From NCBI RefSeq assembly GCF_900113695.1, contig NZ_FOQH01000012.1, positions 1-64,000 of the forward strand: DNA of 64,000 nucleotides. Direction: 5' to 3'. A program made the position numbers and the translations under genes. Under the pieces are notes generated by a model, which did no database searches, was not told the origin of the DNA, and saw only the letters and a program-made list of their open reading frames with translations. This DNA is from Albimonas pacifica. Its GTDB lineage: Bacteria > Pseudomonadota > Alphaproteobacteria > Rhodobacterales > Rhodobacteraceae. How positions within the stretch are numbered: the stretch's first letter is position 1; every line of letters starts with the position of its first letter. Positions 1-64,000 of the stretch are shown piece after piece.

Positions 1-111
1 TTCACCGTGCAGCTGATCGCCCCGATCGCGATGGAAGAGAAGCTCCGCTTCGCCATCCGTGAAGGCGGCCGCACCGTGGGCGCGGGCGTCGTCTCGAAAA
101 TTCTGAAGTAA
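1..111 (+). CDS. tuf: Elongation factor Tu, C-terminal end (partial)
   Basis: The window opens inside a gene whose last 36 codons match the end of EF-Tu domain 3, including [21 protein letters not shown] and the final VVSKILK before TAA. EF-Tu carries aminoacyl-tRNA to the ribosomal A site as a GTP complex. Its position directly upstream of rpsJ is the usual alphaproteobacterial arrangement (str operon running into S10). The rest of the gene, including the GTPase domain, lies outside the window. Confidence 0.95.
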
Positions 112-132
112 AACCCGGCAGTTCTGCTCCCT

Positions 133-163
133 GGCGGCCGGGGGAAACCCTCCCCCGGCCGCC
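133..163 (+). terminator. Hairpin between tuf and rpsJ
   Basis: A perfect 12-bp GC stem (133-144 pairs with 152-163) with a 7-nt loop is followed by TCGTTGAGTTTCC, which is only weakly T-rich. It could terminate or attenuate transcription between the str and S10 operons, or form the S10 leader structure. The stem is seen directly; the function is inferred. Confidence 0.5.
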
Positions 164-198
164 TCGTTGAGTTTCCTGCCTTTCGGAGAGCCAGAGCC

Positions 199-507
<309 letters not shown>

Positions 508-518
508 GGAGGGTCGAA

Positions 519-1376
519 ATGCGCTCCGGAGTGATCGCCAAGAAGCTGGGCATGACCCGGCTGTTCATGGAAGACGGCCGCCAGATCCCGGTGACCGTGC
601 TTCAGATGGAAAACGTTCAGGTCGTGGCCCAGCGCACGTCCGAGAAGGACGGCTATTCGGCCGTCCAGCTCGGCGCCGGCGCCGCCAAGGCCAAGAACAC
701 CTCGGCCCCGATGCGCGGCCACTTCGCCAAGGCGAACGTGGCCCCCAAGCGCAAGCTGGCCGAGTTCCGCGTGGCCCCTGAGAACCTCATCGAGGTGGGC
801 GAGGAAATCACGGCCGACCACTACTTCGAGGGTCAGTTCGTGGACGTCGCCGGCACCTCGATCGGCAAGGGCTTCGCGGGCGCGATGAAGCGGCACAACT
901 TCGGCGGCCTGCGGGCTTCGCACGGCGTGTCGATCTCGCACCGCTCGCACGGCTCCACCGGCCAGTGCCAGGACCCGGGCCGCGTGTTCAAGGGCAAGAA
1001 GATGGCCGGTCACATGGGCGCCGCCCGCGTGACCGTTCAGAACCTGCAGGTCGTCAAGACCGACTCCGAGCGGGGTCTGGTCATGGTGAAGGGCGCGGTT
1101 CCGGGCTCGCGCGGCGGCTGGGTCACCATCCGTGACGCGGTCAAGAAGCCGACGCCCGACAACGTGATCCTGCCGGCCGCCCTGCGCTCGGCCGCCGAGG
1201 AGGCCCGCAAGGCCGCCGAAGCCGCCGCCGCCGAAGCCGCCGCCGCCGCCGAAGCCGCCGAGGCCGAGCGTCTCGCCGCCGAGGCCGCGGCCCAGGAGGC
1301 TGCGCTGAAGGAAGCCGAAGCGTCGACCGACGAGGGCGATGCTTCCCAGACCCCCGAAGGAGGCGATGAGAAATGA
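519..1376 (+). CDS. rplC: 50S ribosomal protein L3 with Ala/Glu-rich C-terminal tail
   Basis: L3 helps assemble the 50S subunit and reaches toward the peptidyl-transferase centre. The first ~225 residues are a normal L3 (start [16 protein letters not shown], then [24 protein letters not shown]). Residues ~226-285 are a low-complexity Ala/Glu tail encoded by GCC/GAA-rich DNA, longer than the ~210 aa of E. coli L3. Such tails occur in some alphaproteobacteria. The stop overlaps rplD (ATGA), implying translational coupling. GAGGAGGG precedes the ATG. Confidence 0.97.
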
Positions 1377-1993
1377 AGACCTCTGTGGTCACTCTCGACG
1401 CCGGCGCTGCGGGCGAGATCGAGCTCGACGACGCGATCTTCGGGCTCGAGCCGCGCGCCGACATCCTGCACCGCGTGGTGCGCTGGCAGCTCGCCAAGCG
1501 CCAGGCGGGCACCCACAAGACCAAGTCGCGCGGCGAGGTCTCCTACTCGACGAAGAAGATCTATCGTCAGAAGGGCACCGGCGGCGCGCGGCACGGCGAC
1601 AAGGCCGTCTCGCAGTTCCGCCACGGCGGCACCGTGAAGGGTCCGGTCGTGCGCTCCCATGCGCATGAGCTGACCAAGAAGGTCCGCAAGCTCGGCCTGA
1701 AGATGGCGCTCTCGGCCAAGGCCCGCGACGGCAAGATCGTCGTGCTGGACAAGGCCGAGCTCGACGAGGGCAAGACCAAGGCGCTGAAGGCGGGGCTCGA
1801 GAAGCTCGGCCTGAAGCGGGTGCTGGTGCTCGACGGGGCGTCGGTGCAGGAGAACTTCTCCCGCGCCGCGCGCAACATCGCCGACGTGGACGTGCTGCCC
1901 ACCGCGGGCGCGAACGTCTACGACATCCTGCGGCGCGACACGCTGGTTCTGACCAAGGCCGGCGTCGAGGCTCTGGAGGCTCGACTGAAATGA
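1373..1993 (+). CDS. rplD: 50S ribosomal protein L4
   Basis: L4 (206 aa) binds 23S rRNA domain I and lines the exit tunnel with its extended loop. The loop signature [20 protein letters not shown], followed by GGARHGD, is present around residues 45-70. In E. coli L4 also represses its own operon; no equivalent leader can be shown here. It overlaps rplC by 4 nt and rplW by 4 nt, so the three genes are tightly coupled. Confidence 0.98.
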
Positions 1994-2286
1994 CCGCGAA
2001 GCACGAGCTCTACGACGTGATCCGCAAGCCGATCATCACCGAGAAGTCCACGATGGCGTCCGAGCAGAACGCCGTGGTCTTCGAGGTGGCGATCGACACG
2101 ACGAAGCCGAAGATCAAGGAAGCCGTCGAGACGCTGTTCGGCGTGAAGGTGAAGGCCGTGAACACGACCGTCACCAAGGGCAAGGTCAAGAAGTTCAAGG
2201 GCAAGCCCGGCCGCCGCAAGGACGTCAAGAAGGCCTACGTCACCCTCGAAGAGGGCAACACGATCGACGTGACGACCGGGCTCTGA
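1990..2286 (+). CDS. rplW: 50S ribosomal protein L23
   Basis: L23 (98 aa) lies at the tunnel exit and docks trigger factor and SRP. The motif [15 protein letters not shown] at the N-terminus and [27 protein letters not shown] in two parts near the C-terminus identify it. ATG overlaps the rplD stop (ATGA). A 64-nt gap without obvious structure separates it from rplB. Confidence 0.98.
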
Positions 2287-2350
2287 GCCCGGTCATCACG
2301 CTGAACCCCATCCCCAGGCGAGAGCCTGGACGGCAACGGAAGACAGCAAG

Positions 2351-3190
2351 ATGGCGTTGAAAACTTACAACCCCACGACGCCGGGCCAGCGCGGGCTGGT
2401 TCTGATCGACCGTTCGGAGCTGTACAAGGGGCGCCCCGAGAAGAAGCTCACGCACGGGCTTACGAAAAAGGGCGGCCGCAACAACACCGGACGGATCACG
2501 GCGCGACGGATCGGCGGCGGGGCCAAGCGGCTCTATCGCATCGTCGACTTCAAGCGGCGCAAGTGGGACGTGCCCGCCACCGTCGAGCGGATCGAGTACG
2601 ATCCCAACCGGACCGCGTTCATCGCGCTGATCCGGTATGAGGACGGCGAGGTGGCCTACATCCTGGCGCCGCAGCGCCTGGCGATCGGCGACAAGGTCGT
2701 GGCCGGCGCGAAGGTCGACGTGAAGCCCGGCAACGCGATGCCCTTCTCGGGCATGCCGGTCGGCACGATCGTGCACAACATCGAGCTCAAGGCGGGCAAG
2801 GGCGGGCAGATCGCGCGCTCCGCCGGCGCCTACGCCCAGTTCGTGGGTCGCGACGGCGGCTACGCGCAGATCCGGCTTTCGTCGGGCGAGCTGCGCATGG
2901 TGCGTCAGGAGTGCATGGCGACGGTGGGCGCGGTGTCGAACCCCGACCACTCGAACCAGGACTTCGGCAAGGCCGGCCGCACCCGTCACAAGGGCAAGCG
3001 TCCGTCCGTCCGCGGCGTCGCGATGAACCCGATCGACCACCCCCATGGCGGCGGCGAAGGCCGCACCTCGGGCGGCCGCACGCCGGTCACCCCCTGGGGC
3101 AAGGACACGAAGGGCCGCCGGACCCGCAAGAACAAGGCGACCCAGAAGTACATCATTCGCTCGCGGCATGCCCGCAAGAGCGGCCGCTGA
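2351..3190 (+). CDS. rplB: 50S ribosomal protein L2
   Basis: L2 (279 aa, normal length) binds 23S rRNA and is needed for subunit joining and peptidyl-transferase activity. It starts [17 protein letters not shown] and carries the conserved [19 protein letters not shown] block near residues 222-240, with the invariant His. It belongs to the S10 operon, 13 nt before rpsS. Confidence 0.98.
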
Positions 3191-3203
3191 GGAGGGACGA
3201 TAG

Positions 3204-3482
3204 ATGGCACGTTCCGTCTGGAAAGGTCCGTTCGTCGACTCCTACGTCCTGAAGAAGGCGGAGAAGGCACGGGAATCCACGCGAGCCGAGGTGATCAAGA
3301 TCTGGTCGCGTCGCTCCACCATCCTGCCGCAGTTCGTGGGCCTCACGTTCGGCGTCTACAACGGCCAGAAGCATATCCCGGTGAACGTCACCGAGGACAT
3401 GATCGGCCACAAGTTCGGCGAGTTCGCGCCGACCCGCACGTACTACGGTCACATGGCCGACAAAAAAGCCAAGCGGAGGTAA
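3204..3482 (+). CDS. rpsS: 30S ribosomal protein S19
   Basis: S19 (92 aa) forms a complex with S13 in the 30S head and contacts the A-site tRNA region. The sequence [20 protein letters not shown] and the motif [15 protein letters not shown] are typical. GAGGAGGGACG supplies a clear ribosome-binding site upstream of ATG. Confidence 0.98.
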
Positions 3483-3489
3483 CTGGGCG

Positions 3490-3870
3490 ATGAGCAAGTC
3501 TTCCAACCCCCGCCGCGTGGCGGACAACGAGGCGATGGCGGTCTCCCGCATGCTTCGCATCAGCCCGCAGAAGCTGAACCTGGTGGCGGGCCTGATCCGC
3601 AAGAAGCCGGTCGGCAAGGCGCTGAACGAGCTGGCGTTCTCGAAGAAGCGCATCGCGCTCGACGTGCGCAAGACGCTTCAGTCCGCGATCGCCAACGCCG
3701 AGAACAACCACGGGCTCGACGTCGACGAGCTGATCGTGGCCGAGGCCTGGGTGGGCAAGAACCTGGTGCTGAAGCGCGGGCGTCCTCGGGCGCGCGGCCG
3801 CTTCGGGCGGATCGAGAAGCCGTTCAGCCAGATCACCATCAAGGTCCGGCAGGTCGAGGAGAGCGCCTGA
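3490..3870 (+). CDS. rplV: 50S ribosomal protein L22
   Basis: L22 (126 aa) contacts all 23S rRNA domains, and its beta-hairpin lines the exit tunnel. [18 protein letters not shown] and [17 protein letters not shown] are characteristic. A short N-terminal extension ([17 protein letters not shown]) precedes the conserved start. The final nucleotide of the TGA overlaps the ATG of rpsC. Confidence 0.98.
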
Positions 3871-4568
3871 TGGGCAACAAGGTCAATCCGATCGGGCTGC
3901 GCCTGCAGGTCAACCGGACCTGGGACAGCCGCTGGTACGCGAACGCCAAGGACTACGGCGCGCTGCTTCACGAGGACATCCGGATCCGGGAGTTCATCAA
4001 GAAGAAGTGCGCCAACGCCGGCGTCAGCCGCGTCGTGATCGAGCGTCCGCACCGCAAGTGCCGGGTGACGATCCACACCGCGCGCCCGGGCGTGATCATC
4101 GGCAAGAAGGGCGCCGACATCGAGAAGCTTCGCAAGGACGTCGCGAAGCTGACCTCGTCGGAGCTGCACCTCAACATCGTCGAGGTGCGCAAGCCCGAGA
4201 TCGACGCGCAGCTGGTCGGCGAGAACATCGCCCAGCAGCTCGAGCGTCGCGTCGCCTTCCGTCGTGCGATCAAGCGCGCGGTGCAGAACGCCATGCGCAT
4301 GGGCGCGCTGGGCATCCGCATCAACGCCGGCGGCCGTCTCGGCGGCGCCGAGATCGCGCGGACCGAGTGGTATCGCGAGGGCCGCGTGCCCCTGCACACC
4401 CTGCGGGCGGACATCGACTACGCGCATGTCGAGGCGAAGACTGCCTACGGCATCATCGGGATCAAGGTCTGGATCTTCAAAGGCGAGATCATGGAGCACG
4501 ATCCCCAGGCGCGCGACCGCCGTCAGCAGGAGCTGCAGGAGGGCGCGGCGCGCCCGGCCCGCGCCTGA
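3870..4568 (+). CDS. rpsC: 30S ribosomal protein S3
   Basis: S3 (232 aa) sits at the mRNA entry site. It has the N-terminal [20 protein letters not shown] motif, a KH domain with [14 protein letters not shown] near residues 75-90, and the C-terminal S3 domain with [20 protein letters not shown]. It is the usual length and lies in the expected operon position between rplV and rplP. Confidence 0.98.
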
Positions 4569-4586
4569 GCTTGAGGAGTTGACAGG

Positions 4587-5000
4587 ATGCTTTCTCCGAA
4601 GCGCACCAAGTTCCGCAAGCAGCACAAGGGCCGCATCCACGGCCTGGCGAAGGGCGGCACGGAGCTGAATTTCGGCGCCTACGGCCTGAAGGCCATCGAG
4701 CCGGAGCGCATCACCGCGCGCCAGATCGAGGCCGCCCGCCGCGCCATGACGCGTCACATGAAGCGTCAGGGCCGCGTGTGGATCCGGATCTTCCCGGACG
4801 TGCCCGTCACCCAGAAACCCACCGAGGTTCGCATGGGCAAGGGCAAGGGCTCGGTCGAGTACTGGGCCGCCAAGGTGAAGCCTGGCCGCGTCATGTTCGA
4901 GATTGACGGGGTGGCCGAACCTGTGGCACGGGAGGCCCTCCGATTGGCGGCCATGAAGCTGCCGATCAAGACCCGATTCGTCCAGAAAGAGGACTGGTGA
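4587..5000 (+). CDS. rplP: 50S ribosomal protein L16
   Basis: L16 (137 aa) helps organise the A-site region of the 50S subunit. It starts [19 protein letters not shown] and has [22 protein letters not shown] in two adjacent pieces, the family signature. GAGGAG lies before the ATG. Confidence 0.98.
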
Positions 5001-5200
5001 TCTCCGGGGCTCGCTTCACGCGGGCCACGGCGCTCAGTCTGACACGGATGAGACGCGGTTGAAGGCGAGGGGCTGGCGCTGGCCGGCCCCCCGTCGTCGT
5101 CATGAGATCGCCGGGACGGTTCCGGCAGGTGAATTCGGGGCTCGGCGCCGCCCGCAAGGGAACGGTCGAGGCCCCTAGGGATGCGAGAGGACGTAGGCTG
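5001..5200. other. 200-nt spacer inside the S10 operon
   Basis: rplP and rpmC are normally almost adjacent, but here 200 nt separate them. The rpmC frame is open upstream to 5102, but that N-terminal stretch is Arg/Gly-rich and unlike L29. I see no convincing promoter, terminator or RNA fold. It may hold a lost small gene or a leader, but nothing firm can be supported. Confidence 0.4.
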
Positions 5201-5410
5201 ATGAAAGCCGCCGATCTGCGCGAGAAGACGCCCGACCAGCTGCGCGACGAGCTCGCGGCGCTGAAGAAGGAGCAGTTCAACCTGCGCTTCCGGGCCGCCA
5301 CCGGTCAGAACGAGAACACCGCGCGGATGAAGACCGTGCGCCGTGATGTGGCGCGCGTGCTGACCGTGCTGAACCAGAAGGCCGCCGCTGCGGTCTCGCA
5401 GGAGGCCTGA
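5201..5410 (+). CDS. rpmC: 50S ribosomal protein L29
   Basis: L29 (69 aa) is a small two-helix protein near the tunnel exit, next to L23. I place the start at the ATG of [20 protein letters not shown] because L29 proteins begin there; an upstream in-frame extension to 5102 is not family-like. The core [16 protein letters not shown] is conserved. It ends 1 nt before the rpsQ start. Confidence 0.96.
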
Positions 5411-5411
5411 C

Positions 5412-5663
5412 ATGCCCCGTCGTATTCTCCAGGGCACCGTCGTCTCTAACAAGAACGACAAGACCGTCACCGTGCTGGTGGAGCGTCGCTTCACCCACCC
5501 GCTGATGAAGAAGACCGTGCGCATGACCAAGCGGTATCATGCCCACGACGAGACCAACGCGTGCGAGGTGGGCCAGACGGTCCGCATCACCGAGTGCCCG
5601 CCGCGGTCCAAATCGAAATCTTGGGAAGTCCTGACCGGCGAAGCCGGAGTCTCTCGGGACTGA
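5412..5663 (+). CDS. rpsQ: 30S ribosomal protein S17
   Basis: S17 (83 aa) is a primary 16S rRNA binder with an OB fold. [19 protein letters not shown] and the [14 protein letters not shown] tail identify it. It ends the S10 cluster; a 70-nt gap with a hairpin follows before rplN. Confidence 0.98.
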
Positions 5664-5682
5664 CGACCCAATTGTCGAAACC

Positions 5683-5715
5683 GCAGGGCCTCGGAACACC
5701 GAGTGAGGTCCCTGC
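5683..5715 (+). other. Stem-loop in the rpsQ-rplN gap
   Basis: GCAGGG (5683-5688) pairs with CCCTGC (5710-5715) and the stem extends inward through CTCGG/CCGAG with a small bulge. It lies just upstream of rplN, where the spc operon begins in E. coli. No T-run follows, so it looks more like a leader or processing structure than a terminator. Confidence 0.4.
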
Positions 5716-5733
5716 AGGTCGGGAGAAACTGCC

Positions 5734-6102
5734 ATGATCCAGATGCAGACCAACCTGACGGTGGCCGATAATTCGGGCGCGCGTCGGGTGCAGTGCATCA
5801 AGGTGCTCGGCGGCGCGAAGCGCAAGTACGCTTCGGTCGGCGACATCATCGTGGTCTCCGTGAAGGAGGCCATTCCGCGCGGCCGCGTGAAGAAGGGCGA
5901 CGTGCGCAAGGCCGTCGTCGTTCGGACCGCCAAGGAGGTGCGTCGCGCCGATGGCACCGCCATCCGCTTCGACGACAACGCCGCCGTCCTGCTGAACAAC
6001 CAGGGCGAGCCGATCGGCACCCGCATCTTCGGCCCGGTGGTTCGCGAGCTGCGCTCCAAGAACTTCATGAAGATCATCTCGCTGGCGCCGGAGGTGCTGT
6101 GA
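5734..6102 (+). CDS. rplN: 50S ribosomal protein L14
   Basis: L14 (122 aa) lies at the subunit interface and forms bridges to 16S r[23 protein letters not shown] and [20 protein letters not shown] are hallmark motifs. GGGAGAAACTGCC precedes ATG. Its stop overlaps the rplX start by one nucleotide. Confidence 0.98.
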
Positions 6103-6416
6103 TGGCCGCGAAGCTCAAGAAGGGCGACAAGGTCGTCGTGCTCGCCGGCCGCGACAAGGGCAACGAGGGCGAGATCCTCAAGGTCCTGCCGGCCGAGAAC
6201 CGTGCGATCGTCTCGGGCGTGAACATGGTCGTGCGCCACCAGCGCCAGACCGCGCAGTCGCAGGGCGGCCGCATCTCGAAAGAGGCGACCATCGACCTGT
6301 CGAACCTGGCGCTCGTCGATCCGAAGACCGGCGGGGCGACCCGCGTCGGCTTCAAGATGGTCGACGGCAAGAAGGTCCGCTTCGCCAAGAAGTCGGGGGA
6401 GGTCATCGATGCTTGA
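6102..6416 (+). CDS. rplX: 50S ribosomal protein L24
   Basis: L24 (104 aa) is an assembly initiator of the 50S subunit with a KOW motif ([20 protein letters not shown], residues ~6-25). I chose the ATG that overlaps the rplN stop because the protein then starts [11 protein letters not shown], as in homologues. The 3' end overlaps rplE by 8 nt, suggesting coupling. Confidence 0.97.
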
Positions 6417-6969
6417 TACGACCGCATACGTTCCGCGTCTCCGCACCCACTACCGCGAGGTGGTGCGTCCGGCGATGAAGGAAGAGTTCGGCTACAAGAA
6501 CGACATGCAGATCCCTCGCCTGGACAAGATCGTCCTGAACATGGGCGTGGGCGAGGCGGTGTCCGACTCCAAGAAGATCAAGGCCGCGGCGGACGATCTG
6601 ACCAAGATCGCCGGCCAGAAGGTCGTGATCACCAAGGCGCGCAACTCGATCGCCGGCTTCAAGGTCCGCGAGGAGATGCCGCTCGGCGTCAAGGTCACGC
6701 TCCGCAAGGACCGGATGTACGACTTCCTGGACCGCCTGATCACCATCGCGCTGCCCCGCGTCCGCGACTTCCGCGGCGTGAAGGGCACGGCTTTCGACGG
6801 CCGCGGCAACTACGCCATGGGCCTGAAGGAGCATATCGTGTTCCCCGAGATCGAGTACGACAAGATCGATCAGATGTGGGGCATGGACATCGTGATGGCG
6901 ACCACCGCCAAGACCGACGCGGAAGCCAAGGCGCTGTTGAAGCTTTTCAACATGCCCTTCGCGAGCTGA
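6409..6969 (+). CDS. rplE: 50S ribosomal protein L5
   Basis: L5 (186 aa) binds 5S rRNA and contacts P-site tRNA. It contains [19 protein letters not shown] and the [20 protein letters not shown] block in two pieces, plus [20 protein letters not shown]. It overlaps the end of rplX. Confidence 0.98.
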
Positions 6970-6989
6970 GCGCGGGAAAGGATATCGAC

Positions 6990-7295
6990 ATGGCCAAGAC
7001 GAGCATGATCGAGCGTCAGAAGAAGCGCGAGAAGCTGGTGGAGCAGTATGCCGCCAAGCGCGCCGCGCTGAAGGAGCAGATCCGCGACGAGAGCCTGTCT
7101 CTCGCCGACCGCGTGAAGCTCTCGATGAAGCTGGCGAAGCTGCCGCGGAACTCCTCGGCGACCCGCCTCCACAACCGTTGCGAGATCTCGGGCCGCCCCA
7201 AGGCCTACTATCGCAAGCTGAAGATGTCGCGCATCGCGCTGCGGGATTACGCCTCCGTTGGCCAGATCCCCGGCATGGTGAAGTCGAGCTGGTGA
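6990..7295 (+). CDS. rpsN: 30S ribosomal protein S14 (zinc-free long form)
   Basis: S14 (101 aa) is in the 30S head. The start [16 protein letters not shown] fits homologues, and an upstream open frame is ignored. The long form lacks the CxxC zinc ribbon; only a single Cys appears in [18 protein letters not shown]. The C-terminus [12 protein letters not shown] is conserved. AAAGGATATCGAC provides the ribosome-binding site. Confidence 0.97.
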
Positions 7296-7305
7296 GGAGC
7301 GCACA

Positions 7306-7704
7306 ATGAACGTGAACGATCCCATCGGCGACATGCTGACCCGCATCCGCAACGCGCAGATGCGTTTCAAGTCGACCGTCCGCACCCCGGCGTCGAAGCT
7401 CCGGGGCCGCGTGCTCGAGGTGCTCGTCGCCGAGGGCTACATCCGCGGCTTCGAGGCCGTGGAAGGCCCCCGCGGCCTTCCCGAGTACGAGATCGCCCTG
7501 AAGTATTTCGACGGCATGCCGGCGATCAAGGAGATCAAGCGCGTCTCCAAGCCCGGCCGCCGCGTGTACTCGCCCGTCGAGACGCTTCCCTCGGTCCGTC
7601 AGGGCCTGGGCGTCGCGATCGTCTCGACGTCCAAGGGCGTCATGTCCGATGCGCAGGCCCGCGCCGACAAGGTCGGCGGCGAAGTCCTGTGCACCGTGTT
7701 CTGA
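7306..7704 (+). CDS. rpsH: 30S ribosomal protein S8
   Basis: S8 (132 aa) is a primary 16S rRNA binder in the platform and, in E. coli, the spc operon repressor. The motifs [16 protein letters not shown] and the C-terminal [20 protein letters not shown] match the family, though the last segment ([10 protein letters not shown]) is the usual aromatic-ended tail. GAGGAG overlaps the rpsN stop region. Confidence 0.98.
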
Positions 7705-7714
7705 GGAGACTGCA

Positions 7715-8248
7715 ATGTCCCGCATCGGAAAGAGGCCGGTCGAGCTTCCCAAGGGCGTGACGGCGACCGTCTCCGGTCAGACCGTCGAGGTGAAGGGCCC
7801 CAAGGGGACCCGCGCCTTCACGGCCACGGACGACGTCACCGTCGCTGTCGAGAACGACGCGATCCAGGTCACCCCGCGCGGCACGTCCAAGCGGGCGCGC
7901 CAGCAGTGGGGCATGTCCCGCACGCAGGTCGCGAACCTGGTCACCGGCGTGACCGAGGGCTTCAAGAAAGAGCTCGAGATCCAGGGCGTCGGCTACCGCG
8001 CCCAGGTCCAGGGCAAGGTCCTGAAGCTGGCGCTCGGCTATTCGCATGACGTGGAGTACGCGATCCCCGAGGGGATCGACATCGTCTGCGCCAAGCCCAC
8101 GGAGATCGCGATCACCGGCATCGACCAGCAGCAGGTCGGCCAGGTGGCGGCGAACATCCGCGACTGGCGGCGGCCGGAGCCCTACAAGGGCAAGGGCATC
8201 CGCTACAAGGGCGAGTACATCTTCCGCAAGGAAGGCAAGAAGAAGTAA
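7715..8248 (+). CDS. rplF: 50S ribosomal protein L6
   Basis: L6 (177 aa) sits near the factor-binding site. It starts [19 protein letters not shown] and has two L6 repeats, ending with [18 protein letters not shown] place the start just downstream of the rpsH stop (GAGGAGACTGCA before ATG), discarding a longer open frame that reads into rpsH. Confidence 0.97.
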
Positions 8249-8260
8249 CCGGAGGCCGAC

Positions 8261-8620
8261 ATGGCACTGAGCAAGCGAGAGCTGTTTCAGCGGCGCCGCC
8301 TTCGGGTGCGCAACCGACTGAAGAAATTCGCGAACGGGCGTCCGCGTCTGAGCGTGCACCGTTCGAACAAGAACATCTCGGTCCAGGTGATCGACGACGT
8401 CGAGGGCAAGACCCTCTGCGCCGCGTCGACGCTGGAGAGCGCCCTGGGCGTGATCGGGAAGAACAACAAGGACGCCGCCGCGAAGATCGGCGCCGCGATC
8501 GCCGAGCGCGCCAAGGCCGCCGGCATCGAGGAAGTGGTCTTCGACCGTGGCGGCTACCTCTTTCACGGGAAGGTCAAGGCGCTCGCCGACGCCGCCCGTG
8601 AAGGCGGCCTGAAGTTCTGA
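8261..8620 (+). CDS. rplR: 50S ribosomal protein L18
   Basis: L18 (119 aa) carries 5S rRNA into the central protuberance. [36 protein letters not shown] and the C-terminal [20 protein letters not shown] are diagnostic. It has a clean RBS (CCGGAGG) and lies between rplF and rpsE as in other spc operons. Confidence 0.98.
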
Positions 8621-8631
8621 GGAGGGCGACA

Positions 8632-9204
8632 ATGGCCAGGGAAGACAACCGCGGCAATCGTCGTCGCGACCGCGACGAGGATCCGGAATTCCAGGATCGC
8701 CTCGTTGCGATCAACCGCGTGTCCAAGACGGTGAAGGGCGGCAAGCGCTTCGGCTTTGCGGCGCTCGTCGTCGTGGGCGACCAGAAGGGCCGCGTGGGCT
8801 TCGGCAAGGGCAAGGCCCGCGAGGTCCCCGAGGCGATCCGCAAGGCGACCGAGCAGGCCAAGCGCGGCCTGATCCGGGTGCCCCTGCGCGAGGGCCGGAC
8901 CCTGCACCACGACGTGAACGGCCGCCACGGCGCCGGCAAGGTCGTGATGCGGACCGCCGAGGCCGGCACCGGCATCATCGCCGGCGGCCCGATGCGTGCG
9001 GTGTTCGAGATGCTGGGCGTTCAGGACGTGGTGGCGAAGTCCATCGGGTCCCAGAACCCCTACAACATGATCCGCGCCACCATCGACGGGCTGAAGAACG
9101 AGGCGTCTCCGCGCCAGGTCGCCTCCCGTCGCGGCAAGAAGGTCGCCGACATCCTGCCCAAGCGCGACAACGCGCCGGCGGATGCCGAGGCCGCCGAGGC
9201 CTGA
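8632..9204 (+). CDS. rpsE: 30S ribosomal protein S5
   Basis: S5 (190 aa) takes part in decoding fidelity and mRNA unwinding. Its double-stranded-RNA-binding N-domain includes [20 protein letters not shown], and the [15 protein letters not shown] segment follows. A polar C-terminal tail (PADAEAAEA) extends it modestly beyond E. coli S5. Confidence 0.98.
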
Positions 9205-9215
9205 GGAGCGAGAGC

Positions 9216-9407
9216 ATGGGCAAGACCATCGTCGTGAAGCAGATCGGCTCGCCGATCCGCCGTCCGAAGATCCAGCGCGAGACCCTCAAGGGTCTCGGGC
9301 TGAACAAGATGCACCGCACCCGCGAGCTCGAGGACACCCCCTCGGTGCGCGGCATGGTGAACTCGATCCCGCATCTCGCGGTGATCATCGAGGAAAAGGG
9401 CGAGTAA
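9216..9407 (+). CDS. rpmD: 50S ribosomal protein L30
   Basis: L30 (63 aa) is a small peripheral 50S protein. [20 protein letters not shown] and [20 protein letters not shown] are typical. It is 11 nt after rpsE. A stem-loop follows its stop codon. Confidence 0.97.
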
Positions 9408-9418
9408 TCGCCCGCTCC

Positions 9419-9447
9419 GCCCGGGCGCCCCGCGCGCCCGGGCTTTC
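9419..9447 (+). terminator. Hairpin with short T-run between rpmD and rplO
   Basis: GCCCGGGCGC (9419-9428) pairs perfectly with GCGCCCGGGC (9434-9443), loop of 5 nt, followed by TTTCC. It has the shape of a weak rho-independent terminator but lies inside the spc operon, so partial attenuation or mRNA processing is a more likely role. Confidence 0.5.
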
Positions 9448-9513
9448 CATCCCAGGTCGATGGCCCGCCGCGGATGACGCCGCAGGCAGGGTCCGACACA
9501 AGGAACACGCGTC

Positions 9514-10005
9514 ATGAAACTCAACGAACTCCGCGACAATCCCGGCGCCACGAAGCCCCGCAAGCGCGTCGGCCGGGGCCCCGGCTCCGGCGTCGGCAAG
9601 ACCGGCGGCCGCGGCATCAAGGGTCAGAAATCCCGCTCCGGCGTGGCCATCAACGGCTACGAGGGCGGCCAGATGCCGATCTACCGGCGTCTGCCCAAGC
9701 GCGGCTTCACCAAGCCGTTCCGCGACGAATTCGTGGTGATCAACCTCGACGGCCTGGCCAAGTTCATCGAGGCCGGCAAGATCGACGCCTCGGCGAAGAT
9801 CGACGAGGACGTGCTGATCGCCTCGGGCCTGGTGCGCCGCAAGCGCGACGGCGTCCGCCTGCTGGGCCGCGGCGAAGTCACGCAGGCCCTGACGATCGAA
9901 GTCACCGGCGCCTCGAAGTCCGCGATTGCGGCCATCGAGAAGGCCGGCGGCACGGTCACCGTCCTCGCCCCGGCCAAGGCCGCGGCCGAGAGCGACGCCG
10001 AATGA
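9514..10005 (+). CDS. rplO: 50S ribosomal protein L15
   Basis: L15 (163 aa) is a late-assembly 50S protein. [20 protein letters not shown] and the Gly-rich [20 protein letters not shown] stretch identify it. The C-terminal part, with ITGASKS-type [17 protein letters not shown], is conserved. It is separated from rpmD by 106 nt, longer than usual, containing a hairpin. Confidence 0.97.
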
Positions 10006-10009
10006 CATT

Positions 10010-10032
10010 GCGGGCTCCCCGCCCTTTCTTTA
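10010..10032 (+). terminator. Short hairpin plus T-rich run after rplO
   Basis: GCGGG (10010-10014) pairs with CCCGC (10018-10022), followed by CCTTTCTTTAA. It is short but GC-only and carries a T-rich tail. It could reduce read-through from ribosomal genes into secY; function is inferred. Confidence 0.4.
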
Positions 10033-10103
10033 ACTAAACCGCGACGCCGCCGCGGGGCCTCGTCCCCCGGCGGCGTATGCATGACAGCCTGCGGGAGAGA
10101 AGC

Positions 10104-11440
<1,337 letters not shown>

Positions 11441-11444
<4 letters not shown>

Positions 11445-12022
11445 ACATCATTCTGCTCGGGCCGCCGGGCGCCGGCAAAGGCACCCAGGCGAAGCGTCTT
11501 GTCGAGGAGCAGGGCATGGTCCAGCTCTCCACCGGCGACATGCTCCGCGCGGCCCAGGCCTCCGGGTCGGAGATGGGCAAGGTGGTGGCCGACGTGATGG
11601 CCCGCGGCGACCTGGTGACGGACGAGATCGTCATCGGCCTGATCAGGGAGCAGCTCGAGTCGGGCGCCGCCGCGAAGGGCGCGATCTTCGACGGCTTCCC
11701 CCGCACGCTGGCCCAGGCCGACGCGCTGGGCGAGCTGCTGGCGAGCGAGGGGCTGACCCTCGACCGGGTGATCGAGCTCCAGGTGGACGACGAGACGCTG
11801 GTGAAGCGGGTCGTCAACCGCGCGAAGGAGGCCGAGGCCGCCGGCGAGAAGGTCCGCGCCGACGACAACGCGGACGCGATGCGCACGCGGCTGTTGAACT
11901 ACTACAAGGACACCTCGCCGCTGATCGGCTACTACCATGCGCACGGCAAGCTCGCGCGCATCGACGGCATGGCCTCTCAGGACCAGGTCGCGGCCGATCT
12001 GAAGGCCGCGATGAACGGCTGA
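11441..12022 (+). CDS. adk: Adenylate kinase (short-LID form)
   Basis: Catalyses ATP + AMP = 2 ADP in the cytosol. The P-loop [10 protein letters not shown] is at residues 7-16, the NMP-binding part includes STGDMLRAA, and DGFPRT is present. At 193 aa it lacks the long zinc-type LID insert (no Cys pairs), as in many alphaproteobacteria. It is translationally coupled to secY by a 4-nt overlap. Confidence 0.97.
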
Positions 12023-12077
12023 CGAGGTTTCGGCGGCGTGGAGTGAGAAAAAGGACCCGAGTCTCGGCCCGCCCGGG

Positions 12078-12105
12078 TTGACGCGGGACCCGGCCTTCAT
12101 ATACT
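12078..12105 (+). promoter_or_regulatory. Predicted sigma-70 promoter for rpsM-rpsK-rpoA
   Basis: TTGACG (12078-12083) and TATACT (12100-12105) are separated by 16 nt, a close match to the housekeeping consensus. The pair lies about 225 nt upstream of rpsM and 55 nt after adk. It would give the alpha operon its own promoter. Confidence 0.65.
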
Positions 12106-12329
12106 CTGCGCCTCCGAACAAGGGGAGTCGTCGGACGGCGCTCTGGACAAGGATCCAGAGAATCGCTGTGCCGGCGCTCGTTCGCAGACCGGGCAGGGGA
12201 TCTCACGTCCCGCCGCGGTCCGACCCGCGGACAGGATTTCAGCCCGCTGGCGCCGCCGGGGGCGACGACAGGACAATGGAACCTTCGGCCCCCCGGGCGG
12301 CGGACCGGATCGAGATACGGAGCAGGACC
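12106..12329 (+). other. Leader region of the alpha operon
   Basis: About 220 nt lie between the predicted promoter and the rpsM start. It contains a stem-loop whose arms are CTCTGGA and TCCAGAG (12141-12160), with an AAGGA-containing loop, and a CCGCGG repeat pair near 12213-12230. In E. coli the alpha-operon leader is bound by S4; the sequence here is not obviously related, so control by a ribosomal protein is only a possibility. Confidence 0.4.
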
Positions 12330-12698
12330 TTGGCGCGCATCGCTGGCGTGAACATCCCCACGAACAAGAGGACGCACATCGCCCTCACCTACATCCACGG
12401 CATCGGGCATTCTTCCGCGAAGGAAGTCTGCGCCGCCGTGGGCATCGCCGAAGAGCGTCGGGTCAACGAGCTGTCCGACGCCGAAGTTCTGGCGATCCGC
12501 GAGTACATCGACGGCAACCTCGCGGTCGAGGGCGACCTCCGCCGCGAAGTCGCGGTCAACATCAAACGGCTGATGGACCTGGGCTGCTACCGCGGCCTGC
12601 GTCACCGTCGCCAGCTGCCCGTCCGCGGCCAGCGCACCCACACCAACGCCCGCACCCGCAAGGGCAAGGCGAAGCCGATCGCCGGCAAGAAGAAGTAA
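12330..12698 (+). CDS. rpsM: 30S ribosomal protein S13 (TTG start)
   Basis: S13 (122 aa) contacts P-site tRNA and bridges to the 50S. I start at TTG because the protein then reads [20 protein letters not shown], the exact family N-terminus; no ATG is available there and AGGAC lies upstream. [20 protein letters not shown] at the C-terminus is diagnostic. A longer open frame upstream is leader sequence. Confidence 0.96.
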
Positions 12699-12710
12699 GG
12701 AGAGGCGTCG

Positions 12711-13100
12711 ATGGCTCGCGACAAGCAGCGCGTGAAGCGCAAGGAGCGGAAGAACATCACGTCCGGCGTCGCCCACGTGAACTCTTCGTTCAACAACACC
12801 AAGATCCTGATCGCCGACGCGCAGGGCAACGCGATCGCGTGGTCGTCGTCGGGCGCGATGGGCTTCAAGGGCTCGCGCAAGTCGACCCCCTACGCGGCGC
12901 AGGTCGCCGCGGAGGATGCCGGCAAGAAGGCCGCCGAGCATGGCATGCGCACCCTCGAGGTCGAGGTTCAGGGTCCGGGCTCGGGGCGCGAGAGCGCGCT
13001 GCGCGCCCTGCAGGCGGTGGGCTTCACCATCACCTCGATCCGGGACGTGACCCCGATCGCCCACAACGGCTGCCGTCCCCCGAAGCGCCGGCGCGTCTGA
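12711..13100 (+). CDS. rpsK: 30S ribosomal protein S11
   Basis: S11 (129 aa) sits on the 30S platform near the E site. It contains [20 protein letters not shown] and the C-terminal [18 protein letters not shown] motif. AAGGAGAGGCG forms the ribosome-binding site. A 134-nt gap separates it from rpoA. Confidence 0.98.
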
Positions 13101-13234
13101 CGCGCCGCTTTTCGGTGGCCCCCGGCCCGCGCCCGCCGCGCGGGCCTTCGGCCGTTTACGTGGACGGAATTCAATTCCTCGGGACGCCCGGGCGGTCTGC
13201 GGATCCCGCTCAGGCACGGATGGAGGACCATCGC

Positions 13235-14254
13235 ATGATCCACAAGAACTGGCAGGAGCTGATCCGGCCGACCGCCCTGGACATCCGTCCGGGCGCCGAC
13301 CCCCAGCGCCAGGCCACCGTGATCGCCGAGCCGCTCGAGCGGGGCTTCGGCCTGACGCTCGGCAACGCCCTGCGTCGCGTCCTTCTGTCGTCGCTCCAGG
13401 GCGGGGCGATCACCTCGATCCAGATCGACGGCGTGCTGCACGAGTTCTCGTCCGTCGCCGGCGTCCGTGAGGACGTGACCGACATCGTCCTGAACATCAA
13501 GGGCGTCGCGGTCAAGATGGACGTCGAGGGACCCAAGCGCCTGACGCTCCGCGGCGAGGGCCCCGGCCTGGTCGTCGCCGGCGACATCCAGGAGACGGCG
13601 GGGATCGAGATCCTGAACCCGGATCACGTGATCTGCCACCTCGACGAGGGCGCCAGCTTCCACGTCGAGCTCGTGGTCGACACCGGCAAGGGCTACGTCC
13701 CCGCGGACCGCAACAAGTCCGAGGACAGCCCCATCGGCCTGATCCCGGTCGACGCGCTGTTCAGCCCGGTCAAGAAGGTCAGCTACAAGGTCGAGCCCAC
13801 CCGCGAGGGCCAGGTGCTGGACTATGACAAGCTGACCCTCCAGATCGAGACCGACGGCTCGCTGACCCCGGACGACGCGGTGGCTTATGCCGCCCGCATC
13901 CTCCAGGACCAGCTGTCGATCTTCGTGAACTTCGACGAGCCCGAGGCCGCCGGCCGGTCGGACGACGAAGAGCTGCCGGGCGGCATCAACCCGATCCTCC
14001 TCAAGAAGGTGGACGAGCTGGAGCTGTCGGTGCGCTCGGCCAACTGCCTGAAGAACGACAACATCGTCTACATCGGCGATCTCGTTCAGAAGACCGAGGC
14101 CGAGATGCTGCGCACGCCGAACTTCGGCCGCAAGTCGCTGAACGAGATCAAGGAAGTCCTCACCCAGATGGGCCTCCACCTCGGGATGGACGTGCCGGAC
14201 TGGCCGCCGGACAACATCGAGGACCTGGCCCGCAAGTACGAGGACCAGTTCTGA
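13235..14254 (+). CDS. rpoA: RNA polymerase subunit alpha
   Basis: Alpha (339 aa) dimerises to nucleate RNA polymerase, and its C-terminal domain binds UP elements and activators. The N-domain has [19 protein letters not shown], and the C-domain (residues ~260-325) has [20 protein letters not shown] and [16 protein letters not shown] chose the ATG after GGAGGACCATCGC; an in-frame ATG at 13220 would add five residues. Confidence 0.97.
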
Positions 14255-14289
14255 GATCCGGCCTCCGGGCCCTCTCGAACCAGATCAGC

Positions 14290-14324
14290 GACCGGCGCCC
14301 CAGGCGCCGGTCGTTTTCGTTTCC
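14290..14324 (+). terminator. Rho-independent terminator after rpoA
   Basis: A 10-bp stem, GACCGGCGCC paired with GGCGCCGGTC, with a 3-nt loop is followed by GTTTTCGTTTCC. This is the clearest terminator in the ribosomal region. It would end the rpsM-rpsK-rpoA transcript before rplQ. Confidence 0.8.
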
Positions 14325-14410
14325 GGCTGGGGTCTTGCCTCGCGGCTGGGGCCATCGCAGCCTCGGCGCCCGACGGCCCCTCGCCCGGCCGTCGCGCGCA
14401 GGAGGCGCCC

Positions 14411-15436
14411 ATGTCCGTCCCCGTCCGTGCCGCCCGCCCCGCCGACATCCCTGCGATGGTCGACCTGCTGAAGCGCGACGCCGACCGCCGCCACGCCTGC
14501 GATCCGGCCCTCTGGTCGCTGGCCCCCGACGCGCCGGCGCGCATCGCCGAGGCGCTGGCCGCCGCGCTCTCCGACGCGCCGCAGCCGATCCGCCAGACCT
14601 GGCTGCTGGCCGAGACCGGGGACCGCCCCGTCGGCCTCGCCCATGTCCTGCACGTGCCGGTTCCCCCGATCTATCTCGGCGCAGACGGCCCCCCCGGCCT
14701 GACGATGCCCGAGATCGCGCTCGCTCCCGACGCGCCCGACGCCACGCTGGACTCCCTCGCCGACGCCGCCGAGACGGCGCTGCGCGAGGGCGGCGCGCGC
14801 CTGCTCCTCGCCACGCAGGTCGGCGATCCGCCCTGCGCGCCCGCCTGGAGCGCCGCGTTCGCGCGTCGCGGCTACGCGCCCCTGACCCTCTATCTCTCGA
14901 AGACCGGCCTCGCCTCCGCTCGGCCTGAGAGGCCGCCCGAGGGGCCGCGCCCGGCCGGGGCCGCCGACATTCCGGGCCTCGTCGCGCTCAGCGCCGCGCA
15001 TCGGGCGACGCTCGAAGGCCTGGACCCGTTCTGGCGCCGCCACCCCGACGCCGACGCGAGGTTCGAGGCCTGGATGCGCCGCAGCCTGACGCTCGCCGAC
15101 CGGGACATGCGGGTCGGCGGCCCGGCCGAGGACGTCGCGGGCTACCTCGTCGCGCAGCCGGCCTCGCGCCTGCATGTCCCGCCGGCCCACGACCTGTCGC
15201 CCATCGGGGTGATCGACGACTTTCACCATCGCGACCTCGCGGACCCGGAATCGCTCGCGAACGGGGGGCGGGGCGCGCTCGCGCTGCTGCAGGCCGGCGA
15301 GGCCGCCTTCGCCGCGCGCAGCGTCGACACGGCCTTCGTGGTCTGCCCGGCCGCCTGGCGTTCGAAGGCCGCGCTGCTGGCGGCGGCAGGCTACCGGACG
15401 GCGATGACCTGGTCGATCCGGCGCGGCTTCGGCTGA
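14411..15436 (+). CDS. GNAT-family acetyltransferase-like protein, two-domain
   Basis: A 341-aa protein with two consecutive GNAT-like halves. It begins VPVRAARPADIPAMVDLLKR, a common GNAT opening, and a second similar opening (GAADIPGLVALSAAHRA) appears near residue 180. The acetyl-CoA loop (Q/RxxGxG/A) is not clear in either half, so activity and substrate are unknown. GCAGGAGGCGCCC precedes ATG. It lies between rpoA and rplQ, which are normally adjacent, and after a strong terminator, so it is probably an insertion with its own expression. Confidence 0.7.
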   Translation: MSVPVRAARPADIPAMVDLLKRDADRRHACDPALWSLAPDAPARIAEALAAALSDAPQPIRQTWLLAETGDRPVGLAHVLHVPVPPIYLGADGPPGLTMPEIALAPDAPDATLDSLADAAETALREGGARLLLATQVGDPPCAPAWSAAFARRGYAPLTLYLSKTGLASARPERPPEGPRPAGAADIPGLVALSAAHRATLEGLDPFWRRHPDADARFEAWMRRSLTLADRDMRVGGPAEDVAGYLVAQPASRLHVPPAHDLSPIGVIDDFHHRDLADPESLANGGRGALALLQAGEAAFAARSVDTAFVVCPAAWRSKAALLAAAGYRTAMTWSIRRGFG

Positions 15437-15455
15437 CCCGGCGGGCGGCGCGGGG

Positions 15456-15484
15456 TTGCGTCCGCCCGCCCGATCCTGTATCGC
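15456..15484 (+). promoter_or_regulatory. Possible rplQ promoter
   Basis: TTGCGT and TATCGC are spaced by 17 nt, 85 nt upstream of rplQ. The match to consensus is moderate. A promoter is expected here because rplQ is cut off from the alpha operon by a terminator and the acetyltransferase gene. Confidence 0.4.
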
Positions 15485-15525
15485 GCGCGGGCTCGGGCCG
15501 CTCCGGCCCCAAGGAGGAGGACGCC

Positions 15526-15654
15526 ATGGACGTCCTCCGGACAAAGCATAACGCGAAAGGAACTCTCCCATGCGCCACGGTCACGGTTACCGCAAACTCA
15601 ACCGCACCCATGAGCATCGCAAGGCGATGTTCGCCAACATGTCCTGCTCGCTGA
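15526..15654 (+). other. Possible 42-codon leader ORF overlapping rplQ
   Basis: AAGGAGGAGG lies just before an ATG at 15526 that opens a 42-codon frame ([15 protein letters not shown]...) ending at 15654, overlapping the start of rplQ in another frame. The ATG sits in the loop of an 8-bp hairpin, GGAGGACG with CGTCCTCC (15516-15538). It could be a regulatory leader peptide, but it may be chance; no homology is recognised. Confidence 0.25.
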
Positions 15655-15989
15655 TCGAGCACGAGCAGATCAAGACGACCCTGCCCAAGGCCAAGGAGCT
15701 GAAGCGGATCATCGACAAGCTGATCACGCTGGGCAAGCGCGGCGATCTCCACGCCCGCCGTCTCGCCGCCGCCGAGATCAAGCAGGACGCCGCCGTCAAG
15801 AAGCTCTTCGACGTGCTGGGCCCCCGCTACAAGGAGCGCCAGGGCGGTTACTGCCGCGTTCTGAAGGCCGGCTTCCGCTATGGCGACATGGCCCCGATGG
15901 CCTTCATCGAGCTGGTCGAGCGCGACGCCTCGGCCAAGGGCAAGGGCGACAAGGAGCGTGTCGCCGCCGAAGAGGCCGCCGCCGAGTAA
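15570..15989 (+). CDS. rplQ: 50S ribosomal protein L17
   Basis: L17 (139 aa) binds 23S rRNA near the tunnel exit. It starts [20 protein letters not shown], with [20 protein letters not shown] next, both diagnostic. The C-terminus has a charged tail. AAAGGAACTCTCCC precedes the ATG. It is separated from rpoA by the acetyltransferase gene. Confidence 0.98.
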
Positions 15990-16017
15990 TCGCGCGCCTC
16001 ATCGCCGACCTGAAACG

Positions 16018-16051
16018 GAGCCGTCCCCCCGGGGGCGGCTCTTTCGTTTCC
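16018..16051 (+). terminator. Rho-independent terminator after rplQ
   Basis: GAGCCG-T-CCCC pairs with GGGG-CGGCTC (16018-16041), and TTTCGTTTCC follows. A single unpaired T interrupts the left arm. This closes the ribosomal region. Confidence 0.7.
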
Positions 16052-16066
16052 GCCCGTCCCCCGCCC

Positions 16067-16095
16067 GCCGGGAGCGCCTGCGCTCGGGTGAGTTC
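16067..16095. repeat. Probable collapsed relic of the long-palindrome family
   Basis: GCCGGGAGCGCCTG is followed directly by CGCTCGGGTGAGTTC. In the full-length copy at 56831, the corresponding outer left end (GGGAGCGCCTG) and right flank (TTGGGTGAGTTC) are separated by about 175 nt of palindrome. The two ends joined here look like a copy that has lost its inner part. The resemblance is short, so chance is possible. Confidence 0.4.
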
Positions 16096-16216
16096 ACAAG
16101 CGCCCCCCGCGCCCCCCGCGTCCCTCGATCCCATGCCCGCGACCCGCCTTCTCTTTCCCGCCCGGCGCGCCTAGGTTTCCTGCGCACCCCGTCCCGACCC
16201 GCCAGGAGGCGCCTTC

Positions 16217-17626
16217 ATGGTCCCTGTCCGCCCCGCCCTCGCGTTCGCCCTCGCGCTCGCCCTTGCGACCGGACCGGGCTCGCCGGGGTCGGCGCAGACG
16301 CAGGTTCCGGACACGATGACCGAGATCCAGCTCTCCTTCGCCCCGGTGGTGAAGGCGGCCGCGCCCTCGGTGGTCAACATCTACGCCAAGCGGGTGGTCG
16401 AGCGCGGCGGCCTCGCCGGCCCCTTCGCCCAGGACCCGTTCTTCCGCCGCTTCTTCGAGGGCATCGCGCCCAGGACCCAGCAGGTGCAGAACTCGCTGGG
16501 CTCGGGCGTGATCGTGCGCCCCGACGGGCTGGTGGTGACCAACCTGCACGTCGTGGGCCAGGCGACCGAGATCCGCGCGGTGCTGACCGACCGGCGCGAA
16601 TACGAGGCCGAGATCCTGCTCGCCGACGCGGACAGCGACCTGGTGGTCCTGAAGCTGGAGGGAGCCGAGGACCTGCCCGCGCTGGAGCTGCGCGACACCG
16701 CCGAGGTGGAGGTGGGCGACCTGGTGCTCGCCATCGGCAACCCGTTCGGGGTGGGGCAGACGGTGACCTCCGGCATCGTCTCGGCGCTGGCGCGCACGCG
16801 CGAGGCGCCGGGCGGGGGCGCGGGCTACTACCTGCAGACGGACGCGGCGATCAACCCGGGCAACTCCGGCGGCGCGCTGGTCGACATGCGCGGGCGGCTG
16901 CTGGGGATCAACACGGCGATCCTGTCGCGCACGGGCGGCTCGATCGGGATCGGCTTCGCGGTGCCCTCGGACCTGGTCTCGCAGGTGGTGGCGCAGGCCG
17001 AGGCCGGGCGCTCGACCCTGGCGCGGCCCTGGGCCGGGCTGACGGGCCAGCCGGTGGACGCCGCGCTCGCCGAGGCGCTGGGGCTGGAGCGGGCGCAGGG
17101 GCTCGCGGTCTCGGAAGTCCACCCGCTCTCGCCCTTCGCCGAGGCCGGGCTCGCGCGCGGGGACGTGCTGCTCTCGGTCGACGACCGTCCGGTGGGGGCG
17201 GAGACGGAGCTGGAGTTCCGGCTCTCGGCCCTCGGCGTGGGCCGCACGGCCGAGGTCGCCTGGCTGTCGGACGGGGCGCGGCGCACGGCCGAGATCCGGC
17301 TGACCGCGGCGCCCGACGAGCCGGCGCGCGACCTGCGCCGCCTGCCCGGACCCTCGCCGCTGGGGGGGCTGGAGGTGTCGAACCTCAACCCGGCCGTGGC
17401 GATGGAGACGGGGCTGCCCGACGACGCGGCCGGCGTCGTGGTGACCGACGTGGCCGAGGAAGCGGTGCGCGCAGGCTTCCGCGAGGGGGACCGCATCCTC
17501 GCGATCAACGGGGCCGAGGTGGCCGACACCGAGGCGCTCGAGGCGATCGCGGCGCGCCCGCCCCGGGTGCTGGAGCTGGTCGTCGAGCGCGCCGGCCGCC
17601 GCGGCACGATGCGCTTCTCGCGCTGA
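16217..17626 (+). CDS. HtrA/Do-family periplasmic serine protease
   Basis: A DegP/DegQ-type protease and chaperone for misfolded envelope proteins. A signal peptide (ALAFALALALATGPGSPGSAQ) leads into a trypsin-like domain with catalytic His111 (TNLHVVG), Asp141 (DSDLVVLKL) and Ser217 (GNSGG), and two PDZ domains (about residues 270-360 and 385-465). 469 aa is a normal length. The Ala usual in TNAHVV is Leu here. GCCAGGAGGCGCC lies before the ATG. It is 4 nt upstream of rarA, an arrangement seen in Rhodobacterales. Confidence 0.93.
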   Translation: MVPVRPALAFALALALATGPGSPGSAQTQVPDTMTEIQLSFAPVVKAAAPSVVNIYAKRVVERGGLAGPFAQDPFFRRFFEGIAPRTQQVQNSLGSGVIVRPDGLVVTNLHVVGQATEIRAVLTDRREYEAEILLADADSDLVVLKLEGAEDLPALELRDTAEVEVGDLVLAIGNPFGVGQTVTSGIVSALARTREAPGGGAGYYLQTDAAINPGNSGGALVDMRGRLLGINTAILSRTGGSIGIGFAVPSDLVSQVVAQAEAGRSTLARPWAGLTGQPVDAALAEALGLERAQGLAVSEVHPLSPFAEAGLARGDVLLSVDDRPVGAETELEFRLSALGVGRTAEVAWLSDGARRTAEIRLTAAPDEPARDLRRLPGPSPLGGLEVSNLNPAVAMETGLPDDAAGVVVTDVAEEAVRAGFREGDRILAINGAEVADTEALEAIAARPPRVLELVVERAGRRGTMRFSR

Positions 17627-17630
17627 TCCG

Positions 17631-18968
<1,338 letters not shown>

Positions 18969-19106
18969 GGGCGGCGGCCGGGACGGATCTCGTCGTCGCT
19001 GCGCGCCGACGTCGCCCGCCCGGCCGCCCTCATCCCGGCGCCGCCCCGCCGGGACGACGCGCCCGGGCGCCTTGACCGGGACGGCCCCGCGGCGCAGAAG
19101 CGGCGG

Positions 19107-19493
19107 ATGACGATCCTCTACGTGGCACTGGGCGGGGCCTGCGGGGCTTCTCTGCGCTGGCTGTTCGGGCGCTGGACGCTGCGCGTCCTGGGCGCGGACT
19201 TTCCCTGGGGCACGTTGGGGGTGAACGTGATCGGCTCCTTCGCGATGGGGCTCGCCGCGGTCGTGCTGATGGAACGGATGGACGGGGGCTGGGCGCGGCT
19301 CGCCCCCTTCGTGATGACCGGGGTGCTGGGCGGGTTCACCACCTTCTCGGCCTTCTCGCTGGACGCGCTCTATCTGATCGAGCGTGGGCGGATGCTGACG
19401 GCGGCGGTCTACGTGGCGGGCTCGGTGGCGCTGTCGGTGGCGGCGCTGTTCGCGGGGCTGGCGCTGGCGCGCGCCGCCTGGGGCCAGGGCTGA
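19107..19493 (+). CDS. crcB: Fluoride ion exporter CrcB (Fluc)
   Basis: CrcB/Fluc (128 aa) forms a dual-topology dimeric fluoride channel in the inner membrane. Four hydrophobic helices are visible, with GGACGASLRWLFGRW at the start, WGTLGVNVIGSFAMG and the TGVLGGFTTFSAFSLD motif. I looked for a fluoride riboswitch in the 138-nt upstream gap and did not find its conserved elements. The start has no strong RBS. Confidence 0.93.
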   Translation: MTILYVALGGACGASLRWLFGRWTLRVLGADFPWGTLGVNVIGSFAMGLAAVVLMERMDGGWARLAPFVMTGVLGGFTTFSAFSLDALYLIERGRMLTAAVYVAGSVALSVAALFAGLALARAAWGQG

Positions 19494-19531
19494 CGCCGCG
19501 GGCGCGGCCCGGATTGAAGGAGGATCGGGCG

Positions 19532-20584
19532 ATGCCCGGCGTGCAGACCGTGACCGTGGCCGAGGACGAGGCCGACAGCCGCATCGATCGCTGGCTGCGC
19601 CGGCGCTTTCCCCAGCTGACCCAGGGGCGCATCGAGAAGATGCTGCGCAAGGGCGAACTGCGGGTCGACGGCGCCCGGGCCAAGGCCTCGACCCGGCTCG
19701 AAGCCGGCCAGTCGGTGCGCGTGCCGCCGATCCCCGACGAGATCCTGGAGGCTTCGAGCCCCGCGCCGAAGGCCGAGATCTCGGCCGCCGACGCGCGGAT
19801 GATCCAGGAGTGCGTGATCTTCCGCGACGACCACCTGATCGTGCTCAACAAGCCCGCGGGGCTGCCGGTGCAGGGCGGCTCGGGGCAGGGGATGCGGCAC
19901 CTGGTCGGCCTCGCCTCGGCGCTGCGCTTCGGGCGCGACGACGACCCCCACCTGGTGCACCGGCTGGACCGGGACACCTCCGGCGTGATGGTGATGGCGC
20001 GCTCGGCCAACGCGGCGAAGGCGCTGGCGGGGGCGTTCCGGGCGCGGGCGACGCGCAAGATCTACTGGGCGGTCTGCGCCGGCGTGCCGGACCATCGCGC
20101 GGGCACCATCAAGTGGGGGCTGGTCAAGGCCGGCGGCCACGGCAAGGGCGGCGAGGGCGAGAAGATGCGCATCGTCCACCCCGACGAGATCGAGACGACC
20201 GAGGGCGCCAAGCGCGCGGTCACCGACTACATGGTCATCGAGGCCGCCGCCAAGCGCGCCGCCTGGATCGCGCTGAGCCCGATCACCGGGCGCACCCACC
20301 AGCTGCGCGCCCACATGGCCGCGCTGGGCCACCCGATCGCCGGGGACGGGAAATACGGCGGATCCGGCCAGACCAACGACGGCGAGGGCTGGGGGGCGCA
20401 GCTGGGCGGCGTGATCAGCCGCAAGCTGCACCTGCACGCGCGGATGCTGACCATCGTCCATCCCGGCACCGGCAAGCCGATGAAGTTCAAGGCCCCGCTG
20501 CCCGAGCACATGGCCCGCACCTGGGAGGTGTTCGGCTGGCGGCCCGAGGATGCGCTGGACGACCCGTTCCTCGACGAGGCGTGA
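19532..20584 (+). CDS. rluC: RluA-family 23S rRNA pseudouridine synthase (RluC-type)
   Basis: A 350-aa RluA-family synthase that converts uridines to pseudouridine in 23S rRNA. An S4 RNA-binding domain (residues ~15-65) precedes the catalytic domain with HRLDRDTSGVMVMA (catalytic Asp) and GRTHQLRAHM. I use the ATG after AAGGAGGATCGGGCG; the frame is open to a TTG at 19514 that would sit on the RBS. RluC versus RluA/D specificity is uncertain. Confidence 0.88.
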   Translation: MPGVQTVTVAEDEADSRIDRWLRRRFPQLTQGRIEKMLRKGELRVDGARAKASTRLEAGQSVRVPPIPDEILEASSPAPKAEISAADARMIQECVIFRDDHLIVLNKPAGLPVQGGSGQGMRHLVGLASALRFGRDDDPHLVHRLDRDTSGVMVMARSANAAKALAGAFRARATRKIYWAVCAGVPDHRAGTIKWGLVKAGGHGKGGEGEKMRIVHPDEIETTEGAKRAVTDYMVIEAAAKRAAWIALSPITGRTHQLRAHMAALGHPIAGDGKYGGSGQTNDGEGWGAQLGGVISRKLHLHARMLTIVHPGTGKPMKFKAPLPEHMARTWEVFGWRPEDALDDPFLDEA

Positions 20585-20717
20585 GCCGGGTCGGGGGCTC
20601 GGGTCCATGGGCGCCCTGCGGGCGGGCTTGGCGGCGTCGCGTGGGGGGCGAGGGCGTGAGGGATCTGCGGGCGTGGGAGCCTCCGGCGGGCTCCTGACTC
20701 ACCCAAGAACAAGCCCC

Positions 20718-20879
20718 GCGCCTGTTCTCCGGATCCGTCTCTCGCTTCGGCTGCCTGAGCGACTCGCCCCCTCCGGTCAAGGACGAGCCCGCCTTCGGCG
20801 GGTCGCTTCGCGATCCTTGACCGGAGGGGGCGAGTCGCTCTGACGGCGCCTGCGAGAGACGGCTCCGGAGAACAGGCGC
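20718..20879. repeat. Long palindromic element, copy A
   Basis: A 162-bp imperfect inverted repeat with ends GCGCCTGTTCTCC and GGAGAACAGGCGC. Its inner stem is a perfect 27-bp match (20757-20783 with 20814-20840). The 30-nt loop holds two small hairpins, CCCGCC-TTC-GGCGGG and TCGC-TTC-GCGA. Left flank: CCTCCGGCGGGCTCCTGACTC; a box GGCGCCCTGCGGGCGGGC starts 108 nt upstream (20610). It fills the rluC-HAD gap. The same element occurs at 36336, 56831 (inverted) and 60059. Confidence 0.85.
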
Positions 20880-20981
20880 TTCGCGAGGGCCGCAGGGCGG
20901 TCGCGCGCGGGGCGGGCGGCTGGACAGGCGGGGGCTGGGGGGCTAGGCCTCGGCGCGTCCGTCACGTCTTCGGAGCTTCCC

Positions 20982-21683
20982 TTGGCCACGTCCCTTCGCG
21001 CCGACCGGCTGAAACTCGCCGTCTTCGACATGGACGGGACCATCATCGACAGCCAGCGGATGATCGTCGCGGCCATGAACGACGGCTTCGCCGACGCCGG
21101 CCTGCCCGCGCCCTCGACCGCCGCGACGCTGTCGATCGTGGGCCTGTCGCTGCCGGTGGCCGTGGCGCGCCTGGCGCCGGGGCTGACGGAGGCCGAGGTC
21201 GACCGTGTCGTCGAGCGCTACAAGCAGGCCTTCATCCGGCTGCGCAAGGAGACGGGGGGCGAGGCGGCCTCGCCGCTCTATCCCGGGGCGCGCGCGGCGC
21301 TGGAGCGGCTGGCGCGGCGCGACGAGGTGCTGATGGGCGTCGCCACCGGCAAGGCGATGCGCGGGCTGAGCCATGCGCTGGCGGCCCATGAGCTGGCGTC
21401 CTTCTTCCAGACCCTGCAGACCGCCGACGGGCATCCCTCGAAGCCCCATCCCGCCATGCTGCTCGACGCGCTGGCCGAGACCGGGGCCGAGGCGGAGGAC
21501 GCCGTCATGGTCGGCGACACCGAGTTCGACATGGAGATGGCCCGCGCCGCCGGCATGACCGCCATCGCCGTCACCTGGGGCTACCACCCCGAGACCCGCC
21601 TGCGCGCCGCCGGCGCCCATCACGTGATCCATGGCTGGGACGAGCTCGACGCCGCCCTGGCCCTGAGCTGGGGGGAGGTCTGA
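20982..21683 (+). CDS. HAD-superfamily hydrolase (phosphoglycolate phosphatase-like)
   Basis: A 233-aa HAD subfamily IA phosphatase. Motif I is FDMDGTIIDSQ (nucleophile Asp near residue 12), motif II/III region GVATGKAMRGL and KPHPAML, and motif IV MVGDTEFDMEMA. The helical cap lies between. In Rhodobacterales this gene commonly stands between rluC and the ATP12 gene. The substrate is unknown. It overlaps the next gene by 1 nt (TGATG). Confidence 0.88.
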   Translation: MATSLRADRLKLAVFDMDGTIIDSQRMIVAAMNDGFADAGLPAPSTAATLSIVGLSLPVAVARLAPGLTEAEVDRVVERYKQAFIRLRKETGGEAASPLYPGARAALERLARRDEVLMGVATGKAMRGLSHALAAHELASFFQTLQTADGHPSKPHPAMLLDALAETGAEAEDAVMVGDTEFDMEMARAAGMTAIAVTWGYHPETRLRAAGAHHVIHGWDELDAALALSWGEV

Positions 21684-22393
21684 TGGCCGCGCCGAAACGC
21701 TTCTGGAAGCAGGCCGGAGCCGTGCAGACCCCCGACGGCTGGGGCGTCGCCCTCGACGGCCGCCCGCTGCGCACCCCGGGCAAGGCGCCGCTGACCGCGC
21801 CGACCCGGGCGCTGGCGCAGGCGCTGGCCGAAGAGTGGGACGCGCAGGCGGAGGTCGTCGACCCCTCCTCGATGCCCCTGACGCGCAGCCTCAACACCGC
21901 CATCGACCGGGTGGGCGAGAAACATGCCGAGGTGGTGGACGCGGTCGCGGCCTACGCCGGCTCCGACCTGCTGTGCTACCGCGCCCCCCACCCCGAGGCG
22001 CTGGCGAGGCGCCAGGCGGAAGCCTGGGATCCGCTGCTCGACTGGGCCGCGCGGACCCACGGCGCCCGGCTGCTCTGCGCCGAGGGCGTGATGCACGTGG
22101 CCCAGCCCGAGGAGGCGCTGGCCCGCCTGCGCGCCGCCGCCTCCGCCCATGACCCGCTGGCGCTGGTCGCGCTGCACGAGCTGACCGTGCTCTCGGGCAG
22201 CCTGGTGATCGCGCTCGCCGTCTCGGCCGGGGAGCTCGCGGCCGAGGAGGGTTGGAAACGCTCGCGCGTGGACGAGACCTGGCAGGCCGAGCAGTGGGGC
22301 GAGGACGCCGAGGCCGCCGCCATGGCCGCCCGCAAGCGCGCCGACTTCCTCGCCGCGCGCCGCCTGCTCGACCTGATGACCGACCCCTCCTGA
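21683..22393 (+). CDS. ATP12-family F1-ATPase assembly chaperone
   Basis: ATP12 proteins bind the F1 alpha subunit during ATP synthase assembly. The 236-aa product shows FWKQAGAVQTPDGWGVALDG, the TPGKAPLTAPTRALAQALAEEW block in two parts, and PLTRSLNTAIDRV, all typical. Alphaproteobacterial homologues occur at this position next to a HAD phosphatase. Translationally coupled with the upstream gene. Confidence 0.92.
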   Translation: MAAPKRFWKQAGAVQTPDGWGVALDGRPLRTPGKAPLTAPTRALAQALAEEWDAQAEVVDPSSMPLTRSLNTAIDRVGEKHAEVVDAVAAYAGSDLLCYRAPHPEALARRQAEAWDPLLDWAARTHGARLLCAEGVMHVAQPEEALARLRAAASAHDPLALVALHELTVLSGSLVIALAVSAGELAAEEGWKRSRVDETWQAEQWGEDAEAAAMAARKRADFLAARRLLDLMTDPS

Positions 22394-22407
22394 CAGGACC
22401 CTGCCGC

Positions 22408-22911
22408 ATGACCGACACCGGCGCCTCGCCCCGCTGGCCCGAAAGCCTCGAGGACGTTCCCACCCTGGCGGAGGCCGCCAGATACACCGGCATCGAGATG
22501 CTGGAGGCGCTGCGCACCGGCGAACTGCCCTCGGCCCCGATGTCGAAGACCTGCGGGTTCCTGATCCACTCGGTCGAGCTGGGGCGGGTGGTGTTCCGCG
22601 GCGAGCCGTCGTTCGACGTCTACAACCCCCTCGGGTCCGTGCACGGGGGCTGGTACGGGGTGATGCTGGACAGCGCCATGGGCAGCTCGATCCACACCCA
22701 TCTGCCGGCGGGAAAGGCCTATACGACGCTGGAGTACAAGGTGAACATCCTGCGCGGCGCACGCGCCGACACCGGGCCGCTGCTGGCGATCGGCGAGTCG
22801 ATCCACGTCGGCCGCTCGACCGGGACCGCGCAGGGGCGGATCGTGGGGGAGACGGACGGCAAGGTCTACGCCACCGCCACCACCACCTGCCTGATCATGG
22901 ATTTCGACTGA
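22408..22911 (+). CDS. PaaI-family (hotdog) thioesterase
   Basis: A 167-aa hotdog-fold protein probably hydrolysing an acyl-CoA. The motif NPLGSVHGGWYGVMLDSAMG with HGG is the active-site segment; YTTLEYKVNILRGA and TAQGRIVGETDGKVYATATT follow. The start is the ATG 15 nt after the ATP12 stop; a longer frame reads into that gene and is discarded. The acyl group is not predictable. Confidence 0.85.
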   Translation: MTDTGASPRWPESLEDVPTLAEAARYTGIEMLEALRTGELPSAPMSKTCGFLIHSVELGRVVFRGEPSFDVYNPLGSVHGGWYGVMLDSAMGSSIHTHLPAGKAYTTLEYKVNILRGARADTGPLLAIGESIHVGRSTGTAQGRIVGETDGKVYATATTTCLIMDFD

Positions 22912-22944
22912 AGCCGGGGCCCGCGGGGCCGAAGGGAGGACGCG

Positions 22945-23787
22945 ATGAAACTGCTGCGCTGGGGCCCGAAAGGGGCCGAGAAGCCGGGGATGCTGGACGG
23001 GGAGACGGTGCGGGATCTCTCGGGCGTGATCGACGACCTGAGCCCCGCGACCGTGACGCTGGAGAGCCTCGCGAAGCTGCGCGCGCTCGATCCCGCCTCG
23101 CTCCCCGCCGTGAGCCCCGGCCGCATCGGCGCCTGCCTCTCGCGGGTCGAGACCTTCCACGCCATCGGCCTCAACTACCGCCTGCACGCCGACGAGACCG
23201 GCAACCCCTGGCCCAAGGAGCCGATCGTCTTCGCCAAGGCGGCCTCCTGCCTCGCCGGGCCGGACGACACGCTGGTGATCCCCAAGGACAGCGTGAAGAC
23301 CGACTGGGAGGTCGAGCTGGGCGTGGTCATCGGCCGGGCGACCGAGCATGTCTCCGAGGCCGAGGCGCTGGGCTGCATCGCCGGCTACTGCGTGGCCAAC
23401 GACGTCTCCGAGCGCGAGTGGCAGCAGGAGCGGGGCGGCACCTGGTGCAAGGGCAAGGGCGCGCCGGGCTTCGGCCCGCTCGGCCCCTGGCTGGTCACCG
23501 CCGACGAGATCCCCGACCCCCAGGCCCTGCCGATCTGGCTGAAGCTGAACGGGAAGACGGTGCAGGACTCGACCACCGGCGACATGATCTTCTCGGTCGC
23601 GGAAATCGTGAGCTACCTCAGCCGCTTCGTGCGCCTGGTGCCGGGCGACGTGATCGTCACCGGCACGCCCTCGGGCGTGGGGCTAGGCATGAAGCCGCCG
23701 CGCTTCCTCGCCCCCGGCGACACGCTGGAGCTGGGGATCGAGGGATTGGGAATTCAGCATCAGACCGCGGTCGCGTATCCGGGCTGA
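22945..23787 (+). CDS. Fumarylacetoacetate hydrolase-family protein
   Basis: A 280-aa FAH-fold enzyme. Metal ligands are seen in WEVELGVVIGR (two Glu) and VANDVSERE (Asp); GLNYRLHADETGNPWPKEP and GDVIVTGTPSGVGLGMKPP are family signatures. FAH relatives include fumarylpyruvate hydrolase, oxaloacetate decarboxylases and hydratases of aromatic meta-pathways; the exact reaction cannot be told. GAAGGGAGGACGCG precedes the ATG. Confidence 0.9.
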   Translation: MKLLRWGPKGAEKPGMLDGETVRDLSGVIDDLSPATVTLESLAKLRALDPASLPAVSPGRIGACLSRVETFHAIGLNYRLHADETGNPWPKEPIVFAKAASCLAGPDDTLVIPKDSVKTDWEVELGVVIGRATEHVSEAEALGCIAGYCVANDVSEREWQQERGGTWCKGKGAPGFGPLGPWLVTADEIPDPQALPIWLKLNGKTVQDSTTGDMIFSVAEIVSYLSRFVRLVPGDVIVTGTPSGVGLGMKPPRFLAPGDTLELGIEGLGIQHQTAVAYPG

Positions 23788-23806
23788 GGCGCAGGAGGGC
23801 GGGGCG

Positions 23807-24499
23807 ATGACCTGGGAACGTCTGGCGATCTACTACGCGCCGCCCGCGGGCTCGGCGCTGTGGGACTTCGGCTCGGCCTGGCTGGGCTGGGACGCGGAGG
23901 CGGGGGAGGTCCCGCCCCGCCCCGACGTGCAGGGCCTGCCGGACGATCCGCTGGCGCTGACCACCTCGCCCCGCCGCTACGGCTTTCACGGCACGCTGAA
24001 GCCGCCCTTCTTCCTGGCCGAGGGGACCTCGGCCGGGGAGCTCGTGCAGGCCGCCGCCGAGATGGCCGCCGCCCTCGCCCCGTTCGAGGCGCCGCCGCTG
24101 TCGCTGCAGACCACCGGGCGCTTCGGGTTCCTCGGCCTGTCCGCGCCCTGCGCGGAGATGGCCGCGCTCGCCTTCGCCTGCGTCGAGCGGCTGGACCGGT
24201 TCCGCGCGCCGCCGTCGGAGGCGGAGCTCGCCCGCCGCCGCCAGGCGCGGCTGGGGCCGGAGCACGAGGCGAACCTCGCCCGCTGGGGCTATCCCTACGT
24301 GGCCGACCAGTTCCGCTTCCACCTGACCCTGACCTCGGCGCTGGCGCCGGCGACGCTGGAGGCGACGACCGCCGCGCTCGCCCCCCATGTCGCGCCCCTG
24401 TGCCGGGATCCGTTGCCGGTGCGCGAGGTGGCGATCTACGGCGATCCGGGCGGCGGCGCGCCGTTCCGGCTGCTGCGCCGGCTGCCGCTGGGCGGCTGA
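23807..24499 (+). CDS. DUF1045 / 2H-phosphoesterase-like protein
   Basis: A 230-aa protein of the DUF1045 family, related to 2H phosphodiesterases. Two HxTx-type motifs are visible: HGTLKPP at residues 61-67 and HLTLT at 172-176. Some members are found with phosphonate (phn) genes, but no phn genes are near here. The substrate is therefore unknown. It is 20 nt after the FAH gene, so probably in the same operon. Confidence 0.82.
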   Translation: MTWERLAIYYAPPAGSALWDFGSAWLGWDAEAGEVPPRPDVQGLPDDPLALTTSPRRYGFHGTLKPPFFLAEGTSAGELVQAAAEMAAALAPFEAPPLSLQTTGRFGFLGLSAPCAEMAALAFACVERLDRFRAPPSEAELARRRQARLGPEHEANLARWGYPYVADQFRFHLTLTSALAPATLEATTAALAPHVAPLCRDPLPVREVAIYGDPGGGAPFRLLRRLPLGG

Positions 24500-24659
24500 C
24501 CGCGGCGGCTGGGCCGGGCGCTCAAGGGGCGTTCAGGCGGGCGGAGCGATATTTTCGCGGCCGAACGGTGCTCGCCTTTTTCGAAACGACCCCGCGCGCT
24601 AGGTTGAGGTTGGTTCGCAACCCGGCGCGCCTGGCCGCGCCTTTCTCCGAGGTCGCCCG

Positions 24660-24956
24660 ATGAACCAGGTCGCCATCCTCGCCGTTGTGCGCGGCCGCGT
24701 GCAGATGGTCGGCTACCGTGACTGGACATGCCGCGAGGCCGACCGGCTCGGCGTGTGGGGATGGGTCCGCAACCTTCCCTCGGGGGCGGTGGAGCTGCTG
24801 GCGGTGGGCGAGGAAGAGCAGGTCCAGGCCCTGCTCGACGCCTGCGCGGGGGGACCGCCGATGGCCGCGGTGGAGCGGGTCGAGACCCGGCCTTTCGGGC
24901 AGGAGCCGCGGATGCCCGACGGCGCGCCCCTGGGCGGTTTCCTGCGCGCCAACTGA
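24660..24956 (+). CDS. acyP: Acylphosphatase
   Basis: A 98-aa acylphosphatase, hydrolysing acyl phosphates such as carbamoyl or 1,3-bisphosphoglycerate. The signature GRVQMVGYRDW holds the catalytic Arg (GYR), and GWVRNLPSGAVE holds the catalytic Asn. The usual Gly of VQGVGYR is Met here. It follows a 160-nt gap, so a separate promoter is likely. Confidence 0.9.
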   Translation: MNQVAILAVVRGRVQMVGYRDWTCREADRLGVWGWVRNLPSGAVELLAVGEEEQVQALLDACAGGPPMAAVERVETRPFGQEPRMPDGAPLGGFLRAN

Positions 24957-25308
24957 TCTGCAACCGCAGGTATCGCGACGTCGCCCCGGCGCTGGCGCGA
25001 ATCGCTTGTTTCATTGAGACTTGCTCAACGCCCGCGAATGAGGCGCCATGCTGACCGGGCGCCTTCCTGACCGGCGTTTTCTTCGCCGGCGCCGCAGGAT
25101 TTCGGCGCCGCGGCGCGAGGGGTTGACCTTCTGTGAAGCCCCCGTTCATTGTTCGTGATGGGCCGAGGGGGACCGGCCCGCGGGACCGGTCAGGGGCCCG
25201 AAGACGACGACATTCGCCGCGGTCGGAGGGGCCGAGGCGACCCAACCCGGAAACCGCCCGTGCAAACAGGGCGAGGACCCGGACCCACAGGAAGAGGTGT
25301 ACGGACTT
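24957..25308 (+). promoter_or_regulatory. Upstream region of the bzt operon
   Basis: No gene is seen in this 352-nt stretch. Two hairpins follow the acylphosphatase gene: CCGGCG/CGCCGG (25071-25089) with a T-rich loop, and GGCGCCG/CGGCGCC (25088-25109). TTGACC at 25123 could be a -35 box, but no good -10 hexamer is found at 16-18 nt. The bzt promoter must lie here. Confidence 0.4.
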
Positions 25309-26331
25309 ATGAAACGCAACCTTCTGATCGGCGCTGTGGCCGCCGCTGCCGGCATGACCGCGGCCGGCGCCGCCTCCGCCGCGACGCTCGACGACGTGAA
25401 GGCCAAGGGCTTCGTCCAGTGCGGCGTCGCGACCGGCGTGCCGGGCTTCGCCTACACCGAGGCCTCGGGCGAGTGGACCGGCTTCGACGTCGCCGTCTGC
25501 CGCGCGGTCGCCGCCGCCATCTTCGGCGACGCCCAGGCGGTGAAGTTCACCCCCACCACCGGCAAGACCCGCTTCACCGCGCTCGCCTCCGGCGAGATCG
25601 ACATGCTGGCGCGCAACACCACCTGGACCTTCAGCCGCGACGTCGACCTGAAGTTCACCTTCGTGGGCGTGAACTACTACGACGGCCAGGGCTTCATGGT
25701 GCCCAAGGCCCTGGGCGTGACCTCGGCCAAGGAGCTCGACGGCGCCACGGTCTGCATCCAGACCGGCACCACCACCGAGCTCAACCTGGCCGACTACTTC
25801 CGCATCAACAACATGTCCTATGAGCCGGTCCCGATCGAGACCAACGCCGAGGCTCAGCAGAAGTACCTGGCCAACGCCTGCGACGTCTACACCACGGACG
25901 CCTCCGGCCTCGCCGCCACCCGCTCGACCTTCGAGGCGCCCAAGGATCACGTGATCCTGCCCGAGATCATCTCGAAGGAGCCGCTGGGCCCGCTGGTCCG
26001 TCACGGCGACTCCGAGTGGGCCGACGTCGTGCGCTGGGCCTTCAACGCGATGGTCATCGCCGAGGAGCTGGGCGTCACCTCCGAGAACGTCGAGGAGATG
26101 GCGAAGGGCACCGACAACCCCGAGATCAACCGCATGCTCGGGACCGAGGGCGAGTACGGCGCGATGCTGGGCCTCGACAAGAACTTCGCCGTCAACATCA
26201 TCAAGACCGTGGGCAACTACGGCGAGGTGTTCAACGAGTTCATCGGCCCGGACACCGCCATCGGCCTCGAGCGCGGCCTGAACGCGCAGTGGACCCAGGG
26301 CGGCCTGCTCTACGCGCCGCCGTTCCGTTGA
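25309..26331 (+). CDS. bztA: Polar amino-acid ABC transporter, periplasmic binding protein
   Basis: A 340-aa binding protein of the Aap/Bzt type, which captures Glu, Gln, Asp, Asn and other polar amino acids in the periplasm. A signal peptide (NLLIGAVAAAAGMTAAGAASA) leads into an SBP_bac_3 fold with LDDVKAKGFVQCGVATGVPG and NTTWTFSRDVDLKFTFVGVN. I start at ATG 25309 rather than the in-frame GTG 25297 because the signal peptide then begins MKRNLL. First gene of bztABCD. Confidence 0.93.
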   Translation: MKRNLLIGAVAAAAGMTAAGAASAATLDDVKAKGFVQCGVATGVPGFAYTEASGEWTGFDVAVCRAVAAAIFGDAQAVKFTPTTGKTRFTALASGEIDMLARNTTWTFSRDVDLKFTFVGVNYYDGQGFMVPKALGVTSAKELDGATVCIQTGTTTELNLADYFRINNMSYEPVPIETNAEAQQKYLANACDVYTTDASGLAATRSTFEAPKDHVILPEIISKEPLGPLVRHGDSEWADVVRWAFNAMVIAEELGVTSENVEEMAKGTDNPEINRMLGTEGEYGAMLGLDKNFAVNIIKTVGNYGEVFNEFIGPDTAIGLERGLNAQWTQGGLLYAPPFR

Positions 26332-26344
26332 TCGGATGAAAACG

Positions 26345-26384
26345 GAGGGGCGCGCCGGACCACGGCGCGCCCCTCTCGCTTTGC
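26345..26384 (+). terminator. Strong intercistronic hairpin between bztA and bztB
   Basis: A perfect 13-bp stem, GAGGGGCGCGCCG paired with CGGCGCGCCCCTC (26345-26375), loop of 5 nt, is followed by TCGCTTTGCG. Hairpins at this position in ABC operons usually stabilise the binding-protein mRNA and reduce read-through, so bztA is made in excess over the membrane genes. The role is inferred. Confidence 0.7.
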
Positions 26385-26481
26385 GACACGCTTTGCACAA
26401 CACGACGCCCGCCACGGCACGACCGGATCAACCGGCGGCCAGGAGGAGGCCGGGCGCGACGACAGGCGAAGGATAAGCCGA

Positions 26482-28200
26482 ATGACGGCGATAACGGACC
26501 CGCCCCGCGCGGACTTCCGCCTCGGCATGCTTTGGACCGACACGCGATACAGGTCGCTGACCATCCAGGTCATCGCCCTGATCCTGGTCCTGCTGGGCGC
26601 GAGCTACCTGGTGTCCAACGTGCTGGCGAACCTCGCCGCGCTGGGCAAGGACTTCAGCTTCGGCATCCTCACGGGGCCCGCTTCCTACGACATCAACCAG
26701 CGCCTGATCGACTACACCTCGCGCTCCTCGCACACGACCGCCGCCGTGGTGGGGATGCTCAACACCCTGCTGGTCGCGGTGATGGGCTGCCTGCTGGCGA
26801 CGGTCATCGGGGTCGTGGCCGGCGTGCTGCGCCTGTCCAACAACTGGCTGATCTCCAAGCTGATGACGGTCTACATCGAGACCGTCCGCAACATCCCCGT
26901 GCTGATCCAGATCCTGCTGCTGGCGGCGGTCTTCGACGAGTTCCTGCCCTCGCCCCGACAGGCGGGCGCGGACGCGCACATGCTGGGGATCGTGGCCACC
27001 AACCGCGGCTTCTACATCCCCGGCCCGGTGTTCGGCGCGGGCTCGGTCTTCGTGGTCGCGGCCCTGATCCTGGGCATCGTCGGCTCGGTCTGGTACGCGC
27101 GCCACGCCAAGCGCGTCCAGCAGGAGACCGGCCGCCTGCTGCCGATCTGGCGGGTGCGCCTGGGCCTGATCGTCGGCCTGCCCTTCGTGGTCTGGGCGGC
27201 GATCGCGCTGGTCGCCGGCGCCCCGATCACGCTCGCCTATCCCGAGCTGCAGGGCTTCAACTTCGACGGCGGCATCTACATGCGCAACAGCCTCGTGGCG
27301 CTGTGGCTGGCGCTCTCGATCTACACCGGCGCCTTCATCGCCGAGAACGTGCGCGCGGGCATCCTCTCGGTCTCCAAGGGCCAGACGGAAGCGGCCTACG
27401 CGCTGGGCCTGCGCGCCAACCGCACCATGAGCCTGGTGATCCTGCCGCAGGCGCTGCGCGTGATCATTCCGCCGCTGATCTCGCAGTATCTCAACCTCAC
27501 CAAGAACTCGTCGCTGGCGATCGCGGTGGGCTACATGGACGCGACCGGCACGCTGGGGGGCATCACGCTCAACCAGACCGGCCGCGAGTTCGAGACGCTG
27601 CTGCTGCTGATGGCCTTCTACCTCAGCATCTCGCTGACGATCTCGATGATCATGAACCTCTACAACGAGCAGGTGAAGCTGGTGGAGCGGACCTCCGCCT
27701 CCGGCACCGCCTTCAGCTTCGGCAAGCTCTTCGACTCGATGACGGGGCCCTGGGACACGCTGAAGAAGGGCGACGCGGCCCACCAGCCCAACTTCGGGGT
27801 GGCGAGCTGGCTGAACCTGGTGGTGCTGCTCTATGCGGGGATGCTGGCGGCGGAGCTGGCCTTCCTGTTCCTCGCCGACGTGCCCGAGCTGCGGCGGGCC
27901 TACTTCGACTGGACGCTGGTCCAGCAGCTGACCTTCCTGCTGCTGGTGACGCTCACGCTGTCGACCCTGCTGACGGCGGTGTTCAAGCACTTCCGGGTCA
28001 TCGACCTGGCGGTGGGCACGCTGGCGATGTGGATCGTGGCGCTGCTGGCGGGCAATCCGCTGGGGCTGATGATCCCCTCGCTGCCCTCGATCCTGGTGGT
28101 GGTGGGCTGCGCGGCGGCCCAGCTCGGCGCCATCGCCTACCTGGTGTTCGGCGCGCGGCCGAACGTCACCTACTTCTGCCGCGTTCGGAGGGATGGCTGA
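26482..28200 (+). CDS. bztB: Polar amino-acid ABC transporter permease with C-terminal membrane extension
   Basis: A membrane subunit of the Bzt/Aap transporter. Residues ~1-405 follow BztB/AapQ: N-terminal helix, ETVRNIPVLIQILLLAAVF, and the EAA loop EAAYALGLRANRTMSLVILP that meets the ATPase. Family members end near residue 400 after a segment like NLYNEQVKLVER. Here the frame continues ~165 residues with about four more hydrophobic segments (e.g. LNLVVLLYAGMLAAELAFLF, LTFLLLVTLTLSTLLTAVF). There is no stop or frameshift at the junction. The stop overlaps bztC by 1 nt. Confidence 0.9.
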   Translation: MTAITDPPRADFRLGMLWTDTRYRSLTIQVIALILVLLGASYLVSNVLANLAALGKDFSFGILTGPASYDINQRLIDYTSRSSHTTAAVVGMLNTLLVAVMGCLLATVIGVVAGVLRLSNNWLISKLMTVYIETVRNIPVLIQILLLAAVFDEFLPSPRQAGADAHMLGIVATNRGFYIPGPVFGAGSVFVVAALILGIVGSVWYARHAKRVQQETGRLLPIWRVRLGLIVGLPFVVWAAIALVAGAPITLAYPELQGFNFDGGIYMRNSLVALWLALSIYTGAFIAENVRAGILSVSKGQTEAAYALGLRANRTMSLVILPQALRVIIPPLISQYLNLTKNSSLAIAVGYMDATGTLGGITLNQTGREFETLLLLMAFYLSISLTISMIMNLYNEQVKLVERTSASGTAFSFGKLFDSMTGPWDTLKKGDAAHQPNFGVASWLNLVVLLYAGMLAAELAFLFLADVPELRRAYFDWTLVQQLTFLLLVTLTLSTLLTAVFKHFRVIDLAVGTLAMWIVALLAGNPLGLMIPSLPSILVVVGCAAAQLGAIAYLVFGARPNVTYFCRVRRDG

Positions 28201-29507
28201 TGTCGGACGTTCACGCGCAGACCGTCGCCTACGTCGCGCCCAGCCAGATCCCCCCCTCGCCCCCGCCGGCGCGGGAGCGGGGGGCGGTGAAGTGGCTGCG
28301 GGCGAACCTGTTCTCCTCGATCAGCAACGGCATCCTGACGGTGATCGCGATCCTGATCATCGCCTACGCCCTGCCGGCGCTGGTCCAGTGGGCCTTCGTG
28401 GACGCCGTCTGGTCCGCCGGCAGCCTGAGCGAGTGCCGAGAGATCGCGGCCGCCCGCGGGGTCGAGGGCGCCTTCGCCTGCTGGGCGGTGATCAACGAGC
28501 GCTTCAACCAGTTCCTCTTCGGCTTTTACCCCGAGGAGCTCTACTGGCGCCCGATCCTCACCTTCCTGCTGATGTTCGCGGCCGCGGCCCCGATCCTGTT
28601 CAACGCCATCCCGCGCAAGGCGCTGATCGGCTCGGCGCTGTTCCCCTTCGTGGCCTACTGGCTGCTGTGGGGCGGGCCGGCGGCGCCCGTGATCCTCGCG
28701 ATCATCGGGCCGGTGGTGGGCTACGTCGCCTTCCGCTTCGTCGAGAAGGCGATGCACGGCGATGCCGGCGCCACCGGCATGGTGGTCGGCGCCCTGGCCA
28801 TGGTGCTGTGGTGGAGCTTCGTGCCCGGCCTCGTCGACGCGGGCCCGGCACTCGAGCCGGTGGAGAGCGCGCGCATGGGCGGCTTCATGCTGGCGCTGAT
28901 CATCGGCATCACCGGCATCGCGGCCTCGCTGCCCTTCGGGATCCTGCTGGCGCTGGGGCGCAAGTCGGACCTGATCTTCATCAAGACGCTGTCGGTGATC
29001 TTCATCGAGTTCATCCGCGGCGTGCCGCTGATCACGCTGCTGTTCGTCGCCTCCTCGGTGCTGAACTACTTCTTCCCGCCGGGGACCGCGCTGGACCTGA
29101 TCCTGCGCGTGGTGATCATGGCCACGCTGTTCGCGTCGGCCTACATGGCCGAGGTGATCCGCGGCGGCCTCGCGGCGCTGCCCTCGGGCCAGTACGAGGC
29201 GGCCGACAGCCTCGGCCTCGACTACTGGAAGTCGATGCGCCTGATCATCCTGCCGCAGGCGCTGAAGATCTCGATCCCCGGCATCGTCAACACCTTCATC
29301 GGGCTGTTCAAGGACACCACGCTGGTGTCGGTGATCGGCCTGCTGGACCCGGTGGGCATCATCAACCCGATCCGCGCGGACTCGAACTGGAACGGCATCG
29401 TCTGGGAGTTCTACGTCTTCGTGGGCCTGTTCTTCTGGGTCTTCTGCTTCGGCATGTCCCGCTATTCCATGTACCTCGAGCGCAAGCTCGCCACCGACCA
29501 TCGCTGA
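28200..29507 (+). CDS. bztC: Polar amino-acid ABC transporter permease
   Basis: The second permease (435 aa, normal BztC/AapM length). It has about eight hydrophobic segments, [17 protein letters not shown], and the EAA motif [20 protein letters not shown]. The N-terminus is proline-rich ([15 protein letters not shown]). The start is the ATG overlapping the bztB stop (TGATG); a much longer frame upstream is the shadow of bztB. Confidence 0.95.
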
Positions 29508-29529
29508 ACCCAAGGGAAGGAGAGAGAAA

Positions 29530-30327
<798 letters not shown>

Positions 30328-30350
30328 CCGACGCCGCCGCGTCGGCGTCG

Positions 30351-30384
30351 AACGGGCGGGCCTCCGGGCCCGCCCGTTTCATTT
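30351..30384 (+). terminator. Terminator of the bzt operon
   Basis: AACGGGCGGGCC pairs with GGCCCGCCCGTT (about 12 bp, loop of 3-4 nt), followed by TCATTT. It lies 23 nt after the bztD stop. A smaller ACGCCG/CGGCGT hairpin precedes it. Confidence 0.75.
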
Positions 30385-30626
30385 CCACCGATGATTTTCC
30401 GGAGAGTATGTCATTCTGGAACAACGGCTTGGCGCGGCGCCGGCGGGCGAGGCGGGATCGCGTCTCGCTTGGCGAGAATTCGTTCATTCCAGCGTCATCT
30501 AGATTGCCAACTGGCGACTCTCACGCTACGGAAGCAAGCGATCAGTGCGTTTGGGGCCGGAATTGAGACGGTCGCCGCGCCGAGGGCGGTTATTTCCAGC
30601 CGTCTGATGATCCTGGGGACAAGCAC

Positions 30627-31445
30627 ATGAAGATCTTCCTCGCCGCGGCGGCGCTCGCCGCGACGGTCGGACTCTGCGCGGCCGGCGCCGCCCAGGCCAC
30701 GCCCGTCGCCATCTACGACTTCGAATCCGGAACGCCGCTGGTCGACCAGACCGGCAACTTCGGCACGATGCAGCTCCACGGGACCGCGTCGCTCGAGGCC
30801 ACGGGGCTGCGGGTGAGAGGGGCCGGCACGACGCCCCAGGGCTACGCGTCCGCGGACTATGTGGTCGGGTCGGCCACCTTCGAGTCGATGACCCTGATCA
30901 GCTGGGTGACGCTGCTGGACTATTCCGCGCGCGCCGGCTCGGCCCTGACGCTGGACACCGTCTCCACCGACCGGTTCAACGGCATCGTCTTCGGCGAGTC
31001 CGTGCTGCAGGAATGGACGGTGGGGAGCAACAACTTCCGCCGCCTGGGCGACTCGGTGAACTGGGACGCCACGCAGCCGCTGAACCAGAAGGTGCAGATG
31101 GCCTACACGTTCGAGAAGACGGACGGCGGGGCCAAGACCCGGGTCACCGGCTACCGCGACGGCGCGCTGCTGGGGACCTACGAGGTCGCTACGTTCGAGC
31201 AGTTCGACGTGACGGACGGCGTGATCTGGCTGGGCGCCCGGCACCAGGCGGGGGCCACCATGGTCGGCGCGCTGAACGCGATCATCCACCGGGTCGAGAT
31301 CCACGACAATCCGCTGAGCAGCTCCGAAGTCGAGGACAACTTCGAGACCGTCGGCGCCGCCGTTCCGGCCCCCGCGGCCCTGCCGCTGGCGGCGATGGGC
31401 CTGGGCGCGCTGGCCGCCGTCGCGCGGCGTCGCCGCCAGGCCTGA
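30627..31445 (+). CDS. VPLPA-CTERM surface/secreted protein, LamG-like
   Basis: A 272-aa exported protein. A signal peptide (IFLAAAALAATVGLCAAGAAQA) is followed by a beta-rich domain resembling LamG/concanavalin folds (VAIYDFESGTPLVDQTGNFG; VIWLGARHQAGATMVGALNA). The C-terminus is a sorting signal: VPAPAALPLAAMGLGALAAV then ARRRRQA, the VPLPA-CTERM type recognised by exosortase in Rhodobacterales. No exosortase gene is in the window. The ligand and role are unknown. The ~240 nt upstream is less GC-rich than its surroundings. Confidence 0.85.
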   Translation: MKIFLAAAALAATVGLCAAGAAQATPVAIYDFESGTPLVDQTGNFGTMQLHGTASLEATGLRVRGAGTTPQGYASADYVVGSATFESMTLISWVTLLDYSARAGSALTLDTVSTDRFNGIVFGESVLQEWTVGSNNFRRLGDSVNWDATQPLNQKVQMAYTFEKTDGGAKTRVTGYRDGALLGTYEVATFEQFDVTDGVIWLGARHQAGATMVGALNAIIHRVEIHDNPLSSSEVEDNFETVGAAVPAPAALPLAAMGLGALAAVARRRRQA

Positions 31446-31528
31446 GCCGGCGCCGCAAGCCTGCCCGAAACCGGAAGGCCCCGTCGAGGATCTCGCCGGG
31501 GCCTTCGCATGTCCGGGGGGCGGGGGTC

Positions 31529-32113
31529 TTACCGCTCCTTGAGCTGGGTGTACTTGGCGCCTTCCAGGCTGACGCCGGCCATCAGGCCTTCCTGGCCGTA
31601 GATCACCGCGATGACCGGATGCTGGGTGGTGCGCGAGGTCACGGTGCCGGCGAGGTTGTTGTTCATCGCCGTCACCTCGGCGTCGGCCGCGAGCTCCCAG
31701 CCCGACGAGCGGCGGAAGTTCTCCAGCGCCGCGGTGGTCATGAAGAACAGCGCCTGGTCGAACTTCTGCACCCCCGCCTGCAGGCCGAGGGAGGCCGCGC
31801 CGACCGAGTAGTAGCCCACCGACTGGCCGCCGATGCGCAGCGCGCCCTCGCCGTACATGCCGCCGACCAGCAGGCCCGCCTTGGTGATCGAGGGCATCAC
31901 CAGCACGCCCTTGGCCCGCGACATCAGCTCCCGCGCGCCGTCGACCGAGTTCATCAGGTCCTGGATCGAGTGGTCGACCCGCAGGTCGATCACGTCGGCG
32001 GCGTCGGCGGCGCGGGCGGGGGCGAGAGGGGCCGCGAGCGCGAGCGCGGCGGCGGCGAGGCCCGCGCCCAGCAGGCGGCGGCGGGCGGGGTCGGCGCGAT
32101 GGGCGCGGGTCAT
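31529..32113 (-). CDS. SYLF-domain (YSC84-like) lipid-binding protein
   Basis: A 194-aa exported protein. The N-terminus has Arg-Arg followed by a hydrophobic run (RRRLLGAGLAAAALALAAPL), so Sec or Tat export is possible. The SYLF core shows AKGVLVMPSITKAGLLVGG, YYSVGAASLGLQAGVQKFDQ and MNNNLAGTVTSRTTQHPVIA. SYLF domains bind phosphoinositides in eukaryotes; the bacterial role is unclear. The start ATG is preceded by AGGAGCAGTTCCA. Confidence 0.88.
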   Translation of the reverse strand: MTRAHRADPARRRLLGAGLAAAALALAAPLAPARAADAADVIDLRVDHSIQDLMNSVDGARELMSRAKGVLVMPSITKAGLLVGGMYGEGALRIGGQSVGYYSVGAASLGLQAGVQKFDQALFFMTTAALENFRRSSGWELAADAEVTAMNNNLAGTVTSRTTQHPVIAVIYGQEGLMAGVSLEGAKYTQLKER

Positions 32114-32286
32114 TGGAACTGCTCCTGTCCTCACGGATCGCCGTCGTTGCGGCGATGGAATTGGACGGCGCGGACCCGGAACCGGCCCCGCCGCCGGGGA
32201 AAACCATACATGGGAGGCGCGCGCTTGTCCCGCCATCCCTCCCGGCGGCGCAGGCGCGCAGGTCCGCCCGCCGCCCCGCCCGCCGG

Positions 32287-33438
32287 TCAGTCCGCGGGCG
32301 CCATGCGCAGCAGCCGGCCCTCGGCCTCGTCGGTCAGGAACCAGATCGCGCCGTCGGGGCCCGCGCGCACGTCGCGGATGCGGCCGAAGGCGTCGGGGAC
32401 CAGGTCCTCCTGGCCGACCACCTCGCCGTCCTGCATGTCGAGGCGCACGATCTTTTCGAACTTCAGCGCCCCCACCAGCAGGTCGCCGTCCCACTGCGGG
32501 AACAGATCGCCCCGGTAGACCGCGAGGCCCGAGGGGGCGATGGACGGGTCCCAGTAGTGCACCGGCGCCTCGATGCCCGGGGCGGCGCCGTCCCTGGGAA
32601 AGTCGCGGCCCGAGTAGTGCGTGCCGTAGGAGGCCTCCGGCCAGCCGAAGTTCGCCCCCGGCTTCGGCAGGTTGATCTCGTCGCCGCCGCGGGCCCCGTG
32701 CTCGACCACCCAGTAGGTCCCGGTCTGCGGGTCCACCGCCGCGCCCTGCGGGTTGCGGTGGCCGATGGACCAGACCGAGGGCAGCCCGCCGCCCCCGACA
32801 TAGGGATTGTCCTGCGGGATTGCGCCGTCGGGCAGGATCCGGTGCACCTTGCCGTTCGCCGCCATCGGGTCCTGGGCGGAGGGGCGGTTCCCCCGCTCGC
32901 CCATGGTCACGAACAGGGTCCCGTCGGGGGCATGAGCGAGGCGGGAGCCGAAGTGGCGCCCGCCCCGCTCGTTCGTCTCCATCGCCAGCACCACCTCGAG
33001 GTCGACCAGCCGCCCCGCTTCGCGGTCGAGCCGGGCGCGGGCGACATGGGTGTTCGCGCGTCCGCCCCCGACGGGCGCGGCGTAGGTCAGGTGCAGGACG
33101 CCCGTCTGGGCGAAATCGGGCGACAGCGCCACGTCCAGCAGGCCGCCCTGGCCCTCGGCGTAGATCTCGGGCAGGCCCTCGATCGCGCGGGCGCCGTCGC
33201 GGGTCACCAGGGTCAGGCGGCCCGGGCGCTCGGTCACCAGCAGGGCGCCGGTGGTCGCGAAGTCGGGCAGGAAGGCCACCGCCCAGGGATGCTCGAACAC
33301 CGGGCCGACCGCGGTCACGTCGACGGGGCCGGCCGAGGTCTCGAACACCTCGGCGCGGGTGGCGGGGGTGCAGGCGACGCCTGCGGCGAAGGCCACGAGG
33401 GCCAGCGCCAGGGCGGCGCGGAACGGTCGGGCGGTCAT
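32287..33438 (-). CDS. PQQ-dependent aldose sugar dehydrogenase family protein
   Basis: A 383-aa periplasmic beta-propeller of the soluble glucose/sorbosone dehydrogenase family (YliI/Asd-like). After a signal peptide (RAALALALVAFAAGVACTPA) come GGLLDVALSPDFAQTGVLHL, PDGTLFVTMGERGNR, WSIGHRNPQGAAVDPQTG and EHGARGGDEINLPKPGANFG. These are the PQQ and Ca2+ binding regions. It oxidises aldoses in characterised relatives; the actual substrate and source of PQQ are not shown here. Confidence 0.88.
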   Translation of the reverse strand: MTARPFRAALALALVAFAAGVACTPATRAEVFETSAGPVDVTAVGPVFEHPWAVAFLPDFATTGALLVTERPGRLTLVTRDGARAIEGLPEIYAEGQGGLLDVALSPDFAQTGVLHLTYAAPVGGGRANTHVARARLDREAGRLVDLEVVLAMETNERGGRHFGSRLAHAPDGTLFVTMGERGNRPSAQDPMAANGKVHRILPDGAIPQDNPYVGGGGLPSVWSIGHRNPQGAAVDPQTGTYWVVEHGARGGDEINLPKPGANFGWPEASYGTHYSGRDFPRDGAAPGIEAPVHYWDPSIAPSGLAVYRGDLFPQWDGDLLVGALKFEKIVRLDMQDGEVVGQEDLVPDAFGRIRDVRAGPDGAIWFLTDEAEGRLLRMAPAD

Positions 33439-33515
33439 GGGGGGCTCCCTCTCCGGCGGTCGGCGCCGCGCGCCTCTGGGCCAGAGGTGGGCGGGCCGCG
33501 CCGCCCGGCAAGGGC

Positions 33516-33965
33516 TCAGGCGGGCGCAGGGCCGTCGGGAGCCGCAACACAGATCACGTGTGCGTCAGGATCGCGGAAATAGACCTCCCGCATGCCGTAC
33601 CAGGAGGTCTCGGGGCCCTTCAGCACCGCCCCGGCGGGCAGGCCGGCGGCGACCGCGTCAGGGGAGAGGTCGCGCAGGTAGACCGCGATCCCCGGCCGGT
33701 CCGGCAGGCCGCCCGCGAAGCCCTCGGGCAGGTCCTCGGCGAGGCTGCCGGCGGTCTGCAGCATCAGCTGGCCGCCGGCGCCCTCGAGGATCGTGAAGAC
33801 CGCCGTCTCGGGCATGGCGTCGGGGCCGAAGCGCGTCTCGCGCGCCGCGTCCACAGTCATCGTCACGGCGAAGCCCAGCCGGTCGCGCCAGAAGGCGACC
33901 GAGCGGCCCATGTCCGAGCACATCAGGTTGGGGATGATCACCGCGGGCTCCCGAGGCAAGAACAT
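33516..33965 (-). CDS. VOC-family (glyoxalase/bleomycin-resistance-like) protein
   Basis: A 149-aa single-domain VOC protein. It begins AVIIPNLMCSDMGRSVAFWR, followed by DRLGFAVTM, and ends with WYGMREVYFRDPDAHVICVA, the usual beta-alpha-beta-beta-beta pattern with a C-terminal Asp-Pro-Asp. I start at ATG 33965; a longer frame includes translated tandem-repeat DNA. Function (lyase, dioxygenase or resistance protein) cannot be told. Confidence 0.82.
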   Translation of the reverse strand: MFLPREPAVIIPNLMCSDMGRSVAFWRDRLGFAVTMTVDAARETRFGPDAMPETAVFTILEGAGGQLMLQTAGSLAEDLPEGFAGGLPDRPGIAVYLRDLSPDAVAAGLPAGAVLKGPETSWYGMREVYFRDPDAHVICVAAPDGPAPA

Positions 33966-34010
33966 TTCGCGAACATTCTGCCTGATTCCCCCGCGCCGGT
34001 CGAGCGGCCC

Positions 34011-34066
34011 GGGGGGCTCGGAACGGGGGGCTCGGAACGGGGGGCTCGGAACGGGGGGCTCAGAAC
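34011..34066. repeat. 14-bp tandem repeat, four units
   Basis: Four direct copies of GGGGGGCTCGGAAC stand end to end (34011, 34025, 34039, 34053); the last differs at one base (CTCAGAAC). The last unit covers the stop codon of the RTX gene, which reads TGA on the minus strand from 34062. A G-run in each unit makes it prone to slippage. It lies between the RTX and VOC genes. Confidence 0.85.
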
Positions 34067-34983
34067 AGGAAGTCGGCCTTGCGCAGGGCATCCTCGGCGA
34101 AGACCTCGACGGCGTTTCCGTCGAGCGTCGCCCGCCAGGCGCCCTCCGCGGTCTCGGCGATCGTCAGGTCCCGCCAGCGCACGTCGAGCGCGCGCAGGTC
34201 GAGCCGGTCGCCCTCGGCGCGCGAGAAGTCCTCGATCACGTCCTCGCCCCAGTTGCGGCCGTGCACGAAGCGGTCGGGGCCGGCGCCGCCGACCAGCAGG
34301 TCGTCGCCGCGCCCGCCCTCGATCACGTCGCGCCCGGCGCCGGCGTAGACCCGGTCGTCGCCGCCGCCGGCCTCGATCCGGTCGCGGCCGCCGTCCTCGT
34401 AGATGCGGTCGTCGCCCCGGCCGGCGACCATCCGGTCGCGCCCGGCGCCGCCGTAGAGATAGTCGTCGCCGCCGCCGCCGAAGAGCGCGTCGCGCCCCTC
34501 GTCGCCGTAGAGCGCGTCGTTCCCGCCGCCGCCGCGCAGCAGGTCGTCGCCGCGGCCGCCGCTCAGCGAATCCTGACCGCCCCGACCGACGGCGCGGTCG
34601 TTCCCGTCGAAGCCGATCAGCCGGTCGATGCCCGAGCCGCCGAACATCACGTCGTCGCCGGTTCCGGCCGAGATCGTCTGCCAGTCGCCGTCGCCGAGAT
34701 GCATCCAGTCGTCGCCTTCGCCGCCGTAGATCGTGTCGCGGTCGGCGCCGCCGTAGAGGCGGTCGTCCCCGAGGCCGCCGGTCAGCGTATCCTCGCCCGC
34801 GCCGCCGTAGAGCTCGTCGGCGCCCTCCAGCCCGCCGAGGCGGTCGTCGCCGCCGGCGCCGTAGACCAGGTCGTCGCCCTCGGTCCCGCCGTAGTCGTCG
34901 TCGCCGTCGCCAAGGGCGACGGGGTCCAGCAGGGCCTCGGCGACGGTCGTCTCGAAAGGGGAGGGGGGGAACGCTCGGGCCAT
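34060..34983 (-). CDS. Small RTX (haemolysin-type calcium-binding) protein
   Basis: A 307-aa protein made almost entirely of RTX nonapeptide repeats (GGxGxDxUx), for example YGGAGEDTLTGGLGDDRLYG and LFGGGGDDYLYGGAGRDRM. About residues 25-235 are repeats, and a ~70-residue C-terminal domain with ENV-type FVHGRNWGEDVIEDFSRAEG follows, ending in DFLF, typical of type I secretion signals. There is no enzymatic domain. I start at ATG 34983. No type I exporter genes are nearby. Confidence 0.85.
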   Translation of the reverse strand: MARAFPPSPFETTVAEALLDPVALGDGDDDYGGTEGDDLVYGAGGDDRLGGLEGADELYGGAGEDTLTGGLGDDRLYGGADRDTIYGGEGDDWMHLGDGDWQTISAGTGDDVMFGGSGIDRLIGFDGNDRAVGRGGQDSLSGGRGDDLLRGGGGNDALYGDEGRDALFGGGGDDYLYGGAGRDRMVAGRGDDRIYEDGGRDRIEAGGGDDRVYAGAGRDVIEGGRGDDLLVGGAGPDRFVHGRNWGEDVIEDFSRAEGDRLDLRALDVRWRDLTIAETAEGAWRATLDGNAVEVFAEDALRKADFLF

Positions 34984-35149
34984 GGCCGGTCTCGCAGAAA
35001 AACGCCGGGCGCGGGGCCCGGCTGCACGAAGGGGCGAATCTGCGGGACACCCTGACACGGGGAGGGGCTGCGACCCAGCGGAACGGGCGCCGTAGCGTCG
35101 CCTGGCCCGCTGGGTGGGCCGCCCGCCCGGCAGGCGGGACGTCGAGCGC

Positions 35150-36497
<1,348 letters not shown>

Positions 36498-36599
36498 TTC
36501 GCGGCGACCGCCCTGGGGGGGCGGGCGGCGCGCGGGGCGGCGGGGCGAGTTGACAGCTGTCGACGCTGCAACGCCGCCGCGCCGGGCGTTGCGCCCGCG

Positions 36600-37232
36600 T
36601 CAGCGGGAGCGGCGGTCGGGCTGGGCGAGGGCCATGAACTCGGCGCGGAGCGCGGGGTTCTCCTGGAAGGCGCCGGTCAGGCGGGTGGTGACCATCGAGA
36701 CGCCGGGGCGGTGCACGCCGCGGGTGGACATGCAGTGGTGCTCGCCCTCGATCAGCACCGCCACGCCGCGGGGCTTGAGCGCGCGGTCGAGCGCGCCGGC
36801 GATCTGGGCGGTCAGCTTCTCCTGAACCTGCAGGCGCTTGGCGTAGGCGTCGACGAGGCGGGCCAGCTTGGAGATCCCCACCACCCGGTCGGTGGGCAGG
36901 TAGGCGACATGGGCCTTGCCGATGATCGGGGCCAGGTGATGCTCGCAATGGCTCTCGAAGCGGATGTCGGTCAGGAGCACCATCTCGTCGTAGCCCTCGA
37001 CCTCCTCGAAGGTGCGCTGGAGCATCGCCTCGGGGTCGTCCTCGTAGCCGGCGAACCACTCGCCATAGGCGCGCGCGACCCGGGAGGGGGTGTCGAGCAG
37101 CCCCTCCCGCGCCGGGTCGTCGCCGGCCCAGCGCAGCAGGGTCCGCACGGCGGCCTCGGCCTCCTCGCGGCTGGGACGGTCGAGGGGGGCGGGGCCCTCG
37201 GGGGGCTGGAAGCCGGTCTGGCGGACGTTCAT
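36600..37232 (-). CDS. folE: GTP cyclohydrolase I
   Basis: FolE (210 aa) converts GTP to dihydroneopterin triphosphate, the first step of folate synthesis. Zinc and catalytic residues are seen in [20 protein letters not shown] and [14 protein letters not shown]. The C-terminal half is highly conserved, with [20 protein letters not shown]. The upstream minus-strand region has the AT-rich dyads TTTCGAAA and GAAATTTC near 37305-37320, possibly part of its promoter. Confidence 0.96.
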
Positions 37233-37329
37233 GAGCGGTCTCCGCTGGGAGGCGACGGATGTGCTGAGGGATACGTCGGGGCCCCGTCGCGCGGATCAAC
37301 CGTTTCGAAAGAAATTTCCGCCAAGCGGA

Positions 37330-38121
37330 TCAGCCCCGGGAGGCGGCCCCGAGCATCGTCCGGGCGGCGGCCTCGACGCCGGCCATCGCCTCGCGCCAGG
37401 CGCGGGGGCCGTAGCTGATCCGCCCGACGCCCAGCGCGGCCAGCGCCGCCACGCCCTCGGGCCCGCCCGGGGGGCCGAAGATGTTGGTGGCGACCGGGCA
37501 GTCCTGGCAGAAGGCCGCCACCAGATCGGGGTCCGAGAGGGTGATGGGGTAGATCGAGGCGGCGCCGGCCTCGGCGTAGGCGGCGGCGCGCGACAGCGCC
37601 TCGTCCATCAGCCCGGCATGGGCGGCGGGGTCGCCCGAGCGGATGAAGAGGTCGATGCGCGCGTTGACGTGGAGCGGCAGGCCAGCCTCGGCGCAGGTCT
37701 CGACGATCGCGGCGATGCGCGCGGCCTGGGCGGCGGCCGGGTGCACGCCCTCGCCCCCGATCACGCTGTCCTCGACGTTGATCCCCACCGCGCCGACGCG
37801 GGCGAGGCGCAGGGCGTTGGCCGCCGCCTGCGCGGGGTCGGTGGCGTAGGCGCCCTCGAAGTCGATGCTGACGGGGAGCTCGCCGGCCGCGAGGACCACC
37901 CGCTCGGCGATCGTGGTCACGAGGTCGAGGGGCAGGGCCTCGCCGTCCGGAAATCCCATCGCCTGGGCGACCGAGGCGCTGCCGGTGGCGACCGCCTTCG
38001 CGCCCGCGCGCGCCACCGCCGCGGCGGAGCCTGCGTCCCAGGCGTTCCACAGGACCACGGGGTCTCCGGGCCGGTGCAGGGCGGCGAAACGGGCGAGCTT
38101 CTCGTCTCGGGTCAGGGTCAC
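37330..38121 (-). CDS. Isocitrate lyase / PEP mutase-family protein
   Basis: A 263-aa TIM-barrel enzyme of the PEP mutase/isocitrate lyase superfamily. Conserved pieces are NAWDAGSAAAVARAGAKAVA, VSIDFEGAYA and VGAVGINVEDSV, but the lyase Cys motif (KKCGH) is replaced by GGEGVHP. So it is the divergent subgroup with unknown reaction. I choose GTG at 38121, which follows AGGAGGA by 9 nt and overlaps the ogt stop (GTGA). Confidence 0.85.
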   Translation of the reverse strand: MTLTRDEKLARFAALHRPGDPVVLWNAWDAGSAAAVARAGAKAVATGSASVAQAMGFPDGEALPLDLVTTIAERVVLAAGELPVSIDFEGAYATDPAQAAANALRLARVGAVGINVEDSVIGGEGVHPAAAQAARIAAIVETCAEAGLPLHVNARIDLFIRSGDPAAHAGLMDEALSRAAAYAEAGAASIYPITLSDPDLVAAFCQDCPVATNIFGPPGGPEGVAALAALGVGRISYGPRAWREAMAGVEAAARTMLGAASRG

Positions 38122-38762
38122 AGGGGCAGCTCCTCCTGGTGGTGCGGGGCGGGGGCGAGGGGCGACTCGTGCGCCAGCAGGGCGCGCTTGCGCCACAGGC
38201 CGCCGCCGTAGCCGGTCAGCGTGCCGTCGGCGCCGATCACCCGGTGGCAGGGGATCAGCACGGCGATCGGGTTGGCGCCGTTGGCCGCGGCCACGGCGCG
38301 GGTGGCGGTCGGCCGGCCGATGCGGGCGGCGACCTGGGCGTAGGAGCGCGTGGCGCCCGAGGGGATCTCGCGCAGCGCCGCCCAGACCGAGAGCTGGAAG
38401 GCGGTCCCCAGCGGCGCGAGCGGCAGGTCGACGGGCGCGGCGGGGTCGGCGAAGAACGCCTCCACCGTTGCCGCGGCGCGCTCGAGCATCGCCGAGCGCC
38501 CCTCGCGCACCGGGCCGAGGGCCGCGCGCAGGCGGCGGAACTCGGCGGTCAGGACGGCGCGCTCGGGGAACTCCAGCAGGCGCAGGGCCTGGTCGTCGGC
38601 GACGGCGAGGAGGGGGCCCAGCGGGCTCTCGATCCAGGCGGCCAGCGCCGCGGCCTCGGTCCCGGGCGGGTCGAGATGGGCGCTCGCCTCGGCGCGGGCG
38701 GCGGCGAACTCGGCCTCGGTCGGGCGTCGGGCGTGGGGGTCGGAGGGGCGAATCTGGACCAT
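38118..38762 (-). CDS. ogt: Methylated-DNA-protein-cysteine methyltransferase
   Basis: A 214-aa O6-alkylguanine-DNA alkyltransferase that repairs alkylated guanine by self-methylation. The acceptor Cys is in IPCHRVIGADGTLTGYGGG, and the DNA-binding helix is YAQVAARIGRPTATRAVAAA. The N-terminal ~40 residues are an extra segment. It is translationally coupled with the downstream PEP-mutase-family gene. Confidence 0.94.
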   Translation of the reverse strand: MVQIRPSDPHARRPTEAEFAAARAEASAHLDPPGTEAAALAAWIESPLGPLLAVADDQALRLLEFPERAVLTAEFRRLRAALGPVREGRSAMLERAAATVEAFFADPAAPVDLPLAPLGTAFQLSVWAALREIPSGATRSYAQVAARIGRPTATRAVAAANGANPIAVLIPCHRVIGADGTLTGYGGGLWRKRALLAHESPLAPAPHHQEELPL

Positions 38763-38913
38763 GCGTCAGGGATAGCGCGGAACGGGGCGCGGGGGCGCCC
38801 GGATCTTGCGCGACGCACGCGCGGGCCCCCGGCCGGGACCCGGCCCGCGCGCGCGGCCCGGCGGGGCGCGCGGCGGGGCGGGCGAGGCGACGCCCGGGCG
38901 AGCGCCCCGAGGC

Positions 38914-40332
38914 TCAGCACTCCGGCACGTTCACCGCGAGCCCGCCGCGGGAGGTCTCGCGGTACTTCTCGTTCATGTCGAGCCCGGTCTGGCGCATGGT
39001 CTCGACCACCTGGTCGAGCGTCACCCGGTGCTGGCCGTCGCCCTGCAGGGCCAGCGAGGCCGCCAGGATCGCCTTGGTCGCGCCGAAGGCGTTGCGCTCG
39101 ATGCAGGGGATCTGCACGAGGCCCGCGACCGGATCGCAGGTCATGCCCAGGTGATGCTCGAGCGCGATCTCGGCGGCGTGCTCGACCTGCGCGGGCGTGC
39201 CGCCCTGGGCTGCGGCGAGGCCGGCGGCGGCCATGGCGGCGGCGGTCCCCACCTCGCCCTGGCAGCCCACTTCCGCCCCCGAGATCGAGGCGTTGCGCTT
39301 CACGATCCCGCCGATGGCGGCGGCCGAGAGCAGGAAGCGGCGAGGGCCCTCGCGGTCCACCAGCGGGCAGAACTCGCGGGCGTAGCGCAGGGTCGCGGGG
39401 ATCACGCCGGCCGCGCCGTTGGTGGGGGCGGTGACCACGCGCCCGCCGGCGGCGTTCTCCTCGTTCACCGCGATCGCCCAGGAGGCGACCCGGCGCATCG
39501 GCGCGTCCGCCGGCTGCATGTTCACGCCCGAGGCCTGGTCCATGCCCTCGGTCAGCGCCCGCGCCCGCCGGCGCACGCGCAGGCCGCCCGGCAGCATCCC
39601 CTGCGCGGTCAGGCCCCGGTCGATGCAGGCCAGCATCTCGTCGGCGATCCGGTCGACCAGCGCGAGCGTCCGGGCGCGGGGGCGGAAGCGGTCCTCGTTG
39701 GCGAGCTGCATCTGCGCGACGCTCAGGCCCGAGGCCTCCGCCGCCCGCAGCATCTCCTCGGCCGAGATCCAGCGGTGCACCGGGTCGGGGACGGGCGCGG
39801 CGGCGGCGGCGGCGTCGCCCTCCCGCTCGATGAAGCCGCCGCCGACGGAGTAGTACATCTCCTCCGCCACCGTGACGCCGGAGGGGGAGACGGCGGCGAG
39901 CGACATGGCGTTGGGATGCCGCGGCACGTGGGTGCGCTTGTCGAGGTGGATGTCGGCGTCGGGGTGGAAGGGGACCGTCGCGCCCGAGGGCAGGGTCAGG
40001 CTCCGCGTCTCGCCGATGTCGCGCCACAGGCGCTCGGCTTCCTCGGGGTCGATCTCGTCGGGGCGGGCGCCGGTCAGGCCGAGCGCGATGGCCTTGTCGG
40101 TGCCGTGGCCCTTGCCGGTCCAGGCGAGCGAGCCGTAGGCGGTCACCTGCAGCCGCGCCACCGCCAGCCCGTCGAGCGCCGCCGCGAAGGCCGCCGCGGC
40201 GCGCATCGGCCCGACGGTGTGCGAGGAGGAGGGGCCGAGCCCGATCTTGAACAGGTCGGCGAAGCCCGCCGGCCAGCCGGCGGCGGCGGGACCGGGGAGC
40301 CTGGTTCCGGTCAGGGGGGCGGTGTCGGACAT
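38914..40332 (-). CDS. sdaA: L-serine ammonia-lyase (iron-sulphur type)
   Basis: A single-chain bacterial L-serine dehydratase (472 aa) converting serine to pyruvate and ammonia. The family signature IGLGPSSSHTVGPMRAA is near residue 30, and the C-terminal alpha part carries the 4Fe-4S cysteines in AGVIPATLRYAREFC, GAEVGCQGEVG and MTCDPVAGLVQIPCIERN. I start at MSDTAPL (40332); further upstream frame is GC-rich spacer. It is divergent from the GGDEF-EAL gene. Confidence 0.95.
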   Translation of the reverse strand: MSDTAPLTGTRLPGPAAAGWPAGFADLFKIGLGPSSSHTVGPMRAAAAFAAALDGLAVARLQVTAYGSLAWTGKGHGTDKAIALGLTGARPDEIDPEEAERLWRDIGETRSLTLPSGATVPFHPDADIHLDKRTHVPRHPNAMSLAAVSPSGVTVAEEMYYSVGGGFIEREGDAAAAAAPVPDPVHRWISAEEMLRAAEASGLSVAQMQLANEDRFRPRARTLALVDRIADEMLACIDRGLTAQGMLPGGLRVRRRARALTEGMDQASGVNMQPADAPMRRVASWAIAVNEENAAGGRVVTAPTNGAAGVIPATLRYAREFCPLVDREGPRRFLLSAAAIGGIVKRNASISGAEVGCQGEVGTAAAMAAAGLAAAQGGTPAQVEHAAEIALEHHLGMTCDPVAGLVQIPCIERNAFGATKAILAASLALQGDGQHRVTLDQVVETMRQTGLDMNEKYRETSRGGLAVNVPEC

Positions 40333-40445
40333 GCAACCTCGGGCGCTGGAGGGGGGGGCTGGGCGCGGGGCAAGCCTGCCATGCCCGCGCCCGCAGGCGA
40401 AGCGCGCAAGCGACAGGGCGCTCTCCGCCCGCGACGCGGGTCCGC

Positions 40446-40517
40446 GCCGCCCCCGCCCGCGGCTTCCGCGCGCCGTGCCGGGCGCCCGGCGCGCGGAAGC
40501 CGCGGGCGGGGGGCGGC
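40446..40517. repeat. Large hairpin (29-30 bp arms) between divergent genes
   Basis: The left arm 40446-40474 pairs with the right arm 40488-40517 with only one extra G in a G-run. The 13-nt loop contains the palindrome GGGCGCCC. It lies in the 425-nt gap between sdaA and the GGDEF-EAL gene, where both promoters should be. It is not similar to the long-palindrome family. The rest of the gap shows no gene. Confidence 0.8.
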
Positions 40518-40757
40518 CGGGCCGCGGGCTTCGGGCGCCCTGGAAATGATTTGTTAACCATTGCCGACCGACAGTCCTCGCCAGATCCGCGGCCCGCTCC
40601 GGCGGAGGGGCCGCCGGGCGGGATCGCCGACGAACAGGGACGGAGGCGGGGACGGGGACGGCTGGGGACACGACGCGCGACGACGACGCCGGGGGGCGTC
40701 GCGGCGCCATGCCCGCACCTGCCGCAGAGCGCCGCCATATTGCACGAGGGGATCGTT

Positions 40758-42602
40758 TTGCTGGCAGAGAAGCAGCCGATTTCGGCTTTCGAGCGGTTCT
40801 GCGCGCAGGCCGCGGCCGCGGTGGGGGCCCGGCGATGTCGCCTGCTGGTCGCGGCGCCGGGCGCCGAGGACCCGCCGGCGGCGGAGGGCCGCGCCGGGGA
40901 TCGCGACGGCGAGCGCAATGGCGCCTTCGACGGCGATCGCGACGGGCGCCCGGTCGGGGACCGCCGCGAGGACGAGCGCGCCGAGACCGCGGCGCTCGAC
41001 CGTCTCAACCGCCGTCTCCTGCACGAGGCGGGCGCGGCGACGCCGCAGCGGCCCGCGCCCGGGGATCCTCCCGGGAGCCTCGCGGGGCTGGTGCTGCGCG
41101 ACGCCTCGGGCGCGCCCCTCGCCGCGGCGGCCTTCGCCTTCGACGCCGCCGGGCCGCGGCCGGCGGCGCTCGAGGCCTGCCGGCCGATCCTCGACTTCGC
41201 GCTGTCGGCGCTGCTCGACGCGCTGGCGCGCGCGGCGGACCTGCGCGCGATCGAGGCGCGCTGCAGCCGGCTCAGCCGGCAGGTGGATTCCGACGCGCTG
41301 ACCGGGCTGAGCAACACCCGCGCCTTCCGCGACCTCGCCCGCCGGCGGCTGGCGGAGCCCAGCCGCGACCGGGCGCTGATCCTGCTCGACATCGACCATC
41401 TCAAGCGGGTGAACGACGTCTTCGGGCACGCCTTCGGCGACGCCTACATCCGCACCGTCGCCCGGGCGCTGGAGGCGTCGCTGCCCGACACCGCGCTGAT
41501 CGGGCGGATCGGGGGCGACGAGTTCGCGATGATGGTCGACCTGCCGCGGCCGGGGCACGCCTATCTCGCGGGCCTTCTGGAGCGGTGCCGCGCCTCGGTC
41601 CAGCGCGCCGCCGCGATGCTGGGCAAGCCGGACCTCGGCCGCGTCAGCATCGGCGTCAGCCGCAGCCCCGAGCAGGCCGAGACGCTGTCGAGCCTGTTCG
41701 AGAAGGCCGACGCCGCGCTCTACGCCGCCAAGGATTCGGGGCGCGGCGCCATCGTCCACTTCCGCCCCGGCCCGCATCGCCGCTTCAACCGGCGCGAGCT
41801 CGCCAAGGGCTTTTCCCGCGCGGTGCGGGAGGGGCGCGTGGTCCCGTTCCTGCAGCCGCTCGTCGACCTCGACACCGGCCAGTGCCTGGGTTTCGAGGTG
41901 CTGGCCCGCTGGATCGAGATCGACGGCGCCGTGCTGCTGCCCGGGGAGTTCAGCGGCATCTTCCGCGACCACCGCAACGCCGAGCTGCTGACCCGGGAGA
42001 TGCTGCGCCAGGGGCTCGACGTCTTCGCCGCCTGGCGCGGCCGCCACGGCCCCCGCGCCCGGCGCGCGCGGCTGGCGGTGAACCTCACCACGCTCGACCT
42101 GATGAACCCCGAGTTCGCCTTCGACCTGCAGGCGGAACTGTCGGAGCGCGGGCTCGACTGGTCGACGATCACCCTCGAGGTGACCGAGAACATCATGCTC
42201 GGCGACGTCAACGGCCAGATCCACCGCAACCTGACCGAGCTGCGCGCCCGGGGCGCGAAGCTCGCGATGGACGACTTCGGCACCGGCTACGGCGGGCTCC
42301 AGCACCTCGGCCGCTGGCCGCTGGACGTGCTCAAGGTCGACCGCCAGTTCGTGCAGCGCCTGCACGAGGGCGAACATGCGCGCGCGGTGATCGAGGCGAT
42401 CGCCGGCATCGCCGGGCGCTGCGGCTTCGACGTGGTGGCCGAGGGGATCGAGACCCGCGACCAGCTCGCGGCGCTGCGCGGCCTGGGTTGCCGGATGGGG
42501 CAGGGGGAGTTCTTCGACCGCCCGCTCCCCGCCGCCCAGGCGGTGCTCGCGCCGCTGGACTACGACCTGGGCCAGGTCGAGCGGTCGCGGCTCATCGCCT
42601 GA
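40758..42602 (+). CDS. GGDEF-EAL protein (cyclic di-GMP turnover)
   Basis: A cytosolic protein with a GAF-like or undefined N-region (to ~residue 170), GGDEF domain (signature GGDEF at ~252) and EAL domain (~360-600; FEVLARW with EVL instead of EAL, then VTENIMLGD, DDFGTGYGGLQHL and KVDRQF). Both signature sites are mostly intact, so it may make or degrade c-di-GMP. No membrane segment is seen. The start is uncertain: I use TTG after GAGGGGATCGTT; the frame is open to a TTG at 40551. It converges with the kinase gene. Confidence 0.87.
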   Translation: MLAEKQPISAFERFCAQAAAAVGARRCRLLVAAPGAEDPPAAEGRAGDRDGERNGAFDGDRDGRPVGDRREDERAETAALDRLNRRLLHEAGAATPQRPAPGDPPGSLAGLVLRDASGAPLAAAAFAFDAAGPRPAALEACRPILDFALSALLDALARAADLRAIEARCSRLSRQVDSDALTGLSNTRAFRDLARRRLAEPSRDRALILLDIDHLKRVNDVFGHAFGDAYIRTVARALEASLPDTALIGRIGGDEFAMMVDLPRPGHAYLAGLLERCRASVQRAAAMLGKPDLGRVSIGVSRSPEQAETLSSLFEKADAALYAAKDSGRGAIVHFRPGPHRRFNRRELAKGFSRAVREGRVVPFLQPLVDLDTGQCLGFEVLARWIEIDGAVLLPGEFSGIFRDHRNAELLTREMLRQGLDVFAAWRGRHGPRARRARLAVNLTTLDLMNPEFAFDLQAELSERGLDWSTITLEVTENIMLGDVNGQIHRNLTELRARGAKLAMDDFGTGYGGLQHLGRWPLDVLKVDRQFVQRLHEGEHARAVIEAIAGIAGRCGFDVVAEGIETRDQLAALRGLGCRMGQGEFFDRPLPAAQAVLAPLDYDLGQVERSRLIA

Positions 42603-44892
42603 GGGCGAGGTCGACGGTGTTGACCAGCGCCGTGGCGCTGGGCGGCTTGCGCAGCACCAGGCCGGGCGTGTCGCGCCCGGCGCGGCTGAGCGCGTCGGCG
42701 TAGCCCGAGAGATAGATCACCGGCGTCGGCCCCAGCGCCGCCTGCACTCCGGTGGCGAGCCGGTAGCCGTCCATCTCCCCGGGCAGCATCACGTCGGTCA
42801 GCAGCAGGTCGAAGGCCGCGCCGCTCTCGACGAGGGCCAGCGCCTCCTCGCCGGTGGCGGTGCGCGACACCTCGGCCCCCATCGCCAGCAGCAGCTCGGC
42901 GGAGACGTCGGCGAAGGCGGGATCGTCCTCGACCAGCAGGATCCGCCGGCCGGCGAGGCTGGGCGCCGCGTCCTCGGCCGCCTCGGGCGCGGCCGGGTCC
43001 GCGGCGGCGCGGGGCAGGGTCAGCTCGACCGAGGCGCCGCCCCCCGGGGCCGCGGCCAGCTGCAGCGATCCGCCCGCCTTGCGCGCGAAATTGTCGACCA
43101 TGGCCAGCCCCAGCCCGCTGCCGCCCCGGCCGAGGCGGGTGGTGTAGAAGGGCTCCGCCGCGCGGCCGAGCACCCCGGGGCTCATGCCCGGGCCGTCGTC
43201 GCGCACCGCGATCCGGATCGTCTCGCCGACCGTGGCCAGCACCTCGATCCGGCCGGTGGCCGCGCCGCTCTCCACGATCGCGTTGCGGGCGTTGATCGCG
43301 AGGTTCAGCAGCGCCGCCTGGAAGTCGGAGGGCGAGACGCGCAGCCAGGCCTCGTCCCCGGCGTCCGCCCCGTCCTGCCGCCGCTCGTGCACGCTCAGCG
43401 CCACCGAGGCGGGCAAGGCCGCGCGGGCGATCTCGGCGAAGGCGTCCAGCGCCGGGGCGAGGCGGAAGCGCTCGGCGTCGTCGGGCTGGTCGCGGGTCAG
43501 GCCGAGCAGCCGCCCGGTCAGCCCCGCGCCGCGCGCGCAGGCGCCCTGGATGGCGCGCAGGTGGCGGGCCTGCGCCTCCGGCGCGCCGGTCAGCAGGGCG
43601 GTGTCGGCGCTGAGCCGCGCCACGCCGAAGATGTTCGCCATCTCGTGGGCGATGCCGCCGGCCATCTGCCCGATCGCGTCCAGCCGCTCGGTCCGGGTCA
43701 GGTTCTCGCGCAGGATCCAGCCCTGGGTCTCGTCGAGCACCGAGAGGATCATCATCTCCTCGTCGGCCCCGCGGCGCAGGCTGAAGCGCAGGGCGTGCTC
43801 GGCGCCCCGGCGGTCCTGCCAGCCCACGAAGAGGTCGCCCGCGCTGCGCCCCTCCAGCAGCAGGCGGGCGGGACGCTCGGCCTCGGTCAGCCGGCGGCGG
43901 TCGCCCAGGGCGTGGAAGCGGGTCTTGAACAGCCAGGCCTCGGGCGAAGCCTCGCCTGCGCAGAGCCGCAGGGCCCCGGCGTTGCTCATCTTCAGGCGTC
44001 GGTCGCGGCCGAACAGGAAGACGGCGGCGTCGATCCCGTCGAGCGCGGTGCGCAGGCGCGTCTCCTCGGCGCGCAGCAGCGCCTCCTGGCGGTTGCGCAG
44101 GGCGGCGATGCGCAGCACCGTCACGGTCGAGACCAGCGCCAGCGCCGCGGCGAGCGCGGTGGACCAGAGGCTGGAATGCATCAGCCCGCGCGCGTCGATC
44201 TCGATGGCGAGCTCGGCCAGCAGCAGCGGGCCCAGCACCGCGAGCGGCAGCAGCAGGCGCGCCGCGCGGCTGCCCGCGCCCGGCCCGAAGGCGACCCGGG
44301 CGAGGCGCGAGTCGCGCCGCGCCAGCAGCGCCGCCAGGAACAGCGCCACCAGCGAGGCCGCGGTGTGCGGCGCCATGCCGGTGAAGACGATCGAGGTGTC
44401 GTAGGCGGCCCGGTCGAGCAGCCAGGCCCCCAGCCCGGCGAGCGCCAGCGTCAGCCCCAGCGCCCCGACGGAGGAGACCACGCGCTCGGCCAGCCAGCTG
44501 CGGCCGCCGACGCAGAAGACGGCGAGGCCGGCCAGCAGCAGCCCCAGCGAGGTCGCGAGCGCCATGCGGTCGCCCGCGCCGGGCGGCGCCTGCAGGTAGG
44601 AGATCGCGATCGAGCTCCCGCGCAGGGCCGCGACGACCGCCGCCACGCCCGCCGCCCAGCGCCCGGCCGCGCGCAGCGCCGGCCCGCCGTGGAGCTGGAG
44701 CAGCAGCGCCGCGGCGATCCCGCCCAGCATCGTCGCGGTGGCCGGCACCATCGCCGCCCCCTGCGGGCTGAGGCGCACCAGCGTCTCGACCCCCAGGCCC
44801 CAGCCGAGCGCGAGCACGGCCAGCGTCTCGACCAGCACCAGCGCGGCCAGCGTCCGCGACCAGGTCTCGAGCCGTCGGCGCGTCGCGGGCAT
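42592..44892 (-). CDS. Hybrid sensor histidine kinase
   Basis: A 766-aa membrane kinase. About eight hydrophobic helices fill residues 15-270, then a PAS-like domain (~280-390), a HisKA region with [13 protein letters not shown] (His416), an ATPase domain ([27 protein letters not shown]) and a C-terminal receiver (LLVEDD, Asp700 in LLTDVMLPG, Lys in VLRKPP). The signal is unknown. I start at [11 protein letters not shown]; an in-frame start at 45015 would overlap the regulator gene. It overlaps the GGDEF-EAL stop by 11 nt, tail to tail. Confidence 0.9.
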
Positions 44893-44974
44893 CAGCCCGC
44901 GTCCCGCCCGGCGCGCCGCGGCCGGCGCGTCGCCGCGCCGGCCGCCGGTCCGCGCGGACGGGGCGGCGCGCGCC

Positions 44975-45367
44975 TCATCCCGTGCGCCCCCGCGCCTCGC
45001 GGCGGGCGCGGGCATGGCGGCGCACGAGCTGGTCGAGATGGGCGAGGGGCGTGGCCTTGTGCACCTTGGCGCGCGCCGCGCGCAGCCCCTCGCGGAACAG
45101 GGGCGAGCCGATCAGCTCCGGGCGCCCGGTGATGATCACCACGGGCAGGTCGGGATCGAGCTTCCCGACCTCGTGGATCAGGGTGATCGCGCCGCCGCCG
45201 GCCATCACCACGTCGAGGAACACGATGTCGTAGCGCGCGGCCTGCAGCCGCTCGAGAAGCTGGTCGCGGTGCGTCACCGCGGTCGGGTCGTGCCCGAGGG
45301 CCTCCATCCCTTCGCAGAATGCGTCCAGATAGGCCACCTCGTCGTCCGCGATCAGCACCCGCGCCAC
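44975..45367 (-). CDS. Single-domain response regulator
   Basis: A 130-aa CheY-like receiver without an output domain. It has the acidic pocket ADDE (residues 7-10), phospho-acceptor Asp52 in FLDVVMAGG, a Thr at IITGRPE and Lys104. I choose GTG at 45367, with GGGGAG 9 nt upstream, because the receiver fold begins there. It lies upstream of the hybrid kinase and is divergent from the CheB-CheR gene by 79 nt. Confidence 0.85.
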
Positions 45368-45446
45368 GTCGCTGCACTCCCCATGGATGTGGTCGAAAGT
45401 TGTGTTACGCCTTATGAGGTAGCGACGCCGAGGGGAAACGCAACGC

Positions 45447-48023
45447 ATGACACGCCGTCCGGATCCGGCCGCAAACGACGCCGCAGCCCTTCCGCTCGTC
45501 GTCGTCGGCGCCTCCGCGGGAGGGCTCGAGCCGCTCGAGGCCCTGTTCGAGGCCGCGCCCCTCGATGCGGGGTGGTGCTTCGTCGTGGTCCAGCACCTGT
45601 CTCCGGACTACAAGTCGATGATGCACGAGCTGCTCTCGCGCCGCTCGAAGCTGACCATCCGGCATATCGAGGACGGCGCGCGGCTGGCGCCGGACACGAT
45701 CTTCCTCAACCGCCCCAGCACCCTGGCCACGCTGGAGGGGGACGTGTTCCGCACCCGCGCCTTCGCGCCCGGCGACGGGGTCCCGCATCTGCCGATCGAC
45801 GCGCTGCTCAGCTCGCTCGCCGCGCGGGATCCCGCCCGCACCGCGGCGGTGATCCTGTCGGGCTCGGGCAGCGACGGCACCCGCGGGGCCGAGAGCGTTC
45901 ACGCCGCCGGCGGCATGGTGCTGGTGCAGTCGCTGGCCGAGGCGGCCTTCGCCTCGATGCCGCGCTCGGCGCTCGCCTCCGAGGTCGCCGACCGGGTGCT
46001 GCCGGCCCGCGACATCCCCCGGGCGCTGGCCGAGTTCTTCCGCACCGGCGCGCGCAAGCCGCCCGTCGCCGAGGCCGAGGCCGAGGGACCCAAGAGCATC
46101 CTCAAGCTGCTGGAGGAAGCGCACAACCTCGACTTCTCGGACTACAAGCCGCAGAACGTCCGCCGCCGGATCGAGCGTCGCCAGCACCTCGAGAACTACG
46201 CCGACATGGAGGCCTACCGCGCCGCGCTGGAGCGCAGCCCCGCGGCGCTGGAGGAGCTCTACCACGACCTGCTGATCGGGGTGACCGAGTTCTACCGCGA
46301 CGAGGAATCGATCGTCGCCCTGCGCCGCAAGGTCTTCGACGCGCTGGCCGCCGAGCCGGAGGCGAGCACGCCCCTGCGGGTCTGGGTCGCCGCCTGCTCC
46401 AGCGGGGAGGAGGCCTACACGATCGCCATCGAGCTGAGCGAGGCGCTGGCCGCCGCCGGGCGCACCCGCAGCTTCCGGGTGATCGCGACCGACGTGCACC
46501 GCCGCTCGATCGACATCGCCTCGGCGGGGGTCTACTCGGCCGACGCGGTGGCGCGCGTGCCCCCCGAGATCCGCGAGCGTTACTTCGACCGGGTGCAGGA
46601 CCGCTACGTGGTCTCGCCGGCGCTGCGCCAGAAGATCATCTTCTCGGTCCACGACGTGCTCAGCGATCCGCCGTTCATGAACCTCGACCTCGTCTCCTGC
46701 CGCAACCTGCTGATCTATCTGACCGAGCAGGCGCAGGCGCGGCTGGTGTCGATGTTCCTGTTCGGGCTGCGCAAGGACGGCGTGCTGCTGCTGGGGGCCT
46801 CCGAGAGCCTGGGGCGCTACGCCGCCGAGTTCCAGCCCGTCGACACCCGCTGCCGGCTCTACCGCAAGGCCACCAACCGCCGGGTGCTGGACCGGGAGCT
46901 GCTGTCGGGCAAGCTGGGTTCGGCGGCGCGCTCGGACGCGGCGCTGCGCGGGCACGCGGGGCCGCGCCCCACGGTGTTCCGCGCGCCGGTGTCGGAGTTC
47001 CGCGACCGCGACACGCTGATCCGCTGCTACGACGCGCTGCTCAAGCGCTATGCGCCCTCGTCGATCCTGGTCACCGACCAGGGGTCGGTGCTGGCCTGGT
47101 TCGGGGCGGCGGCCGAATACATCGACACGATGAACAACCTCGCCGAATGGACGGTCGAGGAGGTGGTCCACCCCGACCTGCATTTCGTCATCAACGTCGC
47201 CGCCGAGAAGCTGCGCCAGCAGCAGCTCGAGACCTACGAGCGCCGGGTGACGATCGAGTTCGGCGACGGCCGCACGCGGCACTGCGACGTGCGGGTGGAA
47301 CCGCTGCAGGAGGTGCAGGGCGGCCGGCTGATGCTGGTGGGGCTGAAGCCCGCGGCCTCGGGCGATCCGGCGGAGGACGTCGCCGTCGGCGTCGCGCCGC
47401 CGGCGGCGGCCGACGAGGACTCGCTGATCCTCAGCCGCCGGATCGTCGCGCTGGAGCGCGACCTGCGCCTGACCGAGGAGACCCTCCAGCACGTCACCGA
47501 GCGGCTGGAGGCGAGCGGCGAGGAGCTCCAGGCCTCCAACGAGGAGCTGCAGGCGTCGAACGAGGAACTGCAGGCCTCGAACGAGGAGCTGCAAAGCTCG
47601 AACGAGGAGCTGCACGCGGTCAACCAGGAGCTGGTTTCGGTCAGCGCCGACCACGAGCGCCAGATCGTGCAGCTCTCGGATCTGAACGCCAACATCGAGC
47701 AGGTGCTGCGGATGCTGAACGTGGGGGTGATCTACGTCGACTCCCAGCGCCGCGTGCGTCGGTTCAGCGCCCTGATCGTCGAGCGCTTCGCGCTCGAGCC
47801 CCATGACGTGATGCGCTCGGTCGACGTGATCGGCCCGCGCCCGACCTTCTTCGACCTTCCCGCGGCGGTCGCGGAGGTGGTCGGCGGCGGCCCCTCGCGC
47901 CGCTGCGAGGGCGACGACCGGGGCGAGCGCCTCTCGGTGCGCATCCAGGCGACGGAGGACCCCGACGGCGGCGAGGGCGCGCGCGGCGCGGTGCTGATCT
48001 TCGAATGGGCCCGCCCGGCCTGA
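45447..48023 (+). CDS. CheB-CheR-PAS fusion protein
   Basis: An 858-aa fusion. Residues ~15-200 are a CheB methylesterase with Ser23 (GASAGG), His50 (VQHLSP) and Asp143 (GSGSDGTRG), without the receiver. Residues ~215-475 are a CheR methyltransferase ([34 protein letters not shown]). Then come a PAS-like domain (~525-650), a coiled coil with five EELQxSN heptads (~690-730) and a last PAS-like domain. No kinase domain follows. No MCP or CheA gene is nearby. Confidence 0.9.
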
Positions 48024-48051
48024 TCCCGGGCCGACGGGCGCAGGAAGGGGG

Positions 48052-48089
48052 CCGAAACGGAAACGGGCCTCCCCGTGGGGAGGCCCGTT
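48052..48089 (-). terminator. Terminator of tRNA-Asn
   Basis: A 13-bp stem AACGGGCCTCCCC paired with GGGGAGGCCCGTT (48062-48089) is followed on the minus strand by TCCGTTTC, a fairly T-rich tail. It lies 20 nt past the tRNA on that strand. On the + strand it could also end the CheB-CheR transcript. Confidence 0.65.
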
Positions 48090-48109
48090 CGGCGCACGAG
48101 GCCGGAGAT

Positions 48110-48184
48110 TGGCTCCGGCGGTAGGATTCGAACCTACGACCAGCGGATTAACAGTCCGATGCTCTACCACTGAGCTACGCCGGA
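48110..48184 (-). tRNA. tRNA-Asn (anticodon GTT)
   Basis: Read on the minus strand, a 75-nt cloverleaf starts TCCGGCGTAGCTCAGTGG and ends CGCCGGA-G-CCA. The acceptor stem is TCCGGCG/CGCCGGA, the anticodon loop is CTGTTAA (anticodon GTT), and the T-arm contains GGTTCGAATCC. The CCA is encoded. There is no integrase gene nearby. Confidence 0.97.
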
Positions 48185-48296
48185 TCAGGTCCGGCCTCGC
48201 GGCGCGGCTGCCTATTAGCAACCCGCGCCGGGCGCGTCCAGAGGGGTTTCGCAACATATCGACCCGCGCCGAGGGCGGCGCAGGCGCGCAGGCGGA

Positions 48297-49091
48297 TCAG
48301 CTTCCCGCCGGGCGCCCGCCGTACTCGCGCGTCACCTCGGACACGATCCGCCCGACCGCGTCGCGGAGCTGCTCCAGACGCTCGTCCGAGATCCGGCTGC
48401 GCGGGCCCGAGACCGAGATCGCCGCGGCCGCCGTGCCGTTCTCCGACAGCACGGCGGAGCCCACGCAGCGCAGGCCGTCGGCGTGCTCCTCGTCGTCCAC
48501 CGCCACGCCCTCGGCGCGGATCTTCTCCAGCTCCGCGGCGAGCGCGGAGGGATCGGTGATGGTGCGCGCGGTGGCGCGGGCCATGCCCTGCTCCTCGAGC
48601 ACGCGGCGCGCACGCTCGGGGCGCATCTGGGCGAGGATCGCCTTTCCTGCCGCCGACCAGTGCATCTTGGTGCGCCCGCCCACCCGGGTGAGGGCGCGCA
48701 TGGCATGGCGGCTCTCGACCTGGCCCATGCAGACGATCTCGCCGCCGGACTCGAGGTAGATGTTGGCCGTCTCGCCGGTGCTTTCCATCAGCCGGCGCAT
48801 GTAGGGTTTCGCCAGCACGATCACGTCGCGGGTGCGGGCGAAGGCGGCGCCGACGGTGAAGGCGGAGACGCCCACGTGCCAGCATCCGCTGGCGGTTTCG
48901 AAGCGGACGAATCGCTCGCTTTCGAGCGTGGTGAGGATCCGGTGCGCGGTCGACGCGGCCAGTCCGGACTGGGCGGCGGTTTCGGACAGGGTCAGGCCGT
49001 CCGCGCTCTCGGACAGGGCGCGCATGACCGACACCGCCCGGGTGATCGCCCGGACCTGGCCTGCACGTCCATTGGTGTCCTTCGGAGACAT
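48297..49091 (-). CDS. IclR-family transcriptional regulator
   Basis: A 264-aa regulator with an N-terminal winged helix-turn-helix (LSETAAQSGLAASTAHRILT, residues ~35-55) and an IclR effector domain with MHWSAAGKAILAQ and EEHADGLRCVGSAVL. It is divergent from pcaD, the usual place for regulators of protocatechuate genes (PcaU/PcaR type), so it probably controls pcaDCHG in response to a pathway compound. The 220-nt divergent gap carries no clear perfect inverted repeat. Confidence 0.9.
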   Translation of the reverse strand: MSPKDTNGRAGQVRAITRAVSVMRALSESADGLTLSETAAQSGLAASTAHRILTTLESERFVRFETASGCWHVGVSAFTVGAAFARTRDVIVLAKPYMRRLMESTGETANIYLESGGEIVCMGQVESRHAMRALTRVGGRTKMHWSAAGKAILAQMRPERARRVLEEQGMARATARTITDPSALAAELEKIRAEGVAVDDEEHADGLRCVGSAVLSENGTAAAAISVSGPRSRISDERLEQLRDAVGRIVSEVTREYGGRPAGS

Positions 49092-49311
49092 CAGCAGCTT
49101 CCTTTCTGTTCCGATCTCAATCTAGGTCCCCGCTGCGGAAGGGCTAGAGCCGCCTCGACATGGCCCCTCTTGCATGAAGTCCGCCTTGGAATGGCCGTCT
49201 GAGGGCTCGACAGCGGCGGGATCTGGGCGATAGCTGTTGACCCCTCCGCCGCCCTCCGCGGACGGCGGCGAGAGCGGGCCGGGCCCGCCGAGACGACAGG
49301 GGAGGGAGGCC

Positions 49312-50092
49312 ATGCACGCGTTCCGCGCAGGGGGCGGCGTCATCCATTTTCGCGACGAGGGCGACCGCGGCGGACTGCCGGTGGTGTTCGCCAACTCGTT
49401 GGGATCGGACCTGCGGGTCTGGGACGCGATGGCGGCCGCGCTGCCCGCGAGGCTGCGGCTGATCCGCTACGACAAGCGGGGCCACGGCCTGTCCGACTGC
49501 CCCCCCGGCCCCTACACGATCGAGGCGCTGGCCGACGACCTGGCGGCCCTGCTCGACCACCTCGAGGTGCGCCGCGCGCTGGTCGTGGGCCTGTCGATCG
49601 GCGGGCTGATCGCCCAGTCGCTGGCCGCCCGCCGGCCCGACCTGGTGCGCGCCATGGTGCTGATGGACACGGCCGCCAAGGTCGGCGACGCGACGATGTG
49701 GGAGAGCCGCATCGCCCAGGTGCGCGAGCAGGGGATCGAGTCCCTCGCCGACGGGCTGATGCAGCGCTGGTTCTCCGCCGCCTTCCGCGCCAACCGCTCC
49801 GAGGAGCTGGCGATCTGGCGCAACATGGTCTGCCGCCAGACGGTCGAGGGCTATGCCGCCTGCTGCGCCGCGCTGCGCGACGCGGACCTGCGCGACGCGG
49901 CCCGCAAGCTGTCGCTGCCGGTGCTGGCGATGGTGGGCGACGAGGACGGCGCCACGCCCCCCGCGGTGGTGGAGGCCACCGCCGAGCTGATCGCCGGCGC
50001 CCGCTTCGAGGTCGTCCGGCAGGCCGGCCACATCCCCTGCGTCGAGCATCCGCGCACCTGCGCCGCGATGCTCCTGTCCTTCATCTCGGAGC

Positions 50093-50106
<14 letters not shown>
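49312..50106 (+). CDS. pcaD: 3-oxoadipate enol-lactonase
   Basis: PcaD (264 aa) hydrolyses 3-oxoadipate enol-lactone in the beta-ketoadipate pathway. It is an alpha/beta hydrolase with nucleophile Ser in VVGLSIGGLIAQSLA, acid Asp in VGDEDGATPP and His in QAGHIPCVEHP. I start at MHAFRAGGGVIHF, which follows GGGGAGGGAGGCC; an upstream in-frame extension is dropped. TTGACC at 49228 could be a -35 box. It overlaps pcaC by 14 nt. Confidence 0.93.
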
Positions 50107-51224
<1,118 letters not shown>

Positions 51225-51225
51225 G

Positions 51226-51837
51226 ATGCGCCTGCCCGACCAGCTGAAGGAAACCCCCTCCCAGACCGCCGGCCCCTACGTGCACATCGGCTGCTTTCCG
51301 CGCATGTGCGGGATCGAGGTCTACGAGCACGAGATCGGCGCCGACATGGTCTCCGACGCCACCAGGGGCGAGCGGATCGAGATCCGCGGCACGGTCTACG
51401 ACGGCACCGGCGCGCCGCTGCGCGACGCGCTGATCGAGATCTGGCAGGCCGACGCCGAGGGCCGGCACCCGGGCCGGGGCGACCCGCGGGGGCTGGCGGA
51501 CCCTGCCTTCACCGGCTTCGGCCGCTCGGCCGGCGACCCCGACACCGGCGAATTCGTCTTCCAGACCATCAAGCCCGGCCGCGTCCCCTTCAAGGACGGC
51601 AAGCCGATGGCCCCGCACATCACCTTCTGGATCGCCGCGCGGGGCATCAACATCGGCCTGCACACGCGGATGTATTTTCCCGATGAAGAGGCCGCCAACG
51701 CCGAGGACCCGGTGCTGGGCCGGATCGAGCTGAAGAGCCGGATCCCCACGTTGATCGCCAGACCGGAAGCCCCCGGCGTCTACCGCTTCGACATCCGCCT
51801 GCAGGGCGAGGGCGAGACGGTGTTCTTCGACATCTGA
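51226..51837 (+). CDS. pcaG: Protocatechuate 3,4-dioxygenase alpha subunit
   Basis: PcaG (203 aa) pairs with PcaH to form the (alpha-beta-Fe) dioxygenase. TPSQTAGPYVHIGC at the N-terminus, ALIEIWQADAEG, and HITFWIAARGINIGLHTRMY are conserved. It starts 1 nt after pcaH. This completes pcaDCHG; pcaB, pcaIJ, pcaF and a transporter dedicated to protocatechuate are not identified in the window. Confidence 0.96.
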   Translation: MRLPDQLKETPSQTAGPYVHIGCFPRMCGIEVYEHEIGADMVSDATRGERIEIRGTVYDGTGAPLRDALIEIWQADAEGRHPGRGDPRGLADPAFTGFGRSAGDPDTGEFVFQTIKPGRVPFKDGKPMAPHITFWIAARGINIGLHTRMYFPDEEAANAEDPVLGRIELKSRIPTLIARPEAPGVYRFDIRLQGEGETVFFDI

Positions 51838-51871
51838 CGCCCGGGCGGCGCCCCGCGCTCCCGGGACCGGA

Positions 51872-51889
51872 GGCGCCTTGCGGGCGGGC
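51872..51889 (+). repeat. Solo flanking box of the palindrome family
   Basis: GGCGCCTTGCGGGCGGGC matches the box that starts 96-110 nt left of palindromes A, B and D (GGCGCCCTGCGGGCGGGC, GGCGCTCTGCGGGCGGGC). No palindrome follows here; within 150 nt the dctP gene begins. It could be a relic, or the box could be an independent GC-rich repeat. TATAAA at 51988 may be the -10 of the TRAP operon. Confidence 0.4.
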
Positions 51890-52019
51890 TGCGGTCCGCG
51901 GCCCGGGGCGCGTCCTGCGAGGGCGGCGGGCGCCCTCGCGACTTGCCCGACCCGGCTCCGCATGGAACAAAGGGTCGACCGCACGCCTATAAAAACGCGG
52001 ACCACAGGGAGAGAAGACC

Positions 52020-53012
52020 ATGAAACCCGCAATTCTCGCGGCGGGCGCCGCGCTCGCCTTTTCGCTCGGCGTCCCGTCCGCCTGGGCGGCCGACCTGACC
52101 ATGCGCATCTCGCTTCAGCTTCCGCTGAAGAGCCACCTCGGCCAGAACCTGGCGCTGTTCAAGGAGGAGGTCGAGACGACCTCGGACGGCGCCATCGCGG
52201 TCGAGATCTACGACTCGGCCCAGCTCTACAAGGACAAGGAGGTGCCGCAGGCGGTCGGCTCCGGCTCGATCGAGGCGGGCGTCGCCTCGCTGACCCGCTA
52301 CGTGGGCGACATCCCGGCGGTGGACATCTTCTACCAGCCCTTCCTGCTCGACAGCGAGGAGAAGGTCCGCGCCGCCACCGCCAAGGGCGGCCCGATCCGC
52401 GGGCCCATCGACGAGGCGATCAAGGACACCGGGGCCACCGTCCTGTGGTGGCAGGCCTATGGGGGCGCGATCCTGCTCTCGAACGGCGGGCCGCTGAAGA
52501 CGCCGGCGGATCTCGAGGGCAAGAAGGTCCGCGTCTTCGGCAAGACGCTGGGCGACTTCACCGAGGCCGCGGGCGGCGCGCCGACGATGATCTCGGGCTC
52601 GGAGCAGTATCTTGCCTACCAGCGCGGCACGGTGGACGTGGGCATGACCGGCGTCTCGGGGGTGAAGTCCCGCTCGCTGTGGGAGGTGATGGACACGATC
52701 ACGGTGACCAACCACGCCGACATCGAGTTCATCGTGGTGGTCAACACCGAGTGGTGGGAGGGCCTGACCGACGACCAGCGCGCGATCCTGACCGCCGCCG
52801 CCGAGAAGGCCGACGAGACCGTGCGCGCCGAGATGGCGGCCATCGAGGCCGAGGCCTATGCCGCCGCCAGGGAGAACGGCATGGCCATCTACGAGCCCAC
52901 GCCCGAGGAGATGGAGGCCTGGCGCGCCACCGCCCAGCCCGTCCATGACGAGTACCTCGAGAAGGCCGGCCCCCTCGGCAAGCAGCTGATGGAGGCCGCG
53001 AAGGCCCTCTGA
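52020..53012 (+). CDS. TRAP transporter substrate-binding protein (DctP-type)
   Basis: A 330-aa periplasmic binding protein of a tripartite ATP-independent transporter. A signal peptide (ILAAGAALAFSLGVPSAWA) precedes the DctP fold; VEIYDSAQLYKDKEVPQAVG and GKKVRVFGKTLGDFTEAAGG with the substrate-contact Arg region are typical. GGGAGAGAAGACC precedes ATG. Its position right after the pca genes suggests an aromatic or organic acid substrate, which is inferred only from context. Confidence 0.93.
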   Translation: MKPAILAAGAALAFSLGVPSAWAADLTMRISLQLPLKSHLGQNLALFKEEVETTSDGAIAVEIYDSAQLYKDKEVPQAVGSGSIEAGVASLTRYVGDIPAVDIFYQPFLLDSEEKVRAATAKGGPIRGPIDEAIKDTGATVLWWQAYGGAILLSNGGPLKTPADLEGKKVRVFGKTLGDFTEAAGGAPTMISGSEQYLAYQRGTVDVGMTGVSGVKSRSLWEVMDTITVTNHADIEFIVVVNTEWWEGLTDDQRAILTAAAEKADETVRAEMAAIEAEAYAAARENGMAIYEPTPEEMEAWRATAQPVHDEYLEKAGPLGKQLMEAAKAL

Positions 53013-53129
53013 GCTCCGGGCGCCTCGTCCCGTCGCCCCGATGGAGGTCGGGGAGGCGGGCGGCGCGCGCCGCCCGGAGCGATCCGGCCTCCCGGGTCTC
53101 TCGGCGTTTCGCGGCGACCGGCGCAGGGC

Positions 53130-53254
53130 GCCCCGGGCTCGACCCGGGGCCTCCGCCGGCCGGGGCTGGGCGCCGGCGGCGAAGGCTCCTGCCGCCGCCG
53201 CATGCAGGCGCCGGAGGCGGCCGTCGGGTCGAGGCCCCGGGTCAGGCCCGGGGC
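53130..53254. repeat. REPIN-like pair of inverted GC palindromes
   Basis: The 463-nt gap between dctP and dctQ holds no gene that I can support. It contains GCCCCGGG-CTCGA-CCCGGGGC (53130-53150) and GCCCCGGG-TCAGG-CCCGGGGC (53234-53254). The second is the reverse complement of the first apart from two loop bases, with the same CCTC flank on the outside. Two REP-type hairpins in inverted order match the REPIN arrangement. Confidence 0.7.
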
Positions 53255-53475
53255 GCGCCCCCGGCCCCGGCGGCGGCGCGAAACCCGCGTCGGGCGCCCG
53301 GGTCCGCAGGGTCGCTCCGGTGCGTTCGGCGATCGTCCCGCGCTTGCGGACCTGCCGCCCGGCGGTCGCCTCGAGCGCCGGGGCCTCGCCGCTCCGCGAT
53401 CCGGCCGCCGGCCGGGCCGCGCCGCCGCTTCCGTCCTGCGCCCTTCGGCGTCTCTCCCGGCCCCGGAACCCTCGG

Positions 53476-53988
53476 ATGACCGATCTTCTCCGCTCCGTCG
53501 CCGCCGTCCGGCTGGGCCTCGCCTGGCTGGGGGCGCTGCTGTTCGCGGCCTCGGGCGCGATGCTCACCTGGGAGGTGGTCGCGCGCTATTTCTTCACCCG
53601 GCCCACGATCTGGGCGGCGGAGCTGAGCCAGCTCTGCCTGATCTGGGGGGTGCTGCTGTCGATGGCCTGGGCGCTGGAGGCGCGCCGGCACATCGCCGTG
53701 GACGCGCTGGTCGCCAACATCCCCGCCGCCGCGCGCCGCTGGACGGAGGCCGTCGCGATGCTCTGCGTCGCCGCCTTCTCGGGCGTCACCACCTGGTACG
53801 GCTGGGAGATCTTCTGGGACAGTTTCGTGCGCGGGCGGACCACCGGCTCGATGCTGGACCTGCCGACCTGGGTGGCCGAGCTCTCGGTCCCGCTGGGCTT
53901 CGCGATGCTGTTCCTCCAGGCGCTGGCCGAGATCGCGAAGGCCTTCCGCACCGACTGGGCGACCCATGCCGAGGGGCTGCACGAATGA
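53476..53988 (+). CDS. TRAP transporter small permease (DctQ-type)
   Basis: A 170-aa membrane protein with four hydrophobic helices. TWEVVARYFFTRPTIWAAEL followed by SQLCLIWGVLLSMAWA is the family core. The frame is open upstream to 53041, but that 145-codon stretch is Arg/Pro-rich REP-containing spacer, so I start at the ATG before TDLLRSVAAV. It overlaps the large permease (ATGA). Confidence 0.93.
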   Translation: MTDLLRSVAAVRLGLAWLGALLFAASGAMLTWEVVARYFFTRPTIWAAELSQLCLIWGVLLSMAWALEARRHIAVDALVANIPAAARRWTEAVAMLCVAAFSGVTTWYGWEIFWDSFVRGRTTGSMLDLPTWVAELSVPLGFAMLFLQALAEIAKAFRTDWATHAEGLHE

Positions 53989-55259
53989 CCGTGATCCTGA
54001 TCCTGGCGGCGCTGTTCGCGCTGCTGCTGATCCGCGTGCCGGTGGCCTTCGCGCTGGGGGGCATGGGGCTGGCGCTGCTGCTGATCGGCGGGTTCTCGCC
54101 GCTGATGGCGCCGCAGGCGGCGCTGTCGACGCTCGACGGATTCATCCTGCTGGCGGTGCCGCTGTTCCTCTTGATGTCCAACGTGCTGCTGAAGGGGGGC
54201 GTGGGCGCCGACCTCTTCGGCGCGGTCCACGCCTGGGTGGGCCACTGGCCCGGCGGGCTGGCGGTGGCGACGATCCTCAGCTGCGGGATCTTCGCGGCGA
54301 TCTCCGGATCGTCCGTGGCGACCGCGGCCACCATCGGCACGGTGGCCATTCCGGAGATGATCTCGCGCGGCTACGACCGCCGTTTTGTCTACGGGCTGCT
54401 GGCGGCGGGGGGCACGCTGGGGATCCTGATCCCGCCCTCGATCCCGATGATCGTCTACGGCTTCATCACCGAGGAATCGGTCATCGCCCTGTTCCTCGCC
54501 GGCGTGGGCCCGGGGATCCTGCTGGTCGTGCTCTTCATCGTCTACGCGATGCTCCACGCCCGCTTCTTCGGCGGCCAGCGCCCCGAGCCCGCCGCCACCT
54601 GGGAGGAGCGCCGCCGCGCCACGCTGCGGGCCGCGCCCTCGCTCGCGCTCTCGGCCCTGATCATCGGCGGCATCTACTCGGGCGCCTTCACGCCCACCGA
54701 GGCCGCGGCCATCGGCTTCGCCGCCGCCCTGCTGATCACCGCCGGCATCCTGCGCTCGCTGACCTGGAAAGGCCTGCGCGAGGCGATCTTCGAGTCCATG
54801 GCCACCACCACCGCCATCCTGCTGATCATCGCCGGCGCCAAGATCTTCGGAAAGGCGATCACCCTCTACCGGGTGCCGCAGGACATTTCGGCCTTCATCT
54901 CCGAGACGATCCACACCCCGCTCGCCTACATCGTCGTGGTCGCCGCGATCCTCCTGCTGATGGGGCTGGTGTTCGAGGCCCTCTCGATGGTCCTGATCAT
55001 GACGCCGGTGCTGCTTCCTGCGGCGCTCTCGATGGGCTTCGATCCGATCTGGTTCGGGGTGTTCATGGTGATCATGGTGGAATGCGCCCTGATCACGCCG
55101 CCCGTCGGCCTGAACCTCTACGTGATCCAGGCGGTGGCGCGCACGTCGCTCGCCGAGGTCTCGCGCGGGGTGATCCCGTTCCTGGTGATCATGTTGCTGA
55201 CGGTCGCGATCCTCTACATGGTCCCCGACCTCGCCATCTACATCCCGTTCAAGCTCTAG
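53985..55259 (+). CDS. TRAP transporter large permease (DctM-type)
   Basis: A 424-aa membrane protein with about twelve helices that couples Na+ gradient to uptake. RVPVAFALGGMGLALLLIGG, the SGSSVATAATIGTVAIPEM motif, GTLGILIPPSIPMIVYGFIT and VECALITPPVGLNLYVIQ are family hallmarks. ATG overlaps the DctQ stop by 4 nt. It is followed 8 nt later by a PEP-mutase-family gene. Confidence 0.96.
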   Translation: MTVILILAALFALLLIRVPVAFALGGMGLALLLIGGFSPLMAPQAALSTLDGFILLAVPLFLLMSNVLLKGGVGADLFGAVHAWVGHWPGGLAVATILSCGIFAAISGSSVATAATIGTVAIPEMISRGYDRRFVYGLLAAGGTLGILIPPSIPMIVYGFITEESVIALFLAGVGPGILLVVLFIVYAMLHARFFGGQRPEPAATWEERRRATLRAAPSLALSALIIGGIYSGAFTPTEAAAIGFAAALLITAGILRSLTWKGLREAIFESMATTTAILLIIAGAKIFGKAITLYRVPQDISAFISETIHTPLAYIVVVAAILLLMGLVFEALSMVLIMTPVLLPAALSMGFDPIWFGVFMVIMVECALITPPVGLNLYVIQAVARTSLAEVSRGVIPFLVIMLLTVAILYMVPDLAIYIPFKL

Positions 55260-55267
55260 AGGCCGCC

Positions 55268-56134
55268 ATGACCCCTCCCGACCGACTGCGCGCCCTGCTG
55301 GACCAGGAGCGCCTCCTGGTCATGCCCTGCTGCTTCGATCCGCTGTCCGCCAAGCTGATCGAGCAGGCGGGGTTCCCGCTGACCTTCATGTCGGGCTTCG
55401 CCGCCTCGGCGGCCCGGATCGGCGAGCCCGACCTCGGCCTGATGAGCTACGCCGAGGTCGCCGACCAGGCCCGCGCCATCGCCGACGCGGTCTCGATCCC
55501 GCTGATCGGGGACGGCGACACCGGCTACGGCAACGCGATGAACGTGCGCCGCACGGTGCGCGGCTTCGCGCGGGCCGGCTGCGCGGCGGTGATGATCGAG
55601 GACCAGAAGGCCCCCAAGCGCTGCGGCCACACGCCCGGCAAGGAGGTGGTGGACCGCGAGGAGGCCTTCGACCGCATCCGCGCCGCCGCCGATGCCCGCG
55701 CGTCCGACGACATCCTGATCCTCGCCCGCACCGACGCGCGCCACGAGCACGGGCTGGCCGAGGCCATCGACCGCGCCCACCGCTTCCACGAGCTCGGGGC
55801 CGACATCCTCTTCGTCGAGGCCCCGAAGACCGCGTCCGAGATGCGCACGATCTGCGCCGAGCTCCCCGGCCCGAAGATGGCCAACATCGTCGAGGGCGGA
55901 GAGACCCCGGCCCTCTCCCACGCGGAACTCCAGGACATCGGCTTCTCGATCGCCGCCTATCCCCTGACCCTGCTGGCCGCCGCCATGCAGGCGATGACGC
56001 GGGCGCTGGGCCAGCTCGCCTGCGACGCTCCGCGCGACGGGCTGATGGATTTCGCGGAGCTGCGCCGCCGCATCGGCTTCGACGCCTATTACGAGGAGTC
56101 GGAGACGTACCGCTCCTCCGCCCGCGCCCGCTGA
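55268..56134 (+). CDS. Isocitrate lyase / PEP mutase-family lyase
   Basis: A 288-aa TIM-barrel enzyme of the methylisocitrate lyase/PEP mutase superfamily. GDGDTGYGNAMNVRRTVRGF, EDQKAPKRCGHTPGKEVV (the KRCGH lyase loop) and RTDARHEHGLAEAIDRA show an intact lyase-type site. Candidates are (2R,3S)-2-methylisocitrate, dimethylmalate or oxaloacetate-type substrates. Operon with the TRAP genes implies that its substrate or product is related to the imported acid. Confidence 0.9.
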   Translation: MTPPDRLRALLDQERLLVMPCCFDPLSAKLIEQAGFPLTFMSGFAASAARIGEPDLGLMSYAEVADQARAIADAVSIPLIGDGDTGYGNAMNVRRTVRGFARAGCAAVMIEDQKAPKRCGHTPGKEVVDREEAFDRIRAAADARASDDILILARTDARHEHGLAEAIDRAHRFHELGADILFVEAPKTASEMRTICAELPGPKMANIVEGGETPALSHAELQDIGFSIAAYPLTLLAAAMQAMTRALGQLACDAPRDGLMDFAELRRRIGFDAYYEESETYRSSARAR

Positions 56135-56141
56135 GGGCCGG

Positions 56142-56762
56142 TCAGGGACAGTCGGCGGAGGCCAGCGCCTCCGCCGCCGGATCCGTCCAGCGCACCAGCA
56201 GCCGGCGGGGCAGGGCCTGCGCTTTCGGCCCGCGGGCGCGGTAGCCGGGGGTCAGGATCTCCAGCTCGCGGTAGGCCTCGCGCCGGTCCGTCGGCAGCGG
56301 ATAGCGCGGATCGGCGCCGTTCGAGGCGAACACCCCGGGGTTGGAGAAATCCGAGGACACCAGCCGCCACACCGCCTCCGCCGTCGCCCAGACCACCTCG
56401 GCCGAGGTCTCGGCCCCGGCGCGCCGGCAGATCCGCGTCTCCGGCCCCAGCGCCTCGCGCAGCCCCGCGAGCAGGGCCTCGGCGTCGCCCGGCGCGATCT
56501 CCCGCCGGCGCTTTTCGAACAGCACCTGCCGCAGGCCGTCCCGGTCGAGCTGGAAGATCGCCCGGAACCGCATCCCCGCCAGCTCCACGTCCGGCGCCAC
56601 GAGCGCGCCCTGCAGGCCGCCGCCGAACTCCAGCCCGGTCTCGACCGCCTCCGGCATGATCTCGCGCAGCGCGGGGGCGTCCATTCCCCAGCGCGCCTCC
56701 GCCCAGTCCGCCGACGCCGCTCCGGGCGCCCAGATCATCGCTGCCAACGCAAGCCACCGCAT
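56142..56762 (-). CDS. Hypothetical exported protein
   Basis: A 206-aa protein I do not recognise. It has a signal peptide (MRWLALAAMIWAPGAASA) and a mature part with few Cys (GPETRICRRAGAE, ALASADCP). I start at MRWLALAA; an in-frame ATG 14 codons upstream lacks the signal-peptide shape. It converges on the PEP-mutase-family gene, with only 7 nt between the stops. Confidence 0.7.
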   Translation of the reverse strand: MRWLALAAMIWAPGAASADWAEARWGMDAPALREIMPEAVETGLEFGGGLQGALVAPDVELAGMRFRAIFQLDRDGLRQVLFEKRRREIAPGDAEALLAGLREALGPETRICRRAGAETSAEVVWATAEAVWRLVSSDFSNPGVFASNGADPRYPLPTDRREAYRELEILTPGYRARGPKAQALPRRLLVRWTDPAAEALASADCP

Positions 56763-56830
56763 CCCCCGCAGATGGCCCGCGCCCCCGCCCGCCGCAAGCG
56801 CCATGGCGCCCCGCCGGCCCCGGGCCGGGA

Positions 56831-56994
56831 GCGCCTGTTCTCCGGAGCCGTCCGTCGCGGATGCCGATCAGAGCGACTCGCCCGTGGGGGTCAAGGATCG
56901 CGAAGCGACCCGCGCTTGCGCGGGCTTGTCCTTGACCCCCACGGGCGAGTCGCTCAGGCATCAGACGCGATGGACGGCTCCGGAGAACAGGCGC
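56831..56994. repeat. Long palindromic element, copy C (inverted)
   Basis: A 164-bp inverted repeat in the 448-nt gap between the hypothetical gene and xdhC, in the opposite orientation to copies A, B and D, as shown by the right flank TTGTTCTTGGGTGAGTTC. Its inner stem 56871-56897 / 56929-56955 is a perfect 27-bp match. The loop hairpins are CGCGAAGCGA and CCCGCGC-TT-GCGCGGG. Outer ends are GCGCCTGTTCTCCGGA and TCCGGAGAACAGGCGC. The rest of the gap shows no gene. Confidence 0.85.
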
Positions 56995-57210
56995 GGCCTT
57001 GTTCTTGGGTGAGTTCCCGAGCCCCCCTTCCGGCCCCCAGCGGCCGCCCGCGCGCAGCGCGCCCGCCGAGCGAGCCCCGCCCCGGGCGCAGCCGTCCCCG
57101 ATTCCGTGAGGCCGCACTGGCGCGACCCCGCCCCTCGCCCTTATGTAGACGGCAGAGGCCCTCCGCCCCGCGCGGGCCCCCCTCCGCCCCCGAACCCCCG
57201 GGAGGACGCC

Positions 57211-58257
57211 ATGTCCGTCGCAGATCACGACCGCATCCCCGAAATCGCCCTCGACTGGATCGCCCAGGGCAAGCGCGCCGCCATCGCCACCGTGGTGCAG
57301 ACCTGGGGCTCGGCGCCCCGCCCGGCCGGCTCCCAGCTCGCGATCTCCGCCGACGGCGAGATCATGGGCTCCGTCTCCGGCGGCTGCGTCGAGGGCGCGG
57401 TGATGGTCGAGGCGATGGACGCGCTCGAGGACGGGACCTGCCGGATGCTGGAATTCGGCGTCTCCGACGACGAGGCCTTCGCCGTCGGCCTCGCCTGCGG
57501 CGGCACCATCCGGGTGATGGTCGAGCCGATCGGCGTCGGCCAGGGCCCCTCGGTCGCCGAGCTCGAGGCGCTGGCGCAGGCCCGCGCCGCCCGCCGCGCC
57601 GTCGCCTGGGCGGTGAAGCCCGAAAGCTGGGAGCGCGCTCTGCCCGACGGGACCGGCGAGGGCCCGCTGCAGGCCGAGGCCGCGAGCCGCCTGCGCACCG
57701 ACCGCTCGGGCATGTCCGAGGACGGCTGGTTCCTGGGCGTGCACAACCCGCCCCTGCGCCTGGTCGTGGTGGGGGCCGTGCATATCGCCCAGGCGCTGAT
57801 GCCGATGGCGAAGGTCGCGGGCTACGACGCCACGCTGGTCGACCCGCGCGACGCCTTCGGCTCCCAGGCGCGGTTCCCGGGCGAGACGATCCTGCATGAC
57901 TGGCCCGACGAGGCGCTGGAGAAGATCGGGCTCGACGCGCGCACCGCCGTGATCACCCTGACCCACGATCCCAAGCTGGACGACCCGGCGATCGCCCGGG
58001 CGATCCGCTCGCCGATCTTCTACCTGGGCTGCCTGGGGTCGAAGAAGACCCACGCCAAGCGCGTGGCGCGGCTGGAGGCGGAGGGATTCTCGGCGGACGA
58101 AATCGCCCGCATCGACAGCCCGCTCGGGGCCGACATCGGCTCGGCCACCCCGGCCGAGATCGCGATCTCGGCGCTCGCCCAGATGACCGAGCGGCTGCGC
58201 CGCCCCGACACCCGCCCCGGCGCCAGGGTCCCCGCCGCCGCGCGGGACGCGGCCTGA
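57211..58257 (+). CDS. XdhC/CoxI-family molybdenum-hydroxylase maturation protein
   Basis: A 348-aa XdhC-family protein. XdhC proteins bind molybdenum cofactor and insert it, after sulfuration, into xanthine-dehydrogenase-like enzymes. The N-domain has WGSAPRPAGSQLAISADGEI and GSVSGGCVEGAVMVEA; the C-domain is Rossmann-like (VVVGAVHIAQALMPMA; FYLGCLGSKKTHAKR). The start after CGGGAGGACGCC is well supported. No molybdenum hydroxylase gene is in the window. Confidence 0.9.
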   Translation: MSVADHDRIPEIALDWIAQGKRAAIATVVQTWGSAPRPAGSQLAISADGEIMGSVSGGCVEGAVMVEAMDALEDGTCRMLEFGVSDDEAFAVGLACGGTIRVMVEPIGVGQGPSVAELEALAQARAARRAVAWAVKPESWERALPDGTGEGPLQAEAASRLRTDRSGMSEDGWFLGVHNPPLRLVVVGAVHIAQALMPMAKVAGYDATLVDPRDAFGSQARFPGETILHDWPDEALEKIGLDARTAVITLTHDPKLDDPAIARAIRSPIFYLGCLGSKKTHAKRVARLEAEGFSADEIARIDSPLGADIGSATPAEIAISALAQMTERLRRPDTRPGARVPAAARDAA

Positions 58258-58291
58258 GGCGGTCCGTGATCCGGCCGCGGGAGATCCGGGC

Positions 58292-59935
58292 ATGAGGTTC
58301 GGCCCCCTCCCGCTGGCGGAGGCCGAGGGCGCCGTGCTCGCCCATTCCCTGACCGCCGCCGGCCGGCGGCTGAAGAAGGGCTGCGCGCTGACGGCCGGGG
58401 ACCTCGCGGCCCTGCGCGAGGCCGGGTTCGCGACCGTCACCGCCGCCCGGCTCGGGCCCGAGGACCTTTCCGAGGACCAGGCGGCCGCGACGCTCGCCGC
58501 GGCCCTCGCGCCCGATCCGCTGGCGCTGGGCGTCAGCCGGGGCGCACCGTTCACGGGGCGGGCGAACCTGCACGCGCTCTCGACCGGGGTGCTGCGCGTC
58601 GACCGGGCGCGGATCGACGCGGCCAACGCGGTGGACGAGGCGATCACCGTCTCGACGCTGGCCGACTGGTCCCGGGTCTCGCCGCGCACCATGGTGGCGA
58701 CGGTGAAGATCATCCCCTACGCCGCCCCGCGCGAGGCGGTGGCGCGCGCCGCCGCGATCCTGTCCGGCGGGGGCCTGTCGGGTGGGGGCCCGGCCCTGCG
58801 CAGCCATCCCGTGCGCCTGCGCCGGGCGAGCCTGGCGCTGACCCACGTGCCGGGCATGAAGCCCCGCCTGCTCGACAAGGGGGCCGAGGCGCTGGCCGCG
58901 CGTCTCGCCGCGCTGGGCATGTCGGTGGCCGACGAGGCGCGCACCCCTCACGAGATCGAGGCGCTGGCCGCGGCCCTGCGCGCGGCGCGCGGCGAGATGA
59001 TCCTGGTGCTCGGCGGCTCGGCCCCCTCCGACCGGCGCGACGTGGCGCCGGCGGCGGTGGAGGCGGCGGGCGGCCGGCTGATCCGCTTCGGGATGCCGGT
59101 GGACCCGGGCAACCTGATGTTCCTGGGCGATCTCGACGGCCGCCCGGTGCTGGGGATGCCCGGCTCCAGCCGCTCGCCCGCGCTCTCGGGCACCGACTGG
59201 GTGCTGGAGCGGCTGGCCTGCGGGCTGGAGGTCACGGCGGCCGACATCGCCGGCATGGGCGTGGGGGGCCTGCTGAAGGAGATCCCGTCGCGCCCGCAGC
59301 CCCGCGCCGGCGGGGCGGGGGCCGCGGAAAAACCCTTCGTCACGGCGCTGCTGCTGGCGGCGGGCGCGTCCTCGCGCATGCAGGGGCGCGACAAGCTGCT
59401 GGAGGAGGTGGGGGGCGAGCCGGTGCTGCGCCGCTCCGCCCGGGCGCTGGTCGCGAGCGGCGCCGACGAGGTGATCGCCGTGCTGCGCCCCGGCGACGAG
59501 GCCCGGCGCGCGGCGCTCTCGGGCCTCGCGGTGACGCTGGTCGAGAACCCCGAGGCGGCCGAGGGCATGGCCGCCTCGATCCGCCGGGGCCTGTCGGCGG
59601 CGGACCCCGAGGCGGACGCGGTTCTGCTGGCGCTCGCCGACATGCCCGAGGTCGCCTCCGCCCATGCCGACGCCCTGATCGAGGCCTTCGACCCGGCCCG
59701 CGGCGCGGCGATCTGCCGGGCGGCGGACGCGGAAGGGCGGCCGGGCCACCCGGTGCTGTTCGGACGGCGGTTCTTCGAGAGCCTGTCGCGGCTGACCGGC
59801 GACGAGGGGGCGCGGGACATCCTGCGGACCAACGCGGACTTCGTGCGGCTGGTGAAGACCGAGGGGCGCGGGGCGCGGCTCGACCTCGACACGCCCGAGG
59901 CCTGGGCGGCCTGGCGGGCGGAGCAGACCGGGTAG
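58292..59935 (+). CDS. Molybdopterin-binding / MobA-like NTP-transferase fusion
   Basis: A 547-aa fusion. Residues ~1-340 resemble MoeA/MoaB molybdopterin-binding domains (RFGPLPLAEAEGAVLAHSL; LGGSAPSDRRDVAPAAVEAA; PVDPGNLMFLGDLDGRPVLG). Residues ~345-547 are a nucleotidyl-transferase of the MobA/MocA type with LLLAAGASSRMQGRDKLLEE and ALADMPEVASAHADAL. MocA adds CMP to the cofactor for xanthine dehydrogenase-type enzymes. It is 34 nt after xdhC, so both probably mature the cofactor together. Confidence 0.88.
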   Translation: MRFGPLPLAEAEGAVLAHSLTAAGRRLKKGCALTAGDLAALREAGFATVTAARLGPEDLSEDQAAATLAAALAPDPLALGVSRGAPFTGRANLHALSTGVLRVDRARIDAANAVDEAITVSTLADWSRVSPRTMVATVKIIPYAAPREAVARAAAILSGGGLSGGGPALRSHPVRLRRASLALTHVPGMKPRLLDKGAEALAARLAALGMSVADEARTPHEIEALAAALRAARGEMILVLGGSAPSDRRDVAPAAVEAAGGRLIRFGMPVDPGNLMFLGDLDGRPVLGMPGSSRSPALSGTDWVLERLACGLEVTAADIAGMGVGGLLKEIPSRPQPRAGGAGAAEKPFVTALLLAAGASSRMQGRDKLLEEVGGEPVLRRSARALVASGADEVIAVLRPGDEARRAALSGLAVTLVENPEAAEGMAASIRRGLSAADPEADAVLLALADMPEVASAHADALIEAFDPARGAAICRAADAEGRPGHPVLFGRRFFESLSRLTGDEGARDILRTNADFVRLVKTEGRGARLDLDTPEAWAAWRAEQTG

Positions 59936-60058
59936 GGCGCGCTCCGCAGGCGCTCTGCGGGCGGGCCTGGCTCCGTCGCGAAGGCGGGCGCGCGGGCGCC
60001 CGGAGGTCCGGGCGCGGCAGCCTCCGGCGGGCTCCCGACTCACCAAAGAACAGGCCCC

Positions 60059-60221
60059 GCGCCTGATCTTCGGACCCGTCTCTCGCCGATGGATGCCTGA
60101 GCGACTCGCCCGAAGGGGTCAAGGACAAGCCGTGCAAGCGCGGTCGCTGCGCGATCCTTGACCCCTTCGCACGAGTCGCTCTTTCCGGCATCCGCGAGAG
60201 ACGGCTCCGAAGAACAGGCGC
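60059..60221. repeat. Long palindromic element, copy D
   Basis: A 163-bp inverted repeat in the 363-nt gap between the fusion gene and trmO, same orientation as A and B. Its inner stem 60099-60125 / 60155-60181 pairs at 25 of 27 positions. Outer ends are GCGCCTGATCTTCGGA and TCCGAAGAACAGGCGC. The loop has CCGTG-CAAG-CGCGG, closed by a T-G wobble. The left flank CCTCCGGCGGGCTCCCGACTC is almost identical to that of copy A, and the box starts at 59949. Confidence 0.85.
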
Positions 60222-60298
60222 TTTGCGGGGGCCGGCGGGCGTCGCGCCGGGGCGCCGGGGGCGGGCGTCGCCGCGGGGCGGGTCAGGTGGGGGGCGGG

Positions 60299-60757
60299 TC
60301 AGGCGGGCTTGATGTCGAGGACGGGGGTGCCGTCGACGCAGTCGAGGCCGCGCACGATCAGGGTCGCGCCCTCGATGCGCACCAGCGCGACCTCGGAGGC
60401 GGCGATCGGGTTGGGGCGCATCGGGGAGCGCAGGGCGAAGGTTCCGCGGACCGGACCCTCGCCCCGGCGGCGCTGGGTGGCGAGGTCGCGGCGCGCGCGG
60501 TGCATCCAGTAGAGGATCAGGAGGCGCGGCTTCTCCGCCACGCCCTCGAGCAGGGGCGCCCAGCGGGGGTCCAGCTCGATCCGGCACTCGGGGCCCGTCT
60601 CGCGGTCGCCGCCCTTAGGGCAGTCGGAGGGCTCGGCCCAGGGGGTGCGGATGCGGCCGAGGAAGAAGACGCCGGCGTCGGGCGTCTCGGGCGGGGCGAC
60701 CGTGGTCTCGCCGGGGCGGAGGGCGCCGAAGGGGAGGGGGGCGGCCGGGTCGGTCAT
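60299..60757 (-). CDS. TrmO/TsaA-family protein (tRNA-Thr t6A37 methyltransferase-like)
   Basis: A 152-aa protein of the TsaA/TrmO family. FFLGRIRTPWAEPSDCPKGG and FALRSPMRPNPIAASEVAL are the family signatures (cf. SAM-dependent N6-methylation of t6A37 in tRNA-Thr by TrmO). Members next to molybdate genes are known, but no molybdenum role is established. It overlaps modC by 4 nt (ATGA), so it is the last gene of the mod operon. Confidence 0.85.
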   Translation of the reverse strand: MTDPAAPLPFGALRPGETTVAPPETPDAGVFFLGRIRTPWAEPSDCPKGGDRETGPECRIELDPRWAPLLEGVAEKPRLLILYWMHRARRDLATQRRRGEGPVRGTFALRSPMRPNPIAASEVALVRIEGATLIVRGLDCVDGTPVLDIKPA

Positions 60758-61866
60758 CGGGCGGGCTCCTGGTGGGCGGCGTGCGCCTCTCCTCCCACGT
60801 CCTCGGGGGCGATGGCCACCGTCTTGACGATGGCGTGGACCGGCAGGCCGGGGGCGAGGGCCAGCGCCTCGGCCGAGCGGCGGGTGACGCGGGCCAGCAC
60901 CGTGCCGGCGCGCGTGCGCACCGAGACGATGGTCCCGGGGCCCTGGCCGTCGTGGATCGCCTCGACCGTGCCGGGGAGGATGTTGAGGGCGGAGATGGCG
61001 CGCGGCGGCTCCAGCGAGAGCATCACTTCGGAGGCCGCCATGCGCACGCGGACGGTGGCGCCGACCGGCTGGAGGACCTTCGGCAGGAACAGGCGGTCGC
61101 CGGCGGCGTCCAGTTCGCTCAGGCCGTCGGCGTGGTGGGCGGCGACGCGCGCCTCGAGCACCGCGCCCACCCCGCGCACGCCGGTGGGGGCGACGGAGGG
61201 ATCGCCCAGCACCTCCGCCGCCGGGCCCTGGCGGATCACGCGGCCCGCCTGCAGGGCGACGACGGTGGTGGCGAGCCGCGCCACCTCGGCGGCGGAGTGG
61301 GAGACGTAGAGGACCGGGGCCGCGGCCTCGTCGCGCAGCCGCTCGAAATAGGGGAGGATCTCGGCCTTGCGGGCCTCGTCGAGGGCCGCCAGGGGCTCGT
61401 CGGCGAGGATCAGGCGGGGGGAGGCCAGAAGGGCCCGGCCGATGGCGACGCGCTGTTTTTCGCCGCCCGAGAGGGCGCCGGGGCGACGCTCCAGCAGGGG
61501 GCCGAGGCCGAGCATCTCGACCACCCTGTCGATCTCGGCGCGCGGGACCTTGCGGGGCGCGAACCAGCGGCCGTAGAGCAGGTTGCGGCGCACGGAGAGA
61601 TGCGGGAACAGCCGCCCCTCCTGGAAGACGTAGCCCAGCCGGCGGCGATGGGGGGGCAGGTTCACCCCGGCGGCGGCGTCGAACAGGGCGCGCCCGTCGA
61701 CCTCGATGCGCCCGGCGTCGGGGGCGAAGAGGCCGGCCACCGCGTTCACGATCGTGCTCTTGCCCGAGCCGGAGCGGCCGAAGAGGACGGTGATCCCCGG
61801 CGGCGCCTCGAACGCGGCGTCGAGCGCGAAGGCGCCGAAGCGGTGGCGGATCGCGACCGAGAGCAT
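60754..61866 (-). CDS. modC: Molybdate ABC transporter ATPase
   Basis: ModC (370 aa) energises molybdate import. Walker A GRSGSGKST, signature LSGGEKQRVAIGRAL, Walker B LILADEPLAALDE and switch His (YVSHSAAEVARL) are intact. Residues ~295-360 form a TOBE/Mop domain (SALNILPGTVEAI; VSVRTRAGTVLARVTRRSAE) for molybdate sensing. It overlaps modB by 1 nt. Confidence 0.96.
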   Translation of the reverse strand: MLSVAIRHRFGAFALDAAFEAPPGITVLFGRSGSGKSTIVNAVAGLFAPDAGRIEVDGRALFDAAAGVNLPPHRRRLGYVFQEGRLFPHLSVRRNLLYGRWFAPRKVPRAEIDRVVEMLGLGPLLERRPGALSGGEKQRVAIGRALLASPRLILADEPLAALDEARKAEILPYFERLRDEAAAPVLYVSHSAAEVARLATTVVALQAGRVIRQGPAAEVLGDPSVAPTGVRGVGAVLEARVAAHHADGLSELDAAGDRLFLPKVLQPVGATVRVRMAASEVMLSLEPPRAISALNILPGTVEAIHDGQGPGTIVSVRTRAGTVLARVTRRSAEALALAPGLPVHAIVKTVAIAPEDVGGEAHAAHQEPAR

Positions 61867-62561
61867 CAGGCGCCCCGCACCCGGGCCGCGACCCGCACCG
61901 CCACCAGCTCGGACACCAGCAGCGCGCCCATGGCGACCGCCACCGAGACGCCGGCGAGCGCCAGGGCCTGGGACTCGCCGCCCGGGGTCTGCAGGAAGGC
62001 GTAGATGGCGCTGGGCAGGGTGCGCGTCTCGCCGGGGATGTTGGAGACGAAGGTGATCGTGGCGCCGAACTCGCCCATCGCCTTGGCGAAGGCCAGCACC
62101 GCGCCCGCCACGATTCCGGGCAGGATCAGCGGCAGGGTGACGGTGGCGAAGACCCAGGGGCGCGAGGCGCCCAGCGTGCCCGCGGCCTGCTCCAGCTTCG
62201 GATCGACCGCATCGATCGACAGGCGGATGGCGCGGACCATCAGCGGAAAGGCCATGACGGCGGCGGCCAGCGCCGCGCCCGTCCAGCGGAAGGCGAGGAC
62301 GACGCCGACCTCGGCCAGCAGGCTCCCCACCGGACCGCGGGTTCCGAACACCATCAGCAGCAGCCAGCCGGTCACCACCGGCGGCAGCACGAGGGGCAGG
62401 TGCACCAGCCCGTTCAGCAGCCCCCGCCCCGGAAACCGCCAGCGGGCCAGCGCGTGGGCCGCGAGCAGGGCGAAGGGCAGCGAGCCCGCCGTCGCCCAGG
62501 CCGAGACCTTCAGCGACAGCGACAGCGCCTCCAGCGCCTCGGGGCCGGGGAGCCAGCTCAC
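61866..62561 (-). CDS. modB: Molybdate ABC transporter permease
   Basis: ModB (231 aa) is the membrane channel subunit. It has about five to six helices, LPPVVTGWLLLMVFG and the EAA-type loop LEQAAGTLGASRPWVFATVT, followed by KAMGEFGATITFVSNIPGET, a ModB hallmark. Start codon is GTG (GTGAGCTGGCTC), 7 nt downstream of the modA stop. Confidence 0.96.
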   Translation of the reverse strand: MSWLPGPEALEALSLSLKVSAWATAGSLPFALLAAHALARWRFPGRGLLNGLVHLPLVLPPVVTGWLLLMVFGTRGPVGSLLAEVGVVLAFRWTGAALAAAVMAFPLMVRAIRLSIDAVDPKLEQAAGTLGASRPWVFATVTLPLILPGIVAGAVLAFAKAMGEFGATITFVSNIPGETRTLPSAIYAFLQTPGGESQALALAGVSVAVAMGALLVSELVAVRVAARVRGA

Positions 62562-62568
62562 CGCCCGC

Positions 62569-63375
62569 TCAGCCGTCCGCGCCGGGGGCGCGGGGGGCGG
62601 GGATCACCGCGAACCCCTGCCGTTCGAAGGCGGCGCGGGCGCGGGGGCCCTGCAGGAAGGCCAGGAAGCCGGCGGCGGTCTCTCCGGCGCCGGTCAGCAG
62701 CGCGGCGGGGTAGACGATGGGCGGATGCGAGTCCTCGGGGAAGGTCGCGACCACCGAGACGTCGGGCTCCGCGGCCGCGTCGGTGGCGTAGACGACGCCC
62801 AGCGGCGCCTCGCCGGCCGCGACCAGCGCCAGGGCGGCGCGCACGTTGTCGGTCTGGGCGACGCGGGGCGCGACCGCCTCCCACAGGCCCAGGCTCTCCA
62901 GCGCGGCCTTGCCGTAGATGCCGGCGGGCACCGCCTCGACCAGGGCCATGGCGAGGCGGTCCTCGCCGAGGATGCCGGCGAGGTCGAGTCCGGGAGCGAG
63001 CGCGAGGGGGGCCGCGTCCGGCCCGTGGGCGACCAGCACCAGGGCGTTGCGCAACAGGTCCACGCGGGCGCCCGCGGCGAGCAGGCCGTCGGCCTCCAGC
63101 CGGTCCATCCACTCGGAGTTGGCCGAGACGAACACCTCCGCCGGCGCGCCCTGCTGGATCTGGCGGGCCAGCGCCGAGGAGCCGGCGAGCGAGATCCTCG
63201 CCTCGTCCCCCGTCTCCTCCGCGAAGGCCGCCGCGATCTCGTCCATGGCGTTCTTCAGGCTGGCGGCGGCGAAGACGGTGACCTCGCCTGCCCGCGCGGC
63301 GGGGGCGAGGGCGGCGGCCAGCGCCAGCCCGGCGCCGAAGGCGAGCGCGGCGAAAGGGGGGCGGAGAGACGGCAT
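62569..63375 (-). CDS. modA: Molybdate-binding periplasmic protein
   Basis: ModA (268 aa) binds molybdate or tungstate in the periplasm. A signal peptide (FAALAFGAGLALAAALAPAA) leads to VTVFAAASLKNAMDEIAAAF, with Ser contacts in AGSSALARQIQQGAPAEVFV, and VVYATDA and YPAALL with the anion-binding regions. I start at MPSLRPPF (63375); an upstream extension would run through the Mo-box region. Confidence 0.95.
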   Translation of the reverse strand: MPSLRPPFAALAFGAGLALAAALAPAARAGEVTVFAAASLKNAMDEIAAAFAEETGDEARISLAGSSALARQIQQGAPAEVFVSANSEWMDRLEADGLLAAGARVDLLRNALVLVAHGPDAAPLALAPGLDLAGILGEDRLAMALVEAVPAGIYGKAALESLGLWEAVAPRVAQTDNVRAALALVAAGEAPLGVVYATDAAAEPDVSVVATFPEDSHPPIVYPAALLTGAGETAAGFLAFLQGPRARAAFERQGFAVIPAPRAPGADG

Positions 63376-63395
63376 GGCGGGATCCGGATCGGGGG

Positions 63396-63419
63396 CGATA
63401 TGGTTCACGGGGAATATCG
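63396..63419 (-). promoter_or_regulatory. Putative Mo-box (ModE/Mop operator) upstream of modA
   Basis: CGATAT (63396-63401) and ATATCG (63414-63419) form a perfect 6-bp inverted repeat with 12 nt between. The overall 24-bp geometry fits the CGnTATATA-N6-TATATAnCG layout described for alphaproteobacterial ModE-type operators, although the inner positions deviate. It lies 20 nt before the modA start, between modE and modA. Confidence 0.6.
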
Positions 63420-63444
63420 AGCCCGCAGCGCGCGGGCGCAAGCG

Positions 63445-63807
63445 TTATGTTCCTTCGGGAATATCCCTCATCAGAGCCTGCAGCCGCCCGACGTGGGGGG
63501 CGCCGGCGCGCTCGGCCTCGGCCTCCAGGGCGCGGTATTCGGCCAGCACCGCCCGGCCGGCCTCGGTCACCGCCGCCCCGCCGCCCCGGGCCCCCCCGCG
63601 GGAGCGGAGCACCAGCGGCTCTCGGAACATGGCGTTCAGCGTTTCGACGAGCTGCCAGGCGCGCTTGTAGCTCATGCCCATCTCGCGCCCCGCGGCGGCG
63701 ATCGAACCGGTGGCGGCGATGCGCTCCAGCAGCTCGGCCTTGCCGGGGCCGATCATCTCCTCGGGGCCGAACACGATGCGGATGCGATAGCGGGGCGGCT
63801 CTGACAT
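63445..63807 (-). CDS. modE: ModE-type DNA-binding regulator lacking the molybdate (TOBE) domains
   Basis: A 120-aa winged-helix protein equal to the N-terminal DNA-binding half of ModE: RIVFGPEEMIGPGKAELLER, then IAATGSIAAAGREMGMSYKR and AWQLVETLNAMFREPLV. Full ModE has about 260 aa with two Mop/TOBE modules; they are absent here, so molybdate sensing must come from elsewhere (for example a separate Mop protein) or not occur. I start at MSEPPRYRIRI. Confidence 0.9.
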   Translation of the reverse strand: MSEPPRYRIRIVFGPEEMIGPGKAELLERIAATGSIAAAGREMGMSYKRAWQLVETLNAMFREPLVLRSRGGARGGGAAVTEAGRAVLAEYRALEAEAERAGAPHVGRLQALMRDIPEGT

Positions 63808-63992
63808 GGGGCGGAGGATGGACCGGCGGGGCAGGGGGGACAAGGCGCTCCGCCCTCGCCGCCGCGCTCTTGCTCTCGGGCGCGCCAGCGGCGATGGATG
63901 GGCCCCAGACGCCGCCCGCGCCCGCGGGACGGCGCGCCAGGACGCCGGCCCGCGACCCCCGCGAGGCCCGGAACCCACCGGAGGAGCCCCCC

Positions 63993-64000
63993 ATGCCCGA
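63993..64000 (+). CDS. Possible start of a gene cut by the window end
   Basis: An ATG at 63993 stands 6 nt after GGAGGAG, an excellent ribosome-binding site, and only two codons are visible. It is divergent from modE, 185 nt away. The identity cannot be known from this window. No other gene is supported between 63808 and 63992. Confidence 0.35.

Follow-up and report, generated by a model that had tools for sequence, protein, structure and literature searches.

In this study, the four palindromes noticed in the window (the 64,000-nucleotide stretch of Albimonas pacifica DNA analysed here) were found to belong to a family of hairpins in the intergenic DNA of Albimonas and its relatives that seems not to have been described before. 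The reading that we prefer, with a probability of about 0.4, is that they are dispersed copies of a non-autonomous DNA element built on a hairpin module active in single-stranded form, in the manner of a plasmid single-strand origin (sso), and whose strand matters at replication. The module would be a host-recognised structure for single-strand initiation or priming, like a plasmid sso or a Frpo-type hairpin, and on chromosomes it would have spread as a miniature element. Its polarity might arise from the exposure of the module on one strand of the fork, either through strand-biased insertion or through a strand-dependent effect under selection, and some old copies, such as the one between betB and betA, may have been kept by selection on structure.

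The palindromes at 20718-20879, 36336-36497, 56831-56994 and 60059-60221 were recovered with a family profile HMM (palindromic part), and in all four the outer ends, the stem and the loop with two small hairpins agreed with the original prediction. Copies 1, 2 and 4 lie on the plus strand and copy 3 on the minus strand. Copy 1 with its flanks folded with a z of -13.5, and 0 of 200 shuffles were equally good. Moreover, the conserved unit exceeds the palindrome, giving an element of up to ~320 bp, with the following features in the window:

20602..20916, plus strand: copy 1, full element (palindrome 20718-20879, head motif 20610-20627, core 20775-20822; HMM)
36231..36512, plus strand: copy 2, full element (palindrome 36336-36497, head motif 36239-36256, core 36394-36440; HMM)
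51872..51889, plus strand: solitary head motif GGCGCCTTGCGGGCGGGC, rest of the element absent (repeat families D7 and D11)
56787..57028, minus strand: copy 3, without the standard head (palindrome 56831-56994; HMM positions 86-325)
59943..60266, plus strand: copy 4, full element (palindrome 60059-60221; HMM)

The architecture of this long form, called type A, was derived from an alignment of 78 distinct copies, which are all those with complete flanks among 90 loci. Most copies start with the 5' head GGCGCCCTGCGGGCGGGC, followed by a spacer, a 5' hairpin (for example GGAGCC-TCCGGC-GGGCTCC), the leader ACTCACC..AAGAACAAG (in full TGACTCACCCAAGAACAAG), the palindrome and a GC-rich, loosely conserved 3' tail. 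The AAGAACA of the leader repeats the GAGAACA of the 3' arm, so the 5' arm could, as judged from the letters, pair with either. The head motif is commoner than the core in A. pacifica (177 against 133) and stands alone at one site of the sister species; the idea that it is a mere part of the element was therefore rejected. The stretch around the solitary head motif of the window (51872-51889) is gapped or unalike in the alignment with the sister species. Closely spaced pairs of divergent head motifs, 46-86 bp from each other, were also seen in A. pacifica (C24:115289/115338, C31:439877/439923, C36:321381/321465) and the sister species (C16:108025/108111), possibly a second, independent hairpin repeat. 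Elsewhere in the window, positions 34241-34915 hold an array of 27-nt repeats within the minus-strand reading frame 34060-34983; by eye, we take them to be possibly calcium-binding repeats of RTX type.

Genome-wide copy number was counted as exact matches to a 15-base core pattern, GGTCAAGGAYNAGCC, with the reversed pattern as control. The pattern occurred 133 times in the 6.0 Mb genome of A. pacifica (reversed control 0) and 133 times in its sister species, with 0 exact matches in the third Albimonas congener and 0-2, similar to their controls, in the other 58 relatives. The expectation that four copies in the window implied many in the genome was thus borne out, the four being a small sample of the family. 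All four window sites were occupied at the corresponding place in the sister species, in which element sites were placed partly by best-match lists. At the site of copy 1, the third congener, otherwise checked by exact patterns and BLAST, has a shorter gap and lacks the element, so that the contrast of filled and empty syntenic gaps proposed earlier as a check was indeed found. When 0.4 Mb of the sister species was compared with 0.4 Mb of A. pacifica, five sites were shared and three unshared among those flanked by alignment, the others being unplaceable. The unshared sites were C12:642.8k of the sister species and C36:24.5k and C36:384.8k of A. pacifica, with the head alone retained in the sister species at C36:24.5k. 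Furthermore, partial copies occur in Albimonas, and contig 2 of Albimonas sp. CAU 1670 also carries the element. All 78 Albimonas copies examined are intergenic.

Relatives of the element were found well beyond the genus. BLAST with copy 2, scoring two candidates per genome, gave matches in 36 of 394 family genomes; these were long in six (A. pacifica itself, its sister species, G022, G279, G345 and G408) and mostly confined to the core in the others. The long relatives have the leader and the outer stem in common, and their inner stems differ yet stay complementary. One further element of the long type lies on an Acuticoccus plasmid. The inner core of type A also belongs to a shorter element, type B, in other genera of the family. 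This element consists of a small hairpin 1 (AGGCGGTTCAGGGGCAG..CTGCCCTGAACGCGCC), a linker with TCGAG and a large stem GCGAGTCG..CGACTC around the core, the stem enclosing two hairpins. In 13 type B sequences from 11 genomes, 94.9% of the pair cells were standard, compared with 79.7% after shuffling, and both-side changes were seen in 24 of 38 pairs, compared with 9.3 in shuffled sets (0 of 500 shuffles as high). In slid controls, standard pair cells dropped to 30.6-44.4%. The conservation of the core in this set is partly selected, because the set had been collected through its similarity to the core of Albimonas. A type B covariance model (E <= 0.001, strict filters, at most 21 candidates scored) matched 26 of 149 genomes; the 123 sampled genomes without type B indicate that it is inessential. 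With 150 candidates scored, expansions appeared in G017 (41 matches), G006 (24) and G076 (25, two of them the opposite strand of copies already counted). Among the matches listed for named genomes, the exact core was present in Sulfitobacter, Roseibaca, Roseivivax, Roseicyclus, Maritalea and a Rhodovarius MAG. Two further observations were made at type B loci: in G006, G017 and G076, the outer base of the large hairpin often holds the stop codon of the opposite-strand gene, and one element lies ~140 bp from an RNase P RNA gene (L188, G255 C4 near 1,581,600).

The same structure was found on very small plasmids. Full-length matches to the type B model (41-58 bits) were obtained on 7 of 15 plasmid loci searched, namely on pWP4-W18-CRE-03_1, pYQ39, pSYM4 (1,304 bp), pW17-3-c (1,220 bp), pNL15, pTRACA42 and pPFS. 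The core alone was matched on pBBR1, a Citrobacter koseri plasmid and a large Bradyrhizobium plasmid, with weaker matches elsewhere. The plasmids sharing the type B structure measure 1.2-2.7 kb, and BLAST with the pWP4 element returned 39 plasmid records, all but four under 5.1 kb. On pTRACA42 the element overlaps annotated hypothetical ORFs. The replication proteins of the element plasmids belong to the Pfam families RepL (three), HTH_36 (pSYM4 and the C. koseri plasmid, with the match of pBBR1 below the cut-off), Rep3, Rep_1 and Rep_OBD. Conserved hairpins outside rep were thus present on replicons with five unrelated Rep types, as is the case for sso. Such sharing by plasmids with unrelated Reps suggests host factors, as for sso (PMC4595007), and the module would be host-recognised because the host machinery alone is common to the plasmids that bear it. 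The element further resembles the sso of rolling-circle plasmids (PMC4595007) in having several hairpins, in being non-coding and in that orientation matters. This likeness is one of structure and distribution; unlike sso, the element occurs in many chromosomal copies and lies antisense to rep on the plasmids with Rep_1 and Rep_OBD proteins.

The element lies on the rep strand in pSYM4, pW17-3-c, pWP4 and pPFS and opposite rep in pBBR1, the C. koseri plasmid, pYQ39, pTRACA42 and pNL15, the antisense orientation being found on both plasmids with Rep_1 and Rep_OBD proteins. If the displaced strand in the latter two is rep-sense, the strand exposed there would be the complement of the one exposed on the chromosomal lagging-strand template. 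This cuts against the simplest model of lagging-strand priming; misfiring may instead be avoided, or the element may act on a leading-strand template at a stalled fork. In addition, on four large alphaproteobacterial plasmids a same-strand ORF follows the right half of the core at a distance of 44-56 bp. This arrangement resembles that of Frpo/ssi, the single-strand promoters of conjugative leading regions (PMC11541004). A hairpin carrying a TTGAC sequence is a further likeness to Frpo/ssi; no -10 box was found by eye, and neither an oriT nor a leading region was located.

Further evidence comes from the orientation of the chromosomal copies, with replication direction inferred from GC skew and contig uniformity. 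Within a contig, type B copies point nearly all one way and follow the G-rich strand. Where a contig bears at least two copies of the type B expansions, 74 of the 77 copies have the orientation of the majority: 35/37 in G017, 22/23 in G006 and 17/17 in G076, values matched by 0, 29 and 45 of 200,000 random draws, respectively. After removal of five duplicates and with 15 Albimonas loci set aside, the skew of the flanks was positive, that is, G-rich in the orientation of the element, at 35 of 36 type B loci, which are not independent because ten of them are the bet locus; the single exception was the Rhodovarius MAG. Flank skew was also positive at 25 of 30 expansion loci (10/10, 7/10 and 8/10), and among twenty 20-kb stretches it was positive in 15, negative in 4 and 0.000 in one. 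The coding strand was rejected as the cause of the polarity, since the 20-kb skew did not follow gene orientation in 51 blocks from Albimonas, G006 and G076 (rho -0.24, p 0.087). The G-rich strand is conventionally taken to have the sense of the leading strand, which makes it the template of the lagging strand too. Type A, the family of the four window copies, is only moderately polarised: flank skew was positive for 58 of 78 Albimonas copies (50 of 78 at third codon positions) and for 9 of 15 in the sister species, and 69 of 99 copies lay on the majority strand of their contig (p 0.011). The polarity of the family lends some substance to the site for chromosome organisation that the original prediction had suggested without evidence, but the likeness to small plasmids argues in the first place for a hairpin module of single-stranded DNA. 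A bolder proposal, which we regard as improbable, is that Rhodobacteraceae chromosomes carry dispersed, replication-polarised initiation sites of the minimal-plasmid kind, recognised on single strands by the host primase or RNA polymerase, which would serve repriming or whose orientation would be kept to prevent misfiring on the lagging-strand template.

From the bursts, the presence and absence at syntenic sites and the mosaicism, we infer that the element is mobile. Among the explanations other than an sso-like module, the one that survives best, though we think it unlikely, is a repeat of the REP/REPIN type that a Y1 transposase, either RAYT or IS200-like, moves on the template of the lagging strand, with polarity as a by-product and no initiation function. 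IS200-type elements are reported to target the lagging strand (PMC6006769), and polarity with intergenic dispersal would fit single-strand insertion (PMC6006769, PMC3116915). Like REP, REPIN and BIME sequences with their RAYT (TnpA-REP), the element is interspersed, intergenic, palindromic and mosaic, with many copies per genome, and its presumed substrate is single-stranded DNA, as for those repeats (PMC6006769, PMC3116915). It differs in size (~140-320 bp against units of 21-65 nt), in the presence of its core on small plasmids and in the near-strict polarity of type B. A GT[AG]G foot on a short palindrome is a known feature of REP sequences (PMC6006769). Furthermore, Y1_Tnp (PF01797) gave no match in the 3 Albimonas genomes (one of them element-free) and a match in 1 of 8 other genomes, G017, which makes one positive among 11 genomes, ten of them element carriers; as a control, the same search gave matches in 5 of 14 named genomes. 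Two elements of G017, at separate places, have an IS200-family transposase frame as a neighbour, ~130 bp away. At both (L294 on C8 and L295 on C3), the IS200-like sequence lacks the middle of its profile and interrupts the tail of the element, and it is accordingly discounted as the mobiliser; as an autonomous partner it was rejected, since comparison of copies puts the insertion inside the tail. Rather than a resident Y1 gene flanked by repeats, as expected of RAYT, the sole Y1 sequence sits inside element copies. L294 and L295 lie at different places, as if element and IS200 insertion had been copied together.

In comparison with MITEs, the element is likewise non-autonomous and multi-copy, and in G017 it has terminal inverted repeats (5' motif in 15/15 distinct loci, 3' motif in 10/15). 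No related transposon was found, no target-site duplication was seen by eye at the G017 ends, and inverted ends are not general in Albimonas, where most copies lack them. The Albimonas intergenic flanks are too diverged for a clean insertion junction. The earlier suggestion of a MITE-like or REP-like element holds in that this is a genome-wide, intergenic repeat family of such a kind with no entry in Rfam; no linked transposase was found.

A few sites are occupied across genera, and they bear on how the copies persist. In the window, 7 of 8 proteins flanking the copies gave Pfam matches to unrelated families (the protein at 56145-56738 gave no Pfam match), in keeping with the statement that each copy separates unrelated genes; as a general rule this fails, because in several genera the element lies between betB and betA. 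This type B element is common to two Roseibaca and six Sulfitobacter assemblies, two MAGs and G076 (11 aligned sequences), and in G279 the gap is occupied by a type A element instead. NCBIfam confirmed betB and betA in L197 and betB in L181, and the element was co-directional with betB in both loci examined. Although the bet flanks are ~66-90% identical, the structure has been retained: 10 of 27 pairs show changes on both sides, against 0 one-sided changes. Further shared sites lie ahead of a gene named cobM by eye and between Lrp-like and P450-like genes. Such places, together with the near-strict polarity, would suit a host functional site tied to replication (repriming, fork restart or segregation) that is spread and maintained by selection and is not mobile. 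We consider this somewhat less probable still than Y1-driven movement: the distribution is patchy, with 26 of 149 genomes matched and no exact core in the third Albimonas congener, copy number varies widely among genera, and copies also lie on small plasmids.

Gene contexts were obtained with a simple codon model of our own (the Albimonas model being used for G076 and G006) and, for G017, from a prediction trained on the longest ORFs. The Albimonas copies occupied 27 convergent, 43 tandem and 8 divergent gaps (n = 78), and the best-match loci of G017, G006 and G076 together occupied 17 convergent, 12 tandem and 1 divergent (n = 30). Convergent gaps were thus enriched over Albimonas gaps of 60-250 bp, of which 58 were convergent, 173 tandem and 48 divergent, and the 3' end of many copies abuts the stop codon of the opposite-strand gene. 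Both features would be consistent with transcriptional punctuation, either a bidirectional terminator or a 3'-end protection element between genes. This explanation appears doubtful, more so than a host replication site, since it gives no reason to expect polarity relative to replication, no U-tract was noted 3' of the hairpin, and the plasmid copies lie upstream of rep; promoter avoidance alone would deplete divergent gaps as well.

The level at which pairing is maintained was judged from the kinds of mismatch. Among 4754 Albimonas pair cells there were 11 G.T, 30 A.C and 33 other mismatches, besides one fixed G.T column of 77 cells, and in type B 5 cells with a standard change on one side stood against 57 with changes on both sides. 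If a plus-strand RNA were under selection, G.U would be favoured; maintenance, or copying, of the pairing at the DNA level is therefore the likelier case. The wholesale swaps of inner stems with few intermediates would also be expected of module exchange, or of correction between the arms by template switching. Against Rfam 15, no family reached the gathering threshold for the element (the window and 18 loci gave one tRNA and one RNase P RNA), and a permissive scan of copy 1 gave sub-threshold matches alone, which upholds, as far as Rfam is concerned, the remark that no named family has this structure. A structured RNA transcribed through the element, cis-regulatory or small, is very improbable despite the deep covariation of type B and the conserved, co-directional betB-betA place. 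The structured RNA of the original prediction is disfavoured, if made from the plus strand, by A.C being at least as common as G.T among non-Watson-Crick cells, which leaves room for a minus-strand RNA. No match to the element was found in phage records and viral contigs, and no description of the family was recognised in the literature listings, of which the first rows were consulted for broad searches, much subscription literature lying outside their scope.

In conclusion, this family links three subjects that are usually treated separately: interspersed chromosomal palindromes, a non-coding module that several of the smallest plasmids share, and replication direction. Even if it were a mere mobile repeat, it would be one without an Rfam model, with strong covariation, with a copy contrast of 133/133/0 within Albimonas and with a betB-betA copy across genera. 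If the polarity reflects an activity on single-stranded DNA, the family would be a natural read-out of the strand exposed at the fork, and its plasmid copies would be a candidate broad-host-range single-strand origin.
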